NCBI GenBank assembly: GCA_030431975.1
Contig: JAUIHP010000009.1
Span: forward strand, 124,001 to 188,000
Length of the DNA: 64,000 nt
DNA from: a bacterium
GTDB lineage: Bacteria; Eisenbacteria; RBG-16-71-46; CAIMUX01
Direction: 5' to 3'
The notes beneath the pieces are model-generated. The model searched no databases. It saw only the letters and a program-made list of their open reading frames with translations, and was not told the DNA's origin. Shown piece by piece: positions 1 through 64,000 of this stretch. Within the stretch, counting starts at the first letter, position 1. Every line of letters starts with the position of its first letter. The position numbers and the translations under genes are program-made.

Positions 1-1
1 C

Positions 2-469
2 GGTGAGGTCGCCCAGGCCACCATGGCCTACCACTGGGCCCGGATGATCGAGCTCCTGCACGCAGCCGAAAAGATTCGCGAGCTGCTGGACGACCCCGAC
101 CTGCAGGGAGAGGACCGGGTGGCTGCCTGGGGCACGCGTCGTGAGGAGGCCGTCGCCGTCATCGAAGCGCCGCGCGGCACTCTTCTGCACCACTACAAGG
201 TGAACGAGAACGACCAGGTCGTCATGGCCAACCTCATCGTGTCGACGACCAACAACAACGAGGCCATGAACCGCACCGTTCAACGCATCGCAGAGTCCCA
301 CCTCTCCGGGAAGCCGGAGATTACGGAACCCATGCTGAACAACATCGAGGTCGGTATCCGCGCGTACGATCCTTGCCTGTCCTGCGCAACGCACGCTCTC
401 GGCCAGATGCCGCTCGAAGTGACGATCGTCGACCACCAGGGCGAGATCGTCGATCGGAAGCTCCGATGA
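2..469 (+). CDS. hoxH: NiFe-hydrogenase large subunit, C-terminal part (HoxH-like); 5' end outside window
   Basis: Open from the window edge; 155 residues are visible. This is the catalytic large subunit that binds the NiFe(CN)2CO centre for reversible H2 oxidation, here most like cytoplasmic group 3 (NAD-coupled, HoxH) enzymes. The diagnostic C-terminal nickel ligand motif DPCLSCATH is present, preceded by the conserved EAPRGTLLHHY stretch. The 24 residues after the motif's His (beginning ALGQMPLEV) would be the tail normally removed by a maturation endopeptidase, which is encoded by the next gene. The stop codon overlaps that gene's ATG (ATGA). The rest of the hydrogenase operon lies upstream of the window, so the exact subgroup cannot be fixed. 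Confidence 0.93.
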   Translation, partial: GEVAQATMAYHWARMIELLHAAEKIRELLDDPDLQGEDRVAAWGTRREEAVAVIEAPRGTLLHHYKVNENDQVVMANLIVSTTNNNEAMNRTVQRIAESHLSGKPEITEPMLNNIEVGIRAYDPCLSCATHALGQMPLEVTIVDHQGEIVDRKLR

Positions 470-975
470 AGCCGGACAAGTCTGAGGATACGCGTCGAGG
501 CACTCTGGTGTTGGCCTGGGGAAATGCCGGGCGCATCGACGACGGACTGGGGCCCCGCCTGGCCGAGGCACTCGAGACCTTGGAGCTTTCGGACGTGACC
601 GTCCTCTCGGAGTACCAACTCCAGGTCGAGCACGCTTGGGAAGTCGCGAGGTTCCGCCGTGTCGTTTTCGTCGATGCGGATCGTACGGCGGAAGCTCCGT
701 TCCGCATGGTACCCCTGCTCGCGGAATCCGGACCCACCCGATACACCAGTCACGAGCTGCCCCCTGCGGCGGTCCTGGCCTTGGCCCGTGATCTCTACGA
801 CGCTCGCCCCGAAGCCTGGCTTATGGGCATTCGCGGTTACGAGTTCGACGAGTTTGGTGAATGGCTGTCGAGTGGAGCCTCTGCCAATCTCGAGGCCGCA
901 GTCCGGTTCCTCGTGTCCCGTTTCAGAAGCTTTGGCGACTCCGCCGCACCTGTCACGACCTCGGTGACTAGATAA
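466..975 (+). CDS. hoxW: Hydrogenase maturation endopeptidase (HyaD/HoxW family)
   Basis: 169 residues, normal for the family. The enzyme clips the C-terminal tail of the large subunit after nickel insertion. The family pattern is visible: an N-terminal GNAGRIDDGLGPRLAEAL loop (family G-N-x-x-R-x-D-D-G), VVFVDADRT in the middle with the usual Asp, and SHELPPAAVLAL with the metal-ligand His. I chose the ATG at 466, which overlaps the hydrogenase stop by four bases. An upstream in-frame ATG at 373 would lie inside the hydrogenase gene. The assignment as partner of the preceding large subunit rests on this translational coupling. Confidence 0.9.
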   Translation: MKPDKSEDTRRGTLVLAWGNAGRIDDGLGPRLAEALETLELSDVTVLSEYQLQVEHAWEVARFRRVVFVDADRTAEAPFRMVPLLAESGPTRYTSHELPPAAVLALARDLYDARPEAWLMGIRGYEFDEFGEWLSSGASANLEAAVRFLVSRFRSFGDSAAPVTTSVTR

Positions 976-986
976 GCGAGGACGAT

Positions 987-1364
987 ATGGAAGACAAGCC
1001 GACCATCCTGTGTGTGGACGACGACCCCGACATCCTTTTGTACCTGGAGACCGTCCTCGCCGCGGAAGGTTTTCGCATCGTGACGGCGCCCAGCGCAGAA
1101 GAAGCTCTGCGGATCTACAAGAGAAGTCCCCCGGACGCCTTCATCGTCGACATGATGATGGAAGAGGTCGACGCCGGAACATCATTCGTCAAAGACCTCC
1201 GTGCGTCAGGCAACACCGCGCCCATCTTCATGCTCAGTTCGGTGGGCGACAGCCTGAGCTACACGGTGGAACTCGACGAACTCGGTTTGTCCGGGGTGTT
1301 TCAGAAGCCGTTGAAGAAGGAGCATCTTCTGTCGGTTCTGAGGGTCAAACTCGCCCACGCCTGA
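987..1364 (+). CDS. Single-domain response regulator (receiver only)
   Basis: 125 residues forming one CheY-like receiver domain. It has the acidic pocket CVDDDPD near residue 10, the phospho-acceptor Asp in FIVDMMM near residue 54, the switch Ser in MLSSVGD, and the Lys in FQKPLKK. There is no output domain, so it must signal through protein-protein contact. It starts 11 bases after the hydrogenase protease stop and appears to be the last gene of the hydrogenase operon. The membrane GAF histidine kinase encoded convergently just downstream is a possible partner; that is inference from position only. Confidence 0.88.
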   Translation: MEDKPTILCVDDDPDILLYLETVLAAEGFRIVTAPSAEEALRIYKRSPPDAFIVDMMMEEVDAGTSFVKDLRASGNTAPIFMLSSVGDSLSYTVELDELGLSGVFQKPLKKEHLLSVLRVKLAHA

Positions 1365-1411
1365 GACCCTTCGGGCGAGCACGTCGCATACTACTTTGCG
1401 CCCTCACCGCC

Positions 1412-3382
1412 CTACTGCGAGACCGAGGTCGTCGCCGTCTGAATCAGGGCCGGGCGCTCTTTGGGCCGGAGCGAGTAGAGTTCGACCGTGACCCGTGTCC
1501 CCTTCCCTTCTTCACTCTCCAGGAAAAGGTGACCACGGTGCCGGTCCACAGCTTGCTTGACGAAAGCGAGTCCAAGGCCCGTGCCGGTCACGTGGAGTTT
1601 TTTGGCGTTGGTCGCCCGAAAGAACTCGTGGAAAAGCCGATCCTGCTCATCCTTGGGAACACCGATTCCTGTATCCGAAACGGTGATGCGGACTCGCGCG
1701 GAATCCGGACTCGCAACCGACAAATGGACGTCTCCCCCTTCCGGCGTGTACTTGATCGCGTTGGAGACGAGGTTTTCCAGGATCTTCGCCACCAGGTCCC
1801 CGCCGCTCTCCACGGTCGGAAGCGCATCCTCGATGTCCACCTGGAACCGGACCTTTCGCTTCTCGGCATCGCTTCGAAATGTGGACTCCACCTCGCGCGC
1901 CAAGTCACCGACCTGGACGACGACGTCCGGAATCTCCCGGGCCCAGTCCCGGGACTTTGCAATCTGGAGTAACTCACCCACGGTGTCGTCGAGGGCTTGA
2001 AGGCGTACGACGACCCGATCGAGATGGCCCCTCGCCTCTTCGTCCATGGATCCGGAGTACCCGGAGACGACAAGGTCGAGCAGCCCCATCGAAGCTCCGA
2101 GAGGGGCACGAAGATTGTGCGCGACCTCCAACATCAGTCGTGTTCTCTCTTTTACCAGCCCCTCGTTCTCTTCGTTGGCGCGCGCATCCTCCACCGCGAT
2201 GGCAACCAGCTCGGCGATCATTTCCAGGAACTTCGCGTCGATGTCGTGGAAACGGTCCGGCTGCGAGGAATAGAGTCCGATCGTCCCGATCGGGCGACCA
2301 TCCGCCGCCATCCGGGCAACGATCAACGACCGCACACCCAGTCCATGCAGATGGCGGCGCAGCGGGTGCGGATCCTGCTCACGCAGAGTTCCCTGCACCA
2401 TCGTCTCTCCAAGAAGAACCCGATTGTGAAAGCCGCTGTTGCCGACCTCGATCTCGCGGTCAGCGAAGAAGTCATCGGAGAACCCGTGAGACGCAACGAA
2501 CTTCAAAGCCGTACCGTCGTCGCTGAGCAACGCGATGGTCACGGAAGCATTCTCGAAAACGGAATCGAGTTGGGCCGCGACCAGGTCCAGGATAGGTTGG
2601 ATCCGGCGCTCGGCCCCCATGCTGCCCACGATCGCATAGAGACTGCCCAGCTTCTCGCTCGTGTCGGAGTACATCCGGGTCGCCTCCGCGACCTGATCGA
2701 CGCGGCGACGAAGCGACTCCATGATCTTGCCGGTAATGAGGCCGGCCAGAATCAACGTTGCGGTGAGAAAACAAAGACGAAGGACACTCAGAATCAGGCC
2801 CTGGTCACGGATGATGGATTGACCGTGAAACAGGATCGGCGGCGCTGCCACCGCGCCTGACTCATGCAGGAAGAAGATGATCCAGATTCCCAATGCGGCC
2901 CAGCTGGCAAACATGAAGGCCCGTCGCTTGGAAAACTGAGTCGCCGCGAGAATAACATGAAAGATGAGGAAGAGGGTCAGAGGACTGTGGGCGCCGCCCG
3001 TGAAGTGAATGAGTCCGAACATGGCCAGATAGTCGGCCAACACTTCGAGGAGCAGCAGCACCTGAACTCTCGAAGATCCCTCCGAGTGGCCCGCCGACTC
3101 CGCCCTGCGATACGACCACACGAGTACGGAATTGTAGATCGGATGGAGCACCGCGATGACCAGTACCGGTGCGAACGAAAACTCGAATCCGAAGGCGCGG
3201 GCACCGAGAACGGAGAGGATAATCAGGGGGGCGATCGTCCATCGCGACCGGGAGTACCAACGGGTTCGGCGTCCCCAGATTCGCGGAACGTCCGGATCGA
3301 ACTCCGGCAGGCCCAGCCACGAAAACGGCGGCGTGGGCTTGTTGCGGCCATGCATCCGGGCATGCATCCTTCGATCGGCCAT
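1412..3382 (-). CDS. Membrane-bound sensor histidine kinase with GAF domain
   Basis: 656 residues. About six hydrophobic segments lie between residues 45 and 220, forming an uncharacterised integral-membrane sensor. A GAF domain follows at about 245-400, then a HisKA domain with H-box VAHNLRAPLG (phospho-His at residue 422), then a HATPase domain with N-box NLVSNAIKYTPEG, DTGIGVP and GTGLGLAFVK. No receiver is fused. It is convergent with the receiver-only gene at 987 and is followed upstream by the LytS/LytTR pair in the same orientation. The ligand is not apparent from sequence. Confidence 0.92.
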   Translation of the reverse strand: MADRRMHARMHGRNKPTPPFSWLGLPEFDPDVPRIWGRRTRWYSRSRWTIAPLIILSVLGARAFGFEFSFAPVLVIAVLHPIYNSVLVWSYRRAESAGHSEGSSRVQVLLLLEVLADYLAMFGLIHFTGGAHSPLTLFLIFHVILAATQFSKRRAFMFASWAALGIWIIFFLHESGAVAAPPILFHGQSIIRDQGLILSVLRLCFLTATLILAGLITGKIMESLRRRVDQVAEATRMYSDTSEKLGSLYAIVGSMGAERRIQPILDLVAAQLDSVFENASVTIALLSDDGTALKFVASHGFSDDFFADREIEVGNSGFHNRVLLGETMVQGTLREQDPHPLRRHLHGLGVRSLIVARMAADGRPIGTIGLYSSQPDRFHDIDAKFLEMIAELVAIAVEDARANEENEGLVKERTRLMLEVAHNLRAPLGASMGLLDLVVSGYSGSMDEEARGHLDRVVVRLQALDDTVGELLQIAKSRDWAREIPDVVVQVGDLAREVESTFRSDAEKRKVRFQVDIEDALPTVESGGDLVAKILENLVSNAIKYTPEGGDVHLSVASPDSARVRITVSDTGIGVPKDEQDRLFHEFFRATNAKKLHVTGTGLGLAFVKQAVDRHRGHLFLESEEGKGTRVTVELYSLRPKERPALIQTATTSVSQ

Positions 3383-3523
3383 GTTTCCCCCAGTGCGACT
3401 TCATCTCGGACGGAGAGAGACGGTCTGGACGGGGCCAACCTTCAAGGGTAGTCGATGAGAAGCGGACTCGGGCCAGGGGTTGGATACGTGATTTCCGAAC
3501 GCGGGGGATCCGGCGGGATGATC

Positions 3524-4288
3524 TCAGCGGAACTCGGGAAATGCGTCTTTCAAACGGTCCCGGTACCGACGGCTGAGCGTGAGCTCCATCCCGTCCCGTA
3601 GGTGGACCCGGAAGTCTCCGTGGCCGATGGGAGAAAAGCTGCGGACCCGTCCGAGGTTGACGATCGTGCTTCTGTGAATTCGTGCGAAGTGGCCCGGGTC
3701 CAGGGCGGCTTCCAGGGCGGCCAGCGAATGGCGGATGAAGTACTCCGCCTTCCCTGCGTGAATTCTCAGGTAGTTGGACTCCGACTGCACCCAGTCGATT
3801 TCCTCGACGGGGACGACGATCACTTCCTCGCGCTGTTTGACCGCCAGTCGACGGAGGTACTGTTTGTCGCCGGTTCCCTGCGTGTCCAGGATGGACCGCA
3901 AGCGGCGCTCCAGGTTCGTAGCCTCCAACTGCGCGAAGCTCTTCCGAATGCGACGAAGCGAGTCTTCGAAACGCTCCCGGTCGAATGGTTTCAGGAGGTA
4001 GTCGACAGCCTCGATCTCGAAAGCGTGGGCCGCGTACCCGTCATGGGCCGTGACGAAAACGACCGCAGGCTTTGGATCCGGAAGGCGCCGAAGAAACTCG
4101 CAGCCGTCGACGCCCGGCATCTGCACGTCAAGGAAGATCAACTCGGGTTGGAATTCAGCCACATGCTGCAACGCCTCCGCCCCGTTGGCGCTCTCGCAGA
4201 CGATCTCGAGGTCGTCGTGCCGCTCGATCATGGACCGGAGGTACGCCCGGGCGACGGGTTCGTCATCCACGATGCCGACGCGAATCAT
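3524..4288 (-). CDS. LytTR-family response regulator
   Basis: 254 residues. The N-terminal receiver has the acidic pair in IVDDEPVAR, the phospho-acceptor in IFLDVQMPG and the conserved Lys in YLLKPFDRE. The C-terminal LytTR DNA-binding domain (about 150-250) contains the family's WVQSESNYLRIH and FARIHRSTIVNL stretches. Its start codon overlaps the stop of the upstream kinase gene (ATGA), so the two form a classical LytS-LytR type two-component operon. Members of this family usually bind paired direct repeats in target promoters. No target is identifiable here. Confidence 0.95.
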   Translation of the reverse strand: MIRVGIVDDEPVARAYLRSMIERHDDLEIVCESANGAEALQHVAEFQPELIFLDVQMPGVDGCEFLRRLPDPKPAVVFVTAHDGYAAHAFEIEAVDYLLKPFDRERFEDSLRRIRKSFAQLEATNLERRLRSILDTQGTGDKQYLRRLAVKQREEVIVVPVEEIDWVQSESNYLRIHAGKAEYFIRHSLAALEAALDPGHFARIHRSTIVNLGRVRSFSPIGHGDFRVHLRDGMELTLSRRYRDRLKDAFPEFR

Positions 4289-5490
4289 ACGCCGCCTCGG
4301 GGGGCGATCGACGACTCTGAACTTGAGGTCGTGTCCGAGTTCACGTCCGACCCCGACTGTGGGTCCACCGTGATTCGATACGGGATGGAGAGAAAGACGT
4401 ACGTTCCCGGCTCACCCATCTTACCGTTCGTAGCAGTGCTCGCCGATCGAGGGCGCAGTTCGAACTGGTGATCGGATCCGTAATGCGCCACTACCCGTCG
4501 CCGGACATTCTCGATCCCGATTCCCGTACTGCTTCCGCTTCCGGTCCCGGTCCCGGCCCCACGCTTCGTTGCGTCCGTCTCCGGAAGGCCGACTCCATCA
4601 TCAACGACCTCGATGCGCAGACGATCCCCGTCTCTGCGACACCGAACCTCAACCGTCCCGCCCTCCGGCTTGGGCGAAACACCGTGGACCACCGCGTTCT
4701 CCACGAGCGGTTGCAGGATCAGTGAAGGAACCAGGCACTCGCCTGTTCCTTCCTCGCGCGTCACATGGCACCGAAGTCGATCGCCGAAGCGTGCCTGCTC
4801 GATCTCCAGGTAGTCCCGGGTGAAAGCCAGCTCCCGATCGAGGGTAACCTCACTCGCATCCTTGGCCAGCGCACTCGCCCGCATGAGATCGCCCAGCCGG
4901 CGAAGATTGGATCGAGCCGCGTCCGGATCGACCTCGACCAGACCAGCTACCGTATTGAGAGCGTTCATGACGAAGTGCGGGCGGATCTGCATGCGCAACG
5001 CCTGAAGCCTTGCCTTGGACAACTCTGCGTCGAGTTCGTCCCTCTTCATGCGTTCTGATCGAAGCTCCTCCGCAGAAACCAGATACTGCGTGATTCCAAC
5101 CACCAGCGAGTAGACGAGAAGATTCACGTAGTAGGACTCACGCACACGGGTCATCGTGCCGTCCCAAACGCCGACTCCGACGAAGTTCCCCATGAGCCGA
5201 CTGACGGAGTAGTCGAGCAGGCCGTGCAGGAAAACAACGAGGATGGCTGCAACGGCATGCAGGAGCCATGGAAGCGCCTGCCGTCCCAAAGGTCGTCGGC
5301 GAGCCAGAAAAATGGGCACGGCACTGAGTACGGCCCAAAGCAAAGCATCCGGCAGGCCCCAAATCCAAGCCTCGCGCCAGCCGAAGCCGGGCTCATACTG
5401 AGGAAGGAGGATTCGAAGCCTCGACGCATTGAGAATGCCGAGCACGAGCCAGGCGATCCCAACCAACAACACGATTCGCGAACGCCGCAT
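4285..5490 (-). CDS. LytS/YehU-type membrane sensor histidine kinase
   Basis: I chose the ATG at 5490 (MRRSRIVLLVG), giving 401 residues. An in-frame ATG at 5646 would add 52 residues of non-hydrophobic, low-quality sequence. Four hydrophobic segments occupy roughly the first 160 residues. The His_kinase domain carries the signature RMQIRPHFVMNALN, followed by a HATPase domain with LILQPLVENAVVHG and DDGVGLP. The usual short G-x-G-I-G-L-x-N-V-R-x-R-L lid is expanded here by a run of Gly/Thr/Ser (GAGTGTGSGSSTGIGIENV). It is translationally coupled to the LytTR regulator. Confidence 0.92.
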   Translation of the reverse strand: MRRSRIVLLVGIAWLVLGILNASRLRILLPQYEPGFGWREAWIWGLPDALLWAVLSAVPIFLARRRPLGRQALPWLLHAVAAILVVFLHGLLDYSVSRLMGNFVGVGVWDGTMTRVRESYYVNLLVYSLVVGITQYLVSAEELRSERMKRDELDAELSKARLQALRMQIRPHFVMNALNTVAGLVEVDPDAARSNLRRLGDLMRASALAKDASEVTLDRELAFTRDYLEIEQARFGDRLRCHVTREEGTGECLVPSLILQPLVENAVVHGVSPKPEGGTVEVRCRRDGDRLRIEVVDDGVGLPETDATKRGAGTGTGSGSSTGIGIENVRRRVVAHYGSDHQFELRPRSASTATNGKMGEPGTYVFLSIPYRITVDPQSGSDVNSDTTSSSESSIAPRGGV

Positions 5491-5727
5491 AGGGAATGAT
5501 CCCAGACTCGGCCGACTCCTGACAACTTCGTCTCGTCCCGCCTGCATCATCTGGAATCCCGCTTGTCCCAATTCCGTGGAAGTCCCTCTCGATTCGGCGG
5601 ACTCTGGCCTTCGAACCGCACTCCGAAGCGCAGGACGCCGGCCCATTAGAATCGATGTTCTACGCGCACATACGCTGGCTGGGTCAGGGCTCGTACGAAG
5701 CGTGGAGAGGCCGAACTGAGGGGACGA

Positions 5728-7059
5728 ATGGAGCAGAGACCGAGGATGATTGCGACAAGCGCGGATCAGGAAGTACGCAGGCGGTGGCAGTACGCGCTGA
5801 TGCGTACGAAGGCGCGAGCGTTGGCGCTGGCGCTGGCGAAGCCGAGGCGCCTAGCGTGGCCGCTCGCTGCATTGGTCTGCGCGTCGCCAAGCAGCGCGGA
5901 ACCCGGCGTCGAGTCCGCAGCCAAGTCCGCATCCGAGTCCGGAGCCGAATCCGCGACCGTGAACATCTCATCGGAAGAAACGGTCGAGCTTCACCTGACA
6001 AAGCTTTGGGAGGTCGGCGGCGAGTCCGACGACTGGATCTTCGGCAACGTAACTCAGATCATCGAGGACGCGGACGGGAACATCTATGTCCTCGACGGAC
6101 AGCTCTGCCACATTGCGGTCTTCTCTCCAGGCGGTGAGCTGCTTCGAACCATCGGACGCGAAGGAGAAGGTCCGGGAGAGTTCTACAATCCCCAGGATCT
6201 CTTTCATGTCCCAGGCGGAACACTCGGCGTCGCTCAGGTCTTCCCCGGAAAGATCGTCGAACTTCTTCCCAACGGCGATCCCGCCGGTAACTTTGCATTG
6301 CCGCCATGGGGCTCGCTCAAGATCTTCCGGGCCATGGGTGACGACAACAAACTCGTCGTGGCCGGCTCCATTCGACAGGGACAGGGAGATGTCCCCGGTG
6401 ATTTCCGGGAACGCACCTTCCTCAAGGCGTTTGCTCCAGACGGATCCGAGCTGCACCACTACCACCATGAAGATCACTCCGCCCGCTACGGTGGGATGGA
6501 GTTTCAAGAGCCCGAGTTCGACGGCTTCGAGTGGCGGTGGGCCCTAAGCCCTGACGGCAACGTGGCCGTGGCAACATCCTTCGAGAACTACGAAGTCTCA
6601 GTGTGGGACGGGGACGGATCACTCGACCACGTCATCCGACGCCCGGATGTCGCTCCCGTTAGACGGACGCGCGAAGAAAAGGAGAAGTGGCAGCGGTACT
6701 ACGAGTCCATTACCACGTGGAATCCCGGATCGACGTTCGTGACGGAACCCACGTTTCCGGCGATCTCCACGGTCAACTTCCAGTCCGACGGATCCTTGTG
6801 GATCCAATCGAGCCACGGTACCTGGAGAACCGCCCCCGATGTTCTGGCCGAGTTCGATGTCTATGATTCAGGCGGTCTCTTCCAGAAGAAGGTGCAGGTT
6901 CGCGGCCCCGGCACACCCGGCGAGGACCGCGTCTTTCTGGCCGGAGATCGCATGTACGTTGTGACCCAGTTCTTCGATTCCGTGGCTGACCCTGACGACA
7001 TTGTTCACGATGCCGAGCCCAGTCGACTGATCGCCTACACCGTGGAGACTCAACCATGA
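5728..7059 (+). CDS. Secreted six-bladed beta-propeller (NHL-like) protein
   Basis: 443 residues. A long basic N-terminus precedes a hydrophobic stretch around residues 40-58 that looks like a signal peptide. A low-complexity Ala/Glu/Ser segment follows. The body has the repeated DADGNIYVLDG / FSPGGELLRTIG / GEGPGEFYNPQDL signatures of NHL-type six-bladed propellers, which are common in FCB-group extracellular proteins and have no fixed enzymatic function. A GAGGGGAC-type ribosome site precedes the ATG. Its stop overlaps the next gene's ATG, so the two are probably co-translated. Confidence 0.8.
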   Translation: MEQRPRMIATSADQEVRRRWQYALMRTKARALALALAKPRRLAWPLAALVCASPSSAEPGVESAAKSASESGAESATVNISSEETVELHLTKLWEVGGESDDWIFGNVTQIIEDADGNIYVLDGQLCHIAVFSPGGELLRTIGREGEGPGEFYNPQDLFHVPGGTLGVAQVFPGKIVELLPNGDPAGNFALPPWGSLKIFRAMGDDNKLVVAGSIRQGQGDVPGDFRERTFLKAFAPDGSELHHYHHEDHSARYGGMEFQEPEFDGFEWRWALSPDGNVAVATSFENYEVSVWDGDGSLDHVIRRPDVAPVRRTREEKEKWQRYYESITTWNPGSTFVTEPTFPAISTVNFQSDGSLWIQSSHGTWRTAPDVLAEFDVYDSGGLFQKKVQVRGPGTPGEDRVFLAGDRMYVVTQFFDSVADPDDIVHDAEPSRLIAYTVETQP

Positions 7060-7949
7060 AGGCTACGATTCGTTCGCGGACCCCAGAGACCCCAAGGAGT
7101 CTTGGCCACGCCTGTGCTTTGTTCGCCACGATCTGGCTCCTCATCACGACGTCGACGGTCGCAGATGCCGCCGAGCCGGAGCAAGGGTCTCTGGAGACGA
7201 CTCACTTGCACATTTCCTGGGTCGATGGAGTGTCCGCGGAGGCGGTGAATCTCGTCGCAACAAGCGGCGAGGAATTCTATGAGGAGATCGCCGAACTTCT
7301 GGGTGATGAGCCGCCGCGGAAGATCCGCGTTCTCCTACAGGGACCGGCCGAAACGCCCGACCACAAACAGCGAGGCTATCCCCATGTCGACTCTTTCGCG
7401 CAAATTCATCTGTACCAGTACGGCAACTCCGACTCGAGTTACATCTCGGCCCTCGCACATGAGATGGTTCACGTCTTCCGTTTCAACCGCAACCAAAACG
7501 CTGACTGGTTCTTCGAGGAAGGATTCGCCGAACTCATCGCGCTGACCGTCGATCCGTCGCTTCGGGGTTTTCCTTGGTACGACACACCGATCGTGATCGC
7601 CGCGGGGCAGTGGCTGGAATCCGAACAGGCCCTCCCGATGGAGCAGCTTCAGAAGGAACACAAGGCTTTGAACCTTCCATGCAAAGCACAGGCCTATTCA
7701 TTGCGATCGGCGTTCTTCCACTACCTCGCCGACACGTACGGCCTGCAGAACATGCTGAAGATGGCCGAAGAGGAGTCGGCCGGATCTCTCGACCAGTACT
7801 CCCGTTACTTCGGCAAATCGTTGAAGGAGTTGGAGGCCGAATGGCAGACGTGGACACGCCGTCAATTCGTGGCGACGCCGGAACATGAGGAGAAGGGCCG
7901 ACGATACCGTACCCAAACCCCGATCCAGTACATGCACATCTGTCCCTGA
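7056..7949 (+). CDS. Secreted gluzincin-type zinc metallopeptidase (peptidase MA-like)
   Basis: 297 residues with an N-terminal hydrophobic signal region (about 20-38). The zinc motif HEMVH is at residues 135-139. The third ligand region FFEEGFAELIAL follows about 17 residues later, which is the gluzincin HExxH...E arrangement. The remaining C-terminal part is helical, as in the collagenase/DUF1570-like MA families. The substrate is unknown. ATGA overlap with the propeller gene suggests that the two exported proteins work together. It is convergent with the TIR-SpoVG gene. Confidence 0.82.
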   Translation: MKATIRSRTPETPRSLGHACALFATIWLLITTSTVADAAEPEQGSLETTHLHISWVDGVSAEAVNLVATSGEEFYEEIAELLGDEPPRKIRVLLQGPAETPDHKQRGYPHVDSFAQIHLYQYGNSDSSYISALAHEMVHVFRFNRNQNADWFFEEGFAELIALTVDPSLRGFPWYDTPIVIAAGQWLESEQALPMEQLQKEHKALNLPCKAQAYSLRSAFFHYLADTYGLQNMLKMAEEESAGSLDQYSRYFGKSLKELEAEWQTWTRRQFVATPEHEEKGRRYRTQTPIQYMHICP

Positions 7950-8021
7950 GTGGAGCGGGACGCGAGGTCGAACACCAAGTAGCCGAGCTCGGCCTTCAAC
8001 TGACTCCGATACAACTGGGTA

Positions 8022-8819
8022 TCAGCTCGGAGGGTCTTCCGCGAGTGCAACTGCCTCCCGGTACTTCGCCAGTATCTCGTCGTGCAACCAGTCTGTGGAA
8101 ACGGGGCCGGTCATCATGAAGATCTCCCGTCCACCAGGTTCTCGGGATGGATTCTTGACGATCAGGGGCCCAGACAGCGGATCGACGATCATGAAGCCTC
8201 GTACCGTGCAGCAACCGTTGAGGACGATACGTGCAAAAGCTTTCAACTGACCGTGATCACGTAGGGTGATGTGGACGTCTGTCAGCCGGAGACCATCAAA
8301 GCCCTGCAACTCCGGTCGCGAAGCCGTCGGAGCCGCCATCGCCAGGCGGACAAGGCCAGCCGTGACGTTTTCGTCCAGGCGCGGCCACCCCGAAGCGCAA
8401 AGACTACGAATACGGTCCCTGTCCAATTCCCGGAGTTCCGTGTTGAGCTGTCGTACCAGATCAACCACGCCCTGCTCCGAATACTCGCTGCTCTTCCAGT
8501 GTTTCATCGGGCCAAGGTCAACGCCGGAGTCGATCTGAAAACGAAGTAGGAAAACACGCTGCTGCCCGACGACCCGCGACAGCGCGGCTGCCTCCCGATG
8601 AAGTCTTTCGGACCGTGAGCTTCGCGGAGTCATGCAAACGACAACGAAGTCCGCACACTCCATGGCGGAACGAATCATCTCTTCCCGGGACGGGTTTGGA
8701 GTCGAACCGGCAGGCTCGGAGAAGGGTCGCACACCGTCGAAGAGATTGCGTAACCAAGAGCAGAGACTGTGACCGATGATATCACCCACCGGGTCCGAGG
8801 TGCAGATGAACAGGTTCAC
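8022..8819 (-). CDS. TIR-like domain fused to a SpoVG-like domain (putative NADase/nucleic-acid-binding protein)
   Basis: 265 residues, GTG start preceded by GGAGGAG. Residues 1-130 match the pattern of bacterial TIR proteins of the short effector type: an opening hydrophobic strand NLFICTSDPVGD, then AMECADFVVVCMTP, SERLHREAAALSR (E76 sits where the catalytic Glu of TIR NADases is expected), VFLLRFQID and LGPMKHWKSSEYSEQGVVDL, ending in a LVRQLN helix. Residues 178-258 match SpoVG: LTDVHITLRDHGQLKAFAR, IVLNGCCTVRGFMIVDP, a PSR motif in KNPSREPGGREIF, and a terminal DEILAKYREA helix. SpoVG proteins bind DNA/RNA. I do not recall this fusion being described. It begins 17 bases after the E1 dehydrogenase stop, so it is probably co-transcribed with it. 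TIR call is medium-strong, SpoVG call strong, function inferred. Confidence 0.78.
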   Translation of the reverse strand: MNLFICTSDPVGDIIGHSLCSWLRNLFDGVRPFSEPAGSTPNPSREEMIRSAMECADFVVVCMTPRSSRSERLHREAAALSRVVGQQRVFLLRFQIDSGVDLGPMKHWKSSEYSEQGVVDLVRQLNTELRELDRDRIRSLCASGWPRLDENVTAGLVRLAMAAPTASRPELQGFDGLRLTDVHITLRDHGQLKAFARIVLNGCCTVRGFMIVDPLSGPLIVKNPSREPGGREIFMMTGPVSTDWLHDEILAKYREAVALAEDPPS

Positions 8820-8836
8820 AGACTCCTCCGTTGCTC

Positions 8837-11800
8837 TCAGAAATTCAACAGGCGGCGCGCGGCCTCCAAAATCTCCTCTTCACTCGGCAGAAAGGCCGCT
8901 TCCAACGACGGCGAGTACGGGACCGGCGTATCCAAGGCTCCAATGACCCGAACCGGTGCGTCCAAATGAAGGAACGCTTCCTCCTGAATGATCGCCGCCA
9001 GGCTCTCCCCCACACTTCCCGTCCGCGTGTCCTCATGGACGACAAGGACGCGGCCGCAGTGTCGGGCTACCCGTAGCAGCGATTCCCGATCCAACGGGAC
9101 GAGCGAACGGAGGTCAAGAACCGAAGCTTCGATTCCTTCCTCCGACAGCGCTTCCGCGACGGCCATAGCTTTGTGGACATACGCGCCGTAGGAGACGAGC
9201 GCGAGATCGGAACCGGCCCGGCGAAGCGACGCTTTACCCAAAGGCAACGGCTCGGGTGCAGCGTCATCGAGGATCTGCTTGATCTTCGGATCGCGGTAGA
9301 GACCGATGTGCTCGTAGTAGAGGACCGGATCCGGGTCGGCCACGGCTGCAGCGAGAAAGGCCCGCGCATCATGGGGCGTCGACGGACAGACGATCTTGAG
9401 ACCTGGCACCCGATAGAACCACGGCTCCGTGTTCTGCGAGTGGTACGGACCTGCGCTCCGCAGTCCACCCCACGGCATGCGGACGACCATCGGGACTTCC
9501 TGTCCCCAACGGTAGCGCACCTTCGCCGCATTGTTGACGAGCTGGTTGAACCCGGTCGCGACGAAGTCGTTGAACTGCATCTCTCCAATGGGTCGGCGAC
9601 CAGCAATGGCGGCGCCGACACACACACCTAGGACACCGCCCTCGGCCAAGGTCGAGTTGAGAATCCGACCGCGGAACTCTTCCAGGAGCGGACGCAACAG
9701 CAGAAATGCGTTGCCGTACTTCCCGCCTACGTCCTGTCCGTAAACGAAGACGCGATCATCGTCGGTCAATGCATCCCGCACCCCGAGCTGGACGGCTTCC
9801 AAAAACGTGCGGCCACTCGCGTCGAACGGAGGCCCGGGATCCAGCGGAGGCAAGGTGGTATCAGGCTCCGAGGAGTCAGCACGTCGGATGAGTGGATCCA
9901 CTCGACGCGCCACGGTGTCCCCAGCGAATACCCGAGTGCCGACCTCCTCCGGGTCCGGCCATGGCGCCTCGATCACCGCCTGCGCCTCCTCTTCGACCAG
10001 CGCTTCGGCCTCTTTGATCCACCGCTCGAACTCGCCTTCCTGGATCAGTTCCAGCGCTTCCAGCCTCTTTCGATAGACCTGAATGGGATCCCGCTCGAAC
10101 CAGAACTGGTAGGCCTTTTCGTCGGCGTAGCCTCCTTCGGAAAGCTTCGGATACTCCCACGACGGCGAGGGTTCCTTGCCCAGATAGAGCATGTCGTCGT
10201 GGTGGGCGTGACCACACATTCGCATCGAGATCAACTCGATCAAAACCGGTCCGTCGCCATCGCGAGCACGATCTGCGCCCCAGGCAAAGGCAGCGGCAAT
10301 CATCTCTGGATCCGTTCCGTCGACCGTGACGGTGGGAAGGCCGTACCCTGCCGCCTTCTCGGCAAAAACGCGCGCGGTCGTTTGATCGACAAGCGGAGTC
10401 GAAAGCGCCGTCTGGTTGTTCTGAACACAAAAGACGACGGGCAAACTTCCCGCCGCGCACAGATTGATCGCTTCGTGCCATTCGCCGAGGGAAGAGCCGC
10501 CGTCCCCGATGAAGGAAAGTGCCACCCGGGGTGCGCCCTCCAACTCGAAGGCCATGCCCATCCCGGCAACGGTCAGCGTTGAAATGGCCAGCGGCGCCGA
10601 CGCCGGCACCACACCCCAGGAAAGATCGCCGATATGAAGGTCACGACCGTCCATCGGTGGACCGGCTTTCCCCATTTGCGCGTTCAGGACCTGGCGAACC
10701 ATCTCCCGCTCCGGACGCATCGCAAGCGCGACGCCGAGGTCCCGAATGAGAGGAGCCACGACGTCACCGCTCCAGCTTCCATCCTCAGATCGGTAGTGCT
10801 CGCCGCGCTGCAACCGAATGCCGGCGCCGTAGATCGCTTCCTGTCCCAGAGAGCGGAAGCCCTTTCCCTGAAATCCCTTGTTGCCGTAACGCACTTCGCC
10901 GTTCGTGAAGAACGCCTTTAGCCGATTGTCCACGGCGCGCGTCAGGATCATTCCGCGCAGAAGTTCGCGGCGCTCATCGTCCGTAATGGAGGCGGCAATG
11001 CGTTGACGCTCGAGTTGATCGTCGATGGAATCGAGAAGATCTTCCTTGGAGAAGTCGTAGCGCTCCTCGGCGGAAACTCCCGGCGTCGTTTCTCCCAAAC
11101 GAAGCGGACGCAGGTTGAGTGCAGACTCGAGATCTTCGCGAATCGGCTCTTTCAAGTCTTCGATCGCCTGCGGGTCCCGATCCGGTCTCCCTTCGGACTT
11201 GACGAAGACGCGCGCGATGACGTTCGCCAGTTCGTTGACGAGCAAGGGGTGGCGTTCGGCGAGAAAGGTCATCAGTTCGAAATAGGCGCGAGACTCGACC
11301 TTCGAACTCGTCGGCGTGGCCTCCTCACCTCTCTGTGGAGGCTGGACGAATCCACCGTCGTGCGAGGAGCGGCGTCCGTCGTCACGGCGGTTGTCTCGCC
11401 GGTCGTCATGACGGCCGTGGCCCCGCGATGAACCGAAGTCGCGCCGATCGTGTCGATCGCCCCTGGAATCACGGTCGAACCGACGCCCATCGCGAGGTCC
11501 GCCACGGTCTCTTCCGAAGCGATCCCCATCCCGTGGTCCTCTGGGCCCGCGAGAGTCGCGGTCGAAGCGCCCCCCTTCGCGCGGTGGGCGGGACCCGCGA
11601 TCAAATCCGCCGCCGTCGCGCGGAGGACGCGAGCCACGATCGAAACCGCCGCGATTGCCATCGCGAGGCCCGCGAGAGTCGCGGTCAAAACGACCTCCGT
11701 CACGCGGTGGACGCGAGCCACGATCGAAACCGCCGCGGTCACGATCGCGAGGGCCACGGGAGTCGCGGTCAAAACGGCCACCGTCGCGCGGTGGACGCGA

Positions 11801-12499
11801 GCCTCGGTCGAAACCGCCGCGATCACGATCGCGAGGGCCGCGGGAATCGCGGTCAAAACGACCTCCGTCACGCGGTGGACGCGAGCCACGGTCGAAACCG
11901 CCGCGGTCACGATCGCGAGGGCCACGGGAGTCGCGGTCAAAACGGCCACCGTCGCGCGGTGGACGCGAGCCTCGGTCGAAACCGCCGCGATCACGATCGC
12001 GAGGGCCGCGGGAATCGCGGTCAAAACGACCTCCGTCACGCGGAGGACGCGAGCCACGGTCGAATCCGCCGCGGTCACGATCGCGAGGGCCGCGGGAATC
12101 ACGGTCGAAGCGCCCCCCGTCGCGCGGAGGACGAGAGCCTGGGTTGAACCCTCCACGGTCGCGATCACGGGGATTGCGTGAACCGCGGTCGAACCGATCC
12201 CTACCGCGTGGGGGACGCGAGCCGCGGTCGAACCCGCCGCGGTCACGATCGCGCGGGCCGCGGGAATCACGACCCCTCGGTCCTCGAGCGTCACGGTCGT
12301 AGGGTTTTCCATCTCTGGGACCGCCGCCACCGCGCCGGTCCGAGTCGCCACTATCTCCGCGCGAAGGACGGTCGTCGCGAGGTTCGTTCTTTCCACCCTC
12401 GGACCCTTCGTCGCTACGCCGAGGACCGGACGACTCGCCCTTCCCTTCCGCGTTGGGACGGCGCTCGTTGGAAGCGCCTTCTTTCGTTTCCTCGTCCAT
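8837..12499 (-). CDS. Fused E1 alpha/beta 2-oxoacid dehydrogenase with a giant Arg/Gly/Asp-rich repeat N-terminus
   Basis: 1220 residues. Residues from about 405 to the end are a single-chain E1 enzyme (alpha then beta) of the pyruvate/branched-chain 2-oxoacid dehydrogenase type. The thiamine-diphosphate motif GDGGSSLGEWHEAINL...NN lies near 661-691. The alpha part includes MRMCGHAHHDD. The beta part starts near 890 and includes VYGQDVGGKYGNAF, MPWGGLRSAGPYHSQ and YGAYVHKAM. Residues 1-400 are unlike any E1: highly charged and disordered, with eight 28-residue units of the type RGGFDRGSRPPRDGGRFDRD. The reading frame is uninterrupted from tail to enzyme. No E2 or E3 gene is in the window. A substrate cannot be assigned; branched-chain 2-oxoacids or pyruvate are both possible. 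Confidence 0.93.
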   Translation of the reverse strand: MDEETKEGASNERRPNAEGKGESSGPRRSDEGSEGGKNEPRDDRPSRGDSGDSDRRGGGGPRDGKPYDRDARGPRGRDSRGPRDRDRGGFDRGSRPPRGRDRFDRGSRNPRDRDRGGFNPGSRPPRDGGRFDRDSRGPRDRDRGGFDRGSRPPRDGGRFDRDSRGPRDRDRGGFDRGSRPPRDGGRFDRDSRGPRDRDRGGFDRGSRPPRDGGRFDRDSRGPRDRDRGGFDRGSRPPRDGGRFDRDSRGPRDRDRGGFDRGSRPPRDGGRFDRDSRGPRDGNRGGFDRGSRPPRDGGGFDRGSRPPREGGRFDRDSRGPRGPRDGDRFGRDRGGPRDGRRFDRDSRGDRHDRRDFGSSRGHGRHDDRRDNRRDDGRRSSHDGGFVQPPQRGEEATPTSSKVESRAYFELMTFLAERHPLLVNELANVIARVFVKSEGRPDRDPQAIEDLKEPIREDLESALNLRPLRLGETTPGVSAEERYDFSKEDLLDSIDDQLERQRIAASITDDERRELLRGMILTRAVDNRLKAFFTNGEVRYGNKGFQGKGFRSLGQEAIYGAGIRLQRGEHYRSEDGSWSGDVVAPLIRDLGVALAMRPEREMVRQVLNAQMGKAGPPMDGRDLHIGDLSWGVVPASAPLAISTLTVAGMGMAFELEGAPRVALSFIGDGGSSLGEWHEAINLCAAGSLPVVFCVQNNQTALSTPLVDQTTARVFAEKAAGYGLPTVTVDGTDPEMIAAAFAWGADRARDGDGPVLIELISMRMCGHAHHDDMLYLGKEPSPSWEYPKLSEGGYADEKAYQFWFERDPIQVYRKRLEALELIQEGEFERWIKEAEALVEEEAQAVIEAPWPDPEEVGTRVFAGDTVARRVDPLIRRADSSEPDTTLPPLDPGPPFDASGRTFLEAVQLGVRDALTDDDRVFVYGQDVGGKYGNAFLLLRPLLEEFRGRILNSTLAEGGVLGVCVGAAIAGRRPIGEMQFNDFVATGFNQLVNNAAKVRYRWGQEVPMVVRMPWGGLRSAGPYHSQNTEPWFYRVPGLKIVCPSTPHDARAFLAAAVADPDPVLYYEHIGLYRDPKIKQILDDAAPEPLPLGKASLRRAGSDLALVSYGAYVHKAMAVAEALSEEGIEASVLDLRSLVPLDRESLLRVARHCGRVLVVHEDTRTGSVGESLAAIIQEEAFLHLDAPVRVIGALDTPVPYSPSLEAAFLPSEEEILEAARRLLNF
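11653..12260 (-). repeat. 84-bp coding tandem repeat with 168-bp higher-order period
   Basis: About eight 84-bp units (28 codons) encode the Arg/Gly/Asp-rich tail of the E1 fusion. Two unit types alternate, giving a 168-bp super-repeat. The landmark CACGCGGTGGAC (GAGGAC in the third copy) recurs at 11701, 11869 and 12037, exactly 168 bp apart, and the intervening sequence is almost identical. This indicates recent expansion by unequal crossing-over. Because the period is a multiple of three, all three opposite-strand frames also stay open; those antisense ORFs are artefacts. Confidence 0.95.
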
Positions 12500-12546
12500 G
12501 GACGGTTTCGACCTCGACTCTCTACGTTGGGTTTCGATTGGACCGA

Positions 12547-12936
12547 TCAGAATTCAGAGCAATTGAAGACGATACGATGAATGCACTGGGGACTGCGACA
12601 AACCACTTTGCATTTTTCGTGGTGGAGAGCGTGACCGCAGACGGGGCAGAAGCTCTCCAGCACCCTGCCTGGGTCCATCGCGCGCTGTTTGACCGGGCGA
12701 CTACCACCGATCAAACGACCGGCATTTTCTCCCGCTACCGCACTGTCGGACACCGCCCCTCGTTCGGCCACCTTGGGCGCCCCATCCGCTGGCAGGCCCG
12801 GTGTTACGCGCCCGCTTGACGCCTGTGACGCCCCAGACTCTTGTGACACCCTACGTGCCGCCCCGCCTTCAAACTTCGCTCCCACCTTCACCTCCTTGTG
12901 AACGGTCCGAGCTCGGATCTGAACCGCGGCAACCAT
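12547..12936 (-). CDS. Small zinc-ribbon protein (start uncertain)
   Basis: The last 36 residues are the convincing part: CPVCGHALHHEKCKVVCRS...CIHRIVFNCSEF, a compact zinc ribbon with paired CxxC-type cysteines and a terminal NCSEF. I remember this as a conserved small bacterial zinc-ribbon form. The 129-residue frame opens at 12936, but the first 86 residues are poorly structured. An ATG at 12678 would give a 43-residue protein of just the ribbon. It ends 47 bases before the E1 fusion gene on the same strand, so it could be the first gene of that operon. Function unknown. Confidence 0.6.
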   Translation of the reverse strand: MVAAVQIRARTVHKEVKVGAKFEGGAARRVSQESGASQASSGRVTPGLPADGAPKVAERGAVSDSAVAGENAGRLIGGSRPVKQRAMDPGRVLESFCPVCGHALHHEKCKVVCRSPQCIHRIVFNCSEF

Positions 12937-13026
12937 AGGGGAAGCGGGGAGAACGGAGCAAACGGCATCGCCAGCGTCCGCAATCTTCCGTCCACGACCC
13001 TCACTTTGCAGCTACAGTTGCGGGCC

Positions 13027-13932
13027 ATGCTCGAAGACATCCCCTACATCGGCGAGATGTTCGCCCTCGCGGCCCCGATCACCTGGTCCTTCGCAGTCAT
13101 CCTCTTTCGAAGGACGGGAGAAGTCGTCCCTCCGGTCGCTCTGACCACGTTCAAGACCTTTCTCGTCCTACCGCTCTTCGCGATCACCGTCCTCATCACC
13201 GGAGACTCGCTCGGACTGGGAGACGCGTCCTGGAACGAAGTCTTCCTGCTACTGGTCAGCGGCGCGCTCGGTCTTGGCGTCTCCGATCTCCTGTTTTTTT
13301 ACACGCTGAACCGGGTCGGGGCGGCGCTCGAATCGATTTTGAACACGGCCTACAGCCCGACGATCATCGTCCTGAGCGTGCTCTTCCTTGGGGAGACACT
13401 GGGACCGATTCAGGTCCTGGGTGTCGGTCTCATTCTGGGTGCCGTCCTCGCCGTGGGCTGGATGAAAGGCACGCCGGAACAGAGCCTCACTCGTCGCGAC
13501 CTGTGGATCGGAATTGCCCTTGGAACGACAACGGCCCTGACTCAGGGTGTTTCCGTCGTCACGGTCAAACCTCTATTGGAAAGATCGCCGCTCATGTGGG
13601 CCAACTGGTGGAGGCTGCTCGGAGGAATTCTCAGTCTTCCTCTTCTGCTCATCGTCTTTCCACGCGGGTCCTGGGGATTTCGCAAGCTTGCGGATCGCCA
13701 CATCTGGCGAGTCATGCTGCCGGGTTCGATCCTGGGGACCTATGTATCTCTGGTCGTTTGGTTGGCGGGGATGAAGTATGCGCAAGCGTCGGTCGCGGCT
13801 GCGCTCAATCAAACCGCGACCTTGTTCACGTTCATTCTGGCCGTGATCCTGCTGGGAGAGCCCGCGACTCGGATTCGCATCGCAGGACTCGCCGTCGGTT
13901 TCGCCGGAGTGATGCTGGTGACGTTCGGCTGA
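13027..13932 (+). CDS. EamA/DMT-superfamily transporter
   Basis: I chose the ATG at 13027 (MLEDIPYIGEMFALAAPITW), giving 301 residues. A GTG at 12898 would add 43 residues with no membrane character. About ten hydrophobic segments are arranged as two EamA repeats (roughly 10-140 and 155-300). The second repeat ends with AAALNQTATLFTFILAVILLGEP and a glycine-rich last helix, as in drug/metabolite permeases. The substrate is not predictable. It is divergent from the zinc-ribbon gene and convergent with the small zinc-finger gene 14 bases downstream. Confidence 0.92.
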   Translation: MLEDIPYIGEMFALAAPITWSFAVILFRRTGEVVPPVALTTFKTFLVLPLFAITVLITGDSLGLGDASWNEVFLLLVSGALGLGVSDLLFFYTLNRVGAALESILNTAYSPTIIVLSVLFLGETLGPIQVLGVGLILGAVLAVGWMKGTPEQSLTRRDLWIGIALGTTTALTQGVSVVTVKPLLERSPLMWANWWRLLGGILSLPLLLIVFPRGSWGFRKLADRHIWRVMLPGSILGTYVSLVVWLAGMKYAQASVAAALNQTATLFTFILAVILLGEPATRIRIAGLAVGFAGVMLVTFG

Positions 13933-13946
13933 CCCCCGGACTTGAC

Positions 13947-14147
13947 CTACCGGGCGGGAGCGACCTCTTCGATGCACTCCGAACTCCGGTGGTTCTTGTC
14001 GGCGACGTGTGCGTCCCAGCAATCGACCGAGCAAAAACGAAACGGCGCGTTCTTCCGATTGCAACCGGACACCGAGCAACGGTAGAAGGCAGAGCCTACC
14101 TTGATCTCCTTGCCGCAAATCGAGCAGCGAACCCAGGTCTCAGACAT
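13947..14147 (-). CDS. Small cysteine/histidine-rich zinc-finger protein
   Basis: 66 residues with CSICGKEI, YRCSVSGCNRK, FRFCSVDCWDAH and NHRSSEC, enough Cys/His to bind two zinc ions in a treble-clef-like fold. No other domain is present. The composition is compact and non-random, and the opposite strand has no competing gene. The function is unknown. It ends 14 bases from the convergent EamA gene. Confidence 0.75.
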   Translation of the reverse strand: MSETWVRCSICGKEIKVGSAFYRCSVSGCNRKNAPFRFCSVDCWDAHVADKNHRSSECIEEVAPAR

Positions 14148-14284
14148 GACAACTCCTGCTTTTGTTCATTCCCCACGAACCCAGCGCCCGCCCATGACAG
14201 AGATGGAAACCCGGCCCGAGAACAAGCGCACAGTGTATCACCTTTGCTTGGGGAGCCAGGAATCCGGGGCTGCCGGGGACGGGT

Positions 14285-14824
14285 CTATCCACCGATCCTT
14301 CCGGGAGCGCCGTCGGCCTCCCATCGGTCGAGAAGAGACAGCCAGGACTTGGCCATCTCGGCGGTAAAAACGATCACGCCCTCCGGTTGCAGTTCTTCGA
14401 TCTCATCCGGCGCATACTCGTCGGCCCAGGAGAGGAACGGCTCGAGCGCGTCGTCAAACGTCGGGCCGTCTCCCATCACGTAATCGATGATCTGCTCTTG
14501 AATACGCCCTTCCCGGACGCGAAAGGTCAGTCGACAGTCGGTCTTGGGAATGCCCAGTCGGCGGTACAGCGAGTTCGACTCGGAGAAGATGCCGTGCACC
14601 TCCTCCTCCAGGATTTCGAGCGCTTCGTAACTGGCTTGCGAATCGATCTCCCGGTCCCAGGCAAGAAGCGAGGACATGGACCGTTTGTCCATTCCCGTGG
14701 CCGCTCCTTTCTCGCGAAAGACGAAGCGGTCGTCCAGATAGCTGAGAGACTTGTCGATGTCATGCGCGTTGGCCGCTTCCAGAAACGCTTCGACGATTTC
14801 CTGCGGACCGAAGTGGCTGTTCAT
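14285..14824 (-). CDS. NTF2/SnoaL-like protein
   Basis: 179 residues from the ATG at 14824 (MNSHFGPQEIVEAFLEAANA). The first 120 residues follow the NTF2-like cone pattern: an opening helix VEAFLEAANAHDID, then SYLDDRFVFRE, and later beta strands around CRLTFRVREGRI. The C-terminal 60 residues (VIVFTAEMAKSWLSLLDRW) are an extra helical tail. NTF2-like folds serve as ligand-binding domains or isomerases; no catalytic set is evident. It is divergent from the LigD gene with a 179-base gap. Confidence 0.6.
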   Translation of the reverse strand: MNSHFGPQEIVEAFLEAANAHDIDKSLSYLDDRFVFREKGAATGMDKRSMSSLLAWDREIDSQASYEALEILEEEVHGIFSESNSLYRRLGIPKTDCRLTFRVREGRIQEQIIDYVMGDGPTFDDALEPFLSWADEYAPDEIEELQPEGVIVFTAEMAKSWLSLLDRWEADGAPGRIGG

Positions 14825-15003
14825 GTGTCTGTGCGGTGACCTCGTTGCCCCACGAAAGTCGATGTCGATGGCGGCCGTCCAGGCCGACGGCAACTCCAGG
14901 GACGGCGGCGGAGGGGCCGACGCCCGTGTTCGAAGAGATCATGCTACCGCAATCGCAGCCTGCATTCACAAGAGGATCGTGGGGCAATGCTATTCTCCCT
15001 CTC

Positions 15004-17148
15004 ATGGCAGAGAAGCCCCGCGACAAGTCGATCGAGGAATACCGCCGAAAGCGCCGGTTCGACAAGACCCCGGAGCCCGCACCCGGCGGGCGGGACGAAG
15101 AAGCCGCCGGGGTCCGACGGGTCTTTGTCATCCACCGGCACGACGCCCGCCGCCTGCATTACGACCTGCGATTGGAGATGGACGGGGTCCTCAAGTCCTG
15201 GGCCGTTCCCAAGGGGTTTTCCTACGATCCGTCCGACAAGAAGCTCGCCGTGCAGACAGAAGATCACCCCATCGAGTACGAGGATTTCCACGGCGTCATT
15301 CCCAAGGGTGAGTACGGGGCCGGAACCATGACCATCTGGGACCGCGGCACCTACATCTTCACGAACAAGGACGAAGAAGCCGGAGTCGGTGCCGGCAAAC
15401 TCGAGTTGGTTTTCTACGGACGGCGGCTTCGGGGCGAGTGGCACGTCGTCAAGACGAAGCAGGACGAAAGCTCCTGGCTGCTCTTCAAAGCCCGCGACCT
15501 CTATGCCCGCGCCGCCGAGGAGTCGATGGGCGGAGGCCTTTTGCAATCGATCGCAGCCGAACTTCCATGGAGCCTGGAGTCGGGAACTCCGGCGGGTCGC
15601 ACCTGGGAAGGTGAACCCGCCAAGGTTCCGGACCTGCGCGCCATGACGGCAGCCCGCCGGATCGACGGAGCTTTCGCCGATCCGAACTGGCTCTTCGAAA
15701 TGGGATTCGAGGGGAAGCGCGCCTTCCTCATCAAGTCGCCGGATGGAATCACGGTTCGCGTCGGCCGCAAGGACATCGCGGCGAAGTTTCCCGAGATCGT
15801 TGCCGAAGCCGAGAAAATGCGTGTGGAGCGAGCCATTCTCGACGGCACGCTGGTCGCGCTGGACGAAGGGGGTCGCCCCTCGGAACCGTCACTCGAAGAG
15901 CGAATCGCCGGAAACCGAGAGATCGCCGTCCAGTTCTACGCCTTTGATCTCGTCCACTTCGAAGAGTTCGACATTCGCCAGGTTCCGCTGTTGGAGCGAA
16001 AGCAGCAGTTGGCGTCGATCCTTCCTCCGGGAAAGGTCATCCAGTTCGTCGATCACGTCCCGGGGAATGGAGAGCCGCTGGCCCAGGCCATGGCGCAGTC
16101 CGGACTGACGCTGATGATGGCGAAGCGGACGGACTCTGAGTATGCCGGCGGCAAGTCGAAGGACTGGATCGAGATTCCCATCCTGCCGGCCGGCGATGCG
16201 CGAAAGAAGTCCGTCGGCGCCGCCCTGTCAGAAGGCGTTCATCTCAAACCCAAAGACGAACGCATCAAGTTCACGAACCTGAAGAAGGTCTACTGGCCGG
16301 ACGAGGGTTACACCAAAGGCGACCTGATCGCCTACTACGAGCAGATCGCGGAGTTCATCCTTCCCTACCTGCTGGACCGTCCCGTTCACCTCTATCGTTT
16401 TCCCGATGGAATCGACGGGAAGGAGTTCTATCAACACGAAGCTCCCGCCCACATTCCCGAATGGTTCGAGACGCTGCCCATCCCGAGCGAGAGCAAGCGA
16501 CGCGATGTGCCGCACATGATCGTGACCGACCGGACAAGCCTTCTCTATCTGATCAACCTGGGAAGCATCGACCTTCATCCGTGGCTCTCACGACGCTCGA
16601 ACCTGGAGTCACCCGACTGGACGGTGCTGGACCTCGATCCGAAGGACGCACCGTTTACCGATGTCGTCAAGGTCGCGCGGGCCATCAAGAAGATCCTCGA
16701 TGCGATTGGTCTTCGGGGAGCCCTCAAGACGTCCGGGTCCACCGGCCTTCACGTCTTCATTCCGATCGCAGCCGGCTACACCTACGAGCAGGCCCGCAGC
16801 TTTTCGGAAGCCCTGGCCCGAGTCATCGTCAAAGAGCACAAGGACATTGCAACCGTGGAACGCGTGACCAAACACAGGAAGAGTCGCGTCTACGTCGACT
16901 TCGGACAGAACCGGCAGGGACAGACCGTCGTTCCGGCCTATGTCGTGCGTCCCAAGCCGGGGGCGACGGTTTCGACTCCGCTTTTGTGGGAGGAACTTGA
17001 CGAGCCACTGACGCCGGGCGATTTCCACATCCGAAACGTGCCGCAACGGCTCGCCAGAACGGGCGACCTGTTCAAGCCCTACCACGGAATGCAGCAGGAT
17101 CTTCTACCCGCGTTGGAGAAACTCGGGGAGTATCTGCGGAAGAAGTGA
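15004..17148 (+). CDS. ligD: LigD-type NHEJ protein (phosphoesterase, degenerate ligase, polymerase)
   Basis: 714 residues in the Pseudomonas-like order PE-Lig-Pol. The 3'-phosphoesterase domain (about 20-165) has HRHDARRLHYDLRLEMDG and HGVIPKGEYGAGTM. The nucleotidyltransferase domain (about 205-400) keeps the fold pattern but has lost the catalytic set: the motif I Lys is G234 (FEMGFEGKRA instead of FEIKWDGYRA), the motif III Glu is T282 (LDGTLVAL for LDGEIVAL), the motif IV Glu is T369 (GLTLMMAKR for GLEGVVAKR), and motif V is DWIEIPI. The primase-polymerase domain (about 410-705) is intact: DLDPKD (D543, D545), SGSTGLHVF (H583) and YVDFGQN (D632). It therefore should process and fill ends but not seal them. 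The ATG at 15004 has no clear ribosome site. Confidence 0.93.
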   Translation: MAEKPRDKSIEEYRRKRRFDKTPEPAPGGRDEEAAGVRRVFVIHRHDARRLHYDLRLEMDGVLKSWAVPKGFSYDPSDKKLAVQTEDHPIEYEDFHGVIPKGEYGAGTMTIWDRGTYIFTNKDEEAGVGAGKLELVFYGRRLRGEWHVVKTKQDESSWLLFKARDLYARAAEESMGGGLLQSIAAELPWSLESGTPAGRTWEGEPAKVPDLRAMTAARRIDGAFADPNWLFEMGFEGKRAFLIKSPDGITVRVGRKDIAAKFPEIVAEAEKMRVERAILDGTLVALDEGGRPSEPSLEERIAGNREIAVQFYAFDLVHFEEFDIRQVPLLERKQQLASILPPGKVIQFVDHVPGNGEPLAQAMAQSGLTLMMAKRTDSEYAGGKSKDWIEIPILPAGDARKKSVGAALSEGVHLKPKDERIKFTNLKKVYWPDEGYTKGDLIAYYEQIAEFILPYLLDRPVHLYRFPDGIDGKEFYQHEAPAHIPEWFETLPIPSESKRRDVPHMIVTDRTSLLYLINLGSIDLHPWLSRRSNLESPDWTVLDLDPKDAPFTDVVKVARAIKKILDAIGLRGALKTSGSTGLHVFIPIAAGYTYEQARSFSEALARVIVKEHKDIATVERVTKHRKSRVYVDFGQNRQGQTVVPAYVVRPKPGATVSTPLLWEELDEPLTPGDFHIRNVPQRLARTGDLFKPYHGMQQDLLPALEKLGEYLRKK

Positions 17149-17212
17149 CGAACCGCTGAGCGTAGATGGGTCTCGGTTGTGGGCTCATGTCATCCCCTCA
17201 ATCGTCGAGGGA

Positions 17213-18706
17213 TCACCGCACCCAAGCCGCTTTCTTCGTGTCCATCACCTCTCCGACGACGACGAGAGACACAAAGTAGACTCCGCTCGGAACGCGCCTG
17301 CCGAAGGAGTCGATCCCATCCCAACGGACGGTCGGTTCGTCTGAACTCGATGCGCTGACGGTCAGGTGATTGACCAGTCGGCCGGAGGCATCATGCAACC
17401 GAATGGCAGCGCCTTCGGTCCCCGACGGCAATCGCAGATGAAACTCGAGTCCGCCACCGATCGGCCGGGCGCCTGCAATACCGGCGAGTTCAGCCACGTC
17501 ACCCGACGTCGGCGTCTGCGTCGGCGCACTCGCCGGAGCGGGCCGCTCGTAGCAGCCCATGTCGACCTCGACCCAAATCCGAGGATTGTCGTCCAGATCT
17601 CGCTGGGTCTCGACCAAATCCGTGTTCCCCGTGTCGAGGCACGGGGACGACTCTGCAAGACGAAAGTCTCCTGCGCCCGAACTGAGAAAGAGCGGATCGT
17701 CTCCGATGTTCCCTTCACCTTCGAACGTGCCGGACCAACCTTGGACGCACGAGTAGTCGACTCTCATGCTATTGCTGGGGTTGATGAAGAGCTGCGCCTC
17801 TTCTCCACTCCCGCTCATGTCCGCGTTACCCCAGACGATCGAGTTCAAGACGTTTCCATCGACGCCCACGTACTCATAGATCCCGCCGCCACGGCTTCCG
17901 GAAACGTTGCCCGCCACGGTGCAACCCAACAGGCGCAGGTACGCGAGGTCACTGAAGATGGCGCCGCCATCAGAAACCGCAGTGTTGAGAGCGAAGAGAC
18001 AGTCCTTCGCCTCCAAGCTCGAAGTGTGATAGACCGCGCCGCCTTCGCCACTGGCGTGATTACTCTCGATCGCGCACTGGTCGAAGCTGAGCGCACCGCC
18101 TTCGGCATACACGGCCGCGCCTCTCCAGGCCTCATTGTCCCAAAAGTGGACGAGCCGCATGTTGACCTGGGGTCCGAAGGCGAACAGACCGCCTCCCAAA
18201 GCATCCTGTTCCGTCCCGTCGGCACGGCCACCGGTCACGTTCAGGCCAATAAGAACGACCGGATCTCCTGACGTCGTCGCCGTCAGCACGTGGTAGGCAT
18301 TGTCACTCGTTCCGGCCGGGTCATCTCCGGCCAGATCCCCGCTCAATGTGACCGGATTGTCGAACGGGTTCCACAAGTCGGGCAGTTCGGCGCCGCAGCC
18401 GGGAAAGCCGCCAAAGACGGTCACGTCAGAAGGCAGGTCGAACGTCGCCGATCTCGGATCCGCAAGCCCACCGCTGTCCGGGACGTAGACGCCATCTGCG
18501 ACACGGATGATCTCACCGGGGGACGCCACCGCGAGCGCCTCTTCGAGCCGAAGAAACGCCGTGCACCAGGTCGTTCCGTCGTGGACAGGCCCGGCGGCGT
18601 TTTCGTCGACATAGAGCTGCGCGACACACGTTGTTGGCAACAAGGCCGCGGCGGCGCACGCTGCCGTCAGCAAACCCTGGAAGAGCGAAAGACCTCTGGT
18701 TGTCAC
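17213..18706 (-). CDS. Secreted parallel beta-helix protein with FlgD-like C-terminal module
   Basis: 497 residues, GTG start preceded by GGGGAGG. A signal peptide covers about residues 1-29 (cleavage near CVAQLYVD). The region 30-380 is a right-handed beta-helix of the choice-of-anchor type, with repeated N-x-A-x-x-G-G-A-x-Y turns (SGEGGAVYHTSS, VSDGGAIFSDLA, GSRGGGIYEYVG). The last 80 residues are an FlgD-like Ig module (RLHDASGRLVNHL, WDGIDSFGRRVPSGVYFV), which in these phyla is thought to anchor or sort surface proteins. Probably an adhesin or polysaccharide-binding protein. A short decanucleotide repeat lies just upstream. Confidence 0.85.
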   Translation of the reverse strand: MTTRGLSLFQGLLTAACAAAALLPTTCVAQLYVDENAAGPVHDGTTWCTAFLRLEEALAVASPGEIIRVADGVYVPDSGGLADPRSATFDLPSDVTVFGGFPGCGAELPDLWNPFDNPVTLSGDLAGDDPAGTSDNAYHVLTATTSGDPVVLIGLNVTGGRADGTEQDALGGGLFAFGPQVNMRLVHFWDNEAWRGAAVYAEGGALSFDQCAIESNHASGEGGAVYHTSSLEAKDCLFALNTAVSDGGAIFSDLAYLRLLGCTVAGNVSGSRGGGIYEYVGVDGNVLNSIVWGNADMSGSGEEAQLFINPSNSMRVDYSCVQGWSGTFEGEGNIGDDPLFLSSGAGDFRLAESSPCLDTGNTDLVETQRDLDDNPRIWVEVDMGCYERPAPASAPTQTPTSGDVAELAGIAGARPIGGGLEFHLRLPSGTEGAAIRLHDASGRLVNHLTVSASSSDEPTVRWDGIDSFGRRVPSGVYFVSLVVVGEVMDTKKAAWVR

Positions 18707-18726
18707 GACAACGCCTCCCCGGCGGA

Positions 18727-18785
18727 CACTTCACTTCACGCCACTTCACGCCACTTCACGTCACGTCACTTCACGTCACTTCACG
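18727..18785. repeat. Decamer-type microsatellite (TTCACG family) upstream of beta-helix gene
   Basis: Imperfect tandem copies of CACTTCACGC/T with internal CACGT variants run for about 59 bp. The array begins 20 bases upstream of the GTG of the 17213-18706 gene and ends about 33 bases from the end of the next secreted-protein gene. It therefore sits in the promoter or 5' leader of the downstream gene. Confidence 0.85.
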
Positions 18786-18818
18786 CGATCAAGGAGTCGG
18801 TCCGCCATCGCCGTTGAT

Positions 18819-21800
18819 TCATTGAAGTTTGAGAATCCGGGTCGTGGCCATCTCCCGGCCCGCCCGGAGCCGAACGAAGTACAAACCGTTGGGCAGCGGC
18901 GCGCCGGAATCCCCGTCTCCGTTCCATTCTAACAAATGACGGCCGGGTGCCTGTTGCAGAACCGAATCCCAGGATCGAACGACCCGTCCGGTCGTGTCGA
19001 GAACCTCGATCGCGCATCGGCCGGACACCGGGAGCGCGTACTCGAAAACCGTCGACTCCCGGAACGGACTCGGGATCGCCACCACGTTCAGGGCGAGAGG
19101 ATCCCCGCCGGAGCCTCCGTCCACGACAGGCCCGTCAGGCCAGCCCGGCCCGGCCGGATCCTCCACGCCGGTGACGTTGTCGAACGTCGCCGTAACCTCC
19201 ATGTGCCCACTGACCGTCAGCTGCGCAGGATTCTCGGTGCCCTCCAGGTCACCGGACCAACCGACGAACGTCCACTCTCCGTCCGTGGGTACGGCCGTCA
19301 ACTCCACGATGTCGTCACACGCATATACCGCGAGATCCGGATCCAGGACGACCGTACCCCCGCCCACCGTTGTGATCTCGATGTCGTTGACTTCGCCGTC
19401 CTCGGCAACCAAGGGATCGGTCGATACGGAGACATAGTCGATCTCTGAGTTGAAGGCGGAGGCCGTCACTGGATTGCCGGCAAAGACTCCCGCACGTGTC
19501 ACCTGCAGAACCTGGTTGAAGTTCAGGTAGTCGGTCCAGGCCACACCGTCCGGTGCGAGAGCCACCGTCCAGTCGTCGCCCGAACGCGTCACGCGAAGAT
19601 GGGTCCCGTCGCCCTCGGGAACCATCGCATTGAGCAAAGTGGAGCGGTTCCCGCCGATGGTCTTGCCGACAAACAAACGCAGCTGCGTACCGTCGTGAAA
19701 GGTGTCGAAGCGAAGCCAATCGTCCGGGCCTTGTTCAATGATGACGCCCTGATCGTTGCGACCTTCGGTCGGTTCACTGTTCCACTTCACTTCGACCTGC
19801 AGATCGAGGTCCAGGGTGGGCTGGAGGATTCGGACGGTCTCGTTGATCCCGCCACCTCCCCACGCATCATGTTCCGTTCCCGCGGGTAGGCTAAGGGAAA
19901 GATGCGCGTCCCCACTCCCCGTTCCGGCCAGGGAGAAGGTTCCGACGCCGAGCGGGTTGATGAACTCCCACCGTGGGTCCAGGACACAGCGATTGAAGTC
20001 GTCCGACAGGAGCGGCGCCGGTGGATCCTCGGAAATCAGAATGCGAACGAGGGCGGGATCCGATGTGTCACCGTCGTCGTCGGCGACAGTGTAGGTCAGC
20101 GAGTCCTCTTGAGTCGGAGAGCCATCGTGGACGTAGGTGATCACTCCGGTCGTGCCGTTCACGAACGGACTTCCATGGATCGGCGCAAGGTCGATCTCCA
20201 CCGACGTGGGATCGATCGTCCCATCGACATCGGCATCGTTTTCAAGCACGTCGATATCAACCGATCCGCCGGGAGTCACCCACGCAACATCATTGACGAC
20301 CGTCGGCGGAAAGTTGGATGGACGCGAATCCGTCACGGTCAACTTGCCGAAACTGACGTCGGCACGGTGCGCAAGCAACAAGGCCGAACCTCGGACGGGA
20401 TCGTCCAGGTCACCCATGCCTTCCACCGCCCACTCCTGCGGCTCGGGTGTGCCGTCCTCCCAGAACCTGGCCTGATATCGACTCCCTGTCGCTTCGGTCT
20501 CGACTCGTCCACGCAACCAGTAGGTCACACCGGCGACGGCCACGAAGGGAGTCGAGTCGTAGATGATCCCGTCATTGCCGTAGATCTCGAACCGATTCCC
20601 GGTGAACCACAAGATGGCTCCAAGCGGGAAGTAACCGCACTTGGGCTGTCCGCACATGACGGGCGAGTCGGTGTGGCCATTCCATCGAAGAAGCACTCCT
20701 GCGCCAAGCCCGCTCGGCGTGTCGTGCAACGTGATCGGAACGAGAAACTCGACGTCGGTCCAACTGGAGTCACCGACCGCAACGAGTCGATCGTAGCCGG
20801 GTTCCTCCGTTCGCAACTCACCACCGTCCAACTGCCACTTCCCATCCACGACCTGAGCGACATCCTGGATCTCTTCGATTTCGTTCAGGGTCGCCCAATC
20901 CACCGTGTAGGGAAGGGGCCAGATCGAACCTCCCGACTGGAAGTCGATGGTCACGGTCTCCGTCGTCTCGTTGTCGAAAACGTCCGTGGCTTCGATGATC
21001 ACCGTGTTGATTCCATTGACCAGGTCGGACATCGAGATGTCGATGTTGATGTCACCCTCGTTCTCCAGACGCCGACCGTCGGGACCGATCGAGAGCGGAA
21101 CGTCCGGACCTCCGTTCAGTCGGTACGTCAGGCTTGCGATCTCTGAGTCGTCAGCAATATGACCGAGAATGTTCGCCCAGACCTGCGGGCGACCGTTCTG
21201 ACCAAAAGGTTGAGTATCGCCGTACCAGATGGAAAGGTCGGGGCCCGCCGGATCAAAGTAGAACTCGATGTTGTCCGAGCAGGCGTCGCGACCATCCGGA
21301 TCCATCGAGCAAACACGCAGCTGGTAGGTCGTCCCCGGGACGGGAGCCGGAAGCGTGACTGCATGCGCGTAGACGTCGGCCGACTCACTCACCGTCCCCA
21401 GCTCGTAGGACGTCGTCAGTCCATACTCGACGCGTCCCTCCGACGCTTCATCGGTGTTCCACCGCACGACAAGCTCAGTCGGCGAGGGCTCGAACGAAAC
21501 GTTGTGATTGAGCGGAGGCCAGACATCGGCCTCCTCGGTCCCGTCCTCCGGAACGATCGGGCTGGTCGTGTCGAACACATAGTCGTAGATAGCCGTGTAG
21601 GCCGGAATGGTCGCGCCGCCCCCGGCCCCGTGATTGCCGGCGAAAGGACCGTAGGCCGTCACGTTCAGGACGTGAACAAAGCTACCGATGGAGGAGAAAA
21701 CCTGATCGCTTCCGGCGACGGACATCGTCCACACGTCCCCGGCTCGATCGAGACGCAGGTAGTCCGCCCCGCCCGGTGAGAGACCGACATCGAACCTACC

Positions 21801-22259
21801 CGTCGAGTTTCCCGAAACCGTCGTTGCGGCATAGGCGCGCAGGTTCGACCCATCGTGGTGCACCTCGATTCGGATCCAGTTGTCGGCATCCTCCTCGATG
21901 ATAAGTCCCTGCATCTGGTAGCGCTCGGCCGGCTCGGAAGCAAAGCGAACCTCGATCTCGAAGTCGGTGTTCGCAGTCGGCTTCATCACACGAACGGTTT
22001 GGTTGACCTGCCAGGCTTGATGGGAAGAACCGGCGGGAACCGAAAGCTCGAGATGAGCATCGTCCGTTCCCGAACCGACCAGTGCGACCGCTCCGTCTTC
22101 CTGCGGATTGACGAAAGTCCACCGGGACGGGTCGAGGTTGCGACGATTGAAGTCATCCGACTCGAGTGCCGCTGCAGGAGCGGCAGCGAAAACAAAGAGA
22201 GCAGGGACGAACAAAACCGAGCGGAACCGGTCGGTGAGACGAAAGTTCCGGGGATCCAT
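18819..22259 (-). CDS. Large secreted multidomain protein (DUF1349/lectin-like repeats, FnIII, FlgD tail)
   Basis: 1146 residues. The signal peptide is about 1-31 (VLFVPALFVFAAAPAAA). Two homologous beta-sandwich domains of the DUF1349/concanavalin type occur near 32-230 and again near 765-960 (DDFNRRNLDPSRWTFVNP and DDFNRCVLDPRWEFINP). Between them are a fibronectin-III-like segment, a sugar-binding-like domain, and an Ig/cadherin-like segment with VDIDVLENDADVDGTI. A Listeria-Bacteroides-type bacterial repeat (WTFVGWSGDLEGTENPAQL) precedes the FlgD-like end (LDTTGRVVRSW, NGLYFVRLRAG). Likely a cell-surface or secreted carbohydrate-binding protein. No catalytic residues recognised. Confidence 0.82.
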   Translation of the reverse strand: MDPRNFRLTDRFRSVLFVPALFVFAAAPAAALESDDFNRRNLDPSRWTFVNPQEDGAVALVGSGTDDAHLELSVPAGSSHQAWQVNQTVRVMKPTANTDFEIEVRFASEPAERYQMQGLIIEEDADNWIRIEVHHDGSNLRAYAATTVSGNSTGRFDVGLSPGGADYLRLDRAGDVWTMSVAGSDQVFSSIGSFVHVLNVTAYGPFAGNHGAGGGATIPAYTAIYDYVFDTTSPIVPEDGTEEADVWPPLNHNVSFEPSPTELVVRWNTDEASEGRVEYGLTTSYELGTVSESADVYAHAVTLPAPVPGTTYQLRVCSMDPDGRDACSDNIEFYFDPAGPDLSIWYGDTQPFGQNGRPQVWANILGHIADDSEIASLTYRLNGGPDVPLSIGPDGRRLENEGDINIDISMSDLVNGINTVIIEATDVFDNETTETVTIDFQSGGSIWPLPYTVDWATLNEIEEIQDVAQVVDGKWQLDGGELRTEEPGYDRLVAVGDSSWTDVEFLVPITLHDTPSGLGAGVLLRWNGHTDSPVMCGQPKCGYFPLGAILWFTGNRFEIYGNDGIIYDSTPFVAVAGVTYWLRGRVETEATGSRYQARFWEDGTPEPQEWAVEGMGDLDDPVRGSALLLAHRADVSFGKLTVTDSRPSNFPPTVVNDVAWVTPGGSVDIDVLENDADVDGTIDPTSVEIDLAPIHGSPFVNGTTGVITYVHDGSPTQEDSLTYTVADDDGDTSDPALVRILISEDPPAPLLSDDFNRCVLDPRWEFINPLGVGTFSLAGTGSGDAHLSLSLPAGTEHDAWGGGGINETVRILQPTLDLDLQVEVKWNSEPTEGRNDQGVIIEQGPDDWLRFDTFHDGTQLRLFVGKTIGGNRSTLLNAMVPEGDGTHLRVTRSGDDWTVALAPDGVAWTDYLNFNQVLQVTRAGVFAGNPVTASAFNSEIDYVSVSTDPLVAEDGEVNDIEITTVGGGTVVLDPDLAVYACDDIVELTAVPTDGEWTFVGWSGDLEGTENPAQLTVSGHMEVTATFDNVTGVEDPAGPGWPDGPVVDGGSGGDPLALNVVAIPSPFRESTVFEYALPVSGRCAIEVLDTTGRVVRSWDSVLQQAPGRHLLEWNGDGDSGAPLPNGLYFVRLRAGREMATTRILKLQ

Positions 22260-22320
22260 GGAAAGGCCTCCGACAGTTGGACGAGCACAAGGAGAGCGGC
22301 CCCGCTGGCGGAGATACTAA

Positions 22321-22385
22321 CCTCGATTCGTCGAGCTTTCGCGGCCGAAACCGCCTTCGGCTCGAGACAGATTGACGAATCGAGG
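22321..22385. terminator. Long inverted repeat, probable terminator of the propeller gene
   Basis: CCTCGATTCGTC (22321-22332) and GACGAATCGAGG (22374-22385) are perfect 12-bp inverted arms. The loop contains an inner hairpin GCCGAA-ACCGCC-TTCGGC. It lies just past the stop of the 22401-24413 gene in its direction of transcription, with no T-run. A related half-copy occurs near 48004. Confidence 0.55.
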
Positions 22386-22400
22386 CTGACCCTGCCTCCG

Positions 22401-24413
22401 CTACCGTCGAACGACGATCTTGGCAACTCCCCGGCTTTCATCTGTCGGCGAGGCAGCGTCCATTCCTTCGGTTGATACCGGGCCTAGATCGCGACGAAGC
22501 GCTGCAGAGCGGGTGACGGCATAGTAGATGCCGCTCGGAACGACTCGCCCGGCTTGGTCTTTGCCATCCCAGGTGACGGATTGCATTCCGTCGGAGCCAC
22601 TGCCGTTCCCTGGGCGGAGCGTACGAACCCGGCGCCCCTGCGCGTCGATGACGTGAATCTCCATCTCATCCACTGATGAGCTCCCGATTCTGCAGTCGAG
22701 CTGGACCCTGCCGCTCGTCGGATTCGGGGTTACCTTCAACCGAGCCGCGCCTGCCGGGCCGCCACCGTCATCCCAGTCGTCCCACTCCCCCCAATCCTCC
22801 CATTCGTCTGCGGAAGACGTCGCGCCCGGCGAGTGCGGAATGATTCCCAAAGCCTCCCAGCTGAATGCCTGTTCGCCGAGTTCCTCTTCGACGGTCCAGG
22901 CACCGGTTCCTGGGTCGATCGAAACGAGCTGCGCCGTCGCACGAATGATCCCCAGGATCCGATCGCTCGAGGCGTCGTAGTCCAATCCGACGACATCCGC
23001 TGTCGGTCCAACGGCCGTGGCCTCCCCCGTCTGAGGGTCGATGCGCACCAGCTCGGAGGGAACTCCACCTGCCACGCTGTAGAGAAAACCATCCATCGGC
23101 CGGTACGCGATGTCCCGGGCGAAAACACCGGTCTGTTCCGGAAGCTGGGAAAAGAGTCCGGACGAGAATTCGTAGACATGCATTTCCTGCGCATCCGACG
23201 CATGGAGGAACAGACGATCATTCGTCGAGTCATAGGCCATGCCCCAGATGTTGACGGGCCCACTGATCCCGGTGTCAGACTTGAGTCCGCTCCTCGGATC
23301 CAGGATGTAGAGCCGTCCCGAGTTGTAGTCGGAAGTCCAAAAGCCGCCATCCGATTCGCGGTAGGCCAGGGAGAAGAAGATGTCGCCGGTGCTTCCCGTG
23401 CCGTAGAACGTGCGGCGGGCGCACTCGCCGGTCTCCGTGTGAATCCGAAGCTGCGGCGCCCCGATGCTGTAGGCGACCGGAGCGTCTTCGTCATCCGGAA
23501 GGCGAACCCAGACGTACATCTGCGACTCCGAGTTCTCGACAAGAAAGAGGTCCCCGGTCAGAGGATCGATGGTAATCCCCGCGAATGCGAACGGCACGGC
23601 GCCCAATGGGATGTCTTCGTGCTGCCAAACGATCTCATCGACGAAGAAGCCGTTCTCGTCGATGACCTGGATTCCGCTGTGCTCGAGCGCGACGAGGAAC
23701 AGTCCTTCGCCGAACGGAGAACCTGGCGGAATCCAGCAGATCCCGTCAACGATTGCGTCTGGCGCCGCGTCGAGTTGCGATGTGAAATCCGTCGCTTTAC
23801 TCGAACTGACCGGAACGCCGTCCCGGGTGAACTTGAACCACGCGTTCGACTCGATCTCGCCAAAGTCCGGACCGGCGTCGACGACGTAGACGTACTCCAT
23901 GTCGAGGGCGAGTCCGCGCACCGACTCCAAGGTGTCCGGCCCCACCCCCGGGACCTCAAAGATCTCGGGAATGGTGAACAGAAGTGTCTGGCTTCCGTCC
24001 TCCCAGAACTTGACCTCACGCGCCTGATTGATCGTCCAGAGCCTCTCGTCGACGGGATCCCACGATGCGCCCTGATCGGCGAACCCGGTCTGCACGCCGT
24101 CTCCGCAAGGGTCCGTCAACGCTACCGACAGGACCTCCCGTTCGATCGGATCAAAGGCCACGTCGAGCGAGCCCTGCATTTCGCCACGGGTGACGTAGAA
24201 GGTCTGACCAAGAAACTCGACGAACGGTGCTGCACTCGCGTCGACGAATCGCACTCCGGATCCCAAGCTCGCAAGGGCGACGAGCCCGACCACATGGAAT
24301 GCGTGGACCAAACTGTGCCGCCAGGTGTGCGTCCGTGTTCGCGTCCGGGTGCGCGTCCGCCGCGAAGTGTTGACGACCTGCGCCGACGACTTGCGTCCAA
24401 TCAGGGTGAGCAT
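22401..24413 (-). CDS. Secreted beta-propeller protein with FlgD-like C-terminal module
   Basis: 670 residues from the ATG at 24413, which has an excellent GGAGGAACC ribosome site. The frame extends upstream to 24968, but that extension only translates a microsatellite and antisense of the sigma gene. A long n-region with repeated Arg-Thr precedes a signal-peptide core around residues 40-56 (VVGLVALASLGSG). The body shows repeating propeller strands (ASWDPVDERLWTINQ, DPLTGDLFLVENSE, YDSTNDRLFLHAS, YDASSDRILGII). The C-terminus is an FlgD-like module (IDAQGRRVRTL, WDGKDQAGRVVPSGIYY) with an unusual extra loop before the final KIVVRR strand. Confidence 0.82.
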   Translation of the reverse strand: MLTLIGRKSSAQVVNTSRRTRTRTRTRTHTWRHSLVHAFHVVGLVALASLGSGVRFVDASAAPFVEFLGQTFYVTRGEMQGSLDVAFDPIEREVLSVALTDPCGDGVQTGFADQGASWDPVDERLWTINQAREVKFWEDGSQTLLFTIPEIFEVPGVGPDTLESVRGLALDMEYVYVVDAGPDFGEIESNAWFKFTRDGVPVSSSKATDFTSQLDAAPDAIVDGICWIPPGSPFGEGLFLVALEHSGIQVIDENGFFVDEIVWQHEDIPLGAVPFAFAGITIDPLTGDLFLVENSESQMYVWVRLPDDEDAPVAYSIGAPQLRIHTETGECARRTFYGTGSTGDIFFSLAYRESDGGFWTSDYNSGRLYILDPRSGLKSDTGISGPVNIWGMAYDSTNDRLFLHASDAQEMHVYEFSSGLFSQLPEQTGVFARDIAYRPMDGFLYSVAGGVPSELVRIDPQTGEATAVGPTADVVGLDYDASSDRILGIIRATAQLVSIDPGTGAWTVEEELGEQAFSWEALGIIPHSPGATSSADEWEDWGEWDDWDDGGGPAGAARLKVTPNPTSGRVQLDCRIGSSSVDEMEIHVIDAQGRRVRTLRPGNGSGSDGMQSVTWDGKDQAGRVVPSGIYYAVTRSAALRRDLGPVSTEGMDAASPTDESRGVAKIVVRR

Positions 24414-24721
24414 GGTTCCTCCGACTTCCTTCCGTCCCGTTCCCGTTCCCGTTCCCGTTCCCGTTCCCGTTCCCGTTCCCGTTCCCGTCCACTTCACGTT
24501 CACGTGCAACGCGCCAACTCCCCCTTCAGACGAATGCGGAACCCAGATGCGCACAGCAAAAATGGCCGATGAAATGAACCGGTACGGCCGGTCCGTGGGA
24601 TCGAGACGGACACGACGAACCACACGGCGGTCCGCCGCAGCCGCGCGCAGATTCGCCACTGCAGTAGACCCTCGCGTTTGGATCGGGCTAGTCTCATTGC
24701 AATCAACGGATTGGAGCGAAC
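24414..24721. other. Intergenic region between divergent secreted-propeller and sigma-factor genes
   Basis: 308 bases. It holds the ribosome site of the minus-strand gene, the hexamer array, and about 230 bases that must contain the two divergent promoters. CACTTCACGTTCACGTG at 24490-24506 resembles the decamer repeat found upstream of the 18706 gene. No small gene or RNA structure was recognised. Confidence 0.6.
24436..24488. repeat. Hexanucleotide microsatellite (CCCGTT)n
   Basis: About 8.8 perfect copies of CCCGTT (AACGGG on the coding strand of the downstream gene). The array lies 23-75 bases upstream of the ATG at 24413 and stops just before its ribosome site. Changes in copy number would alter promoter or leader spacing without touching the reading frame. 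Confidence 0.95.
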
Positions 24722-25321
24722 GTGGACTCGAGCCAACAGGACTTGAAAGCGGCCCAGGAACGCGTCGCAAACACAGCCGTGCTCCTGGACGCCGTCCGAA
24801 GCGGTGACAAAGCGGCCCGTGAGGCCCTTGTCCAACGCTACCTACCGATTCTCCTTCGATGGTCACACGGCCGGCTCCCCGATCACTCCCGATTCGTATC
24901 GGATACATCAGATGTTGTGCAGATTGCCCTTCTCCGTGCGTTAGATCATGTGGACGAGTTCCGTTCACGCCGCGAAGGTGCGTTCCTGGCGTATCTCCGT
25001 CGAATCGTTCTCAACACGATTCGAGATGAGATACGTCGCGCCAAAGTTCGTAGGGCGGAGGACATTGGTGAACACAAGGTCTCTGATCCGAAACCGCTTC
25101 CTCTCGACGACGCAATCGAGTCAGAGACCCTCGTCGCCTACGAAGACGCGTTGACCGAAATGCCGGAGCACTCGAGGGAGGCCATCATCATGCGCATCGA
25201 GTTCGGCTTCAGCTATCCGGAGATCGCTGCTGCGGTCGGAAGTCCGTCCGCAAACGCGGCTCGCATGATGGTGACCCGTGCGTTGGTCGAGCTGGCCGAT
25301 CGACTCGAGGGACGAAAGTGA
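24722..25321 (+). CDS. ECF-type RNA polymerase sigma factor
   Basis: 199 residues, GTG start preceded by GGAGCG. Sigma region 2 lies at about 30-100 (REALVQRYLPILLRW, SDVVQIALLRALDHVDEF), and region 4 at about 140-195 (YEDALTEMPEHSREAIIMR, FSYPEIAAAVGSPSANAARMM). No anti-sigma gene is present. Instead its stop overlaps the GTG of a Ser/Thr kinase gene. Kinase-associated sigma factors of this kind are known in Planctomycetes and relatives, where phosphorylation is thought to replace an anti-sigma factor. Confidence 0.92.
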   Translation: MDSSQQDLKAAQERVANTAVLLDAVRSGDKAAREALVQRYLPILLRWSHGRLPDHSRFVSDTSDVVQIALLRALDHVDEFRSRREGAFLAYLRRIVLNTIRDEIRRAKVRRAEDIGEHKVSDPKPLPLDDAIESETLVAYEDALTEMPEHSREAIIMRIEFGFSYPEIAAAVGSPSANAARMMVTRALVELADRLEGRK

Positions 25322-28300
25322 CAGAAGAAGAGCGGCTTCGAAGAGCCGCTGCCGTAGCGGACGGCGTTAAGCTGCCCGACCGCTCGGAGACGGACGGGAC
25401 TTTCGGTTTCGACAAGATCGATGCGGAATCCGACTTCAACCTCCCCCGTGGGTTCGTCGATGCCTTTGCCCTGATCGAGCGTGTCGCCGCCGGCTTTCGC
25501 TCGAACTCCTCCCCTGCCGCGGAACACGGATCCGGCTCAGGTCGCAGCGATGTTGACGGGTCTGTCGAACGAAGCCGTGCGCCGCAATTCCGTTGGGGGC
25601 CGCTCGACGTCTACGAGTCCGTCGGCCGCGGACGGTTCGGCGCGGTCTATCGTGCGATCGATCCCCGTCTGGACCGACCAGTCGCGCTCAAGCTTCGCCA
25701 GGTCGGATCCGACTCGGACCCGGGAGCGACCTCCCCTCGTCAGTTCCTCGAGGAAGCCCGGCAGATGGCGCGCGTCCGACACGAAAACGTCGTCTCGGTC
25801 TTTGGAGCCGACGTTTTCGGCGGTCGCGTCGGAATATGGACGGAGTTCGTCGAGGGACAAACTCTCGAAGACGAGATCGACGACCTCGACCGGGGATTCG
25901 ATTGCGAGACGATCTCTCACGTCGGTGCGCAGGTCGCCCGTGCTTTGAGCGCAGTGCATGAGTCAGGTCTTCTTCACGGCGACGTTTCGGCCCGGAACAT
26001 CCTTCACGAAAACGGCGGACGCGTTCTGCTTGCAGACTTCGGATCCGCGTCCGACTTGACGGCCCCGTCGCGACTTCAGGTCGGAACGCCTCTCTATGCC
26101 GCTCCCGAAGTCCTGATCGGCCAGTCCCCATCGGTTCGATCCGATCTCTACTCGTTGTCCGTCCTGCTCTATCGGTTGGCGGCGAACCGGTTCCCCTACC
26201 ACGGAGATTCGCTCGCCGAATTGATCGCGGCCGCGGCCGCGCGACAACTTCCGGCTTGGCCGAAAACCCTCGGGCACGAGTGGACCGGTCTCCGGGAGGC
26301 CATCGAACGAGGGCTCGACCCGAACCCGGCGCTCCGTTGGCCCAGTGCCCGCGCTCTCGCCACCGCCTTGGAAACCGCCGAAGTTCGCCGTCTTCGTGCA
26401 CTCGGTGAGCCGGCCTGGCAAAGCTCCAACCCTCTTCGCGTCCGCCCGCTCCCTGCCAGACGTTCGGCTTTGGTGGGAAGACACGACCTGCTTCGCTCCC
26501 TGACCGATCGCGTCACGCAGGGCGGAACGCTCACGACCCTGGTTGGGCCCGGCGGCGCCGGGAAAACCCGACTCGCACTGGAGGCGGCCCACACCAACTG
26601 TGAAACGGCCGAGGTCGGATCCTGGTTCGTCGACCTCTCACCGGTTTCAGATGCGGAAGGGACGGTTCCCAGAATCCGGGCCGCACTCGGGCTGACCACG
26701 GGTGCCGACGAGGTGTCCTTTCTTGCCGAAGCCACGGCCGAGAGCACCGGACTCCTCGTTCTCGACAACGCGGAGCACGTCCTCGACGCTCTTAGAAACT
26801 GGGTTGTGACGACGCTTCCGGCCGTACCGAATCTCGCCGTCCTCTTCACGAGCCGGGAACCATGCGGCTTACGTGACGAAGTCGTCCTACGCATTCCTCC
26901 ATTCGACGTCCCACCGAAAGGAGCCGACGCAGAAACCGCTCTGCAGTCCGACTCAGTTCAACTCTTTCTGGACCGCTCGCGGGAGGCAGGTTTTGCCCTG
27001 CAACCTGAAGCGAGGAATCTCGAGTCGATCATCGAAGTCTGTCGCGCCGTCGACGGGTTGCCTTTGGGTCTGGAAATCGCGGCGTCGCATCTGGCCGGGA
27101 TCGCACCGGGCACCTGGCAAGGCGAACTGAAAACCGGTGCGACCCAATGGTCCGGGGACCAACCCAAAGGCCACCGGCATCACAGCCTCGGATCGGTCGT
27201 GGAGTGGGCCGTCGGCCGCCTCTCGCCTCTGGCCCAAAGCGTGTTTGCAGCCTGCGCGGTGTTTCACGGCGGGTGGACGGAAAGCTCCGCAGCTTCCGTG
27301 CTTTCGGGCCCACTGCAGGTTGAGGACGCCGAGATCCTTGAGGCACTTCGGTCGCTTTGGAAAAAGTCTCTCGTCCGACAGGAGATTCTGGATGACGGAA
27401 GTCTTGGCTATTCGATGTTGGAAAGCGTTCGCTCCGTCGCCGTGGCCGCCTTTGCGAACTCTTCAGTTCACTCGCCGATCACGGCGAAGCACTTCGAACA
27501 CTTTCGAGAGCTCTATCTGGACGCGTCTTCCCGCGACGACGCAGACGTTTCGCGCACGGCGGTCTGGACACAGGAGGAGTACAACCTGCGCGCCGCGCTC
27601 GACGATTCACTGCGGGACCCGAAACGAACCGAGGCAGGCGCCGGCCTCGCCGCCGAACTGACGGAGAGCTGGGCCAACGCCGCCGATCTCCCGACTTCGA
27701 TGCATTACACCGCTGCATTCCTCGAGAAACTCGAGCCTGGAGCCCCGCAACGTCCCATGCTTCTGCTGCATCTCGCCGGCACGCTCTTCAAACAGGGGGA
27801 CGTGCCCGGTTGCGAGGAAACCGTGGGTCGCGCCATCGCAGAAGCGGAAGCTCTCGGCCGTCACCCGGAAGCGGCACATCGCGCGGCGGGCGAATACTCG
27901 CTGGTCCGCGCTCGTACCATTGCCGGCCTTCTCTACCAGGCGTGCTATCGCCTGGAGGAATCCCATCAGTCCCTGGAGACCGCAATCCAGCTGGCGGAAC
28001 AGACAGGCGACGACGTCGGCCTGGCTCGTGTTCTCTACGCCAGGGCCTGGACCTTCATCAACGGCGACCAGGTCGACACCGCCCGTCCCCTCCTGTTTCG
28101 ATCGATCGATCTGGCCCGGCGCCACGGAGACCTGAGGCAGGTTTGCCGTTCTCTTTCCGGATTGGGGATGATCGCGTGGGTCCGCAATCGTGCCGCCGAA
28201 TCGATCAGCTACCACGAGGAGGCGTACGACGTGCTGCGTTCCCTCCCCGGGATCGATCGCGTAGGCGAAACGAACGTTCTCCTGTCGTTGGGATCGGCCT

Positions 28301-28920
28301 ACACGCTGGCGAAACGGTTCTCGGAGGCGCAGGAAATCTTCACGAGAGCCGAGGAGATGGCCCGCCGGGTCGGAATCAAGCCGTTGATCGCCTCTTCCAT
28401 TCAGAACCGCGCCAATGTTTGCCAACAGGTCGGCGAGCACGAATCCGCGGCGCGACTTTTCCGACTGGCGAAGCAAAGGCAACTCGAAGTGGACGCCACG
28501 CGACTGGCGGCGAGATCCGCCGGGGGATGTGCTCTCGCCCTCGCCCAGCTCGGCCGAATCTCGGAAGCCGAGAACGAAGCACTCTGGTCCTTTCAGACCT
28601 GGTTCGATGAAGGAACGCCGACGGAGACCATCCATTTACTTCATGTCCTGGGAATCATCGATCGCGAGGCACACGACTTGTCCGCGGCCGTCACGTGGCT
28701 GCAAGCAGCCAGCGATCTGGCCCTGGCCAGCGGGGAAACAACCCGTGGGTCTTCCGGTGGGACGGATGATTCCGAAAACGAGACGGACATGGAGATCGAA
28801 GCTCTGCGGGACCAACTGTCTTCGTCCGACTTCGACGACGCTCTTCGACGAGGCAAAGGCCGGACGTTTAGCGAACTTCAGTCCCTCATCGAGGCCAGAC
28901 TCCAGCCTCGCCAGACCTGA
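25318..28920 (+). CDS. Ser/Thr protein kinase fused to STAND NTPase and TPR repeats
   Basis: 1200 residues. The kinase domain (about 97-370) has the G-loop VGRGRFGAVY, VALK (K125), an unusual catalytic loop HGDVSARN (H220-D222; RD is replaced by GD, but the catalytic Asp and Asn are kept), and DFG (D240). A STAND-type NTPase follows with Walker A GPGGAGKTRL (K416), the Walker B-like stretch TGLLVLDNAEHVLD, and LFTSREP. The C-terminal half is a TPR-like helical array (about 760-1180). It overlaps the sigma-factor stop codon, so the two are co-translated. Inferred role: a signal-sensing switch controlling the ECF sigma factor. No transmembrane segment is visible, unlike many such kinases. Confidence 0.92.
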   Translation: MTEEERLRRAAAVADGVKLPDRSETDGTFGFDKIDAESDFNLPRGFVDAFALIERVAAGFRSNSSPAAEHGSGSGRSDVDGSVERSRAPQFRWGPLDVYESVGRGRFGAVYRAIDPRLDRPVALKLRQVGSDSDPGATSPRQFLEEARQMARVRHENVVSVFGADVFGGRVGIWTEFVEGQTLEDEIDDLDRGFDCETISHVGAQVARALSAVHESGLLHGDVSARNILHENGGRVLLADFGSASDLTAPSRLQVGTPLYAAPEVLIGQSPSVRSDLYSLSVLLYRLAANRFPYHGDSLAELIAAAAARQLPAWPKTLGHEWTGLREAIERGLDPNPALRWPSARALATALETAEVRRLRALGEPAWQSSNPLRVRPLPARRSALVGRHDLLRSLTDRVTQGGTLTTLVGPGGAGKTRLALEAAHTNCETAEVGSWFVDLSPVSDAEGTVPRIRAALGLTTGADEVSFLAEATAESTGLLVLDNAEHVLDALRNWVVTTLPAVPNLAVLFTSREPCGLRDEVVLRIPPFDVPPKGADAETALQSDSVQLFLDRSREAGFALQPEARNLESIIEVCRAVDGLPLGLEIAASHLAGIAPGTWQGELKTGATQWSGDQPKGHRHHSLGSVVEWAVGRLSPLAQSVFAACAVFHGGWTESSAASVLSGPLQVEDAEILEALRSLWKKSLVRQEILDDGSLGYSMLESVRSVAVAAFANSSVHSPITAKHFEHFRELYLDASSRDDADVSRTAVWTQEEYNLRAALDDSLRDPKRTEAGAGLAAELTESWANAADLPTSMHYTAAFLEKLEPGAPQRPMLLLHLAGTLFKQGDVPGCEETVGRAIAEAEALGRHPEAAHRAAGEYSLVRARTIAGLLYQACYRLEESHQSLETAIQLAEQTGDDVGLARVLYARAWTFINGDQVDTARPLLFRSIDLARRHGDLRQVCRSLSGLGMIAWVRNRAAESISYHEEAYDVLRSLPGIDRVGETNVLLSLGSAYTLAKRFSEAQEIFTRAEEMARRVGIKPLIASSIQNRANVCQQVGEHESAARLFRLAKQRQLEVDATRLAARSAGGCALALAQLGRISEAENEALWSFQTWFDEGTPTETIHLLHVLGIIDREAHDLSAAVTWLQAASDLALASGETTRGSSGGTDDSENETDMEIEALRDQLSSSDFDDALRRGKGRTFSELQSLIEARLQPRQT

Positions 28921-29065
28921 ATCGCCCAAATCCTGGCCGGAAAAGTGGTATCCTTACGGTTCCGAACCGGTCGGCTGAGTCGTATCGGATCTATCGATCT
29001 GCAATCTTGACTCAGGGGGACGAGACCGGCCAATCCCACTCCCATCGCGAAGGAGACTTCAGACC

Positions 29066-32000
29066 ATGCATTTCTCTCGACGAGATGCCCGTGCGGCACT
29101 CGCAGGTCTTGCCTTGTCCGCGCTTGGCTCGGCTTCGGTTGCGCTGACCATTCAGGCCGCCCAGGAAAACGCGGCCGGAATCGCCGAGCTCAGGGTCCAG
29201 CCGGGCGTCGCCATCGGCTTCGATCAGCTCGAGCCGGAAGACCAGATCCGGTCGGCCGCTCTGTTGACGGACTTCGGACAGGCCACCGGATCGCGTTGGT
29301 CCACTCTCGACTACGCGGTCGGCTCACTCACTCCGAGACTGGCCTACGGCAGCGGGCTCGACATGGGCACTCCGGTTCAGGACGCAGAGACCGCAGAGCT
29401 GTTGGCCCGCGAGCTCGTCGAGACCCATCCGGAACTCTTCGGGACGGAGAACAGCCGGCTTCAGGTCTGGAAGTCGGTCGAGGCCGACGGCAAGTGGGCG
29501 ATCCACTTCCGCGAGGTCGTGAACGGGATGAAGATTCTCGACAGTAAGGTCACGATGATCTTCACCGAGTCGGGACGTCTCGCCAGCTTCGGCGCGTCGA
29601 CCTTCCCGATGATCGAGTCCGCAGAATCGCCTTCGCTTTCCAAGGACGCCGTCGTGTCTGCCGCGCACTCCCACCTCGTAGGGCAGAGCGCGATCGCAGC
29701 CGACCTCAGTCAGGTCACATCCAACGTCAACGGTCCTTACATCATTCCGACGATCGCCGGCGAGGGTACTCCCGCTCCCGGAACGGCCGGCATCGAAGGA
29801 CGCGTCGTCTATCGCGCGACCATGAGCACGAAAAACCCTCCGGTCTGCTGGGACGTCGACGTCGATGCCACCAGCGGAGAGGTTCTGCAACGCCTGAACC
29901 GCATCTTCCACGTCGACTTCACCGGCTCGGTCTCTGCCGACGTCGAAGATCCCGACTTCTGCGACGTTTCCGGAGTTCAGGGACTGGCCGACATCGAAGT
30001 TCGGATCGATGGCGTGGGCTCGGCCGTGACCGCTGCGGACGGCTCTTTCACGATCCCGAACGCAGGATCCGATCCGGCTGACTTCGAGGTCACGCTTTAC
30101 GGTCCCTACGCCCAGGTATTCAATGATGACGGGCCGGAAGGACTGATGTCCGGCACGGCAACTCCAGGTGTTCCCCTCGACGTCCTTTGGGATTCGGACG
30201 ACGCTCGCTTTGACGAGCGCGACGTTTTCTTCCACACCAACGCCACCCGGCAGATGCTGATCGATATCAACCCGACGTGGGTCGACATGGACTTCCGCAT
30301 GCCCTGCAACGTCAACATCGACAGCCAGTGCAATGCGTTCTACTCGTTCGCCGACAGCTCGACCAACTACTACCGCGCGGATGAGCCGGACGGATGCGGC
30401 AACACCGGACGGATGGGTGACGTCATCGCGCACGAGTACGGACACGGCATCACGCATCAGATGTACGACGAGGACCAGCCGGGAATCCTCCATGAAGGAA
30501 ACTCGGACATCGCCGCCGTCATGCTCTTTGGCCGTTCCCAGATCGGCCGCGGGTTCTTCAATCTGACCGACTGCGGCACGCCGCTTCGGGACTCCGACAA
30601 CGATCTGATGTGGCCGATCGACTCCAACGGAAACAGCTACAACGACGGTCAGATCATGGCCGGTTTCTACTGGAACTCGATCCTGAATCTCGCTGCTCTC
30701 TACGGAGACGAAACGGCTCTCGAGATCATGCGCAACAACTGGCACAACGGCCGCCTGCTCACGCTGCCGCGCACGATCACCGAGCAGGTCCTGTCCGCCT
30801 TCATCGCCGACGACGACAACGGCAACCTCGATGACGGAACGCCGAACTTCGACGAACTCTGCGCCGGCGCCACGATCAAAGGCTTCGACTGCCCGGAGAC
30901 CTTCGACGACGTCGTCCTTCGTCACTCCCCGCTGCTCTACGCCTCTACGGATCCGGGCGGACACCGCATCGTTGCAGAGATCTACTCCCTGCTCGGCGAT
31001 CTCAATGCAGCCGAGACGGCAGTGCACTGGCGTGTCTCCGGCGGCGGCGCGTTCAACAGCGTCCCGTTCACGCCGTTCGACGGCAACAACCAGGAAGCCT
31101 TCATCCCGTCACAGCCCGTCCTGACCAAGGTCGACTATTTCGTCGTGGGCACGGACGAGTTCGGAAACACGCTGCAGCTTCCGCAGAGCGGCTACTACTC
31201 CTTCGACGTCGTCACCGCGTTCCACAGCGGAGAGCAGGGCGCAGAAGGATGGACGGTCGGCGATCCTTCCGACACCGCCACGCAGGGAATCTGGGAGCTG
31301 ATCGACCCCGCCGAAGAGTTCGTAGCCGGCCGGTTCAGCCAGCCGGGCGACGACGCCTCTCTCGACCCGGGCACGATGGCCTGGATCACAGAGCAGGAAG
31401 GCGGCTCACCGGCCCAGCACGACGTCGACACCGGAACGACGACTCTCTTCTCTCCGGTCTTTGACGTTTCCGGAAGCGCCTGGGTCCACGTCCAGTTCAT
31501 GCGCTGGTTCCAGAGCCTGGTCGGCGCCGCCGGACAGATGGACTTCTATGTCACGCACGACGCCGGTGACTCCTGGGACAACCTCTTCCACCTGGAAGGA
31601 ACCCAGCCGACCGACAGCTGGCAGCTCTTCGGCAGCCTCGTCTCCGAACCGGGCGCCGGATTCGGTGACATCCAGTTCAAGCTCGTCGTGACCGGCGCCG
31701 CCAACCCGTCCATCGACGAAGGCGGACTCGATGAGTTCGTGCTCATCGCTTCGGATACCGGCTCACCGAGTTCGGTCGAAGAGAACGGAGTCATCACGGA
31801 CGTCAGTCTTCGCCTGCGTTCGCCGAATCCCTCGACGGGGATCGCGACGCTCGAGTACGCATTGCCTGAAGCCGGGACCGCGCAGCTTTCGATCTATGGC
31901 GTCGACGGGCGGCGGGTGCGGAGCCTGCTGCGCGGACAGGTCGAAGCGGGGATTCACCAGGTGAACTGGGATGGTCGCGACGAAACCGGTCGGATGGTTG

Positions 32001-32074
32001 GATCGGGTGTGTACTTTGCGCGGATCCATACCCAGGACGGCAGCGATGTGCGGAGGGTGGTCATCGGCCGCTAG
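29066..32074 (+). CDS. Secreted M36 (fungalysin-like) metalloprotease with FlgD-like tail
   Basis: 1002 residues. A Tat-like or Sec signal lies at about 1-28 (SRRDARAALAGLALSALG). A propeptide of FTP/PepSY type follows (FREVVNGMKILDSKVTMIF). The catalytic domain has HEYGH at residues 456-460 and the downstream ligand region ILHEGNSDIAAVM, diagnostic of the M36/thermolysin-related group. A beta-sandwich domain (around 730-900) precedes the FlgD-like end (IYGVDGRRVRSL, WDGRDETGRMVGSGVYFARI). The ATG has a good GAAGGAGAC ribosome site. It probably degrades extracellular protein. Confidence 0.93.
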   Translation: MHFSRRDARAALAGLALSALGSASVALTIQAAQENAAGIAELRVQPGVAIGFDQLEPEDQIRSAALLTDFGQATGSRWSTLDYAVGSLTPRLAYGSGLDMGTPVQDAETAELLARELVETHPELFGTENSRLQVWKSVEADGKWAIHFREVVNGMKILDSKVTMIFTESGRLASFGASTFPMIESAESPSLSKDAVVSAAHSHLVGQSAIAADLSQVTSNVNGPYIIPTIAGEGTPAPGTAGIEGRVVYRATMSTKNPPVCWDVDVDATSGEVLQRLNRIFHVDFTGSVSADVEDPDFCDVSGVQGLADIEVRIDGVGSAVTAADGSFTIPNAGSDPADFEVTLYGPYAQVFNDDGPEGLMSGTATPGVPLDVLWDSDDARFDERDVFFHTNATRQMLIDINPTWVDMDFRMPCNVNIDSQCNAFYSFADSSTNYYRADEPDGCGNTGRMGDVIAHEYGHGITHQMYDEDQPGILHEGNSDIAAVMLFGRSQIGRGFFNLTDCGTPLRDSDNDLMWPIDSNGNSYNDGQIMAGFYWNSILNLAALYGDETALEIMRNNWHNGRLLTLPRTITEQVLSAFIADDDNGNLDDGTPNFDELCAGATIKGFDCPETFDDVVLRHSPLLYASTDPGGHRIVAEIYSLLGDLNAAETAVHWRVSGGGAFNSVPFTPFDGNNQEAFIPSQPVLTKVDYFVVGTDEFGNTLQLPQSGYYSFDVVTAFHSGEQGAEGWTVGDPSDTATQGIWELIDPAEEFVAGRFSQPGDDASLDPGTMAWITEQEGGSPAQHDVDTGTTTLFSPVFDVSGSAWVHVQFMRWFQSLVGAAGQMDFYVTHDAGDSWDNLFHLEGTQPTDSWQLFGSLVSEPGAGFGDIQFKLVVTGAANPSIDEGGLDEFVLIASDTGSPSSVEENGVITDVSLRLRSPNPSTGIATLEYALPEAGTAQLSIYGVDGRRVRSLLRGQVEAGIHQVNWDGRDETGRMVGSGVYFARIHTQDGSDVRRVVIGR

Positions 32075-32384
32075 GCGTCACGGCGTACTACGGGAGCCGC
32101 AGAGTCCGGGAGTTTCTCGCACACCTGCAAGCTCTCTGCGGCGGTCCCTCGGAATCAACACGGTCGGAGTCACCCTTGCCGGTGCCTCCGACCGTCCTCG
32201 CTTAGAATCGCATCGTTTTCCCTTCGTCAGGACCAGTGGCCCCAGAGGAAGAGGGCCGAAGTCGAGCACATGTGGTCATCCAGCGTAAGTGTATGTCCTG
32301 ATGTGCCTTGCACGCCATGACCGCCATCCACAGAATGGCAACTCATGACTACCCCTTCGTCATTTTTCTTAGTAAAATGACGGC
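32075..32384. other. Intergenic region with two hairpins and a palindrome
   Basis: 310 bases without a gene. GCCGCAGAG (32096-32104) pairs with CTCTGCGGC (32134-32142), and CGGTCGGAG (32161-32169) pairs with CTCCGACCG (32186-32194). Either could end the metalloprotease transcript, although no T-run follows. The 3' end becomes noticeably AT-rich and carries the palindrome listed separately. Confidence 0.5.
32358..32382. promoter_or_regulatory. Perfect 9-bp palindrome just before the AAA/DUF4143 start
   Basis: CGTCATTTT (32358-32366), 7-base spacer, AAAATGACG (32374-32382). It ends two bases before the ATG at 32385 and replaces the usual ribosome site. This suggests either an operator or a translational hairpin. 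The AT-rich composition contrasts with the surroundings. Confidence 0.65.
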
Positions 32385-33545
32385 ATGCCTAGCAATAGTC
32401 TCTATCCGCGAATCCTCCAGCCACCCGCCTCGAGCTTCTTCCTACTCGGAGTCCGAGGCGCCGGAAAGTCGACCTGGGTTCGGGAGTCTCTTCCAGACGC
32501 CTTTCGGGTAGACCTCCTCGACGAGTCGGTCTACCAGGATCTCCTCCTCGAGCCGTCACTATTCGCTGCGATGCTCGAGAATCAGCCGCGAGGCGCCTGG
32601 GTCGTGGTTGACGAGATCCAACGCCTCCCCAGCCTCCTCAACGAAGTTCACAGATGGATCGAAGAACGTGAGCTGCGGTTCGCTCTCCTCGGCTCAAGCG
32701 CGAGGAAGCTGAAGAGCCGCGGAACGAACCTCCTGGCAGGCCGAGCTCTGTGGAAGACCATGTTCCCCCTCATGCCTGCCGAACTGGGCAAAGATACGGA
32801 CCTGGATCGAGTCCTCGAAGTTGGGAGCATCCCGGTTGTCTGGGCCGCCACCGATCGGGTCGCCACGTTGGAAAGCTACGTTCAGCTCTACCTGCGTGAA
32901 GAGATCCGCGCGGAGGCGTTGGTTCGAAATCTGCCCTCGTTCGCGAGATTCCTTTCCGTCACCGCGCTTTTCCACGGCCAGACCGTCAACGTTTCCTCGA
33001 TAGCCAGAGACTCCGGGGCCGCTCGCTCAACCGTGACCGGCTACCTGGACATCCTGGAGGACACCCTCCTCATCCATCGACTTCCAGCGTTCGAGTCAAA
33101 GCTACGGGTGCGGGAGCGCCGATTGCCGAAGCTCTACTGGGTAGATCCGGGCGTCATCCGCGCGGCAAAGCGACGACTGGGACCACTTGGTCCCGAGGAG
33201 ACCGGCGCACTCTTCGAAGGTTACGTCCTCACGATGCTGCGAGCCCACCAGGAACAGAGCCGGATCTTCGAAGAACTGACCTTCTGGTCTCCACACCAAT
33301 CGAATGTCGAAGTCGACTTCCTCCTGAGACGAGGGGACGAGTTCGTCGCGATCGAGGTAAAGGCTGCGAACCGCTTCTCTCGATCGCAGCTGCAGGGGCT
33401 CCTGGCGATCGGAGAGATGCAGGAGATCGTTCGACGAATCCTCGTCTATCGGGGAAAACATCGGCTGATGACGCCCGAGGGAATCGAAGTTCTGCCTCTC
33501 GAGGAGTTGTCCGCCGAACTCGTGTTCGACCGACTCTGGCCGTGA
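32385..33545 (+). CDS. AAA ATPase with DUF4143 C-terminal domain
   Basis: 386 residues. Walker A is GVRGAGKST near residue 22. Walker B is VVVDEIQRLP, followed by sensor-like FALLGSSARKLK. The C-terminal DUF4143 segment (about 180-360) includes LDILEDTLLIHRLPAFESK and the nuclease-like VEVDFLLRRGDEFVAIEVKA. Such ATPases are widespread, often horizontally transferred and of unsettled function. It is a monocistronic unit framed by a palindrome at the 5' end and convergent with the S8 protease gene. Confidence 0.9.
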   Translation: MPSNSLYPRILQPPASSFFLLGVRGAGKSTWVRESLPDAFRVDLLDESVYQDLLLEPSLFAAMLENQPRGAWVVVDEIQRLPSLLNEVHRWIEERELRFALLGSSARKLKSRGTNLLAGRALWKTMFPLMPAELGKDTDLDRVLEVGSIPVVWAATDRVATLESYVQLYLREEIRAEALVRNLPSFARFLSVTALFHGQTVNVSSIARDSGAARSTVTGYLDILEDTLLIHRLPAFESKLRVRERRLPKLYWVDPGVIRAAKRRLGPLGPEETGALFEGYVLTMLRAHQEQSRIFEELTFWSPHQSNVEVDFLLRRGDEFVAIEVKAANRFSRSQLQGLLAIGEMQEIVRRILVYRGKHRLMTPEGIEVLPLEELSAELVFDRLWP

Positions 33546-33636
33546 CGGTGGAGCGCCAGCAGGCTTCGCCTCGCCCCCGACTAGGCCCGCCGCCTGGGCG
33601 CTCTACGTCTGAGCCGAGGGCCACAGGTCCTCGGCT

Positions 33637-35463
33637 CTATCGCAACACCACGAACGATACCGAACCTTTTCTTGGGCCGTCCTCGACACGAACGAAGTAT
33701 GCCCCCGCCGCCACCGGCTTCCCACTGTTGTCGAGTCCATCCCAGTGAACACTCTGCCTGCCGGCCACCATCGGTTCCCGGCAACGCCAAACCACTCGTC
33801 CGTCCGAACCCACGACGCTCACAACTGCACGCCGCGGATGGGGCAGGTCGAAGTGGATCCACACACCTTCCGTTGATGCGGGACTGGGCGAGATCCTGAT
33901 TTCCATCGGCAGACCAGGATCCTTCCCGATCGACGGAACAACTGCCTCGTTGGCAGGATCGACGTTCGATGGATCGATCACAGTGTAAGCCGCCATCGCA
34001 TCTATCAGGCCGTAGCCGCGGACAAAGAGCGGATCGTGCGTCTCGTGTTGTACGAAGTAGTCGGCGGATCTCGCGAGTGCCTCCCGCAACTGGAAGACAG
34101 TCCAGTTTGGATGATCCTGAATCAAACATGCGGCTGCGGCGGCCGCCAGTGGAGTCGCCAGAGAGGTCCCACTGGCGGTAGCAAGCCCTGCGTCGTTTTG
34201 AGGATCGACGGTATAGGTGCCCTCCCCCGGCGCCAGGATTTCCGGTTTGACACGGCCATCTGCGGTCGGTCCGTCGGAGGAGAAAGAAGCCACCGTTCCG
34301 ATCGGTGTCACCGCACCGACAGTGTTGACATCGAACGCGTCTGCCGGAGGAAGAAGGTGTGAGGTTCTTGGGTTCCTATCGTGTCCATCGTTCCCCGCAC
34401 CTTGAAAGCAGTGGAGGCCATTGTCCGTGGCGGCGTTGAATGCTCGAGTCATGACAGATGTCTCGCCGTCGAGCTGTCCCTGCGTGTAGGAGTTGAAGAT
34501 GACGACGGATGAAGTCGCGACATCCCCTCCGTTGGCCTCGATGAACTCGAGACCGGCCACGAAGTAGTCCTCCTCCGCATGGTTCTCGAACTCGACGCTT
34601 TCGACCTTGGCCAGAATGTAGGATGCGTCAAAGGCACCTCCCACCAGAGTGCCGGGGGAATAGGCCGCCATCGTTCCGAGAATCAGGGTCCCATGATCAT
34701 GTTGGGTCGACGGATCTCCCGGATCGATCCCGGCGTTATCGTCGTTGTTCACGAAGTCATACTCCGCGACGATGTTCAGGCCGTGATCCGCGCGGGTGAA
34801 GGCGGCGTGCGACGTCCGGAAACCGGTATCGAGAACGCCGATTCGGACGCCCTTCCCCGTCATTCCCGCTTCGTGAAGCGCGATCAGGTTGATCTGGGAG
34901 AGTTGAGACTCCGACGCACCGTAGAAGTCCCCGCGTTCGGGTCGGCTCGTAACCGGGGCATTGGTTGTCGGAGGCACGCTCAGCCGATTCACCGGTTCGA
35001 TGGAACGCACGCAGTCGTACTGCGCGATGGTCTCGAGCGACGAAAGGTCCGCCGTCACGCTCACCGCGTTCAACCAGCGGCTTCGGATACGAAGCTCGGC
35101 TCCAGACGCAATCACCGACTCGACGTAGGTCTCGTCCAGCGGCAGATCCCGCTCGTCGAACAGGCCGGAAGCCGTACGACGCAACATTCGCCGCTCGATG
35201 GCACGGGGATCGTAGGTACTGCGCAGTTCGTCCAGCGCCCGCCCGGATCGATTCGCTCCCTTGTCTTGGAAGAAAACCCAGGCTGCATGAGGTTCCTCAC
35301 CATCCTCGTTCCACAATCGGGGATGGATCTTCCCCCAAGGGCCGGCTTCGAAGGGACCGGCTTCGAAGGGGTCAGCGTCCACGGGACCGGTCAGCAGAAG
35401 TGGCGCAAAAAGGTAAAAGGACCAAACGAGCAAGGCCTGCGCGCTCGGGAAGAGTCGCTGCAT
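33637..35463 (-). CDS. Secreted subtilisin-family (S8) serine protease with FlgD-like tail
   Basis: 608 residues. The signal peptide is at about 1-31 (ALLVWSFYLFAPLLL). The catalytic triad is visible: Asp in VRIGVLDTGFRTSH, His in STQHDHGTLILG, Ser in ASGTSLATPLAAAA. The oxyanion Asn is in FQGAGNDGHD. The pro-region ends near residue 150. The C-terminal 80 residues are an FlgD-like module (VVGSDGRVVWRC, WDGLDNSGKPVAAGAYFVRV). It probably acts outside the cell together with the nearby M36 protease. Confidence 0.93.
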   Translation of the reverse strand: MQRLFPSAQALLVWSFYLFAPLLLTGPVDADPFEAGPFEAGPWGKIHPRLWNEDGEEPHAAWVFFQDKGANRSGRALDELRSTYDPRAIERRMLRRTASGLFDERDLPLDETYVESVIASGAELRIRSRWLNAVSVTADLSSLETIAQYDCVRSIEPVNRLSVPPTTNAPVTSRPERGDFYGASESQLSQINLIALHEAGMTGKGVRIGVLDTGFRTSHAAFTRADHGLNIVAEYDFVNNDDNAGIDPGDPSTQHDHGTLILGTMAAYSPGTLVGGAFDASYILAKVESVEFENHAEEDYFVAGLEFIEANGGDVATSSVVIFNSYTQGQLDGETSVMTRAFNAATDNGLHCFQGAGNDGHDRNPRTSHLLPPADAFDVNTVGAVTPIGTVASFSSDGPTADGRVKPEILAPGEGTYTVDPQNDAGLATASGTSLATPLAAAAAACLIQDHPNWTVFQLREALARSADYFVQHETHDPLFVRGYGLIDAMAAYTVIDPSNVDPANEAVVPSIGKDPGLPMEIRISPSPASTEGVWIHFDLPHPRRAVVSVVGSDGRVVWRCREPMVAGRQSVHWDGLDNSGKPVAAGAYFVRVEDGPRKGSVSFVVLR

Positions 35464-35685
35464 TTTTCCGTCCCATTCGTTGGGTGGACCCCGGCTTCAG
35501 TCCGTAGCTTACCCTATCGCGGCATCATACGGTTGGGCGCGTGGGAAGATCGAACTGCCTTTTGTCCCATTCACCCAGCTAGCCCGTGCGCTGAATGTTC
35601 CCCTTTGAAACCTTGTGCGGATTCGCGAAACCCATTCGTCGTCAATGTGCGTGGCTCATCGACCTTGAAGGAGGAGAAGCACAGC

Positions 35686-36499
35686 ATGGCGATTGAAGGC
35701 GGATCCGTTGCTCCAGCCGGTCCGACGCAGTCCATCGACCTGGGTGACTACGAGTCCTGGAGTTCTCACTCACCCGAATTTCTGCTCCGTGAAGTCAAGA
35801 AGGTAGGCGGTTGGGGAGCGATCTTTCCGGATGAGGTCCCACGTTGGGCGAGCCGGGTTCGCAACTACTTCAACATCACCCCGCGAAAGCTACGAAGCCT
35901 GAGCTTGGTCCACCGGGCCCGGGCCCTGGCTGCCCTGGACCAGGAGGCGGCGCGATTCGGTCGGGGATCCCTCTCCTTCATGGAGAAACGGGCGCTGCAG
36001 AAGCAGCTCATCTACGTAGATGAGGCCGGACGCCACCTGGTTCCTGATGCACTGGGCGTCCACCCCCTACCACACGGGAAACGGAAAGGCCTCTCTCTGG
36101 AAGAAGATAAGCACCTACACCCGCGGCCAGCCCAACACCGTGTTCAAGTTGATCTCTCCCGACGGAACGGGTGGGTCTTTGGAGCTGATCCTCAAGAATC
36201 CCCCTCGATCCCGTTCCGAGCAGATTGCTTCCGGTCTCGGAACCGGCTTCGGTCGGTACGGAAGCTTGGGAGCGGGACGCACACGTCCCGATCGTACGTG
36301 GGGTGAATTCTTTCGGCCGAACGTCGACCTGAACTCGATCACCCGAGGCTCATACAACTACGCCGAAACCATGATTCGCGGGCTGGACGAGCACGAGAGG
36401 ATGGATGTGAAGCCGCACGAAGCCAGCCCGTCGTTCTACCTCAACCCTCCCGCCCATTCCGGGCTCAGCGATCGCGCGTTCCCCAAGGTCTCCTTGTAG
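35686..36499 (+). pseudogene. Hypothetical protein gene interrupted by a +1 frameshift
   Basis: An ATG at 35686 with an AGGAGG ribosome site opens a frame that reads sensibly to YVDEAGRHLVPDALGVHP and then turns to Arg/Ser-rich nonsense. A second frame from that point to 36499 reads sensibly (YHTGNGKASLWKKIS, TVFKLISPDGTGGSLELIL). The two join if one C is removed from the C5 run at 36063-36067, giving a continuous protein of about 270 residues. I do not recognise the family; there is no signal peptide or membrane segment. The cause could be a sequencing or assembly slip, a real mutation, or less likely programmed frameshifting. Confidence 0.65.
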
Positions 36500-36521
36500 G
36501 CTCACTCGATCGCCGGTCGAA

Positions 36522-36779
36522 TCAGTAGTCCAGCTGCTCTTCCGGGTTGGAGGCCGTCTCGCCCAGGGTCCAGATCCCACGCCCTGTTTTCAGCGCTTTC
36601 TTGCGGATCGGGCAGCCGTCCACGTTTTCGCGCTCGGCGATCCCGCGTAGCTCGACTTCGTCTTCGTCCGTACCGTCACAAAAGCCTATCGGACGCGGAT
36701 TGTTCACCGCCATCAGCTGCACCTTGAACTCACCGTGGTCCCATCGGGTCTGGTTCGCGTTGTTGTATTCGTGAATCAT
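36522..36779 (-). CDS. Small hypothetical protein
   Basis: 85 residues, no recognised family. The sequence has normal amino-acid balance (MIHEYNNANQTRWDHGEFKV, then GFCDGTDEDEVELRGIAER) and reads better than the opposing strand. Two cysteines about 25 residues apart are not enough to call a metal site. It converges with the frameshifted gene. Confidence 0.42.
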   Translation of the reverse strand: MIHEYNNANQTRWDHGEFKVQLMAVNNPRPIGFCDGTDEDEVELRGIAERENVDGCPIRKKALKTGRGIWTLGETASNPEEQLDY

Positions 36780-37139
36780 GGGACGACTGTAGCACCTCGG
36801 TCACGATGCAGGGAGCCCACTACCAGCTGGTAACTCCGCGAACTCAGCTGGGGATGCTCGATGGTCCTGAGCGATTCCGTTCGGATCCAGCGACGCATCA
36901 AGAGCCGTTATCGGTCCCTTGGAGTCTCGACGAAGGCAAAACCGTCTCGGTCGCCGACGTCAAAGGTCAGCGGCCGAGCGCAAGCGAGGTCCTCTGAACC
37001 TTCTTGTTGGTCGGATGTCTCTGCACCACCTCCCGGCCCGCGCTGGACCTTGCAAGAGACAAGCAGAGGTTCCGTAGCGCGCTGACTTGCCGGAGGCGCT
37101 TCGTCACGGCAGTAGGACTCATATCAATCTTCATCGGTC
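36780..37139. other. Intergenic region, no feature recognised
   Basis: 360 bases upstream of the small hypothetical gene and downstream of the BRCT-MerR-TPR gene. Short plus-strand frames (for example 36806-36997) have no ribosome site and implausible composition. I see no hairpin, repeat or RNA gene that I can support. Confidence 0.5.
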
Positions 37140-38699
37140 TTACTCCAGGTCTCGAAGGCAGGACCGAACGTGGTCGGCCCAGTCACTGCTGGGATCCTGT
37201 CGCAGATACAGCTCCCAATGCTGCCTGGCCTCGGCGTCCCGCCCCATGCTGTGCAGGACTTCACCAAGGTTGTAGTGCGCGTCCGCATATGTCGGGTCAG
37301 TGGCCAGCGACTTGCGCAGCGCCTTGACCGCTTCGGCCGGTCGGCCGACTTCGAAGAGGGCATTGCCGAGGTTGTTCCAGGCCTCGATGTAGCCGGGATC
37401 GATCTCGACCGCCTGCAGGAACCGTTGGATTGCTTCTTCCAGCCGGTTCATGCTCTGAAAGACGTTTCCGAGGTTGAAGCAGGCATCGGCCGACGGTCCG
37501 TCGACGGCGAGAGCATTGAGGTAGGCCTCGGACGCCTCTTTCAGGCGGCCGGCCTCTTCCAACTCGGCGGCCTGTTCAAACCAGTTCTCGGCTTCCGGCG
37601 AACGACCGGACGACTCCGAGTCGGAGTGCGATCGCGGGCCCGAACCGGCCCAGGCTCCCGAACCCGAACGCAAACCGGTCAGATCCGGAAACTGGAGCAC
37701 TCCTTTGTGGACCCTCGTGTCTTCCGGCGAGTCGCCACTCCCGGCCCCGGCGGACTCCTTGTGCGAGGAAGCCGCATCCCAGGATCCCGCGCCGGTCGTG
37801 CCCGTGGATCCCGAACCCATCGTGTCGGCCGCGTCGTTAGTGCTGGCAGCGTTGTTCGTGTCGGACGTGTTGTTCGCGTCGGACGCACCGGTCGTGTCGG
37901 ACGTGCCGGTCGAATCCACCAAACCTGAGGCACCGTCTCGGGAGCCCCCACCGTCTCCGGGCGCGGAGCCGCCACGGTGCACGCCGCCAGGTTTCGCGCC
38001 GGCTGAAGACCCGCCGATCGGCCTCGCGCCTCCGGCCTGTTCGGAATTCCCGCGCAACGGAATCTGCAGCTGCCCGGACGGATCCGCGATGGACCCATCT
38101 TCCAGGCGAATGAAAAGCCGGCCGTCCTCTTCCAGAATCCCAAGCTGGACCAGGCTCTTCCCCGCTCCCGGCAACCAGGACTCCATGTCCTCGAGGCTGT
38201 GACGGATGCGGTTGAGCGGAACCCCGGACTGGATCAGATCTTGCAGACGCTTGGCACTGGCGACTTGGCCGAAGTCAAAGTAGTAGAGCCGGTTGACGAT
38301 TTTGACCGGACGAATGAGACCCCGCCGCACCCAGGAATCGATCTCCCGCCGCTCGATCCCGAGAATCCGGCTGAGCTGCTGGGAGGTGTACAGCCGCAGC
38401 AACTCGTCGAGCCCGAGCTTGGCAAGAAACTCGGTCTCCGTGAGGATCTCGATCTCATGACCCTCCGCCTTGAGGCGATGGGCGACGGCCAGACTTCCCG
38501 TCGGTTTCCCGTCATCACAGAGGGCAGAGACGGCCTCGCCGAGCACGAGAAAATCGGTTTCCGCGGTCGGAGTCTTGTCATGCGTTGCGCCGACCATCTC
38601 GAGGAAGGCCAAGGCCTCCTCCCGCCGCATGGAGAGCAGTTTTCCGCTGAGGGCAACGTGGTGGCCGCGCAGGGTGTCTTTGGCCGGTGATTCGGTCAT
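37140..38699 (-). CDS. BRCT - MerR-type HTH - TPR protein with disordered linker
   Basis: 519 residues. Residues about 8-85 look like a BRCT domain (VALSGKLLSMRREEALAF, VGATHDKTPTAETDFLVLG). Residues about 98-175 form a MerR-like winged helix (YTSQQLSRILGIERREIDSW, LYYFDFGQVASAKRLQDL). A low-complexity linker follows at about 195-370 with Ser/Thr/Asn/Asp-Ala runs (SDTTGASDANNTSDTNNAAS). The C-terminal 140 residues are TPRs (AWNNLGNALFEVGRPAEAV, AHYNLGEVLHSMGRDAEA). I recall similar proteins in Planctomycetes; function unknown. DNA binding with TPR-mediated partner recruitment is the natural inference. A near-palindrome lies in the divergent promoter region. Confidence 0.82.
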   Translation of the reverse strand: MTESPAKDTLRGHHVALSGKLLSMRREEALAFLEMVGATHDKTPTAETDFLVLGEAVSALCDDGKPTGSLAVAHRLKAEGHEIEILTETEFLAKLGLDELLRLYTSQQLSRILGIERREIDSWVRRGLIRPVKIVNRLYYFDFGQVASAKRLQDLIQSGVPLNRIRHSLEDMESWLPGAGKSLVQLGILEEDGRLFIRLEDGSIADPSGQLQIPLRGNSEQAGGARPIGGSSAGAKPGGVHRGGSAPGDGGGSRDGASGLVDSTGTSDTTGASDANNTSDTNNAASTNDAADTMGSGSTGTTGAGSWDAASSHKESAGAGSGDSPEDTRVHKGVLQFPDLTGLRSGSGAWAGSGPRSHSDSESSGRSPEAENWFEQAAELEEAGRLKEASEAYLNALAVDGPSADACFNLGNVFQSMNRLEEAIQRFLQAVEIDPGYIEAWNNLGNALFEVGRPAEAVKALRKSLATDPTYADAHYNLGEVLHSMGRDAEARQHWELYLRQDPSSDWADHVRSCLRDLE

Positions 38700-38797
38700 C
38701 TGGAGAAGAGTAGCTACCCCTACTGGCTCTCGCCACCTGTGATGTCAATTGCTCGCCGTTGGTGATTCGGGTCCTGCAAATCGGAGACCGTCGTGAA

Positions 38798-38827
38798 TGG
38801 CCATTGCCTAAATTTGGTCAATGGCCA
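38798..38827. promoter_or_regulatory. 30-bp near-palindrome, candidate operator
   Basis: Left half TGGCCATTGCCTAAA and right half TTTGGTCAATGGCCA are inverted copies with only two mismatches in 15 positions, centred on AAATTT. The site lies between the start of the MerR-like gene (38699, minus) and the TMEM175-like gene (plus), where a MerR-family dimer would be expected to bind. Confidence 0.6.
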
Positions 38828-38915
38828 CTGATCAAGCTGGGGCGGCTAAGATTGAGGGGTGCCCGGGCACGGGCAAGGGAACCGCCACGAATCGGCCATC
38901 CGGATCTCGGGCCGA

Positions 38916-39773
38916 ATGTTCTTCGTCGGAACAACCAACCTCGATACGTCAATCGAATCGAGGCGAGCGCAAGAGGATCGAGCCATCTCACTCATCCGCG
39001 AAAAACTCCTCCACCTGCAACTGCGAGGCGACCGTGCTTTCCGCTGGCGCGGTGGTGACGTCTCCCGACTCGAAGGTTTGAGCGACGCGGTCTTTGCATT
39101 CTCCATCACGCTGCTCGTCGTCTCGCTCGACGTGCCGCAGACCTTCGACGAGCTGGCCCTCGTCATGCGGGGCTTCTTCGCGTTCGGCCTCTGCTTCTCT
39201 CTGCTCATCTACATCTGGTACAACCACTACGTCTTCTTCCGCCGGTACGGTTTGGAAGACCCGGCCACCGTGGCGTGGAACGGACTTCTCCTCTTCGTCA
39301 CGTTGTTCTACATCTACCCGCTGAAGTTTCTCTACGTGTGGTTGACCCGCGTCTTCCTCGGCGTCGAGTCGACGACCGCAACCGTCGTGACGGCCGAACA
39401 GATGCCATACCTCATGTGCATCTACTCCGGCGGATTCGTCGCCATCTTTCTCTGCTTCACCTTTCTCTATCTACATGCGCTTCGAAAGAAAGAGCATCTG
39501 CAACTGGACGAGCTGGAAGTGCACGAGACTTGGTCAAGTATCTACCTCAACTTGCTTCAGGCAGGAATCGGAGTGGTTTCGATTCTCATCGTCGTGCTCT
39601 GGGGAGGTCAGTCGGCTGCCTTCTTTGCAGGAGTGATCTACGCGCTGATCGGTCCGTCCGCCGCCCTGCTCGGTTGGATTCGAGGACGCCGATCCGAACC
39701 CCTGCGTCAGCTACCGCACGTCAAAGCCCGGCTCGAAGCCGCAGAACGCGGCGAGGGCTTTGCCATCGATTAA
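38916..39773 (+). CDS. TMEM175-like (DUF1211) membrane protein, putative K+ channel
   Basis: About 285 residues from the ATG at 38916. The frame opens with GTG at 38859, and neither start has a good ribosome site. The family signature RLEGLSDAVFAFSITLLVVSL occurs at about residue 47 (family consensus R-x-x-x-F-S-D-A-V-F-A-I). Further hydrophobic segments follow (GFFAFGLCFSLLIYIWYNHY, LLLFVTLFYIYPLKFLYVW, VVSILIVVLWGG). Bacterial TMEM175 proteins are tetrameric potassium channels without a P-loop. It is divergent from the BRCT-MerR-TPR gene. Confidence 0.82.
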   Translation: MFFVGTTNLDTSIESRRAQEDRAISLIREKLLHLQLRGDRAFRWRGGDVSRLEGLSDAVFAFSITLLVVSLDVPQTFDELALVMRGFFAFGLCFSLLIYIWYNHYVFFRRYGLEDPATVAWNGLLLFVTLFYIYPLKFLYVWLTRVFLGVESTTATVVTAEQMPYLMCIYSGGFVAIFLCFTFLYLHALRKKEHLQLDELEVHETWSSIYLNLLQAGIGVVSILIVVLWGGQSAAFFAGVIYALIGPSAALLGWIRGRRSEPLRQLPHVKARLEAAERGEGFAID

Positions 39774-39775
39774 GT

Positions 39776-40693
39776 CTAGCCGTCCTGCACCCACTCCACG
39801 AAAACGGGCGCACGCATCTGGCCGGCTTCGGTCATCTCGACATAGGAAACGATGCAGAAGAGCCCGGGATCCACCCAGGTCGTTTCCTCCAAAGACGTCG
39901 CCACAAACGGTTCCGGACGCACTCGCGATTCGAGTTCCGGCAGAAGAGTTCTCCGAACGACTTCATTCAGACCCGACCCGACGCGACCGACGCACCGAAG
40001 AGATCCGCCCTCGTCAGTAGCAACCACCAGGCTGCGCAGTCCACCCGTTTCGTCGACCTGAAATCCCATGATGACGCAGTAGACCGTCGTGCTCTTTTTG
40101 ATCTTGGTCCACGCATCGGATCGCCGACCAGGCAGATAGACACTGTCCATCCGCTTGGCCACGATGCCTTCCAGGTCCTGCTTCTTCGACTCTTCGAAGA
40201 GCTTCGTTCCGCGGCCGACAATGCCGTCCGAAAGAAGAATGCGCGCGTGGCCGATCGGCTCGATGATCGAACGAAGCCGTTCACGCCGATCCATGAGCGT
40301 TTCGTCCATCACCGCTTCGCCGTCGTGGTAGAGACAGTCAAAGGCGACGAACAGGACCGGACTCGACTTGGACATCCTGTCGATCTGCCCCGCCGCTTTC
40401 GTCCGCTCTCGTTTCAGCAGCAGTTGGAAGCTGGGCTTGCCGTCCTGAAGAGCAACGATCTCGCCGTCGAGAAGGACGCCCTCGGGTAAAGAATCCAGGA
40501 TGGAAAGCTCGGGAAATCGCGGTCGCAAATCATTGTCACGCCGGCTGCGAACGGTGGCCCCGGATTCGTCTCGCCGAACCAGAGCGCGAAAGCCGTCCCA
40601 TTTCCATTCGAAGAAATGGTCGTCCGAGTCAAAGGGATTGCGCCCAAGCTGAGCCAGCATCGGAGAAACGAAACGAGGTACCGAGAAGGTCAT
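39776..40693 (-). CDS. ligC: ATP-dependent DNA ligase (LigC/LigD-ligase type), catalytically intact
   Basis: 305 residues. The nucleotidyltransferase domain has the adenylation Lys in FFEWKWDGFRALVRR, motif III LLDGEIVAL, motif IV DLEGIVAKRMDS and motif V DAWTKIKK. The C-terminal OB-fold domain follows (VIMGFQVDETGG, RCVGRVGSG). It lies 223 bases downstream of Ku on the same strand. Its catalytic residues are exactly those missing from the LigD at 15004-17148, so it is the likely sealing enzyme of the end-joining pathway. Confidence 0.93.
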   Translation of the reverse strand: MTFSVPRFVSPMLAQLGRNPFDSDDHFFEWKWDGFRALVRRDESGATVRSRRDNDLRPRFPELSILDSLPEGVLLDGEIVALQDGKPSFQLLLKRERTKAAGQIDRMSKSSPVLFVAFDCLYHDGEAVMDETLMDRRERLRSIIEPIGHARILLSDGIVGRGTKLFEESKKQDLEGIVAKRMDSVYLPGRRSDAWTKIKKSTTVYCVIMGFQVDETGGLRSLVVATDEGGSLRCVGRVGSGLNEVVRRTLLPELESRVRPEPFVATSLEETTWVDPGLFCIVSYVEMTEAGQMRAPVFVEWVQDG

Positions 40694-40848
40694 GCCGAGA
40701 GCTTACCCGAGAAAGGCGCGGGACGAACGCCAAGGGACCGTGTCTCTCTTGAGCCGCTCAGGCCGAACCCACCCAGGCTCACCCCGATGCCAACCCCCAA
40801 CCCCCACTGGGGTTCAGCTGCGACCCGTGCCCCGCAGGGGCCTTGGCG

Positions 40849-40869
40849 CGCCGCTTGGAACAAGCGGCG
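40849..40869. terminator. Hairpin between Ku and ligase genes
   Basis: CGCCGCTT, loop GGAAC, AAGCGGCG: perfect 8-bp stem downstream of the Ku stop codon, without a T-run. A second small stem (AACCCC-CACT-GGGGTT) lies about 40 bases further on. They could attenuate or process the Ku-ligase transcript. Confidence 0.4.
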
Positions 40870-40916
40870 TGACAAGAGGGCTCGTCAGCTGCAACCCCAA
40901 CTACAAGACCCCGCGA

Positions 40917-41831
40917 CTACTGACCCGCCGACCTCTTGGCCCGAGTGGTACGAGTCGTCGACTTGGCAGACTTGGTCTTCTTGGCAGTCTTCGCCTTCTT
41001 CTTCACACTCTTGGCCGGAGCTTCGTCAACGGGTCCGTCCGTGCCGGTGCCCATGGCGTTGGCGATGCTTTCTTTGAGCGCGTCCATCAGGTTGATGATC
41101 TGCGGCTCTTCCGCCTCCGCGACCTCGACGATCTCCTTGCCTTCGACCTTCATCTGGATGAGTTCGGTCAGCTTGCCGACGTACTCGTCCTTGTAGTTTC
41201 CGTAGTCGAAGTTCTTGACCTTGCTCGCCTGGATCAGAGTTCGCGTGAGGTTGAGTTCCTCTTCACTGAGTTCCGGCGTCTGGATTTCGTCGTGGAAGGA
41301 CTCGGGCTTCTTCACCTTCTCTGCGTACTGCAGAACGGTCATCGCGATCATGTCGTCCATCGCCCGCAACAAAACCTTCTGCTCCCGACCGGAGATGATG
41401 ATCTGCCCGAACGCGACGAGTTCCTCTTCATCAATCCCGTGCCGAAACAGAGCATACGGCTTTTGGCCGACCGGGCCGTCCGGTACCAGATAATAGGTTC
41501 GACCGGCGTGATAGACCGGGTCGATCGACGAAGCGGGGACGAAGCCGTGGACCTCAATCGAGCGATCGCTCTGCTTCCTCAGCTTCTGCACTTCGTCGGT
41601 GTCGATGACGACGTACTGCCCCTTGGCAAACTCGTATCCGCTCACAATCTCGTCGTTGGGTATCTCGCCGTGGTTGGGACAGGTCTTCTGATACTTGACC
41701 CGGGTGTTGCACTCGGAATGGAGCTGATTGAGTCGGATGTCCGCTCCGGACTGCGAAGCGGTGTACGCCTTGACGGGCACGGATACCAAGCTGAGCTTGA
41801 TGAAGCCCTTCCAGCTCGAGCGTGGAGCCAT
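40917..41831 (-). CDS. ku: Ku protein (NHEJ DNA-end binding)
   Basis: 304 residues, typical bacterial Ku. It opens with WKGFIKLSLVSVPVKAYTA and contains LHSECNTRVKYQKTCP, the KGQYVVIDTDEV stretch and AMDDMIAMTVLQYAEKV. A Lys/Ala/Thr-rich C-terminal tail (KKKAKTAKKTKSAKST) is the kind that modulates DNA binding and ligase recruitment. Homodimeric Ku encircles broken DNA ends and recruits LigD. It is upstream of the intact ligase on the same strand. Confidence 0.96.
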   Translation of the reverse strand: MAPRSSWKGFIKLSLVSVPVKAYTASQSGADIRLNQLHSECNTRVKYQKTCPNHGEIPNDEIVSGYEFAKGQYVVIDTDEVQKLRKQSDRSIEVHGFVPASSIDPVYHAGRTYYLVPDGPVGQKPYALFRHGIDEEELVAFGQIIISGREQKVLLRAMDDMIAMTVLQYAEKVKKPESFHDEIQTPELSEEELNLTRTLIQASKVKNFDYGNYKDEYVGKLTELIQMKVEGKEIVEVAEAEEPQIINLMDALKESIANAMGTGTDGPVDEAPAKSVKKKAKTAKKTKSAKSTTRTTRAKRSAGQ

Positions 41832-41931
41832 ACGCGCCTCCTCGGGCCTGCGCCCGGAATGCGAGGAATCAATTGACCAGTCTCAAATAGATGATCGGCC
41901 GAGGACCGGCCGAGGTCAAGTCGGCGAGGAA

Positions 41932-43182
41932 TCAGGCGGACTGCTGAAACGACTGGCCCGTCGTCCAACGCTGCACGAGATGGAGCAGGTCCGCATTCGA
42001 AATCGGCTTGGAGGCGACCTCATTGAATCCGGACTCGTAGCAGATATCGATTTCCGCTTTGGTGGCGGTCGCCGTCAGCGCAATGATCGGCACGGAGTCC
42101 CCGCCACCCCGAATCGCCAGTGCGGCCTCGGTTCCGTCACAACCCGGCATGTGAAGGTCCATTAGAACCAGGTCAAACGGTCGCCCCTGCCTTCGGAAGT
42201 TGAGTACGGCTTGATACGCTTTCCAGCCGTCGCTCACGGACACGACTTCAGCGCCTCCACGTTCCAACATCGTCTTGAGAAGTCGCTGGTTCACGGGCTC
42301 ATCCTCTGCCAGCAACACCCGCGCCGTCACGGACTGCAACCTCGGCTTCGTGGAGTCGGAGGTCTCAGCGACGCCCTCGCGAGATGCCAGCAGCGTAGCG
42401 TGGCCGGTTATCCATGGAACCAGAGCGCGGAACGTCGAGCCCTTCCCCGGCTCACTGGCAACATCCAGATCCCCGCCCATGGCACGAACGAGTCCGCGGG
42501 AGATGGAAAGTCCCAGCCCGCTGCCCCCGAATCGCTTCTGAGTGGTGAGTTCTGCCTGACGAAACGGTAGGAAGAGGTCGCGTTGCTGTTCTTCCGTGAT
42601 TCCGATCCCTGTGTCTTCCACTTCGTAGCAGAGGTCGCTCCCGCACTTGCTGACGCGGACGACCACCCGGCCGGCCTCCGTAAACTTGATGGCGTTGCTG
42701 ACCAGGTTCACCAGGACTTGGCGCAGTCTTGCCGGGTCAGCGATCACCGTTCCGACGACCGCCGCGGAGACGTCACAGCTCAGCTCGACCCCCTTCTCCG
42801 TAGCCTGCGGCCGAAACAACTGGACGACATCCTCGACCAGGGTTCCGGGCTCGAACTCCACGTCGTTCCGACTGAACGCGCCCGAATCCAGGCGGGCAAT
42901 ATCGAGAACGCCTTCCAGGATCGAGAGGACGTGTTCACACTGTTTCTGGATGACTCGTATAGATTGGGTCGCTTCGCTCGAGCAGCCGTGTTCGACGGCT
43001 TGATCGGCGTGGCCCAGAATCGCGGATATAGGATTCTTCAACTCGTGGCTGACGGCGGCCAGCACCCACTCCAGGGAGTCCGGCGACCCCTCGGACAGGG
43101 CACGGGGAAATCCTTCCCGGCCGGACACGGAATCACCACACGCTGTGCGTGACTGCGGACGACTGGCATCCATGACGCGCAT
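41932..43182 (-). CDS. Soluble hybrid histidine kinase (HisKA-HATPase-REC)
   Basis: 416 residues. There is no sensor or membrane domain. The HisKA H-box is VSHELKNPISA (H46). The HATPase domain has NLVSNAIKFTEAG, DTGIGIT and GSGLGLSISRGLV. The C-terminal receiver has LLAEDEPVNQR, LVLMDLHMPGCDG and the conserved Lys in EVASKPISNA. It probably receives its signal from a partner protein. The first 30 residues are disordered. Confidence 0.92.
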   Translation of the reverse strand: MRVMDASRPQSRTACGDSVSGREGFPRALSEGSPDSLEWVLAAVSHELKNPISAILGHADQAVEHGCSSEATQSIRVIQKQCEHVLSILEGVLDIARLDSGAFSRNDVEFEPGTLVEDVVQLFRPQATEKGVELSCDVSAAVVGTVIADPARLRQVLVNLVSNAIKFTEAGRVVVRVSKCGSDLCYEVEDTGIGITEEQQRDLFLPFRQAELTTQKRFGGSGLGLSISRGLVRAMGGDLDVASEPGKGSTFRALVPWITGHATLLASREGVAETSDSTKPRLQSVTARVLLAEDEPVNQRLLKTMLERGGAEVVSVSDGWKAYQAVLNFRRQGRPFDLVLMDLHMPGCDGTEAALAIRGGGDSVPIIALTATATKAEIDICYESGFNEVASKPISNADLLHLVQRWTTGQSFQQSA

Positions 43183-43569
43183 TTCCTCGCTTCTGCTTCG
43201 CTATCGTTGCGACGGAGTTGAGGTCGGCGTGTCGGCCAGCCACCGGGAGGGTGACTCACGCAGGAAGTCCGTCCCATCCTCGACTTCCTAGGGCAATCAT
43301 CGGCCGGACGGTCCCGATCTGAAGGCGAATCCCGTCTACAGGGATTGAAACCGGCGCATTTCGTTTGGCTTTGGGCTTCCGACGGCGGGTCCTCACCCTC
43401 GCCCTTCGCGGGAATCCGCGGGTGCCCCGATCCCCTTAGGGTTTACCCTCAAACAACTTAGGGTCGTGCGCCAACAAGGGACAGTGGGGTGGAAGAGAAT
43501 GCGAAGCCACCCGGGCGATTCGGCCCACGACAGGAAAAAACTTCCAGGCAAAGTGTTGTAAACGAGACG
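43183..43569. other. Structured intergenic region, no gene recognised
   Basis: 387 bases between the hybrid kinase start and the end of the lipoprotein gene (both minus). Several short hairpins are visible: AATCCC-GTCTACA-GGGATT at 43328-43346, a CGCGG-GAAT-CCGCG stem near 43407, and AGGGT-TT-ACCCT near 43437. Plus- and minus-strand frames here are shadows. The region must contain the kinase promoter. A non-coding RNA cannot be excluded but I cannot name one. Confidence 0.5.
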
Positions 43570-44202
43570 TCAACGCCCGTCGGGAGGGGGCGGGAAGTCC
43601 GGAAGGACCGCCGCGGCCGCTCCCCAGGTCGTGGCATCGGAGACGGCCGGATCCCAACCCTGGCCCGGATCCCACGGAACACCGCCCCGGGACATCAACG
43701 CGGAGAGGCGCGCTCTTTGCTGAGGCCGGTGAGGATGAAGCAGAAGCTCCGTTTCGTTCCCGAAGACTTCTCGCCACTCGGCGCCCGGGTTCGCAAAGTC
43801 CGGAGGGCCCAGCCGTGACACAAGTCCGGGTCGCAGGGCCCCATACCGCTCCAAGGCGAGACGTGAAGCCTTGCGGCGGCCCAGTCCGTGGCGCACTTGC
43901 CCGAGAAACAGCCACGCAGGCGCTTCACTCGGGTTTTCCCGGACATAGGAGGCGAGTTCGTTCTCGGCCATCCGGAGCATCCCCGCACGCATATAGGCAT
44001 AACCGAGCATCCGGCGCAGGTCCTCTCCGTCTTCCCTCTGTTCGGCGCTGACGATCGCGGTGACCGGATCGAAGTCCAACTCCGGAGGCGCCGGCGCGCA
44101 ACCGAGATGGACACAGGCGAAACTGACGCTGACAAGAGCCAGGAAGTGGAGAGCTGTCCTGCGGGAAACGACTGTGCGCTGCCGTACGTTTTCATTCGAC
44201 AT
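43570..44202 (-). CDS. Putative lipoprotein with tetratricopeptide-like helices
   Basis: 210 residues from the ATG at 44202 (MSNENVRQRT). The longer frame to 44412 adds implausible sequence. The N-terminal hydrophobic core (HFLALVSVSFACVHLGCAP) contains a Cys that could be lipidated, though the -3 residue is atypical. Residues about 45-125 contain TPR-like helices (MLGYAYMRAGMLRMAENELA, AWLFLGQVRHGLGRRKA). The C-terminus is Pro-rich. Divergent from the DUF1800 gene. Function unknown. Confidence 0.62.
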   Translation of the reverse strand: MSNENVRQRTVVSRRTALHFLALVSVSFACVHLGCAPAPPELDFDPVTAIVSAEQREDGEDLRRMLGYAYMRAGMLRMAENELASYVRENPSEAPAWLFLGQVRHGLGRRKASRLALERYGALRPGLVSRLGPPDFANPGAEWREVFGNETELLLHPHRPQQRARLSALMSRGGVPWDPGQGWDPAVSDATTWGAAAAVLPDFPPPPDGR

Positions 44203-44410
44203 GGACTTAACCTGGCTCTCCCGCATCGCGAGACGATAGCACGGACGCGCCGTTGTTGAAGCCTGGCCCATTCTTCGGATTTTTTCCAACGAGCCGGCCG
44301 TTTGGGCTGCGGAATCCGAAGGCCCGTCCGATCCACTAGCCGGGGGGCATGATCGTTGGATCACGGCCGGACGCCGAGCGCGTCCTTCGCTGTTGCTCAA
44401 TGAGGTGTCC

Positions 44411-46234
44411 ATGCTCGAACAACCTTGGCGGCGCTTCCATCCCGAGGCGCCGGACCGAACTCGCCCGTCTCATCACGACTCCCTCAGCTCCCGAAGATCC
44501 CGCAGCGCACGCTCCCGGGACAAAGCGCTCTCCCGCGATGCTCGTCGCATCGGCATCGGCTTGGTCGCCCTTTGCTGGGCCGGCGGCACACCTGCCGTAT
44601 CCCAGGACCGTACGGGACCACCCCTCGACTCGCCACCCATCGCCACCGCCGACGAACTCGATCGCGCCCGGGCGCTGGAATCATTCGTCGACCGGGCCCG
44701 ACGCCTCTCTTCCTATCGCGTCGACCTTGCTGAAATGGGGCCCTACACGGCGGAACGGACCGTGCTCGAAGAGCCCGACCCTCGCTCGCAGATCGAACGA
44801 TTCGTCACGGGTTGGGATGCAACAACCCAGCCGCTGGATCATGACGCCGCGTCGCACCTCATGGGGCGCGCCATGATCGGCCCGCGATTCGTCGAGATCG
44901 ACGATGCGGTCGGTCGGGGACTGGACGCGCAGGTCGCCCGACTGCTGACCCCTCGTCCGGAGCCCGAGTCGCCCGGCCCCTGGGCCACGATGCCGCATCC
45001 CGACACCGAAGGTTGGACGGACGAACAGATCAACGACCTCTTCGACCAGTACTGGAAGCTGCGCGATCCGCTTCGACTTTGGTGGGCTCAGCAGTTTCTC
45101 GATACCGAGGACAGCGCCACGGAATCGATGACGCTGTTCTGGCACGAGCACTTCGCGACCAGCATCGACGGCGTCCAGCTGCCGCAGTCAATGTTCGTTC
45201 AGAACCGAACGCTACGTTCGCATGCTCTGGGTAACTTCAAGACACTGGTCGAAGAAATTGCCGTCGATCCGGCGATGCTCATATGGCTGGACGGAATCAA
45301 GAATCGCAAGGGACGCATCAACGAGAACTTCGGGCGCGAACTGCTCGAGCTCTTCACGATGGGAATCGGCTGGTACACCGAGGACGACGTCCGCGCCGCC
45401 GCACGCGCATTCACCGGATGGACGACGCCGGACGGAGTCACCGCCGTCTTCACACCGGAAGAGTTCGACGATGGAGAGAAAACGTTCCTGGGCCAAACCG
45501 GAAACTGGAACGGCCAGGACATCATCGACATCATCTTCGAGCATCCACAAACCGCGCGATTCCTCGCAGCCAAGCTCTACCGGTGGTACATCGACGAGTT
45601 CCCGAACGAGTCCTCCATCGACGAGCTTGCAGCCATTCTGCGAGCCAATGACTACGAAGTGCAGCCGGCCTTGGAAACGATGTGGAAGAGCAAGCTCTTC
45701 TATCACCCGGAGCTTCGTGGCTCGCTCATCGCGGATGGGATCGATCGGTCCATCGGCGCGTTGCGCTCTCTCGAGGTCGAAGGTGTCGCCCTCGACGATC
45801 CGTACAGCCACCCCTCGCAGTGGGTACTCTACTGTATGGACACGTCCGGCCACATCCTCTTCGAACCGCCGGATGTCTCCGGCTGGCCGGGCTACCGCAC
45901 CTGGATCAACTCGACGACGTTGCCGTGGCGCAAGACTCTCGACGCCGCTCTCCTTGATGGAGAACTGGAGGGTTGGGATCTCTACATGCAATCGGACGTC
46001 ATGGCGTGGGCCGAACAGCTGACCGACCCGAACGATGCCGAGCAACTGATCGAAGACACGATCGTTCAGTTCTTCGGTCTTCCGCCGACCAACGCCGTCC
46101 GTGCGGTCATGACCGACGAACTTCTGCAGGGCTCCGAACCCTGGGAGTGGTCTCTGTTTGATCCGCAGGCCGAGGACCGCATCCGCGGACTTCTTCGACT
46201 GACCGTTCGCCTTCCCGATTACCAGGTCAAGTAG
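44411..46234 (+). CDS. DUF1800-family secreted protein
   Basis: 607 residues from the ATG at 44411, preceded by GAGGTG. An in-frame TTG lies 18 bases upstream. A signal-like hydrophobic stretch lies at about 47-63 (IGLVALCWAGGTPAVS). Family hallmarks follow: LRLWWAQQFLDT, TLFWHEHFATS, NENFGRELLELFTMGIG, VRAAARAFTGW and a late LFEPPDVSGWPGYRTW. DUF1800 genes are regularly paired with a DUF1501 gene, as here with a 13-base gap. They are exported proteins of unknown biochemical function, common in Planctomycetes, Bacteroidetes and relatives. Confidence 0.92.
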   Translation: MLEQPWRRFHPEAPDRTRPSHHDSLSSRRSRSARSRDKALSRDARRIGIGLVALCWAGGTPAVSQDRTGPPLDSPPIATADELDRARALESFVDRARRLSSYRVDLAEMGPYTAERTVLEEPDPRSQIERFVTGWDATTQPLDHDAASHLMGRAMIGPRFVEIDDAVGRGLDAQVARLLTPRPEPESPGPWATMPHPDTEGWTDEQINDLFDQYWKLRDPLRLWWAQQFLDTEDSATESMTLFWHEHFATSIDGVQLPQSMFVQNRTLRSHALGNFKTLVEEIAVDPAMLIWLDGIKNRKGRINENFGRELLELFTMGIGWYTEDDVRAAARAFTGWTTPDGVTAVFTPEEFDDGEKTFLGQTGNWNGQDIIDIIFEHPQTARFLAAKLYRWYIDEFPNESSIDELAAILRANDYEVQPALETMWKSKLFYHPELRGSLIADGIDRSIGALRSLEVEGVALDDPYSHPSQWVLYCMDTSGHILFEPPDVSGWPGYRTWINSTTLPWRKTLDAALLDGELEGWDLYMQSDVMAWAEQLTDPNDAEQLIEDTIVQFFGLPPTNAVRAVMTDELLQGSEPWEWSLFDPQAEDRIRGLLRLTVRLPDYQVK

Positions 46235-46247
46235 AGAGAGGTGCTCC

Positions 46248-47897
46248 ATGATATCGAAGCATGATTGCGAAACACAGAAGCCCGCGCGCCGGAACCGCCT
46301 CTCGCCGCGCGCGTCGATGGGACGGCGGGACTTTCTGAGTCGGGCACTCCAGATGTCGGCGGCCGGGCTGATCGTGCCTTCGTTTCTGCAAACGAAAGAA
46401 GCGTTGGCCAAGAACAGTCCGCTGTGGAACCTGTCGAACGCCTACGGCGGCGGGACGGACCACACCCTGGGCGGAAAGACCGTCGTCATGATCCAGCTCA
46501 AAGGTGGAAACGACGGAGTCAACACCGTCGTGCCGTACACGGATCCGAGCTACACGCAAATCCGTCCCACCATCTCCATTCCGACGGAGGAACTCCACCT
46601 CATCGGTGGAAACGTCGGACTTCATCCCTCGCTCGGTCCGATCAAGAATCTCTTCGATCAGGGCAAAGCCGCCGTCATCCAGGGAGTCGGTTATCCGGAA
46701 ATGAATCTGTCCCACTTCCGGGCCACCGACATCTGGATGAGCGGATCGTCATCGGACGAGTTCCTGGAGACGGGTTGGCTGGCCCGCTTTCTGGAAGGCA
46801 TGTTCCCGAACTTTCCGAACGAGCTTCCGCCCCATCCGTACGGGATTCAGCAGGCCACGCAACACCGCATTCCTCTGCAGGGCGACCGAGGGCAAACCGG
46901 GATCGTCGTCGAGAATCCGGAATCCTTTTATGGACTCGTTCTCGATTCCTACGCCGGAACGTTCGACGACAAGCTGCGCCCCACCCGCGGTGGCCGCGAG
47001 GTCGGATATGTTCGTCGCGTCGACCAGGAGACGTTCGGTTACGCGGAAGCCATCGAGGCGGCCGCAGAGTCCGGCTCCAACACCCTGGACTACCCGAACC
47101 ATCACCTGGGTCGCCAGATGGAGATCATTGCCCGCCTCATCAGCGGTGATTTGGGCACTCCGGTCTTCATCGCCAGCCGCGGCGGTTTCGATACCCACGG
47201 GAACCAACTCGAACGTCACGCCGAGATTCTCGACCAGGTGGCAACTTCGATCGCGGCCTTCATGCAGGACCTGGAGAATCAGGGACTGGCCGACGACGTC
47301 ATCGTGATGACGGTTTCGGAGTTCGGTCGGCGCCCAGAGGAAAACGGCGGCTTCGGTACCGACCACGGTACGGCAGCCCCGATGTTCGTCGTCGGAAACG
47401 GAGTCAACGGCGGCCTCTATGGGAACGCGCCCAGCCTTTCCGACCTCGACCAGGATGACAATCTTCTTGTCGAGTGGGACTACCGGGGCATCTACGGTCA
47501 GGTTCTGCGACAACATTTGGGAGGAACCGAGGAGATCGTCGAGGACGTACTGGGCGGCACCTATCAGAGCCCCGACTTTCTTGCCGGCTCAGGGGGCCGG
47601 GGAGGAACCCGCCTCCATCCGGTATCGCCGACGCTGCACGCGCCGTATCCGAATCCGGTCTCGGCGTCCAGGTCGCGACAAGTTCTCCTTCGGTATGAGT
47701 TGGGACAGGCCGAACCGGTCACGCTGGAGATCTTCGACGCCGGCGGTCGGCGTGTCGGCGCTCTTCGAAACGGTCCGCAGGCCGCAGGTCGCCACCAAGC
47801 CAGCTGGGACGTCGGGCAGGTTGCGGCCGGTACCTATATGGTTCGAATGCGCACGCCGGACTGGCGGCAAAAGACCAAGTTGATCGTTCTTCCGTAG
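46248..47897 (+). CDS. DUF1501-family protein with Tat signal and FlgD-like tail
   Basis: 549 residues. The twin-arginine signal is MGRRDFLSRALQMSAAGL at about 24-41. The sulfatase-like DUF1501 fold shows VVMIQLKGGNDGVNTVVPY, LSHFRATDIWMSG, SRGGFDTHGNQLERHAE and TVSEFGRRPEENGGFGTDHG. The last 80 residues are an FlgD-like module (IFDAGGRRVGAL, GTYMVRMRT). It is co-directional with the DUF1800 gene 13 bases upstream; the two are almost certainly one exported functional unit. Confidence 0.93.
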   Translation: MISKHDCETQKPARRNRLSPRASMGRRDFLSRALQMSAAGLIVPSFLQTKEALAKNSPLWNLSNAYGGGTDHTLGGKTVVMIQLKGGNDGVNTVVPYTDPSYTQIRPTISIPTEELHLIGGNVGLHPSLGPIKNLFDQGKAAVIQGVGYPEMNLSHFRATDIWMSGSSSDEFLETGWLARFLEGMFPNFPNELPPHPYGIQQATQHRIPLQGDRGQTGIVVENPESFYGLVLDSYAGTFDDKLRPTRGGREVGYVRRVDQETFGYAEAIEAAAESGSNTLDYPNHHLGRQMEIIARLISGDLGTPVFIASRGGFDTHGNQLERHAEILDQVATSIAAFMQDLENQGLADDVIVMTVSEFGRRPEENGGFGTDHGTAAPMFVVGNGVNGGLYGNAPSLSDLDQDDNLLVEWDYRGIYGQVLRQHLGGTEEIVEDVLGGTYQSPDFLAGSGGRGGTRLHPVSPTLHAPYPNPVSASRSRQVLLRYELGQAEPVTLEIFDAGGRRVGALRNGPQAAGRHQASWDVGQVAAGTYMVRMRTPDWRQKTKLIVLP

Positions 47898-47936
47898 CCT
47901 TCGCGCTCTGTTGATCGTTCTTCCGTAGCGTTCGCG
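47880..47936. repeat. 31-bp tandem duplication over the DUF1501 stop codon
   Basis: TTGATCGTTCTTCCGTAGC-TTCGCGC occurs at 47880 and again at 47911. The first copy contains the real stop codon. The second copy differs by one base in the compared part. Confidence 0.85.
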
Positions 47937-48217
47937 CCTTGGCGATCGTTGCATCCGTGCGGGCGCCTCCGGGAAGAGGAGGCGTCCGCAGGGCTCCCCC
48001 TATCCTCGATTCGTCAATCCTGCTCGAGCTGAAAACGCGTCAGACTGTGTCACTCGGGGCCACACGCAGCCTGAGCTAGGCACATCTTTCCCCTTCCAGC
48101 GGTCCGTGTGTATATGGCGCGGGATGGACACTGGGTGACGGTCATCCCTAACGCAGTGTCTGATGTCAGCCGATAAAGCGAGAGCAGTCTGAACTTCAGC
48201 ATGAGGTGGCCGTCTCG
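47898..48217. other. Intergenic region with terminator and structured leader
   Basis: About 320 bases. It contains the duplicated stop segment, the hairpin at 47959-47989, a half-copy of the 22321 inverted repeat (CCTCGATTCGTCAATC at 48004), and competing stems in the leader of the next operon: GGGATG/CATCCC (48121-48148) and GACACTG/CAGTGTC (48127-48160). No gene recognised. Confidence 0.5.
47959..47989 (+). terminator. Strong GC hairpin after DUF1501 gene
   Basis: GCGGGCGCCTCC (47959-47970), 7-base loop, GGAGGCGTCCGC (47978-47989): 12-bp stem with one G-U pair. No T-run follows. Confidence 0.6.
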
Positions 48218-48877
48218 ATGCTCTCAAGGTTCTCGGGGTCAACACGACAATGGGTTCCGTTCCAGCGATGGACCGCGTCTTGTGCTGCCTGGATCCTGCT
48301 CTTCGCTTCCGTCGTGTCTCCCCTCTCGACTGTAGTCGCCTACGCCGAATCGATTCCCAGCGACCGTTTGGCCCTCCTGCTCCTCAAGGTGATCCCCTAC
48401 AACGACGCTTGGGACAACCGGAGCGAACTTCGTTTCTTCGTGCTGTCGTGCGGTGAGTGCGGGGACCTTTCGGCGGCTCAAGAGTTCGCCAACCAGCTCG
48501 TCGAGACCAACGGGAAGCTTCGGGAGAAGGAATCCAATCGTCCAACCTTGCGTGTCCACGCCGGAACCGTCCGCGAACTGGACGTTCAGCTGCTCTCCCA
48601 AGACAAGCCCGACATGCTTTTCATCATAGGGCCTGACCAGAAGGGCAGCCCACTCTTGGCAAGGCTGGAAGCGCTGGAGCAGGAGGCGGCGGATCTCGAC
48701 ATTCTGATCCTGACCGACTCTCGTGAAGTCTTCGAAGCGACGGGAGCGCTCTTCTTCACGCTTGGACCCAACCAACAACCGGAGATCCGCGGCTATCTCG
48801 AACGGGTCGAGGAGCAGGGCGCCCAGCTGAGCGGCCCGATCATCCGTCTCATCATCTGGGAGGAACTGCCCCGGTGA
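48218..48877 (+). CDS. YfiR/DUF4154-like periplasmic protein
   Basis: 219 residues from the ATG at 48218, which has GAGGTG eight bases upstream. A signal peptide covers about residues 18-42 (ASCAAWILLFASVVSPL). The mature part resembles YfiR/DUF4154: LALLLLKVIPYNDAW near the start, KPDMLFIIGPDQKG in the middle and DILILTDSREVFEATGALF near the end. YfiR-type proteins are periplasmic modulators of membrane signalling proteins. Its stop overlaps the next kinase gene, supporting a role as that kinase's periplasmic input. Confidence 0.7.
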   Translation: MLSRFSGSTRQWVPFQRWTASCAAWILLFASVVSPLSTVVAYAESIPSDRLALLLLKVIPYNDAWDNRSELRFFVLSCGECGDLSAAQEFANQLVETNGKLREKESNRPTLRVHAGTVRELDVQLLSQDKPDMLFIIGPDQKGSPLLARLEALEQEAADLDILILTDSREVFEATGALFFTLGPNQQPEIRGYLERVEEQGAQLSGPIIRLIIWEELPR

Positions 48878-51096
48878 TGAGAACTCTTCTCGACCCCAGA
48901 AACCTTCGCATCCGGACGCAGCTCGTCCTCGGCATGACGATGAGCCTCATCTGTGTCGGCGTGTTCCTCGTTCTGTGGGTTCCGTCCAAGGAATCAGAGG
49001 TGCTACGTGAGACCGAAGAGGCCCGACTCACAGGATTGGCGGAAACCACTGCACATTTCATCACGGCAGCGCTCGACTTCCAGAATCCGACCTACGCCAA
49101 GGAAACGATGGAGTTGCTCTCCAAACTGAGAGACGTGCACCAGGTACGGGTCTTCGATGTCGATGGACAACTCTTCGCGGAAACGACGATCGAGGATTCG
49201 TCCCCCGACGAATCACGACTCCATACCATCGAAGTCCCTGTCGTGCTGGAAGGCGAGCCCTTGGGAGCGCTCGTTCTTATCGCCAGAACCGACGTCATCG
49301 AGTCCACGGCCTCTACGATGCGCATGATCGTCTTCTGGGCCGTTCTGGCGATTCTTGTGATCGGTACTGTAGGGGCGTTCGCACTTGGCGGATTCATATC
49401 CAACCCGGTCCGTCAACTTCAGGCGGCAACATCGGCCATCGCCGCCGGCTCCCTCGATGTCAAGGTGCCGGTGCAGTCCAAGAACGAGCTCGGCGAGTTG
49501 GCTCACAACTTCAACATCATGGTGGATGCGCTCAGCCGCACGACGACCTCCCGCGACCTTCTCGAACACGAGGTCAAAGAGCGGGAAAAAGCCATTCGCG
49601 AAGTCGAGCGGCATCGAGAGAAGGCCGAGATTGCCTCCCGTTCGAAGAGTGAGTTTCTCGCCAACATGAGTCACGAGATTCGGACACCGATGAATGCGAT
49701 CATTGGACTGGTCGACTTGGCGCTCGAGGGCGAAATGCCGCAGGAGCAGCGCGGACACCTGGAAACGGTGCTACGGTCGAGCCAGCATCTTCTCGGGATC
49801 ATCAACGATGTTCTCGACCTGTCCAAGATCGAAGCCGGGAAGCTCGAACTGTTCCTCGAAGAGACCGACCTGGCCGAGCTCCTCTCCGACGTCGCACTGC
49901 AACAAACCGTCGTCGCAGAGAATCGGGAGCTTTGCGTGCACGCTGCGATCGAAGAAGGAGTGCCCCGACATGTCCGGGCGGACGCACTTCGTTTGCGGCA
50001 GATCTTGACCAACCTCGTGGGCAACGCGATCAAGTTCACACCCAAAGGATTCATCTCGATCCGTATCGGCTCCGTCGACTCCATCGGAGACCGAACGTGG
50101 TTGCGTTTCCAAGTCGAAGACACCGGGATCGGCATCCCCAAAGAAAAGCAGGCTCATATCTTCATGCCTTTTGAGCAGGCAGACGGTTCCACGACTCGGA
50201 ACTACGGGGGGACGGGTCTCGGACTGGCAATCACCACGCGCCTGGTTCAGAAGATGGAAGGGGACCTCTCCGTTGAGAGCGAGGTCGGTCGCGGCTCTAC
50301 ATTCGAGTTCCGGATTCCAGTCGAACCCGTCGAAAAGAGCTCACCGGAGTTCGATCGGATTCGCAGTCACGCCGCGTTCCTCGCTGTCGAAGACGCGCGT
50401 TCCAGATCCGCTCTTCAGCACACCCTCGAATTCTGGGGAATCCGGATCGCGGATCTCGCGTCGGACGCCGATCTCCTTTTGGAAGAAACGCGCCCGACGG
50501 CACAGGCCGATGCGGCGGCGAATGCAGGACAGCGAATTTCCGTCATCGCCCCGAAGCGGAATCCGAGGCCCGAGGACGGCCCTGCAGTGGCCGCACCCTT
50601 TGCTCCGATGAGCGTTGCCCACGCTGTGGCCCGGGCACTCGGGGTTCCCATCGAAACGAAACGTACGCATCGGTCCGGGGTCCAGAAGCTGGATATCTCG
50701 AACAGGAAAGTTCTCCTCGCCGAGGACAACAAGACGAACCAGCTCGTCGCCTCGCGGCTCCTCGATCGATTGGGGCTCGAGGTCATGGTCGTCGAGAACG
50801 GCAAGGATGCGGTTGAGGCGGTCCTGGACGAAGACTTTGCGATCGTCTTCATGGACTGGCACATGCCGGTAATGAACGGTTTGGAAGCGACGCGGGAAAT
50901 CCGTCGGCTTCAGACCCACACCATGGTTCCCATCATCGGGCTGACCGCAAACGCTTTGCCGGGAGACCGGGAGACCTGTCTCGAAGCCGGAATGGACGGA
51001 TATATCAGTAAGCCCATCGAACGCAGAGCTCTCGAGGACTTGGTGCGTGAGCTCACGGAACGCGACGGCCGGAATGCCGCCGCGTCGGCAGCCTAG
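48877..51096 (+). CDS. Membrane hybrid histidine kinase (HAMP-HisKA-HATPase-pseudoREC-REC)
   Basis: 739 residues from the ATG that shares its first base with the YfiR stop. Two transmembrane segments lie at about 17-37 and 150-172, flanking a periplasmic sensor. A HAMP domain follows (SNPVRQLQAATSAIAAGSLD). The H-box is MSHEIRTPMNA (H266), and the HATPase domain contains NLVGNAIKFTPKG and GTGLGLAITTRLV. The 490-605 region looks like a receiver without its key acidic residues. The final receiver (about 610-730) is complete: LLAEDNKTNQL, IVFMDWHMPVMNG and YISKPIERRA. No separate response regulator is present. Confidence 0.92.
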   Translation: MRTLLDPRNLRIRTQLVLGMTMSLICVGVFLVLWVPSKESEVLRETEEARLTGLAETTAHFITAALDFQNPTYAKETMELLSKLRDVHQVRVFDVDGQLFAETTIEDSSPDESRLHTIEVPVVLEGEPLGALVLIARTDVIESTASTMRMIVFWAVLAILVIGTVGAFALGGFISNPVRQLQAATSAIAAGSLDVKVPVQSKNELGELAHNFNIMVDALSRTTTSRDLLEHEVKEREKAIREVERHREKAEIASRSKSEFLANMSHEIRTPMNAIIGLVDLALEGEMPQEQRGHLETVLRSSQHLLGIINDVLDLSKIEAGKLELFLEETDLAELLSDVALQQTVVAENRELCVHAAIEEGVPRHVRADALRLRQILTNLVGNAIKFTPKGFISIRIGSVDSIGDRTWLRFQVEDTGIGIPKEKQAHIFMPFEQADGSTTRNYGGTGLGLAITTRLVQKMEGDLSVESEVGRGSTFEFRIPVEPVEKSSPEFDRIRSHAAFLAVEDARSRSALQHTLEFWGIRIADLASDADLLLEETRPTAQADAAANAGQRISVIAPKRNPRPEDGPAVAAPFAPMSVAHAVARALGVPIETKRTHRSGVQKLDISNRKVLLAEDNKTNQLVASRLLDRLGLEVMVVENGKDAVEAVLDEDFAIVFMDWHMPVMNGLEATREIRRLQTHTMVPIIGLTANALPGDRETCLEAGMDGYISKPIERRALEDLVRELTERDGRNAAASAA

Positions 51097-51107
51097 TGAG
51101 GTTTGGT

Positions 51108-53318
51108 ATGGTTCGTTTTCTTACTCTGACACTCCTCGTTGCGTCCTGGATTCTGCCGAGTCCATGTCGGGCAGAAGTCGATGAAGCGCTCCTCTCCCTT
51201 TCCCTGGAGGAGTTACTCAATACCAAGGTGGAGTCGGTTTCGAAGCGGGACCAGAGCCTGCTGACGACCCCTGCCTCCGTCTACGTGCTGGATGCCGATG
51301 ACATCGAGCAGTCCGGCGCAACGCGATTGCAGGAGCTGCTGGCTCTGGTTCCCGGTGTCTATGTCGGCGACGTCTCGTATGAGCTCCCCTCAACGACCAT
51401 TCGCGACCTTCCGGAGGCCGAAACCAGCACCGTCCTTGTCCTGCTCGACCGCGTCCCCGTCCATGACCCAACCTCCGGGGGCTTCATCTACACGGGTTTC
51501 GATATCGAGATATCAGAGATCGATAGAATCGAAGTGATCAAGGGTCCCGGAGCGACCGTCTACGGCGCCAACGCCGCAACCGGAGTGATCAGCATCTACA
51601 CGAAGAACCCGTCGACGGACGAATCCACCGAGGCCAGAGTGCAAGTCGCTTCGAACGAGTATCTCGCTCCCTCGGTCGCAGTAACCCGGGAGATCAATCC
51701 TAGGCACCGAGTTCGATCCTGGCTCAAGTTCATCTCCCATTCCGGGTACAGCGACGAAGCCTTTGATGGGGATGAGATACTCGCCTACTCCTCGGTTCTG
51801 AAGACCAAGGTTCCGATCGAGAACCGCTACAACTTCGACGACGACGATTCACAGAACTTCACGTTCGGCCTCTCCCACGCCTATCAAATGGACGAAGTGT
51901 CACGCATCGAGAATCGCGTGCTGCTTTCACGTTTCTCCGGTGATCGCGTCGCGCGGTTCCAGCAGATCTATCCGGACGCCCCGGGTGAAATCATCCCGGC
52001 AGAGGCGATCAGCCATGAGAACGACCGGACCTTCCTGGTGGCCAGCACACGTTACCTTCGCCCCGGAACCAAACACGATGTGTTCGGCACACTCTCCGTC
52101 ATGCACCATGACTCGGGATCCGGGGTTCTTGGGGGCGTCGAAACGCACGTAATCCTCGCGGATCTCGAACTCCAGGATCGCTTTCGCGTTCACCCCCGCC
52201 ACGTCCTAAGCTATGGGGGCAATGCGCGACTCATTCACACGGACTGGAATCCGATTTACGAGCGTAGTTGGCTCCGACCGTCGGACAATGAGAACATGGA
52301 CCTGCTCTACTCCGCATTTCTCCAAAGTGAGACCAGTGTTCGCAGCAATCTCCAACTGCTGGTCGGCGTGAAAGCGGAAACTTGGACATTGATTTCCAAC
52401 GAGCCCGAGATTCTTCCGAGCGTTCGAGCATCCTTCCAGCCAACTTCGCGAATGGCTCTTTGGGGTGGTTTCTCCCGATCCATTACGACTCCGGCCTACT
52501 TCGAGTCCGCGTACGAAACCCGGTTGGAGCAGCTGCCTCCGGCGTGGGCCCTTCTCGCCGCCGGCGTTCCCGAGGACCAGATTCCTGCGGGAGCCGGTCA
52601 CTGGATCACGCTCGTTCCCGCAGACGACGTGAGACCCACGGAGTACTGGACCACGGAACTCGGACTCCGCTCGGTTCTGGCTGAGCGGTGGTCCCTCGAC
52701 GTCTCGAGTTTCTATTCGAAGACCGATGGGAGACGGCGCGCCGTGGCCCCCGATCTCAACGAGCTTGTCCCATCCACCACCACGGAGGGCGAACTCGTTA
52801 TCCCGATTGCCTTCGCCAACACGGTCGATCTCGAGAGTCGCGGTGTCGAAATGGTCTGCCGCTACCAAACCAGCTTGTCACGCTTTGTCGAGTTCTCCTA
52901 CGCGTACCTCGACCTGACGGCGCTGAGCGGTCCGGAAGGAACCCCGCTGGACGAACTGTTCTTCGAAGCCCCGAACCACACGCTTCGCCTCCGGGGACAC
53001 TTTCCACTGCCCGGAAAGGTTGGGCTCTCGGCTTCAGCCAAGTGGACTTCGGAGGACGAACGGGTTTCGCCCTACGACTACGTTGAGCAGGTTCCGAAGT
53101 CCGAGGAACTGGGAGGCGTCGTGCTTGATGACCAGAACACGCGCTGGATCCTCGACCTCCGGCTGAATCGCCGCCTCCCAGGTGGGATCGACTTCGCCAT
53201 CTGGGGCAAGAACCTTCTCAATGATCCGTACGTCGAGGACTTCCCGGACTTTGACATCTTCCCCCACCCCAAGGCAGTCGAGCGCACGTTCGGAGTGGAG
53301 GTTCAAGTCGGTCGGTAG
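51108..53318 (+). CDS. TonB-dependent outer-membrane receptor
   Basis: 736 residues from the ATG at 51108 (GAGG upstream). Signal peptide about 1-22. The plug domain contains VESVSKRDQSLLTTPASVYV, GATRLQELLALVPGVYVGD and EIDRIEVIKGPGATVYGANA. A 22-strand barrel pattern follows, ending in the aromatic-terminated GVEVQVGR strand. The YfiR-kinase-receptor order suggests that the receptor, or what it imports, is monitored by the kinase. The ligand is not predictable. It lies 11 bases after the kinase stop. Confidence 0.92.
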   Translation: MVRFLTLTLLVASWILPSPCRAEVDEALLSLSLEELLNTKVESVSKRDQSLLTTPASVYVLDADDIEQSGATRLQELLALVPGVYVGDVSYELPSTTIRDLPEAETSTVLVLLDRVPVHDPTSGGFIYTGFDIEISEIDRIEVIKGPGATVYGANAATGVISIYTKNPSTDESTEARVQVASNEYLAPSVAVTREINPRHRVRSWLKFISHSGYSDEAFDGDEILAYSSVLKTKVPIENRYNFDDDDSQNFTFGLSHAYQMDEVSRIENRVLLSRFSGDRVARFQQIYPDAPGEIIPAEAISHENDRTFLVASTRYLRPGTKHDVFGTLSVMHHDSGSGVLGGVETHVILADLELQDRFRVHPRHVLSYGGNARLIHTDWNPIYERSWLRPSDNENMDLLYSAFLQSETSVRSNLQLLVGVKAETWTLISNEPEILPSVRASFQPTSRMALWGGFSRSITTPAYFESAYETRLEQLPPAWALLAAGVPEDQIPAGAGHWITLVPADDVRPTEYWTTELGLRSVLAERWSLDVSSFYSKTDGRRRAVAPDLNELVPSTTTEGELVIPIAFANTVDLESRGVEMVCRYQTSLSRFVEFSYAYLDLTALSGPEGTPLDELFFEAPNHTLRLRGHFPLPGKVGLSASAKWTSEDERVSPYDYVEQVPKSEELGGVVLDDQNTRWILDLRLNRRLPGGIDFAIWGKNLLNDPYVEDFPDFDIFPHPKAVERTFGVEVQVGR

Positions 53319-53413
53319 CCCTGCGGCGGGCCGACCCGGGATCCGGTTCGAATCGCCTCTTCACCGCACACCTCCTGCTGACGAAAGCGAACCTGTGTCG
53401 TAGTCTTGCCTTC

Positions 53414-54823
53414 ATGGTCGAGCGGGGCCCAGACTTCAAGACAGCGCCAGGGCGATGGCTCCACTTCGTCGGGATCGGCGGAAGTGGAATGAGTGCGCTC
53501 GCCCAGTATCACGCAGCCCGCGGCGGCCGGGTCACCGGAAGCGATCGTGCCTTTGACGCCGGGCGCAACGCCCGAACCCGACAAGCCCTCGAGGCCGTCG
53601 GAGCAGAACTCGTCCCTCAGGATGGGGCTGCGTTGAGTTCGGAGTGCGACGCGGTCATCGTTTCGACCGCAGTCGAAGACACCATCCCGGACATACGTCG
53701 AGCCGTCGAGCTGGAGATCCCCCGGCTCCACCGCTCGGTCCTTCTGGCCCGCTATGTCGCCGAGAAGGAAACCATCGCGGTCACGGGGACCAGTGGAAAG
53801 TCGACCGTCGTCGGCATGATCTTCCAGATTCTCGAGACTTGTGGGGCGGGTCCGTCGCTACTGACCGGAGGCAACCTCGTCTCGCTCTCCAACCAGGGCC
53901 GAATCGGTAACGCGCATTCGGGCCCCGGCCCCCACCTCGTCATCGAGGCGGACGAAAGCGACGGCAGTCTCGTCCACTATGAAGCCTGGCTCGGTGTGCT
54001 CCTCAATCTGCAACGTGATCACAAAGAGCCCGAAGAGCTGGCCGAACTCTTCCACATCTTTCGGCGCAGAACCCGTGGACCGTTCGTGACCGGAGAAGAC
54101 GAGAACCTCGATCCCTTCTCGGACGACGCTGTCCGCTTCGGAATTGGAAATCGGTCGGGGCTGTCCCTCGGCTTCACCCCCGAAGCACTGGAACTTCATC
54201 CGGATCACAGCCGCTTCCGGGTTCAGGAAACGGAGTTTCTGGTCCCCGTCCCCGGAGAGCACAACGTGCTCAACGCGCTGGCCGCGATCGCCGCCGTTCA
54301 CTCCCTCGATCTTTCCTTCCACGACGCTGCCATCGGATTGCGAAGTTACAAGGGCATCACGCGGCGATTTCAGAGCCTCGGCAAAGCCGGCGACGTCGAG
54401 GTCATCGACGACTTCGGACACAATCCAGCCAAGATCGCGGCCACCTTGCGGACAGCGCGAACACGGGGTCGGCGCGTCCTCGCCGTGTTCCAACCTCACG
54501 GGTTCGGCCCGACCGCATTCATCCGCGACGAGCTCGTCGAAATGCTGCAATCCGAACTGAGACCGGAAGACCATCTGTGGCTTCTGGACATCTACTACGC
54601 CGGCGGAACCGCAGAGCGGAAGGTTCACTCCGAAGAGATCGCCGACCAGGCTCGGCAAGGCGGCTGTCCCGTCTCCTATGCCTCGTCACGCGATGACTGG
54701 GTTGAACAGGTTCGCCGAGACGCTCAGCCCGGCGACATCGTTGTCGTCATGGGAGCGCGCGACCCCTCCCTGACCGATCTTGCCCGCACCGTCTTAGAAG
54801 GGCTGCAGCAAACGCACTCGTAG
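53414..54823 (+). CDS. MurC/Mpl-like Mur ligase
   Basis: 469 residues. The N-terminal Rossmann part is HFVGIGGSGMSALAQYHA. The central ATPase P-loop is VTGTSGKSTVVGM (usual MurC form GTHGKTTT), followed by IEADESDGSLVHYEAW. The C-terminal domain has IDDFGHNPAKIAATLR and VFQPHGFGPTAF, variants of the MurC GHHPTE and QPHRYSRT motifs. The reaction class is ATP-dependent amide-bond formation on UDP-MurNAc. The location outside a dcw cluster and the diverged motifs make Mpl-like recycling or a specialised ligase possible. Confidence 0.8.
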   Translation: MVERGPDFKTAPGRWLHFVGIGGSGMSALAQYHAARGGRVTGSDRAFDAGRNARTRQALEAVGAELVPQDGAALSSECDAVIVSTAVEDTIPDIRRAVELEIPRLHRSVLLARYVAEKETIAVTGTSGKSTVVGMIFQILETCGAGPSLLTGGNLVSLSNQGRIGNAHSGPGPHLVIEADESDGSLVHYEAWLGVLLNLQRDHKEPEELAELFHIFRRRTRGPFVTGEDENLDPFSDDAVRFGIGNRSGLSLGFTPEALELHPDHSRFRVQETEFLVPVPGEHNVLNALAAIAAVHSLDLSFHDAAIGLRSYKGITRRFQSLGKAGDVEVIDDFGHNPAKIAATLRTARTRGRRVLAVFQPHGFGPTAFIRDELVEMLQSELRPEDHLWLLDIYYAGGTAERKVHSEEIADQARQGGCPVSYASSRDDWVEQVRRDAQPGDIVVVMGARDPSLTDLARTVLEGLQQTHS

Positions 54824-55015
54824 GTGATGGCCATCCATTTGGCCGCAAACACGCCCGTAAGCGGCCGACTTTCCGGCTGCCCGCGCAGCTCCTGAGCTTC
54901 GCTGAGTTCCGCCATGAGTTCCCGCCCGCCCACTCGCACGCCCACTCGCACGCCCGACGAAGGATCATGCGGACGTCTCATTCCCTTCCCTCGCCGGGAA
55001 CGCTAGACTCCGGAG

Positions 55016-58000
55016 ATGCGTGCACTCGCCTCCCTCTCGGTCCGCCGTCCCGTCTCCGTTCTCATGACGGCTTTGGCCGCCATTGCGTTCGGCATCGTCG
55101 CCTACCAGCGCTTGTCCCTCGACCTCCTTCCGGATCTCAAGTACCCGTCCTTCACGGTGCGTACCGAGTACGAGGACACGGCGCCCGCCGAGATCGAGAA
55201 CCTGATCACACGACCGGTCGAAGAAGAGGTCGGAGTCCTGGGCGGCCTCCAATCCATCCGCAGCGTCTCCCGAAGCGGCGTTTCCGAGGTCACGCTCGAG
55301 TTCGACTGGAAGGCGGACCTCGAGATGCTCTCCATGGAGATTCGCGAGAAGCTCGACCGTCTCGACCTTCCTCTCGAGGCCGGGGATCCGATCGTCCTTC
55401 GCTACGACCCGGCGCTCGACCCGATCATGCGGATCGCCTACACCGGCGGAGAAGACCTGAACCTTCTGCGCCGGGTCGCGGAGAGAACGCTCCAACCGGA
55501 ACTCGAAGTCGCACTCGGCGTCGCTGCGGCGCAGATCCGTGGCGGGCTGGAAGACGAGATCCAGATCGACGTCGACCAGGAGCGAATGGCGGCCCTCGGG
55601 CTCTCGATCAATCAGATCCAGTCCGTCGTCGCGACGTCCAACCTCAATTTGCCCGGCGGGACGCTGGAAAGTGCAGAGAGTCGCCTCCTCATCCGGCTGG
55701 TCAACGAATATGACTCGCTGGAAGAGATCCGCAACCTCCTGATCCGGGCTCCGAGCGAAAACTCCGGAGCCGTCCGACTCGGCGATGTCGCGACCGTCAT
55801 CCGCGGTTCGAAAGAGCGAGAGGAAATCACCCGCTTCCGCGGGGAAGAATGCGTCGAGATCGCGATCTACAAAGAAGGCGAAGCCAATACCGTCGAGTCG
55901 GCGGCTGCCGTTCGCCGGAAGCTCGAGCAGCTTCGGGAGAAGCTCCCCGAAGGACACGAATTGTCGATCCTCTTCGATCAGTCCCGATTCATTGAGCGGT
56001 CGATCACGGAAGTGCGAAACGCCGCTCTCATCGGTGGTCTGCTCGCCGTCGTCATCCTGCTCGTGTTCCTTCGCGACATCCCGTCGACCGCCATCATCGC
56101 GATCTCGATTCCCCTGTCGATTATCGTCACCTTCATCGCGATGTACCGGCTCGGCGTCTCTCTCAACATCATGTCCCTGGGAGGCCTCACCCTCGGCATC
56201 GGAATGCTCGTCGACAACTCGATCGTCGTGCTGGAGTCCATCCATCGAAAACGCGAGAGCGGAATGGGCCGGGCCCGAGCCGCGATCGAAGGAACCGCCG
56301 AGGTGGGCGGCGCGGTCGTCGCATCCACGTTGACCTCCATCGCGGTCTTTCTTCCGATCCTGTTTGTCGAAGGCATCGCCGGACAGATCTTCGGTGACCT
56401 GTCGTTGACCGTGACCTTCAGTCTGCTCGCCTCCCTGCTCATCGCGATCACCCTGATCCCGACGCTGAGCGGACTCGGCAGTCGGTTCGACGTAGCGAAG
56501 GCAAGCGGCCGGGGCGACTCGGGTGGTTCGGGTGGCTCAGTTGGTTCTACCGACTCCAGCGGTTCGGTTCATCCAGAGGCTTCGAACGGTGCGGACGCAC
56601 CCATGGGAGCGTTCGCCTCCAGATACACCCAACTACTCAAGGGCGCGTTGGCTCGCCCCGCCCTTACCCTGATGACCGCCTTCGTTCTTCTCCTTCTCAG
56701 CCTCGGGCTCGTCCCGCTTCTTGGAACGGAACTGCTGCCGGAAGTGAACGAAGGTGAGTTCTTCTTCGAGGTCAGGACCCCGGAGGGTTCGCCGCTCGAA
56801 CTGACCGACCGCGTGATGACCGAGATGGAGCGCAAGGTCGAGGAGACCTCGGGGATCGGCCACTACTACGCGACGATCGGACGACGACAGGTCACCGGTG
56901 GACTCTCTCTCAATGACCAGGGAGAGAACCTGGCCCAGCTCAACGTCGTCGTCGACGATCGCAGCAACGACGCTCTGCAGGAGGAAGCGATTCGCTCTCT
57001 GCGCAGCGCCTTCACGGAAATCCCCGATCAGGAAAGCCGGGCCGGGAGGCCGAGTTACTTCTCACTGCGAACGCCGATCGAGATCCTCATCTTCGGAGAG
57101 GACATCGACGACCTGCGGGACTATTCACTGGCTTTGACCGAGGCGGCTCAGGAAGTGGACGGCCTCACCGACATCCGGTCTTCCCTGGAGTCGGGAAGCC
57201 CGGAACTCCGGGTGCGTTTCGATCGCGAAAAGGTCGCGCGCCTGGGCCTTGACCTACGCCAACTTTCCGAAACGCTTCGCGATCGTGTCTTCGGCAGCAT
57301 TCCCACGCGTTTCAAAGAGTCCGACCGTCAGGTCGACATTCGCGTGCGCAACCAGGAGTCCGACCGGGGCTCGGTCGGTGACGTGCGATCTCTTGTCCTC
57401 GACGGACCGGACGGCGCGCCCATTCGGCTATCGACCATTGCACAGATCGAATCGGCCCGCGGTCCCGCGGAAATCCACCGCATCCAGCAGCAACGGGCGG
57501 CTGTGGTCAGTGCCAATGTTTCCGGGATCTCCCTGGGCGCCGGGCTCGACCGCATGGAGTCGGTGCTGCAGAACACCCCGCCGCCGCCCGGGATCAGCAC
57601 CGAACTGGGCGGCCAAGGCCAGGAAATGGGTTCGTCCTTCCGTGAGTTGGTCTTTGCGACCGCTCTCGCCCTCTTCCTCGTCTACCTCGTGATGGCCGGC
57701 ACCTTCGAGTCACTGCTGCATCCATTCATCATTCTCTTCACCGTTCCGCTGGCACTGATCGGCGTCGTCCTGGGTCTCTATGTCACCGGAACGTCGATCA
57801 GCGTCATCGTTCTCATCGGCGCGATCATGTTGGTCGGCATCGTCGTCAACAATGCGATCGTTCTCATCGACCGCATCAATCAGCTTCGAAGAGGTGGGAT
57901 GGAAAAGACCGAGGCCGTTCTTGCCGCCGCACGAACCCGTCTTCGACCTATCCTCATGACCTCGACGACAACCGTTCTCGGATTGCTTCCGATGGCCTTT

Positions 58001-58162
58001 GCCGTCGGTCAGGGGTCCGAACTGAGGAGTCCGCTCGCCGTCACGGTTTCGGCCGGGCTCATCCTGGCGACCGCGCTGACCTTGCTGGTCATTCCCGCGG
58101 CGTATCAGCTCGTTCCGTCGACGATTCGGCCGCAGCCGCCGGTGGATGAGCCGGACGTTTAG
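55016..58162 (+). CDS. RND-family efflux transporter (AcrB/HAE1 type)
   Basis: 1048 residues, normal for the family. Twelve transmembrane segments with the two large periplasmic loops are evident. It starts SVRRPVSVLMTALAAIAFGI and includes TM4 with LTLGIGMLVDNSIVVLESI, and the second half GAIMLVGIVVNNAIVLIDRI. A Gly/Ser-rich insertion (about 500-535) sits in the central cytoplasmic linker. No membrane-fusion or outer-membrane partner gene is adjacent. The upstream 192 bases contain only short repeats (CGCCCACTCGCA twice). Confidence 0.94.
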   Translation: MRALASLSVRRPVSVLMTALAAIAFGIVAYQRLSLDLLPDLKYPSFTVRTEYEDTAPAEIENLITRPVEEEVGVLGGLQSIRSVSRSGVSEVTLEFDWKADLEMLSMEIREKLDRLDLPLEAGDPIVLRYDPALDPIMRIAYTGGEDLNLLRRVAERTLQPELEVALGVAAAQIRGGLEDEIQIDVDQERMAALGLSINQIQSVVATSNLNLPGGTLESAESRLLIRLVNEYDSLEEIRNLLIRAPSENSGAVRLGDVATVIRGSKEREEITRFRGEECVEIAIYKEGEANTVESAAAVRRKLEQLREKLPEGHELSILFDQSRFIERSITEVRNAALIGGLLAVVILLVFLRDIPSTAIIAISIPLSIIVTFIAMYRLGVSLNIMSLGGLTLGIGMLVDNSIVVLESIHRKRESGMGRARAAIEGTAEVGGAVVASTLTSIAVFLPILFVEGIAGQIFGDLSLTVTFSLLASLLIAITLIPTLSGLGSRFDVAKASGRGDSGGSGGSVGSTDSSGSVHPEASNGADAPMGAFASRYTQLLKGALARPALTLMTAFVLLLLSLGLVPLLGTELLPEVNEGEFFFEVRTPEGSPLELTDRVMTEMERKVEETSGIGHYYATIGRRQVTGGLSLNDQGENLAQLNVVVDDRSNDALQEEAIRSLRSAFTEIPDQESRAGRPSYFSLRTPIEILIFGEDIDDLRDYSLALTEAAQEVDGLTDIRSSLESGSPELRVRFDREKVARLGLDLRQLSETLRDRVFGSIPTRFKESDRQVDIRVRNQESDRGSVGDVRSLVLDGPDGAPIRLSTIAQIESARGPAEIHRIQQQRAAVVSANVSGISLGAGLDRMESVLQNTPPPPGISTELGGQGQEMGSSFRELVFATALALFLVYLVMAGTFESLLHPFIILFTVPLALIGVVLGLYVTGTSISVIVLIGAIMLVGIVVNNAIVLIDRINQLRRGGMEKTEAVLAAARTRLRPILMTSTTTVLGLLPMAFAVGQGSELRSPLAVTVSAGLILATALTLLVIPAAYQLVPSTIRPQPPVDEPDV

Positions 58163-58285
58163 CCGCTAAGCCGAAGCTGTTCTTGTGGTTAGGCCCTGAA
58201 GCGGAGACGCGCTTCGGCGGAAGCCATTTACCCCCAATCGGTTACGGGTTGACCACGTCCAATCGAGTGTCCAATACTGTCAGGT

Positions 58286-58380
58286 TTGCCGACATTCGAC
58301 AGTGTCGGCGTTGCCGATATCCGACGCGCCCGGGCTTGCCGATATCCGACACGGTCAGGGTTGCCGATATTGAAACTATG
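58286..58380. repeat. Four 25-bp direct repeats upstream of the metal exporter
   Basis: TTGCC recurs at 58286, 58311, 58336 and 58361, exactly 25 bp apart. The unit approximates TTGCCGATATCCGACACGG followed by TCAGGG; the fourth is partial and runs into the start region of the next gene. The regular spacing just before a gene suggests protein-binding sites, an inference. Confidence 0.88.
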
Positions 58381-59621
58381 TGGAGTCTCCGTTGTCCGCA
58401 GTGAATGACGGCTCATATCCCGGAGTCGCGCCTCCGTCCCCGTCCGACCCGAGAAGCCTCTGGGCTCGGTGGCTGGTCGGCTTGGCCCTCATCGGTTTGG
58501 CCCTTCTGCCGACCGAGTTGGGACAACTCGTGCGCGACACATTCGCGGAGGCCTACCTCGCCGTCACCGTCTTCGTCGCCGCGACCCTCGCGCTTTTCTA
58601 CGTAGCGGAGCGCCGGCTCGACATCGACACGGCGGGACTTCTGGCGCGCCACCGGGGCTGGCAGGTTCCCATTGCCTCTTTCCTGGGAGCCCTCCCGGGA
58701 TGCGGCGGCGCCATCGTCGTCGTGACACAGTTCGTTCACGGTCGCATCTCCTTCGGCTCACTCGTGGCCGTCCTCGTCTCGACGATGGGAGACGCCGCGT
58801 TCCTCCTGCTGAGTCAGAAACCGATTCTCGGAGTCTCGATCTTTGGGATGGGATTCGTAGTCGGGACGCTTTCCGGTGTCATCGTGGATTGGATTCACGG
58901 TCCCGACTTCATGCGCAGGAAGGACGACGAGTCCAAGTCCTCACTCGAGCCCGGACTGATGCCGATGGCCGAGTCGCTGGGCGCCGCTCTCAGCATTCGC
59001 GAGCTGCCGACCCCAACGTTTCAAAGAGCCTGGCTTTGGCTCCTGATTCCCAGTCTGATCATCGGAATCCTCGGCGCGTTCCAGGTGGACCTCTCCGAAG
59101 CCTTGTCCCAGCCGTGGATCGGCGCCGCCGTTCTGGGACTCGGTGTCGTCGGCGCGATCTTTTCTCTGCTCATTTGGATGAAGCGGGGCGGCGCATCTCT
59201 TCACACCGACACGGTCACCTGCGCAGACGGACTCCGGCGCCTCTCTCCACTGTCGCGCGTCGTCACCGACACCGCCTTCGTCACGACCTGGGTCATTCTT
59301 GGGTTCCTCGCGTTCGAACTCACGGTTCACTACACCGGGCTCGACCTGAAGGAGTTCTTTGCCCAGACCGCTCCGGTCGTCCCGCTTCTCGCCGTCGTCG
59401 TCGGGCTTCTTCCGGGTTGCGGACCCCAGATCATCACGACAACGCTCTACCTTTCCGGGTTCATTCCCCTCTCGGCGCAGCTCGGAAACGCGATCAGCAA
59501 CGACGGAGATGCGCTGTTTCCGGCGCTGGCCCTCGCCCCGCGTGCCGCGGCCGTCGCGACTCTCTACAGCACCATCCCCGCGCTCATCGTGGCGTACGGC
59601 TTCTACCTGCTGTTCGAGTAG
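58380..59621 (+). CDS. Putative 10-TM heavy-metal/manganese exporter (ArsP_2-like)
   Basis: 413 residues, GTG start (another GTG at 58401). About ten hydrophobic segments form two halves, each with a PGCG motif: ASFLGALPGCGGAIVVVTQF and VGLLPGCGPQIITTTLYLSG. The ends of the halves also match (MGDAAFLLLSQKP and NDGDALFPALALAP). This inverted-repeat arrangement fits the putative heavy-metal exporter family. The ion is not predictable; manganese and arsenite have been suggested for relatives. It is downstream of an RND pump and preceded by 25-bp repeats. Confidence 0.82.
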   Translation: MESPLSAVNDGSYPGVAPPSPSDPRSLWARWLVGLALIGLALLPTELGQLVRDTFAEAYLAVTVFVAATLALFYVAERRLDIDTAGLLARHRGWQVPIASFLGALPGCGGAIVVVTQFVHGRISFGSLVAVLVSTMGDAAFLLLSQKPILGVSIFGMGFVVGTLSGVIVDWIHGPDFMRRKDDESKSSLEPGLMPMAESLGAALSIRELPTPTFQRAWLWLLIPSLIIGILGAFQVDLSEALSQPWIGAAVLGLGVVGAIFSLLIWMKRGGASLHTDTVTCADGLRRLSPLSRVVTDTAFVTTWVILGFLAFELTVHYTGLDLKEFFAQTAPVVPLLAVVVGLLPGCGPQIITTTLYLSGFIPLSAQLGNAISNDGDALFPALALAPRAAAVATLYSTIPALIVAYGFYLLFE

Positions 59622-59934
59622 CGCGGCATCGAGGTTGCGCGCTGCAACCGTCGCGATGCGGCCTGCCCGTTCGAGACCCAACCACGGCAAGTTCTTCCCC
59701 GTTTTGGCTGAGCTATTCCACCATCTCGGCTGAATTGCGACGTTGCGCCGTGACCAGTTCTCTCGCTGGAGGTTGCGTCTACGCGACCGCTTGCGACGGG
59801 TCTTCTTCTGCGCGTTTCGACCCTGCCTGACTCCCCGCAACCAGGAGAAGACAACGGGGAATCAACGGCTTGGGCGGCTCGGCACGCCAATTGAGTCGGT
59901 TAGCGAGAGCCGCCGCCTTCAATCGGGAGACGTT

Positions 59935-60678
59935 ATGAGCCGCCATCACCGAAAACTACCGACTCTCTTCACGACCGGCACCGCGATCGCGGCCCTGGTT
60001 TGGACCGGGTGTTCGACCGATCCGCTGAGCACCTCTCCGGCCGGCGGAGACCATGGTTCGGTCGGCACCGCGGACTTCGGAACACCGACCGGCAACGCCG
60101 AAATCGGATCTCCGAAGAAAGACGGCCGTCCCGAAGGTTGGGACACGCCCTTCGACATCGACGTCCCGGCCGACGACATCGCGCCGGGACTGCCCGACGA
60201 GGCGGACTATGTACCCGATGCCGGCTGGGCCTCTCCACCGCAGTCCGGCTTTACCGAGAAGGTTCTACAACCCAATACCGGCGGGAGCGTCGAATTCGGC
60301 ATCGCCGAGCTCGACGTCCCGCCGGGTGCCGTCAAGGCGCAGACGAACTTCCAGGTCCAGATCCTGGAGCACGAGAGTATTCGGGTGCGCCTGCTACCCC
60401 ACGGCTTGCAGTTCGATGAACCGGTGACCTTGACGCTCGACCTGAGTTCGGCGACCGGTCTCGGCAAGAACGTTGCGCTCTACTGGTTCGACGAAGACGC
60501 CAAAGACTGGGTCAACATCGGTGGGCAGTACGACCCGAAGACGCGAACTCTGACGACGAAGCTCGCTCACTTCTCGGACTACGCGCCTGGCCGTGCAGGC
60601 TGGCGGGGCAGCGGACCGGGCAAGCCGAACGACTCCGCACCGGATGGAAAGAAAGGACCGAAGAGCGGAACGAAGTAG
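59935..60678 (+). CDS. Secreted lipoprotein-like protein with ZU5-like domain
   Basis: 247 residues from the ATG at 59935, preceded by GGGAGA; the frame opens at 59743 but that part is non-coding in character. The N-terminal hydrophobic stretch ends in LVWTGCST, a near-lipobox. A disordered segment leads to a beta-rich domain (about 110-205) with VEFGIAELDVPPGAVK and VTLTLDLSSATG, typical of ZU5-like extracellular modules. The C-terminus is basic. Function unknown. Confidence 0.72.
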   Translation: MSRHHRKLPTLFTTGTAIAALVWTGCSTDPLSTSPAGGDHGSVGTADFGTPTGNAEIGSPKKDGRPEGWDTPFDIDVPADDIAPGLPDEADYVPDAGWASPPQSGFTEKVLQPNTGGSVEFGIAELDVPPGAVKAQTNFQVQILEHESIRVRLLPHGLQFDEPVTLTLDLSSATGLGKNVALYWFDEDAKDWVNIGGQYDPKTRTLTTKLAHFSDYAPGRAGWRGSGPGKPNDSAPDGKKGPKSGTK

Positions 60679-60795
60679 GTCTCGAAGACAGGTTTGACGA
60701 GTTGCCGGAGGAAGTTCCTCCCCTCCGGTAGCACCCGGGCAGCCGAGCGATCTCCGTGGCACAGTGTGGCACCGATCGGTCTCCCCGGACCGAAA

Positions 60796-60826
60796 GAGCC
60801 CTCTCCGACTCGTGCGGAGAGGGCTC
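60796..60826. terminator. Bidirectional terminator
   Basis: GAGCCCTCTCCG, 7-base loop, CGGAGAGGGCTC: perfect 12-bp stem between convergent genes, with TTTCGG after it for the minus-strand transcript. Confidence 0.75.
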
Positions 60827-60858
60827 GCCTAGGTGGACGCGGAGAACGGAAACGGCTG

Positions 60859-60954
60859 GATGTGGCCTTCCCGTGGATGTGGCCCCCTCGGATGTGGCCA
60901 CACGTTGATGTGACCTCTCCTGGGTGTGGCCTCCCTCCGGTGTGGCCTCCCTCA
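60859..60954. repeat. 16-bp imperfect minisatellite (GATGTGGCC family)
   Basis: Six imperfect units start at 60859, 60876, 60891, 60907, 60923 and 60939, with a core of G-A/G-TGTGGCC followed by a pyrimidine-rich spacer. The array lies immediately 3' of the aspartyl-protease gene, touching its stop codon. Confidence 0.8.
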
Positions 60955-62895
60955 ATAGTACTGAGCGAGCGTGACCTTTCGGCTCTTCCCGCTTCCGTCG
61001 ACGATCTGCACGACGGTGCCCGGTTCAGCCTGCGAGTGGCGCCTCCAAACCGCATAGGCATCGTGGCCCAACGTCTCCCCGTTGATCTCGCGCACGACGT
61101 CACCAACTTTCCAACCGTCTTTCTCCGCGGGGCTTCCTTCTGAAACGTGGACGATGACGAAGTCCTCGCCCTTTCGCTGGATGTCGATGCCCAGTCCGTC
61201 CTGTCGGAAAGGACGGTCGAACCGGGCTCCGCGCTCCAGAATCAGTTTGTCGGAGTGATAGTCGAAGATGCAGCGGAAGCGGCCGAGCACTCCGGCCCCG
61301 AGGTTGCCCGCAAAGCGAGTCGTGTCGAAGGCTCCGTCGACGTCCTGAACGTCGAAGCCCACCGGCATGTGTTTGAGCGTCGTACCCGCGATCTCAAAGC
61401 TCGAGAGTCGGCCGACTTTGTTGACGACGGTGCCGCCAACACCACCGGCCAGGTCATTGGATACCCGGCGCCCGGAAAGCAAATCGTTCTCTCGCCAATA
61501 GGACTCGAAGATCGTGAGGTTTCCGCCGGCGCCGGTGTCCAGTTTGATCTTCGCCGGAGGAAGGTCTTCGATACGCGCCCAGATGGCCTTGTGACCTTCG
61601 TCGTCCGCGATCAGGTCGAGCGCTTGACCGGATCCGGAGTAAGCGAAGGAAGCTGGCTCATGAAACGCGATGCGTTCATTCGGATAGTCGACGTCGACGA
61701 CGAAACGGTTGAACATTTCTTTGCCGACGATGACCGGCATCGATCGCGAAAGCATTTCCTCGACTTCGGTCAGGTCGATGATCGCAGCCGTCAGACCCTC
61801 GAGTTTGACCGCTTCGCCGACTCCCAAGTTCACACCCTGAGCAAAGGATGCGGTCGATGTCCCGCCGACTCCTTTCGCAGTCACTGCCCCGCTTCCTTTC
61901 AGTCCGATGCTCTCGGCGAACTTGGCATCGATCACGGTGATTCCCGCGCCGGAATCGAGAAGCATCTCTGTCTCGTGCCCGTTGATCGTTCCCGTGAGGT
62001 AGATCCATCGATCCAGAAACAGACTCATCGGAAGCCAGCCGCTCGTTTCCTTTCCTCCCAACGCGCTGTCGTCGACAGCGGTGGCAGGACGCGCGAAAGC
62101 AGCGGGTTCAACGGCCTGATTCAGGTTCACCTCATCCCAGATCAACGTGACGTTCGAGGTGGCGTGGGTGTGGATTTGCTCCGACCGAAACGGGATTCGA
62201 ATGCCGTCGACCTGTCTCCAGTCCGACGGGCGGGTCCAGACCGTCTCGTTGTCGGTATGCATCCGCACCCATTCCAACGCGCCGGACTCGGCATCGATGA
62301 AGAACTCGCGACGATCACCGTTGTCGAAAGCCAAGGAGAGAACTTCGAACGAGCGACCGTTCTTTTCCTCCGCGCCCAGAGCGGTCCAGGTCGTTCCCGC
62401 AACCGGAGAGAGGAACCAGCGGGCAAAGGCCTCCTGAACGGCCCGCTCATGCCCCATGGCCGCCTCTTCACCCAGGTCCTCGATCTGTCCACTTTCATTG
62501 CGGCGCCACGAGTCCTCGGGAGTTCGAACTTCAGTGGCGGAGACGACCTGAAGATCGTAGTCGAAGCGAAAACGACCATCGCTTGTGAGAACCATCGAGG
62601 CCGGCCCTTCAAGGCTCGCCGCCTGAATCTTTCCCCGGACGTGCATCGTTTCCAGCTGTTCGAGCGCATTGCGGCCACCCAGCCATTCGACGTGCAGGTC
62701 GATTAACTCTTGCGTAGCCTGGGCCCGTGCGGCCTTGGTTTGCGTCTTGGCTTGCGTCTTGGCTTGCGCCTCGGTTTCCGTCTTGGCTTGCGCCGCGTCA
62801 CCGATGGCGAACAGACCGACGAGGGCGGTTAGCAGTGTTCCTTGAAACACGATTCGTGCTCGTAGGACCGGTTTGGTTCTCAGCGCGGAAATCAT
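60952..62895 (-). CDS. Secreted double aspartyl-protease (retropepsin-like) protein with PDZ domain
   Basis: 647 residues from the ATG at 62895, which has a strong AAGGAG site; the frame extends to 63114 but overlaps the regulator gene. Signal peptide about 1-36, then a Lys/Thr/Gln/Ala repeat (KTETEAQAKTQAKTQTKAA). Residues 60-270 resemble an outer-membrane lipoprotein-sorting fold. Two retropepsin-like half domains follow: TEMLLDSGAGITVIDA (D314) and KIKLDTGAGGNLTIFE (D453). A C-terminal PDZ domain ends the protein (SEGSPAEKDGWKVGDVVREI). The two DTGA motifs in one chain suggest an intramolecular pepsin-like active site, an inference. It is 16 bases downstream of the TrmB regulator. Confidence 0.88.
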   Translation of the reverse strand: MISALRTKPVLRARIVFQGTLLTALVGLFAIGDAAQAKTETEAQAKTQAKTQTKAARAQATQELIDLHVEWLGGRNALEQLETMHVRGKIQAASLEGPASMVLTSDGRFRFDYDLQVVSATEVRTPEDSWRRNESGQIEDLGEEAAMGHERAVQEAFARWFLSPVAGTTWTALGAEEKNGRSFEVLSLAFDNGDRREFFIDAESGALEWVRMHTDNETVWTRPSDWRQVDGIRIPFRSEQIHTHATSNVTLIWDEVNLNQAVEPAAFARPATAVDDSALGGKETSGWLPMSLFLDRWIYLTGTINGHETEMLLDSGAGITVIDAKFAESIGLKGSGAVTAKGVGGTSTASFAQGVNLGVGEAVKLEGLTAAIIDLTEVEEMLSRSMPVIVGKEMFNRFVVDVDYPNERIAFHEPASFAYSGSGQALDLIADDEGHKAIWARIEDLPPAKIKLDTGAGGNLTIFESYWRENDLLSGRRVSNDLAGGVGGTVVNKVGRLSSFEIAGTTLKHMPVGFDVQDVDGAFDTTRFAGNLGAGVLGRFRCIFDYHSDKLILERGARFDRPFRQDGLGIDIQRKGEDFVIVHVSEGSPAEKDGWKVGDVVREINGETLGHDAYAVWRRHSQAEPGTVVQIVDGSGKSRKVTLAQYY

Positions 62896-62911
62896 GAGCG
62901 ACTCCTTCACA

Positions 62912-63751
62912 TTAGTTTGTCCCGAAGAGAGCTTTGAGTTGTTCCATGCCCGGAGGATTCGATCGCAACACGGTGATTGCGCCGAGTTCTTCCACCTCTG
63001 CACTTTGCTCAGACGGACGCTTTCTGGCGGCCGTGAGCATGATCTCCGTGGCAACATGGTTGTGGTGCATGCAGGAAAGAAACAGGCTTTGACTCCACAC
63101 GGCTTGCCGAACACCGTCGAGATCAGGCGTCAGCAGCGCGAGTAGGTGTTGCTCACCGTCGACGACGAGGCTGAGCTGCTGGCCCGGCCATTCTTCGAGC
63201 GCGTGAGCCTTGTCCAGGTCGTAGACGATCCTGGCCCCGTCGATCTCCTCCGCCGTATAGGTCTTGGCCGCAACCTCCACTCCTCTACGTACCGCGGCGT
63301 CCAGATCGCCGGCGAGGACTTCGAAGGGCTGCGGAAACAAGTCCGCCAACACGATGCGTCGCGCACCGGCCAACATCTGACGGGCCCGTTCCAGTACCTG
63401 GTCCACCGACTTGATCTGGTAGATGCGATTGTCGAGCTCATCCTCGTGCAACTCAGAGAGCAAGGTCTCGGCCTGCGAGCAGCTCGACCGGTAGCCCCGC
63501 TCCAACTGGGCCATGAGTTCGCGCGGCGGCACGGCTCGGCACAATCGGTTCTCGCCTTCATCAACGAGGATGGCGCCCTTGGCTTCAAGGGCCGCGATGG
63601 CCTTGTAGGTGTTGGCCGTGGGCTTCCCGATGGCGTGGCTGATCTTGTACCCGGTCGCCGGGGAGCCCGTGAGGAGGAACGAATAGACCCGCCCTTCGAT
63701 CTCAGAGAACCCGAGGGCCGCCAGCGCATCCAGGATATCAGTAGTAGTCAT
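62912..63751 (-). CDS. TrmB-family transcriptional regulator
   Basis: 279 residues. The N-terminal winged helix (about 8-75) has ALGFSEIEGRVYSFLLT, GYKISHAIGKPTANTYKAI and LEAKGAILVDEG, as in TrmB. A coiled-coil segment and a phospholipase-D-like ligand-binding domain follow (VDQVLERARQMLAGARRIV). TrmB proteins are mostly archaeal sugar regulators but occur in many bacteria. Its own ATG lies inside a perfect palindrome, suggesting autoregulation. It is the first gene of a two-gene operon with the aspartyl-protease gene. Confidence 0.9.
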   Translation of the reverse strand: MTTTDILDALAALGFSEIEGRVYSFLLTGSPATGYKISHAIGKPTANTYKAIAALEAKGAILVDEGENRLCRAVPPRELMAQLERGYRSSCSQAETLLSELHEDELDNRIYQIKSVDQVLERARQMLAGARRIVLADLFPQPFEVLAGDLDAAVRRGVEVAAKTYTAEEIDGARIVYDLDKAHALEEWPGQQLSLVVDGEQHLLALLTPDLDGVRQAVWSQSLFLSCMHHNHVATEIMLTAARKRPSEQSAEVEELGAITVLRSNPPGMEQLKALFGTN

Positions 63752-63761
63752 AACTACTACT
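63740..63761. promoter_or_regulatory. Palindrome spanning the TrmB start codon
   Basis: AGTAGTAGT (63740-63748), CATA, ACTACTACT (63753-63761): perfect 9-bp arms, 4-base spacer. The spacer contains the start codon, and the arm downstream encodes Thr-Thr-Thr. No ribosome site is visible, so the transcript may be leaderless. Confidence 0.65.
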
Positions 63762-63799
63762 ATAGGGGATCCGGCCGGAATGTGTGACGAAAAATCGCG

Positions 63800-64000
63800 A
63801 TGACCGAGGGTTTCTTGACAGATAGGGAACTCGGAGATGATTCTTCGGCCGTGCCTTACGAACCTCAGTCCAAGCAGTGGCCCTCAGATCGGGCGCTCCT
63901 CCTCGTTCACGGGGTCGGGAACGCCGGGCCGGGCGACTATCGCCTCCTCCTCGACCGGGTCCGGGGAGTCCTCGGCGAGTCGGCCTCTAAGACCGCGATC
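63800..64000 (+). CDS. Alpha/beta-hydrolase-like protein, N-terminal fragment
   Basis: 67 residues to the window end, too short for full identification. The segment ALLLVHGVGNAGPGDYRLLL has the strand plus His-Gly oxyanion pattern at the start of many lipases and alpha/beta hydrolases. The start could be the ATG at 63800 or the in-frame GTG at 63851; a TTGACA at 63814 could be a promoter element for the shorter form. It is divergent from the TrmB gene. Confidence 0.55.
   Translation, partial: MTEGFLTDRELGDDSSAVPYEPQSKQWPSDRALLLVHGVGNAGPGDYRLLLDRVRGVLGESASKTAI

What the first reader, a model, noticed from the sequence alone, without database searches (positions are those of the whole stretch)
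15004..17148. LigD with a dead ligase domain
The ligase domain keeps its length and general pattern, yet the adenylation Lys (G234), motif III Glu (T282), motif IV Glu (T369) and motif V Lys residues are all replaced, while the phosphoesterase and polymerase domains keep their catalytic residues. The preserved frame and length suggest selection for a structural or binding role, such as recruiting Ku or the separate ligase.
Basis: partly seen in the sequence, partly recalled or inferred. Interest (0 to 1): 0.75.

Follow-up and report, generated by a model that had tools for sequence, protein, structure and literature searches.

The report
LigD with a conserved dead ligase
A bacterial break-repair enzyme that normally trims, fills and seals broken DNA has lost its sealing chemistry and half of its sealing domain, yet has kept a folded remnant in four genomes from at least three lineages, each of which also carries a separate intact sealing enzyme, so it looks like a three-part version of a repair kit that is usually two-part.

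Summary
Gene 15004-17148 encodes PE - pseudo-ligase - Pol. Five ligase active-site positions (Lys, Asp, motif III Glu, motif IV Glu, first motif V Lys) are replaced in it and in three relatives, and intact in 14 of 14 ordinary LigDs aligned with it. PE and Pol are complete. The C-terminal OB-fold (PF04679, about 100 aa plus linker) is missing; only the nucleotidyltransferase core remains.

It is not a pseudogene or artefact: the same architecture occurs in two Eisenbacteria genera, a Krumholzibacteriota and a fourth genome of another lineage. The pseudo-ligases form one clade (100/98) under purifying selection (dN/dS about 0.45-0.54, weaker than on PE and Pol). All four genomes also carry one kind of stand-alone NHEJ-type ligase, absent from 14 phylum members with intact LigD. 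It directly follows Ku in three of four genomes (40-42 kb in this window); in two, the Ku-ligase pair is divergent from the pseudo-LigD gene.

Best reading: three-component NHEJ in which pseudo-LigD heals ends, the stand-alone ligase seals in trans, and the pseudo-ligase is kept as a fold, probably a Ku-docking surface. Docking is inferred, not shown; a tolerated remnant is the main rival.

The parts
15004..17148 (+). pseudo-LigD gene, 714 aa: PE - pseudo-ligase (NTase core only) - Prim-Pol
   Evidence: ORF; Pfam; NCBIfam
15034..15498 (+). 3'-phosphoesterase (PE) domain, residues 11-165; H46, H52, D54, R56, H88, Y92 retained
   Evidence: TIGR02777 201.4 bits against cut-off 144; residues
15649..16179 (+). 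pseudo-ligase NTase core, residues 216-392
   Evidence: PF01068 41.4 bits, positions 19-201; model pLDDT mostly 71-89 per 10-residue block; Foldseek to LigD ligase 6nhx/1vs0
15703..15705 (+). codon of G234, place of the motif I adenylation Lys (Lys481 in M. tuberculosis LigD)
   Evidence: G/I/E/D in four pseudo-LigDs, K in 14 of 14 intact
15847..15849 (+). codon of T282, place of motif III Glu (Glu530)
   Evidence: T/V/V/V against E in 14 of 14
16108..16110 (+). codon of T369, place of motif IV Glu (Glu613)
   Evidence: T/H/A/P against E in 14 of 14
16171..16179 (+). E390-I-P392, place of the motif V Lys-x-Lys (Lys635, Lys637)
   Evidence: E/E/R/R and P/E/P/A against K in 14 of 14 and K in 10 of 14
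16180..16263 (+). 28-aa junction where the OB-fold should be (deleted)
   Evidence: 24-29 aa in pseudo-LigDs against 139-186 aa in intact LigDs; no PF04679
16264..17121 (+). Prim-Pol domain, residues 421-706; D543, D545, D632 retained
   Evidence: PF21686 E=1.7e-86; TIGR02778 235.7 against cut-off 214.7; residues
39776..40693 (-). stand-alone ATP-dependent ligase, 305 aa, all motifs and OB-fold present; presumed sealing partner
   Evidence: PF01068 6e-37 and PF04679 4.2e-14; motifs; ORF
40917..41831 (-). Ku, 304 aa, upstream of the stand-alone ligase on the same strand; the only Ku found in the assembly
   Evidence: TIGR02772 247.6 bits against cut-off 150; conserved EEPxxINLMxALKxS region and Lys-rich tail

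Best explanation
This is a ligase-dead LigD that works as the end-processing subunit of a three-component NHEJ system. Ku holds the ends. The pseudo-LigD removes 3' blocks (PE) and fills gaps (Pol). Sealing is done in trans by the small complete ligase encoded next to Ku. The NTase core is kept as a folded, non-catalytic module between PE and Pol, most likely because it still gives Ku, and possibly the separate ligase, a docking surface and sets the spacing of PE and Pol. Shown: loss of ligase motifs and OB-fold; intact PE and Pol; recurrence; monophyly; purifying selection; presence of the partner ligase in every pseudo-LigD genome seen. Inferred: trans sealing and docking.
For: (1) Five active-site positions lost in 4/4, kept in 14/14; OB-fold gone; PE and Pol pass cut-offs. 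(2) Same architecture in G002 (Eisenbacteria HKST-UBA01), G059 (Krumholzibacteriota OFTM315) and G463. (3) Pseudo-ligase clade 100/98 and stand-alone ligase clade 100/99 (three genomes each). (4) Gene order: G059 ligase and Ku, then divergent pseudo-LigD; G463 pseudo-LigD divergent from Ku and ligase; window Ku and ligase 24 kb away. In 11 phylum members with intact LigD, Ku also lies beside and divergent from LigD. (5) In the phylum the stand-alone clade is in both pseudo-LigD genomes and in none of 14 with intact LigD, by tree and hit tables (one hit of G022 not placed); relatives of it are also in G059 and G463. (6) dN/dS of the pseudo-ligase 0.45-0.54. (7) Model predicts the NTase fold. 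(8) Net charge of the domain falls to -5 to -8, against -4 to +5 in intact domains, which speaks for a protein rather than a DNA surface. (9) Literature: the LIG domain of M. tuberculosis LigD binds the Ku core directly (PMC9638933); in B. subtilis the Ku minimal C-terminal helix is predicted to pack on LigDom (PMC13201618). A matching Ku region is conserved in all four genomes.
Against: No binding or activity was measured. In M. tuberculosis the Pol domain alone also binds Ku (PMC9638933), so the pseudo-ligase may not be needed for docking. The pseudo-ligase evolves faster than PE and Pol. In G002, Ku and the ligase are on different contigs, and the gene downstream of Ku is not the ligase. 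The genome holds a further 507-aa ATP ligase that could seal instead.
Confidence: 0.55

Rival explanations
1. Tolerated remnant. A stand-alone ligase took over sealing, the LigD ligase domain lost its chemistry and OB-fold, and what is left is only a folded spacer between PE and Pol, with no partner of its own.
For: dN/dS is about 1.2 to 2.4 times that of Pol in the pairs compared. Identity in the pseudo-ligase (54.5, 36.6, 40.1%) lies below what the regression on intact LigDs gives at the same Pol identity, about 64, 50 and 53%. Many invariant residues are also invariant in intact ligases, as fold residues would be.
Against: Still dN/dS below 1 and 36-55% identity after a split between phyla; every member kept the NTase core while losing the OB-fold; twelve positions are invariant in pseudo-LigDs but rare in intact ones.
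Confidence: 0.33
2. The domain kept non-covalent nucleotide binding and acts as an ATP sensor or regulator.
For: The residues equivalent to Glu479, Arg486, Lys618 and the motif IIIa Phe are invariant in all four. PMC8656161 gives Glu479, Arg486 and Lys618 as adenine or ribose contacts.
Against: The same residues may be kept for the fold; metal-binding Glu and phosphate-binding Lys are gone; the OB-fold that caps the pocket is gone.
Confidence: 0.06
3. The ligase is still active through a migrated Lys.
For: K238 lies four residues from the lost Lys.
Against: K238 is L, R or L in the others and no new Lys is conserved; motif III and IV Glu and the OB-fold are lost as well.
Confidence: 0.02
4. 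Pseudogene, frameshift or assembly artefact.
For: Two of the source genomes are titled as metagenome assemblies, and the others may be too.
Against: Open frame in four assemblies; PE and Pol under strong purifying selection; full-length match at 63, 49 and 47% identity.
Confidence: 0.01

Closest known systems
Canonical PE-Lig-Pol LigD (Pseudomonas order; NCBIfam TIGR02776, PRK05972)
   Same: Domain order PE-Lig-Pol; PE and Pol complete; many relatives have Ku as divergent neighbour
   Different: Ligase motifs I, III, IV and V lost and OB-fold deleted; TIGR02779 at 102.6 of 227.75 bits and TIGR02776 at 345.8 of 373.2
Split NHEJ systems (separate Lig, Pol and PE proteins, e.g. archaeal Methanocella paludicola; Streptomyces ku/ligC/pol loci, PMC5124664)
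   Same: Ligase supplied as a separate protein
   Different: PE and Pol stay joined by a dead ligase core instead of being free-standing
LigC and other minimal-core ATP ligases
   Same: The partner ligase is a bare NTase plus OB core, here next to Ku
   Different: Scores 223.2 on the NHEJ ligase model (cut-off 227.75) and 147 on PRK08224 (cut-off 296); LigC-like in layout only
Pseudoenzymes retained as binding modules in multi-domain enzymes
   Same: Fold kept, chemistry lost, active relative present in the genome
   Different: No description of a pseudo-ligase in LigD was found in the held literature

Membership tests
LigD (multi-domain NHEJ ligase) | PE domain with catalytic residues | tested here: met
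   TIGR02777 over cut-off; residues
LigD (multi-domain NHEJ ligase) | Prim-Pol domain with catalytic Asp residues | tested here: met
   TIGR02778 and PF21686 over cut-off
LigD (multi-domain NHEJ ligase) | Ligase domain with motifs I, III, IV, V | tested here: not met
   TIGR02779 far below cut-off
LigD (multi-domain NHEJ ligase) | OB-fold domain of the ligase core | tested here: not met
   PF04679 absent; gap of 24-29 aa
LigD (multi-domain NHEJ ligase) | Descent from the LigD ligase domain | tested here: met
   Groups on the LigD-type side of the ligase tree (deep forks weakly supported)
LigD (multi-domain NHEJ ligase) | Works with Ku at double-strand breaks | not testable with these tools
   Ku is encoded in all four genomes, adjacent in two
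ATP-dependent DNA ligase (stand-alone partner) | All nucleotidyltransferase motifs and OB-fold | tested here: met
   the G463 copy is cut off by the contig end after the NTase core
LigC | LigC-type model PRK08224 over cut-off | tested here: not met
   147 against 296 bits

The most novel reading that the evidence does not exclude
A distinct, ancient three-component bacterial NHEJ (Ku, trans-acting ligase, non-ligating PE-pseudo-ligase-Pol) in which the dead ligase core is an obligatory Ku and ligase docking module, so that evolution has separated the binding and catalytic roles of the LigD ligase domain.
Probability: 0.4. Interest if true: 0.7.

Novelty: new variant of a known kind. Interest (0 to 1): 0.55.

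Why it matters
LigD is usually described as one protein that does both processing and sealing. Recent work argues that its ligase domain also has a non-catalytic job, holding Ku (PMC9638933, PMC13201618). A lineage that has lost the chemistry and the OB-fold but kept the NTase fold is a natural separation-of-function mutant for that question. It also warns that surveys that count domains by profile match (such as PMC7719229) would be likely to score these genomes as carrying conventional LigD.

Tried and rejected
Migrated catalytic Lys: rejected, not conserved. Artefact or pseudogene: rejected by recurrence and selection. Merely a divergent active ligase: rejected by loss of five positions and the OB-fold. 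Literature on inactive LigD ligase domains: nothing found; a paper on Agrobacterium ligases that I wanted to check was not held. Promoter and terminator scan of the gene gave nothing above chance. A sample of 385 genomes spread over bacteria gave only one further pseudo-LigD, so frequency beyond these lineages is poorly known. The full-length structure has pTM 0.47, so domain arrangement was not interpreted.

Full report
What is there. The open frame at 15004-17148 encodes 714 aa. Pfam and NCBIfam find a 3'-phosphoesterase domain, a weak match to the ligase NTase domain and a strong Prim-Pol domain, in the Pseudomonas order PE-Lig-Pol. Aligned with 14 ordinary LigDs, the residues equivalent to Lys481, Asp483, Glu530, Glu613 and Lys635 of M. 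tuberculosis LigD are G, E, T, T and E; the second motif V Lys is P. The published work summarised in PMC8656161 names Lys481 as the nucleophile and reports that changing Glu613 or Lys637 to Ala abolishes nick sealing. So the domain cannot be expected to seal DNA. PE and Pol catalytic residues are all present.

The ligase domain is not full length. A ligase core is an NTase domain plus an OB-fold. Here the OB-fold is gone: PF04679 is found in an intact relative and in the complete stand-alone ligases, not in the pseudo-LigDs; the profile match stops at position 181-186 of 302; and 24-29 aa separate motif V from Pol instead of 139-186.

It recurs. Searches found the same architecture in G002 (Candidatus Eisenbacteria HKST-UBA01, 63% identity), in G059 (Candidatus Krumholzibacteriota OFTM315, 49%), and in G463, a genome of another lineage (47%). 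In all four the same five positions are lost, mostly to different residues. The tree of ligase domains, made before G463 was found, puts the first three in one clade (100/98) on the LigD side. One loss followed by inheritance or transfer explains this better than repeated decay, though the tree cannot tell vertical descent from transfer.

It is under selection. Between the members dN/dS is 0.45-0.54 for the pseudo-ligase, 0.25-0.31 for PE and 0.19-0.44 for Pol (simple counting method, synonymous changes near saturation). Identity is lower than intact ligase domains show at the same Pol identity. So constraint is relaxed but not lost. AlphaFold2 gives the NTase region confidence mostly of 71-89 per ten-residue block, and Foldseek matches it to archaeal ligases and to the LigD ligase domain.

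Where the ligase went. The assembly has one Ku and one Prim-Pol protein and three PF01068 proteins: the pseudo-LigD, a 507-aa ligase with an N-terminal domain on another contig, and a 305-aa core ligase at 39776-40693 directly downstream of Ku. The 305-aa ligase has all motifs and the OB-fold and matches the NHEJ ligase model best (223.2 bits, just under its cut-off). Relatives of this ligase are in all four pseudo-LigD genomes and form a clade in the tree, which covers three of them (100/99). Among 14 phylum members with intact LigD none has a member of this clade in the tree; a few have other small ligases, and one such hit was not placed. The association of 4 of 4 against 0 of 14 is unlikely by chance, but the genomes are not independent. 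In G059 and G463 the order is pseudo-LigD, divergent Ku, ligase. In this window Ku and ligase are 24 kb from the pseudo-LigD. In G002, whose assembly is in many pieces, Ku and ligase are on separate contigs.

How it probably works. Ku binds and bridges ends; pseudo-LigD heals and fills; the small ligase seals. Why keep the dead core? In M. tuberculosis the ligase domain alone binds the Ku core (PMC9638933). In B. subtilis the Ku minimal C-terminal helix is predicted to pack on the ligase domain, and ligation depends on the Ku core (PMC13201618). The Ku proteins of all four genomes keep a conserved stretch, EEPxxINLMxALKxS, after the core; that it is the minimal C-terminal helix is my reading. 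The pseudo-ligase has lost positive charge (net -5 to -8, intact -4 to +5), which fits a protein-binding role better than DNA binding. This is inference. The plain alternative, a folded spacer left over after the separate ligase took over, is not excluded. Retention of the residues equivalent to Glu479, Arg486 and Lys618 leaves open weak nucleotide binding.

Novelty and value. Missing, reordered and separately encoded LigD domains are known (PMC8656161, PMC7719229, PMC5124664). A conserved pseudo-ligase LigD paired with a Ku-linked ligase was not found in the literature held; papers outside that library were not checked. I file it as a new variant of a known kind. Loss of ligase function is close to certain (about 0.97); the three-component reading with a kept docking core is moderately likely (0.55).

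Noticed in passing
window 11577-12268, inside ORF 8837-12499 (-): A fused alpha/beta E1 2-oxoacid dehydrogenase (Pfam) carries an N-terminal Arg/Gly/Asp-rich tandem repeat of about 8 units of 84 bp (units like GGFDRGSRPPRDGGRFDRDSRGPRDRDR); an RGG-like tail on a metabolic enzyme seems unusual.
   Followed up: partly
window 37140-38699 (-): A protein near the Ku-ligase pair with a MerR-type helix-turn-helix and TPR repeats; its N-terminus looks by eye like a BRCT domain, with no Pfam match to one.
   Followed up: partly
window 38859-39773 (+) and L170 259-993: A TMEM175-like channel gene lies next to the stand-alone ligase here, and a similar gene lies about 7 kb from it in G002.
   Followed up: no
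window 24435-24488: Perfect 9-copy hexamer repeat TCCCGT inside the long ORF 22401-24968 (-), giving a Thr-Gly run.
   Followed up: no
L020/L055 and L022/L056 (G006, G007): In two genomes of the same order PE, ligase and Pol are in separate open frames in a row, and no Ku was found.
   Followed up: no
G001 (same family as the window's genome): A 95% complete family member has no LigD, Ku or ATP-dependent ligase match at all, so the system is patchy even within the family.
   Followed up: no
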